Shown: positions 1-8,304 of the stretch, piece after piece
Position numbering within the stretch: position 1 is the stretch's first letter
Layout: every line of letters starts with the position of its first letter
Origin: Candidatus Heimdallarchaeota archaeon
GTDB taxonomy: Archaea; Asgardarchaeota; Heimdallarchaeia; Heimdallarchaeales; Kariarchaeaceae
Reading direction: 5' to 3'
DNA length: 8,304 nt
Assembly (NCBI GenBank): GCA_021399405.1
Contig: JAAFKL010000139.1
Coordinates: 1 to 8,304 of the forward strand
The notes under the pieces: model-generated
The model's input: the letters and a program-made list of their open reading frames with translations, nothing else
Database searches by the model: none
Told to the model about the DNA's origin: nothing
Position numbers and translations under genes: made by a program

Positions 1-2789
1 ACAAGAGGATTTTCATTTTCTGCCTCGTAAGTAAAATCAGTTTGTGGAATAAGGAAAGTACTGTGAACCAGCTCTATAGTAATCGTAATATTGTCATAAT
101 TGCCTGCTTTGTCATAAACTCGGAGTTCTACTGTTCGCACCCCCGGAAGAAATGAACGTGGATTGAATTCAATTGTACCTGAAAATGGTTTTGAACCGAT
201 TGTAATACTCGGACCTAATACAGAACCTACTAATAATTCTACCCTATCCAAGTTTAGATCATCATCCACGGAGAATGAAATTATTGATGGGTCTTCAACA
301 CTTAGTCCATCTAAATTTGTTATATTAGATGACAATATTGTTGGTTTGGTGAGATCAAGTGTGAATATTGATTGATCAGTATCTGTCAACAATGATAACG
401 TGTTTTCTTCAACTAAAGTTAAATTATGAATTCCCTCAGTAATGCTAGGTAGTGGATCTCCAGAGGATATGAAACCGACAGAAATATCATCAACAAAGGC
501 TTCAGCCGAATTTGTTTGAGATGTGAACTCCACATTTACAATGGGAGTATTTACGAAGGATCCACTTGCAGGGTGTATTATTGTGACATTTGGAATAAAA
601 TTAGGATTATTCATTCGAATTGATACAACATCCATCTGAGTCAATGGAGAACTGCTATCCACAAGTCTTACAACCAACATCACTTGTTTAGATTGAGTTA
701 AACTGAAATTTATTTCCTCATTTATGCCACTTCCATTTGTTGAAGAAAATAGTACTTGTAATTCTCCAAAATTACCTGTGGTGGCATCAAATATTAACAA
801 ATCTACATCTACACCTACGGGAACTACAGCTTCAAACGAATAGTCGGTCCCTGATTCCAATGTAGCTTCCCAGGCAACAACATTTGAAGTGAAAGGATCT
901 TCAAGATTAAATGAAACGGAGATATCCTGATTAAATATTATACTACCTGATAAAGCTCCCAAAGCTGCTTGAGCATTTACTGCACCCCATCCCTCAACAT
1001 TATCTTTTCCAGTTCGTTGAATACTTGGGGTTTGATCTGGGGCTTCCACTGTTTCACCACCTGCAGAGCCAATATTTGCGACTTCAAAAGAACCTGCAAG
1101 AATTGCACGTTTGATTCTGAAAACGTCTGAAGATGTCCACTGCCAAGTATTATCAGATGAATATTTTTCCATAAGCAGTAATGCAAGACCCGCTACATGT
1201 GGTGAAGCCATGCTTGTACCTTGTAAAGCAATTAAATCATTCGATTTTTCACCAACTCCAATATCATTGCTGTCCGGAGCAATTATCAGACCCAACCCCT
1301 CTGCATAACTCGAATCATGACTAAAGGCAGTAATAGATGGAAAGGCTGTCGATCCACCTGGAGCGACAATATCTGGTTTCGATAATGCAGGTTCTGAGTT
1401 GAAATTTCCATTACTAGAATAAGATGCAATTTCGTTATACCGATTTACAGCTCCAACAGTAATTGCCTCTTCAGCGGATCCTGGAGAAAATATTCCTCCA
1501 CTATTTTTTCCTTCATTTCCGGCTGCAACAACAGAGATTATACCATTATTTGCTAAAACTGCAATTTCAGAATCGAGTGTAGCTTGTACTACTGTAATAC
1601 CAATACTTAGATTAACCACAGTGATGTTGTAAGTTAGCTTATTGGCAACTATCCAATCCATTGCATTGAGAAAATCGTTTGTGCTACCATCACCATTGCC
1701 ATCTATTACCTTGACAGGGACTATGTTAACACCGGGGGCTACACCGCTGTATTGTTCATATCCATCCTCAGTTTCTTGACTAGGAAGTTCAGAATCATAA
1801 GTTAAAGTTGCCCATCCCTCATAGTCTAAATCTTCAGCACCACCTTGATTTCCAAACCCAACATAATAATCCCCAGGGACAATATCTGAGAAAGTAACTT
1901 CAAAGTAACCAGTGGTATCCGTTTCAACATTCGTTCCAGATGCCAAAACAAAAGATCCTCCACTTTCCGTCACCAACAGAATTGAGGCAGTTCCACCTGG
2001 GTTATCTGCACCTTTAGTACCCCAATCCATACCAACAGTTATGGAACTTGACACATTTACATTTGCCCATAAAATATCTGCAAAAAAACCTGCACTTGGC
2101 AAAGTACCTCGAGCAGTTTGAGTGTATGTATCACTAGTAATTGGTAAACCAGTTGCAATTCCTGCCACATGAGTCCCGTGTCCATCAGTATCAATGGCTA
2201 ATGTTGCATTGTTATTCAAAGCATTGTATGAGGCGATAATTCGACCTTCAAAAGCAGAATGGGAAAAATCTATACCCGAATCTACTACTGCGATACTGTA
2301 ACCGCTACTCCCAGTAAGACCTTGATCCCAGAGAAAGGGACGTACCCCTAATTGTGAGGTCGAATAAGCTAACTGAGGCTCTAATTCCAAATTTTCCTCA
2401 ATTACTGCAACCCCTGGAAGTTTACTTACAATACTTAACAAAGCTGTATCCATTGTTACGTGTAGAGCTGGAAGTGTTTCATAGCGTCCAAGAATGGAGA
2501 TACCACCCATATTAAAACTTGTAGGGACAAAATTGAAATCTTCAAACAAGATAATTGCATCTAATTTATCTTGGTCTGAGTTTAGGTAGTCAGAAATTTT
2601 ATCATTATTACTATCCACTTTCAGACTGTTCCTCTTAATAATATCCCTTAAATCATCAATATCTGTAGGAAAATCTATTTCTTGAGCAACTTCTGTAATT
2701 TCAGTAATAATAGAATTAGGTTGCGTGACAAATAATGAGGATGTCACGATGAATATAACAAATAAAAAGATTGCAGATTTCCTTTTCAT
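1..2789 (-). CDS. Secreted subtilisin-family (S8) serine protease with an insert in the catalytic domain and Ig-like C-terminal domains; 3' end beyond the window
   Basis: The frame is open from ATG at 2789 to the left edge, giving 929 residues without a stop. A signal peptide begins MKRK and has a hydrophobic core at about residues 5-21. Residues 25-140 resemble an I9-type propeptide, including LPGVAVIEEN just before the mature enzyme. The catalytic set is complete: Asp170 in VVDSGID, His204 in DGHGTHVAG, oxyanion Asn425 in AAGNEG and Ser526 in GTSMASPH. About 130 residues (roughly 215-346) interrupt the domain between the His helix and SGVAPG; they look like a beta-sandwich. The catalytic domain ends near GWGAVNAQAAL (about 600-610). 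A PPC-like segment (about 614-725) and two Ig-like units (about 734-815 and 816-908, the second with YDKAGN) follow. It should hydrolyse proteins or peptides outside the cell. Autoprocessing is inferred from the family. A C-terminal membrane anchor, if any, lies outside the window. Confidence 0.95.
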   Translation of the reverse strand, partial: MKRKSAIFLFVIFIVTSSLFVTQPNSIITEITEVAQEIDFPTDIDDLRDIIKRNSLKVDSNNDKISDYLNSDQDKLDAIILFEDFNFVPTSFNMGGISILGRYETLPALHVTMDTALLSIVSKLPGVAVIEENLELEPQLAYSTSQLGVRPFLWDQGLTGSSGYSIAVVDSGIDFSHSAFEGRIIASYNALNNNATLAIDTDGHGTHVAGIATGLPITSDTYTQTARGTLPSAGFFADILWANVNVSSSITVGMDWGTKGADNPGGTASILLVTESGGSFVLASGTNVETDTTGYFEVTFSDIVPGDYYVGFGNQGGAEDLDYEGWATLTYDSELPSQETEDGYEQYSGVAPGVNIVPVKVIDGNGDGSTNDFLNAMDWIVANKLTYNITVVNLSIGITVVQATLDSEIAVLANNGIISVVAAGNEGKNSGGIFSPGSAEEAITVGAVNRYNEIASYSSNGNFNSEPALSKPDIVAPGGSTAFPSITAFSHDSSYAEGLGLIIAPDSNDIGVGEKSNDLIALQGTSMASPHVAGLALLLMEKYSSDNTWQWTSSDVFRIKRAILAGSFEVANIGSAGGETVEAPDQTPSIQRTGKDNVEGWGAVNAQAALGALSGSIIFNQDISVSFNLEDPFTSNVVAWEATLESGTDYSFEAVVPVGVDVDLLIFDATTGNFGELQVLFSSTNGSGINEEINFSLTQSKQVMLVVRLVDSSSPLTQMDVVSIRMNNPNFIPNVTIIHPASGSFVNTPIVNVEFTSQTNSAEAFVDDISVGFISSGDPLPSITEGIHNLTLVEENTLSLLTDTDQSIFTLDLTKPTILSSNITNLDGLSVEDPSIISFSVDDDLNLDRVELLVGSVLGPSITIGSKPFSGTIEFNPRSFLPGVRTVELRVYDKAGNYDNITITIELVHSTFLIPQTDFTYEAENENPL

Positions 2790-2816
2790 TTCTAAACACT
2801 AGAACCATGTCGTGCA

Positions 2817-2830
2817 GTTATAAGTATCTT
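2817..2830 (-). promoter_or_regulatory. Candidate archaeal TATA/BRE promoter of the subtilase gene
   Basis: On the minus strand the sequence reads AAGATACTTATAAC. It combines an A/G-rich BRE-like stretch with a TATA-like box centred about 32 bases before the ATG at 2789. With the usual archaeal TATA-to-start spacing of about 26 bases, transcription would begin a few bases before the ATG. No convincing Shine-Dalgarno motif precedes this start, which fits a leaderless or very short-leader mRNA. It was found by eye only. Confidence 0.4.
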
Positions 2831-2885
2831 TACTAATTAATCTAGAGCGGTCGGGTATTCAATTAATAAATCTTGATTTTGAATA

Positions 2886-4829
2886 TCAGAGTCGTTTTCT
2901 TTTAATTCTTGTTGAAATTAATCCTATCAATGCAAAACTCGCGAGTATTGTAATTAAAGATAAGGGAGTTTGATCTCTTTCCGATGTACTAACCTCTTGA
3001 ACTGTAGCAGTGATTTCATGTGTGATAACCTTAAAATTACCTGCATTATCTGTCACATTGAGAGTTATGATGTACTCTCCATTATATCTAAATTTAATAT
3101 TGATTTGCTCCAGACTAGTTACATTTATTGTCAATCCGCTCAATCCGTTACCCCATGATAAGCTTGCAAAAGCTACACCAGTTGGGTTCACACCTTCATC
3201 TTTGAAATTGAACTCAATTGTCACACGTCCAATTCCATCAGTGAAATTTGATGGTGAGATGAAATTCGCAATTGGTGATGTAGTATCCAAACGATAAATC
3301 GCAGTTATTTCCCTAGTATTTTCTATACTGTATCTCCCTTGATTTGGATCTGTGGTATTTACAATCTCAAAGGTATTAGTGACAGAAATAGTAACTAAGT
3401 GAATTCCTTCAATAGTTACATCTTCACCGGCATTTGAAAAAGATAAAGTTAGATTTTCCAATCCCACAATTGATCTTGATAAATCAGTGGTATTGGAGAC
3501 TATAGTTGCACTTATCACAGAACCTCGTAAGGTTGAATATTCCCAATCAATGAAACCCCTCGAATGTCTAGAAATTGTATCATTTGCAGTAAGCAATGTG
3601 ACATCTGGTCGGGCATCTCTAATAAGAATGGAACGTGGAGCGGTTTCATTATATACACTGCCAAAATACGTCACATAAGCCTGTACCTGCAATAAATTCG
3701 AAGCTTCAAAATCAGCATTGATTACTACATTGAATATTGTAACTGTTTGAGTGAAATTAGCACTATCAATTGTTTTGTTGATTTCTTGCTTATTGACAAT
3801 TGGAGTTGTAAGACTGGTTTCAATCCAATCAACAAGTGGTTCATCTGAGCTATCATTCTCGTATAATCGATATCTATAAGAGAATTCATCATTATCAGTT
3901 GCATTAACAGTAGTTACATTGAATACAATAGTATCGGCATCAGTGTACTGAAATTCAATAGATTTTGAGTCATCGAACTGATTTAAGGCTTCAGTAAAGG
4001 TTGTATTAAACTCAAACCCGTTAGAAAGTGTATGAAATATTGGTTCATCTGTAGATGCCCTTTCAAATCCGTACTCGTTTGATGCAGTAAAGTAAACCCA
4101 TCGCTGAGTTAAGGTGTAGTTAAATTCAAACCGTAAAACATTTCCAGCATCAGAGACTTGAACCATTGTTTCTTTCTCAGATGAGCCATTATACAATGCT
4201 TCTGTAGAATTTCCAAAAGCAAGAGTTACTACTGTTGAATTAGTAGAGTCTACAGCTTCATAAACTATGAGAACTTCTGTTCCAATAGCTGTATAGAATT
4301 CATCAACTTGATTTCGATCAACTGTATCATCGTTTGGTGTCCCACCAACTACATCAACAAAATTAGGAAATTGCGAACCCTCAGCAGTCCACATTTGATG
4401 ACCTAATGCGTTATCTACAAAATCCAATTCTTCTTTAGTATTGTTGGTCAAAGTATTTGACCATGAATATGCAAAGAAATAGGTATATTCAGTAACATTT
4501 AGTTCAATTTCATAAAATGAATCTGGTCCTAGACTACTATCTAAAGTAAAATTTCTTCCTGTGATTGGATCTGTATCTAAACCACTGCCTTCACCGACTA
4601 ATACTAATCCATCTACATCAAATCGATCCGCCTTGTATAAGATGGTTACAGTTTGATTTTCATCAAAGATGTAATTATTTGATTCTCCACTGGGATTTAC
4701 ACCCCTAAATGTTGGTTCAGAAGGTTTTGGAGGATCTTCAGCTAGAACAATACTCAAATATTGAGTAGGGTATAAACTGATCACCATTAATAATATAATA
4801 ACAAGAAATTTTCTTTTCATAAGCGACAC
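2886..4829 (-). CDS. Secreted, sequon-rich surface protein with a C-terminal membrane anchor, function unknown
   Basis: I do not recognise a named family. The 647 residues start with a basic n-region (MKRK) and a hydrophobic signal sequence to about residue 30. The body is beta-rich with few cysteines. Residues about 516-607 form a clear Ig-like or cadherin-like unit ending in NVTDNAGNF, and the preceding 100 residues look like a related unit. Residues 622-640 are a single hydrophobic span followed by the basic tail RIKRKRL, so the protein should face outward on a C-terminal anchor. I count 22 N-x-S/T sequons, consistent with heavy archaeal N-glycosylation. No catalytic motif is visible. The start is either GTG at 4829, which has GAGG five bases upstream, or ATG at 4820, which gives MKRK like the neighbouring protease; the second would be 644 residues. 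The subtilase follows 96 bases downstream on the same strand, suggesting a shared extracellular role such as substrate capture, tethering or a surface-layer component. Confidence 0.9.
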   Translation of the reverse strand: MSLMKRKFLVIILLMVISLYPTQYLSIVLAEDPPKPSEPTFRGVNPSGESNNYIFDENQTVTILYKADRFDVDGLVLVGEGSGLDTDPITGRNFTLDSSLGPDSFYEIELNVTEYTYFFAYSWSNTLTNNTKEELDFVDNALGHQMWTAEGSQFPNFVDVVGGTPNDDTVDRNQVDEFYTAIGTEVLIVYEAVDSTNSTVVTLAFGNSTEALYNGSSEKETMVQVSDAGNVLRFEFNYTLTQRWVYFTASNEYGFERASTDEPIFHTLSNGFEFNTTFTEALNQFDDSKSIEFQYTDADTIVFNVTTVNATDNDEFSYRYRLYENDSSDEPLVDWIETSLTTPIVNKQEINKTIDSANFTQTVTIFNVVINADFEASNLLQVQAYVTYFGSVYNETAPRSILIRDARPDVTLLTANDTISRHSRGFIDWEYSTLRGSVISATIVSNTTDLSRSIVGLENLTLSFSNAGEDVTIEGIHLVTISVTNTFEIVNTTDPNQGRYSIENTREITAIYRLDTTSPIANFISPSNFTDGIGRVTIEFNFKDEGVNPTGVAFASLSWGNGLSGLTINVTSLEQINIKFRYNGEYIITLNVTDNAGNFKVITHEITATVQEVSTSERDQTPLSLITILASFALIGLISTRIKRKRL

Positions 4830-4834
4830 TTGAA

Positions 4835-4838
4835 CCTC
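4835..4838 (-). promoter_or_regulatory. Ribosome-binding site GAGG ahead of the surface-protein gene
   Basis: GAGG on the minus strand lies five bases before the GTG at 4829 and 14 bases before the ATG at 4820. The spacing favours the GTG start, while codon preference and the MKRK match to the neighbouring protease favour the ATG. The sequence alone does not settle it. Confidence 0.4.
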
Positions 4839-4877
4839 AGTATGACTATTCGCAGTCTAATGCCGATTTCTTTGTCC

Positions 4878-4884
4878 TTTAAAC
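4878..4884 (-). promoter_or_regulatory. Weak AT box possibly serving the surface-protein gene
   Basis: The minus strand reads GTTTAAA here, about 50 to 60 bases before the candidate starts. If used, it would give a leader of roughly 25-35 bases that includes the GAGG site. No better TATA-like element was seen closer to the gene. The call is weak. Confidence 0.2.
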
Positions 4885-5013
4885 AAATCGATAGGTACTA
4901 GGTTTTTTCTTGCTTCATCAAATGATGTTGAGTTTCCTATTTGATTAAGAAAGTTATCAATCAAATGTGTGGAATTTTGCAAGAAGTTATTTTGATTCAA
5001 TTTCTTAATATTG

Positions 5014-5048
5014 AAAAAGCCTGATGAGAGGTTTTCCTAATTGGAAAA
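5014..5048 (-). terminator. Possible terminator of the winged-helix/RING-like gene
   Basis: This lies about 60-90 bases after the stop of the 698-residue gene. On the minus strand AAAACCT pairs imperfectly with AGGCTTTT (one unpaired C) and ends in a run of five T. Just before it is a separate short inverted repeat, TTTTCC-AATTA-GGAAAA on the minus strand. Both stems are short and AT-rich, and archaeal termination mostly depends on T-runs, so this is only a candidate. Confidence 0.25.
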
Positions 5049-5105
5049 ATTGTAGATAATGATTTAGATTCACAGTTGATAATGAATAATAATTTAGGAA
5101 TTCAA

Positions 5106-7202
5106 TTAATGGTTTAAACTTACTAGTTGTGACGGATTCAATGAATTTTTACATACAGGGCATTCTCCTTTGATTTTCAACCATTCTTTAATATGAGTGG
5201 AATGTGATTCATGGCTGCAATAGGGACATGCTACAATAAAATCAGAAACAAGCAGTGGCCCTTTGCACACAGTACAAAGTGGCAGCATTGCATTGCATTT
5301 TGGACAAGGATCTTTTACCTCTGTAATAATGGTATTACACTCAAAACATTGGGGTTTTGCTTTAATTCTAAATAGTTGTTTGCTCTTTACAAAATACTTG
5401 TTCACTAATTTTCCATCATAATATCCCCTTGCGATAAGGATAGAGAGGTTGTTAATGAGATCATCCTTATGTATTATGGAATTTTTAGAAAGCTCATTCA
5501 TTGAGATCCTATTGTTCTTAAACGCAGCACTTTCGATGGCCTGTATTGTGGATTGTAGATTCTTTTCTAATTCGTTTATTGGGATATTTGGCTGGGGTTG
5601 TCTTCTTTCTATGACACGTATTGATTTACGAGTAGTTTCAGCAACTAATAAACCAGAACCAATTATTAAATAAATTTTACTATATGCTTGGATTGCAGTT
5701 AAAGCAAATTTACTCCTAATTTCCTTTAAAGAAATTTTTTCTTTCATTAGAATAAGTCCTAGTATTTCTTGATCTAATTGAGGTAAATCGGTCACCTGAA
5801 CTAATGGTGGTAGTTTTGGAATTTCAGTTAATGTAAGAACTGAATCCTTTGCAACTGCGTTTGCAATACCACGAGAAATGAAGACGTAAGCTTTTTCTCT
5901 TGCGGTTTCACGATCAAGTTGGAGAAGTGCTGCAATTTTAGGCCAAGATATGACTTGTTCAGATATTAATGCTCCTAGAATTATTCGTTCCCAACTTTCC
6001 AACGCAATACTGTGTATGGAAGTTATTTTGGCTATATTAGTAAGTTCAAACGATTCTGCTGTTCTCATCGCACCGTCGATCTGGCCTGAAATATATAGAT
6101 CAATAATCCCTTTGATAGCCTCATAACGCTTGACACCCATTTTTTTCATGATAGTTTTCACATTGATCCTTTTTTCTGTACCAATAAGCCCTAAAAGTAC
6201 CCTATAATTAAATAGAGAAGAAGCCACAAGCTGATCAATTGGAATAACTCTAGTTGCCTTATATGGTTTCAATGGTTTCAAAAAACCTTTTGTTGACATA
6301 TTGAAAGGAATTTCTCGAGTTGCAGTTAATCTGGCGACCACTTGTAGTAGAGATGCTCGATGTGTATTAAGAACAGAAGAAAGTTCTCGCAACGATGCTG
6401 TTTTCCTCAAGTTTATGTATCCAATTGTTAATTTCTCGATTTCAGACATCATTTCAACTGGTTTCTGAGGAAATAATACAAGAAAATGTTTTATCTGAAT
6501 TATGACTTCCGTCGCCTTAATCTTTGATTTATGGATTGTAAAATTACATAAAATCATGTTCGATAATATCATATCAACAATTATGGCCTGAACTTTATGT
6601 TCAGGGAGTTCAAGGTTATTTGATATCTCGTTGAACGTCGTTTGTTCTCTAAGAATTGCATAACCGATAACTTCTTTCTCCCGTTTAGATACTTCATCAG
6701 CAGAGATTTTCGGTAGTTCGAAATGAATAAAGAATTCAAAATGACGTTCAGTAACTTTACTAGAAGAAATTAGACCCTGAGTAATATAAATGGCTAAAAT
6801 ATGAACAACAGCCTCGAACGTTATAGAAAATGCTTTTTGTAATTCTTCAATAGAAACCTTGAATCTTGCTTTTAGGTATGCTAGGAAAATGCGATCATCA
6901 AGCGTTAGATTGGGGCTTTGTCTCTCGAATTTATAATTAACAGAACTTAACAGGAAAGTATCAGATGTGAAGTGACCTTCAATCAGTTTTGATTGCAATA
7001 ACCGACCAATTTTTTCTTCTAGGTCCAATCTTTTCATATTTAATAGCTCTTGCAATAGCTTTAGCTTCACTTCCTTAAAATGAAGTATTGAGCCGATTAG
7101 AATAGAGATTTCTGAATCCTTTAATTTGGAAAAATATGGCCTGACGTGAGTTAATGGATTAACTGTTTCCGTTTCAAGTTCAACATCTTCCATTGATCTC
7201 AC
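5106..7202 (-). CDS. Tandem winged-helix (PCI/UFL1-like) protein with C-terminal zinc ribbon and RING-like finger
   Basis: The 698-residue product lacks a signal peptide or membrane span, so it is cytoplasmic. Residues about 33-613 contain some eight units of 55-65 residues, each with the pattern of a winged helix: three helices and a short wing, with phrases such as LYISGQIDGA and LIARGYYDGK. Approximate units are 33-85, 100-160, 172-228, 252-308, 325-388, 400-458, 472-530 and 544-613. The wing phrases recall PCI-domain and UFL1-type winged helices. C619-x2-C622 and C633-x2-C636 form a zinc knuckle pair. C643-x2-C646, C662-x-H664-x2-H667-x2-H670, IKEWL and C681-x2-C684 follow RING-H2 spacing, with His as the sixth ligand. 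A scaffold role, with RING-mediated ubiquitin-like transfer as one option, is inference; DNA binding or complex assembly are alternatives. The start is GTG at 7202 with a weak AAGGAA 12 bases or so upstream; ATG at 7193 is possible. The gene follows pdxT by 70 bases. Confidence 0.93.
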   Translation of the reverse strand: MRSMEDVELETETVNPLTHVRPYFSKLKDSEISILIGSILHFKEVKLKLLQELLNMKRLDLEEKIGRLLQSKLIEGHFTSDTFLLSSVNYKFERQSPNLTLDDRIFLAYLKARFKVSIEELQKAFSITFEAVVHILAIYITQGLISSSKVTERHFEFFIHFELPKISADEVSKREKEVIGYAILREQTTFNEISNNLELPEHKVQAIIVDMILSNMILCNFTIHKSKIKATEVIIQIKHFLVLFPQKPVEMMSEIEKLTIGYINLRKTASLRELSSVLNTHRASLLQVVARLTATREIPFNMSTKGFLKPLKPYKATRVIPIDQLVASSLFNYRVLLGLIGTEKRINVKTIMKKMGVKRYEAIKGIIDLYISGQIDGAMRTAESFELTNIAKITSIHSIALESWERIILGALISEQVISWPKIAALLQLDRETAREKAYVFISRGIANAVAKDSVLTLTEIPKLPPLVQVTDLPQLDQEILGLILMKEKISLKEIRSKFALTAIQAYSKIYLIIGSGLLVAETTRKSIRVIERRQPQPNIPINELEKNLQSTIQAIESAAFKNNRISMNELSKNSIIHKDDLINNLSILIARGYYDGKLVNKYFVKSKQLFRIKAKPQCFECNTIITEVKDPCPKCNAMLPLCTVCKGPLLVSDFIVACPYCSHESHSTHIKEWLKIKGECPVCKNSLNPSQLVSLNH

Positions 7203-7238
7203 TAAGATTTTAATTTCCTTAATTTAAATCACATTTCT

Positions 7239-7255
7239 AAATATAAATAGGTTTC
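7239..7255 (-). promoter_or_regulatory. Candidate TATA/BRE promoter of the winged-helix/RING-like gene
   Basis: The minus strand reads GAAACCTATTTATATTT, an archaeal-style BRE followed by a TATA box, in the 70-base gap after pdxT. Its centre is about 40 bases before the GTG at 7202, predicting a start of transcription near 7218 and a short leader. It suggests this gene can be transcribed separately from pdxST. Read-through from pdxT is also possible because no terminator is evident in the gap. Confidence 0.45.
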
Positions 7256-7272
7256 ATTTTCGATAACTAATA

Positions 7273-7884
7273 TTAATTGGCTAGTTTCTTTTGAATTAAT
7301 AATAGGAACTGTTCATGAATTCGAGTATCATTTGTTAATTCTGGATGAAAAGTTGTTGCCATAATATTATCCTGTTGAACAAAAACTGCATCTCCCTTTA
7401 TACTAGAATGGGACACTACATCTTTTCCGATTGATTTTATTCTTGGAGCACGAATGAATACCCCCTCAAATTCTTTGTCTTCTCCATCAATTGGCATCAT
7501 TGTACTGAAAGAGTTAATCTGTCTACCGTAACCATTTCGAAGAATTTCGATATCTAAGAAAGGAAATGCACCTTCTTTTGGTTCACTGTTCTCTGTTCTC
7601 TTTACATTGTTAGACAGTAATATCGCTCCAGCACAAGTCCCAAATACAGGAAGCCCGCTTTTGATCTTGTTTCTTACAGCAACTAACATCCCATTTTTTG
7701 ATCCAATTAAAATCATGGCTGAACTTTCCCCACCAGGCATGATTAGACCATCGATATCCTCGATTTCTTCAGGTAATATTACACGTTTAGTGTGTACTTC
7801 AATCTTCAATTTATTAGCTGCAACATGAACCAGTTTATCATGTTCCTCAATCGCACCCTGCAAGCTAAGAATACCAATTATCAT
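7273..7884 (-). CDS. pdxT: Pyridoxal 5'-phosphate synthase glutaminase subunit PdxT
   Basis: PdxT hydrolyses glutamine and channels the ammonia to PdxS, which builds PLP (vitamin B6) from ribose 5-phosphate and glyceraldehyde 3-phosphate in the cytoplasm. The 203 residues match the usual family length. The N-terminus IGILSLQGAIEEH is the family signature. PGGESSA at 50-56 is the glutamine-binding loop. The class I glutaminase triad is Cys84 in GTCAGA, His180 and Glu182 in FHPEL. NGYGRQINSF (117-126) and FIRAP (143-147) are further PdxT-specific conserved segments. The ATG at 7884 begins directly at the conserved MIIGILSLQG, so the start is firm. It lies 49 bases after pdxS on the same strand, the usual pdxS-pdxT order. 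All key residues are present and it should be active. Confidence 0.97.
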   Translation of the reverse strand: MIIGILSLQGAIEEHDKLVHVAANKLKIEVHTKRVILPEEIEDIDGLIMPGGESSAMILIGSKNGMLVAVRNKIKSGLPVFGTCAGAILLSNNVKRTENSEPKEGAFPFLDIEILRNGYGRQINSFSTMMPIDGEDKEFEGVFIRAPRIKSIGKDVVSHSSIKGDAVFVQQDNIMATTFHPELTNDTRIHEQFLLLIQKKLAN

Positions 7885-7900
7885 AATTTCACATCGAAAA

Positions 7901-7912
7901 TAATTATAAAAT
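7901..7912 (-). promoter_or_regulatory. Possible internal TATA box ahead of pdxT
   Basis: In the 49-base pdxS-pdxT gap the minus strand contains TTTTATAATTA, centred about 22 bases before the pdxT ATG. This spacing is slightly short for a leaderless transcript of pdxT. The whole gap is extremely AT-rich, so a chance match is likely and co-transcription with pdxS is the simpler reading. Confidence 0.2.
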
Positions 7913-7933
7913 AAACAAATTAAAAACTAATTA

Positions 7934-8304
7934 TTAAAGGTTCGATCCTCTAGTTTGGATTTTTTGTTTATCTTCCATGTCTGCAATACCTAAACCAGCC
8001 ATGGCTTTTGTTTCGTTGACCATTTGTTGAGCTTCAAGTACTTTATCCGCATTTTGCCAGTGAGTAGTCGCATATACAATTGCAGCTGCTCGATTTTCAG
8101 GGTCCTCTGATTTGTAAATACCAGATCCGACAAAAACACCATCACAATTCATTCTCATCATCATTGCTGCATCTGCAGGAGTTGCAATACCACCTGCTGA
8201 GAAATTCACAACTGGTAATCTACCTGCTTCAATTACTTTGAATAGAGTTTCTATGCTAACTTTCATTTCTCTTGCTAGGATTAATAATTCTTCATAATTA
8301 TCCT
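7934..8304 (-). CDS. pdxS: Pyridoxal 5'-phosphate synthase subunit PdxS, C-terminal part (5' end beyond the window)
   Basis: The frame is open from the stop at 7934 to the right edge, giving 122 residues. An internal ATG at 8266 is not the start, because the residues before it (including YEELLILARE) continue the family sequence. PdxS is a TIM-barrel enzyme that forms dodecamers and makes PLP using ammonia from PdxT. The visible C-terminal part has LPVVNFSAGGIATPADAAMM, a conserved barrel strand and loop, and GVFVGSGI, the phosphate-binding loop. It then has the helix IVYATTHW and a family-type tail ending QTRGSNL. Compared with the usual length of about 290-300 residues, roughly 170-180 N-terminal residues are missing because of the window edge, not a mutation. 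It pairs with pdxT immediately downstream. Confidence 0.96.
   Translation of the reverse strand, partial: DNYEELLILAREMKVSIETLFKVIEAGRLPVVNFSAGGIATPADAAMMMRMNCDGVFVGSGIYKSEDPENRAAAIVYATTHWQNADKVLEAQQMVNETKAMAGLGIADMEDKQKIQTRGSNL

Follow-up and report, generated by a model that had tools for sequence, protein, structure and literature searches.

A conserved Asgard archaeal protein of eight winged helices, a zinc ribbon and a C-terminal RING finger: a candidate ubiquitin E3 ligase

What does the long minus-strand reading frame of this Candidatus Heimdallarchaeota contig encode, and might its product belong to a ubiquitin system? The window, that is, the whole 8,304-nt stretch of DNA analysed, contains at 5106–7202 the reading frame that a preliminary description had taken for a winged-helix repeat protein ending in a RING-like finger and had proposed as a scaffold or E3-like protein. 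The frame was confirmed on the minus strand and gives 698 aa if started at GTG; because relatives start at the ATG at 7193, three codons past the GTG, the protein is probably 695 aa in length. Two numberings consequently occur below, that of the 698-aa ORF, used in the preliminary description, being that of the 695-aa protein plus 3. We call the protein WH-RING.

The full-length AF2 model contains eight tandem winged helices (WH; mean pLDDT 87.5, pTM 0.70), where the preliminary description had about eight winged-helix-like units, and the C-terminus folds as a ribbon followed by a RING (tail model and fold searches) rather than as two simple zinc ribbons. The predicted order, given with good confidence, is eight tandem WH, then a zinc ribbon of the form CxxC..CxxC, then the RING at the C-terminus (Table 1). 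Neither a propeller nor a solenoid nor a helical repeat appears in the predicted secondary structure of the full-length model. TM-scores of its Foldseek matches by query length were 0.07–0.13, and the resemblance of the predicted WH array to known WH proteins appears generic. Conservation was computed over 36 family sequences, consisting of 16 database proteins (the window's included) and 20 from genomes: no folded domain is better conserved than the RING (0.65, compared with 0.48–0.59 for the WH units), and the linker at 459–471 (0.67) is the sole region above it. The WH units are near neutral, with a mean net charge of +0.5 to +4.1 in the same sequences. Membership of the PCI family was rejected, since the Pfam PCI match, which is above cut-off, covers only part of the profile (Table 1) and the model has no helical repeat.

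Table 1. Features of the WH-RING gene in the window (residues in 695-aa numbering)
Feature	Position	Strand	Details and basis
WH8-zinc ribbon-RING gene	5106..7193	-	695 aa, ATG 7193; alternative start GTG 7202
Winged helix 1	6939..7118	-	residues 26-85; AF2 model
Winged helix 2	6726..6902	-	residues 98-156; AF2 model; Pfam FeoC match
Winged helix 3	6483..6686	-	residues 170-237; AF2 model; Pfam PCI match, profile 36-70 of 84 only
Winged helix 4	6273..6443	-	residues 251-307; AF2 model and structural search
Winged helix 5	6033..6206	-	residues 330-387; AF2 model
Winged helix 6	5823..5996	-	residues 400-457; AF2 model and structural search; most conserved WH
Winged helix 7	5604..5780	-	residues 472-530; AF2 model
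Winged helix 8	5379..5564	-	residues 544-605; AF2 model
Zinc ribbon C616-x2-C619-x10-C630-x2-C633	5295..5348	-	invariant 36/36
RING C640-x2-C643-x12-C656-x2-C659-x4-H664-x2-H667-x10-C678-x2-C681	5151..5276	-	conservation, tail model, profiles, fold search
RING hallmarks V642, W671, P679	within 5151..5276	-	36 sequences
Linchpin K682	5148-5150	-	36 sequences

Apart from the window protein itself, protein searching found at least 13 relatives, of which P0005 and P0010 are partial and were excluded from the alignments; four more came up when the most distant relative served as query. These relatives place the window in the Asgard class of Heimdallarchaeum. A repeat search with the alignment gave no further relatives among the matches listed, and no relative was found by the viral-contig scan with P0014 or by the first genome-contig scan with A1. 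The source names are Heimdallarchaeota LC_2 and Kariarchaeaceae, no eukaryotic name occurs among the protein matches, and one relative is titled 'E3 ubiquitin protein ligase'. The 16 full-length sequences, the window's included, have 33–82% identity to the window protein. Long matches are present in 32 of the 58 genomes of Heimdallarchaeum endolithica's Asgard class (split over contigs in G011 and G031, cut by a contig end in G020). The other 26 show matches to WH-RING at the RING level only but do have E2, which suggests, allowing for possible MAG gaps, that WH-RING is no core part of the system. In a search of 227 genomes, G227 has a match outside the class (profile 255–692, in a 732-aa frame) and G179 has another in two pieces. 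A shorter paralogue, a 515-aa frame matching family-profile positions 334–691, was seen at G033:C157:1779-2840.

The ribbon's four and the finger's eight Cys/His residues, twelve altogether, are invariant in all 36 sequences, which were gathered by whole-protein searches and class membership, G001, G002, G007 and G008 having first been reached via the finger pattern. That twelve ligands are retained at full-length identities of 33–82% argues that ribbon and finger are beyond chance. The finger-core pattern has a single occurrence in the window and none in 200 shuffles, a count that is no independent test as the pattern was built from the same family. In ORF numbering, the invariant ribbon cysteines C619/C622/C633/C636 are those already named in the preliminary description, and conservation in the finger marks C643, C646, C659, C662, H667, H670, C681 and C684 as its ligands. 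Every finger Cys and His named there lies at its given position, but C659 was overlooked and H664 is not conserved: the position holds His in 11 sequences, Asn in 22, Tyr in two and Ser in one, whereas Cys stands at both 659 and 662 in all 36. The layout is therefore C-x2-C-x12-C-x2-C-x4-H-x2-H-x10-C-x2-C, a RING variant with C-x2-C as ligands 3 and 4, and not the classic RING-H2 layout that had been proposed.

The residues that face E2 in RING-type E3s are also kept. The residue before the second Cys is hydrophobic in every sequence (V in 32, I in four), the linchpin is always basic (K in 20, R in 16), and the Trp and Pro of the RING are present in 36/36. The tail folded alone with a pLDDT of 87.4, the input being the window together with 14 of 16 WH-type loci of the finger-pattern scan, and the best structural matches of the predicted finger are RING/U-box domains, with an rmsd of 1.1–1.3 Å; the tail model lies on the Prp19 U-box with an rmsd of 1.1 over 55 residues and also superposes on RNF4 with UbcH5a-Ub. 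A profile search with the tail, a check suggested beforehand, was topped by Arkadia-class E3 RINGs (E 1.9e-8), with WDR19 at 2.3e-5. WH-RING thus shares its RING sequence profile with the Arkadia/RNF165-class E3s, which have C-x-H instead of C-x2-C as ligands 3/4 and, to our knowledge, no WH body. The finger has the features of RING-type E3s: the eight-ligand order (with C-x2-C as ligands 3/4), the RING/U-box fold, and the E2-facing hydrophobic residue, Trp, Pro and basic linchpin. In srfp, the archaeal E3 of Caldiarchaeum subterraneum, I30Q abolished the reaction and W58A and R69A impaired it, according to the available part of PMC5654768. On our reading, the V/I, Trp and K/R linchpin of WH-RING may be the equivalents of I30, W58 and R69, matched by spacing and without the srfp sequence.

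The class in which the family occurs also shows matches to the partners of an E3. E2 matches are present in 58/58 class genomes and ubiquitin matches in 55/58 (53 above cut-off), with neither in 14 control genomes; the family is hence not confined to genomes devoid of a ubiquitin-like system. Co-occurrence, which the preliminary description had suggested surveying together with linkage, was borne out in 30 of the 32 genomes with WH-RING, the exceptions being G017 and G025, which have no ubiquitin match. Linkage was not: judged by the ubiquitin places and the E2 matches listed, neither ubiquitin nor E2 lies near the WH-RING gene in 20 neighbourhoods.

What does lie near the gene differs between lineages. 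On the minus strand of the window are pdxS (partial), pdxT, the WH-RING gene, a gene for a PKD-domain protein whose start is signal-like, and one for a subtilisin-like protease. In the window and in four of the five loci of its type (L181, L183, L184, L185) the gene comes after pdxS and pdxT, the fifth, L182, starting at the edge of its contig; the PKD protein and protease follow it in the window and in 5/5. In L188–L199 the neighbours are glutamine synthetase, an ABC ATPase (Pfam naming checked in L196 only) and a small protein without Pfam match that we take to be MazG-like. Two lineages keep such a PKD-domain protein (window 2886-4829; L181–L185, L189–L198) close to the RING gene although the other neighbours differ, its identity between them being 25–29%.

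RING fingers of this kind are not confined to WH-RING. The finger-core pattern was found at no fewer than 114 loci in the genome collection; of 80 titles, 77 name an Asgard group and three (L031, L032, L062) 'archaeon' only. Architectures range from small RINGs to forms of about 430–470, 690 and 1020 aa and, by eye, forms with apparent N-terminal membrane segments. The latter segments were noticed in L003, L036, L041, L047 and L071, and the largest form has 1022 aa. The hallmark count covered 115 places in these loci, seven of them unparsed, with 97 distinct fingers, of which 96 have V/I and 66 a K/R linchpin; Trp and Pro were imposed by the search pattern and are no evidence there. RING matches number from one to at least 20 per genome in the 58 class genomes. 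Judged by sequence, the Asgard class appears to carry an E3-like RING repertoire and not a single srfp.

Some of these fingers are linked to ubiquitin. At nine or more of the loci the RING ORF has a ubiquitin gene no more than 150 bp away, on the same strand in 8/9 and together with E2 in 6/9, although the nine are not independent, several coming from the same groups. Compact RING-ubiquitin(-E2) groups were seen in L012, L014, L021, L025, L030, L058, L078, L079 and L099, all but L099 with Hermod-, Hel-, Borr- or Sifarchaea titles. Twelve ubiquitin/E2 regions were fetched, four with a RING by motif and eight without: a 111-aa RING stands between ubiquitin and E2 in G003, G004 and G049, with an x16 loop in the first two and an x12 loop in the third, and L206 has a looser finger, while the regions without one include those of G001, G033 and G035, the last two close to the window's type. 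A second type of cluster (L204, L205, L206) combines a ubiquitin-like gene, an E2 of 173–177 aa and a 344–388 aa protein with a RING-level match, the finger being found by motif only in L206, where it is loose. Five of the nine ubiquitin-linked RINGs have the x12 loop of the window finger, to which ubiquitin-linked x12 RINGs are identical at 17–21 of 46 residues, WH-type relatives at 16–27 and the median Asgard finger at 18; the window finger is therefore of a general Asgard RING type and not specially close to the ubiquitin-linked ones. Like WH-RING, srfp (in the available part of PMC5654768) and the small ubiquitin-linked Asgard RINGs have the E2-facing I/V, W and K/R linchpin at matching spacing, but they are small and lie beside ubiquitin/E2, whereas WH-RING has 695 aa, eight WH and a place outside the ubiquitin cluster.

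Taken together, the predicted architecture and fold class, the conservation of ligands and hallmarks, and the E2 and ubiquitin matches in the family's class lead us to infer that the protein is probably a ubiquitin E3 ligase of the RING type, from Asgard archaea, that carries its own WH scaffold. The C-terminal RING would bind charged E2 (E2~ubiquitin) via V642/W671/P679 (695-aa numbering), with linchpin K682 keeping E2~ubiquitin in its reactive form; the ribbon, together with the arc formed by the eight WH, would present a substrate or partner complex, and ubiquitin would pass directly from E2 to substrate. E2 binding and activity are expected on this basis, and the WH array would bind protein rather than nucleic acid. 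Of the scaffold or E3-like proposal, the WH body, the RING with E2-facing residues and the ubiquitin and E2 of the class stand, and a specific relationship to UFL1, PCI proteins or Nse1 finds no support: the structural searches returned a generic WH likeness, and the tail is nearest to IFT-A and SEA/GATOR2, neither of which had been named. Nse1 of Smc5/6 consists of two WH and then a RING variant, and has the WH-then-RING order in common with WH-RING.

Several results count against an E3: the likeness of the tail, the WDR19 rank in the full-family profile search, the missing linkage, the two genomes that have WH-RING but no ubiquitin match, the 26 class genomes that have E2 but no long match, the eight ubiquitin/E2 regions without a RING by motif, and the window finger's lack of special closeness to the ubiquitin-linked RINGs. 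The RING might instead be structural and the protein a large subunit with a scaffolding role, of the sort known from SEA/GATOR2 and IFT-A, which we regard as possible but unlikely. In those complexes, C-terminal zinc ribbon-RING pairs hold subunits together, and the tails of IFT144/WDR19 (IFT-A) and of SEA/GATOR2 subunits, a zinc ribbon and then a RING, are similar in fold to that of WH-RING. With ribbon and RING taken as a unit, Foldseek matches the tail best to IFT-A 8bbg_A (E 2.3e-6, 86 columns, TMq 0.71, rmsd 3.4) and to SEA/GATOR2 8adl_G (E 3.5e-5, TMq 0.52, rmsd 7.2). In the full-family profile search, WDR19/IFT144 is the top PDB match (E 2.9e-8), above every E3 RING, of which RNF24 is the best (5.2e-6), and the gene does not adjoin ubiquitin genes. 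However, the WDR19 finger as aligned has neither the second Cys nor the Trp nor either His, all of which the Asgard family keeps in 36/36; moreover, IFT-A and SEA/GATOR2 subunits have propeller and solenoid bodies, and the model has neither.

A multi-WH protein might instead bind DNA or RNA (TFIIIC/RPC62/SelB-like), with the zinc tail as an accessory. Against this speak the near-neutral WH units and the RING's being the most conserved folded domain, and we hold it to be improbable.

An ancestral or cognate UFM1-type scaffold ligase, kin to UFL1/UFBP1, is highly improbable, although a Foldseek search with the full model puts the UFL1-DDRGK1 chimera 8b9x first (E 2.6e-5; TMq 0.09, rmsd 14.6), the DDRGK Pfam model matches 6/12 members (best 4.3e-4) and all three genomes with a UFC1-like gene hold the family: the window protein has no PF09743 match at E<=1, UFC1-like genes occur in 3/58 genomes and in none of G033–G035, which have the highest family scores, and the PF09743 matches of the class (19/58 genomes, weak, 17 above cut-off) sit in other genes. 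Kinship to UFL1 is on these grounds poorly supported, and membership was rejected on the first two. UFL1/UFBP1 is described in the available part of PMC9627666 as a scaffold-type ligase of WH repeats without known E3 features; it resembles WH-RING in its body and scaffold type, but has no RING, uses UFC1 and gives no sequence match to WH-RING. The UFC1-like genes (G001, G010, G024; L179, L180) have E-values of 1.4e-5 to 3.1e-6, and many of the weak UFL1-like ORFs in the 19 genomes are of about 265 aa; the two may possibly form a UFM1-type system separate from WH-RING.

No description of an Asgard WH-RING protein was found in titles and abstract openings, a scope outside which lie bioRxiv preprints and most subscription papers. 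In the passages available, a 2024 survey that profiled E3s reports no homologues of its E3 set in Archaea or Bacteria and mentions the C. subterraneum RING E3 (PMC11354881); PMC10936438 and PMC9192718 deal with WH proteins belonging to the ESCRT system of Asgard archaea; and PMC10307638, PMC12872458 and PMC12993045 mention ubiquitin, with 'E3 ligase' and 'RING domain' absent from those passages.

WH-RING bears on the origin of the large eukaryotic E3 repertoire, and the small srfp is the single archaeal E3 of shown function met in the parts of the literature searched. The protein is a large, conserved, multi-domain E3 candidate with complete E2-facing residues and comes from an Asgard class near eukaryotes; its tail is a possible prokaryotic counterpart of the zinc ribbon-RING tail seen in IFT-A/GATOR2. 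Tentatively, and with considerable doubt, one may imagine that RING E3s are phylum-wide and diversified in Asgard archaea, that multi-domain scaffold E3s and the IFT-A/SEA/GATOR2-type tail are pre-eukaryotic, and that the eukaryotic tails are decayed offshoots of such ligase modules. WH-RING may thus offer a clue to the beginnings of the ubiquitin machinery of complex cells.
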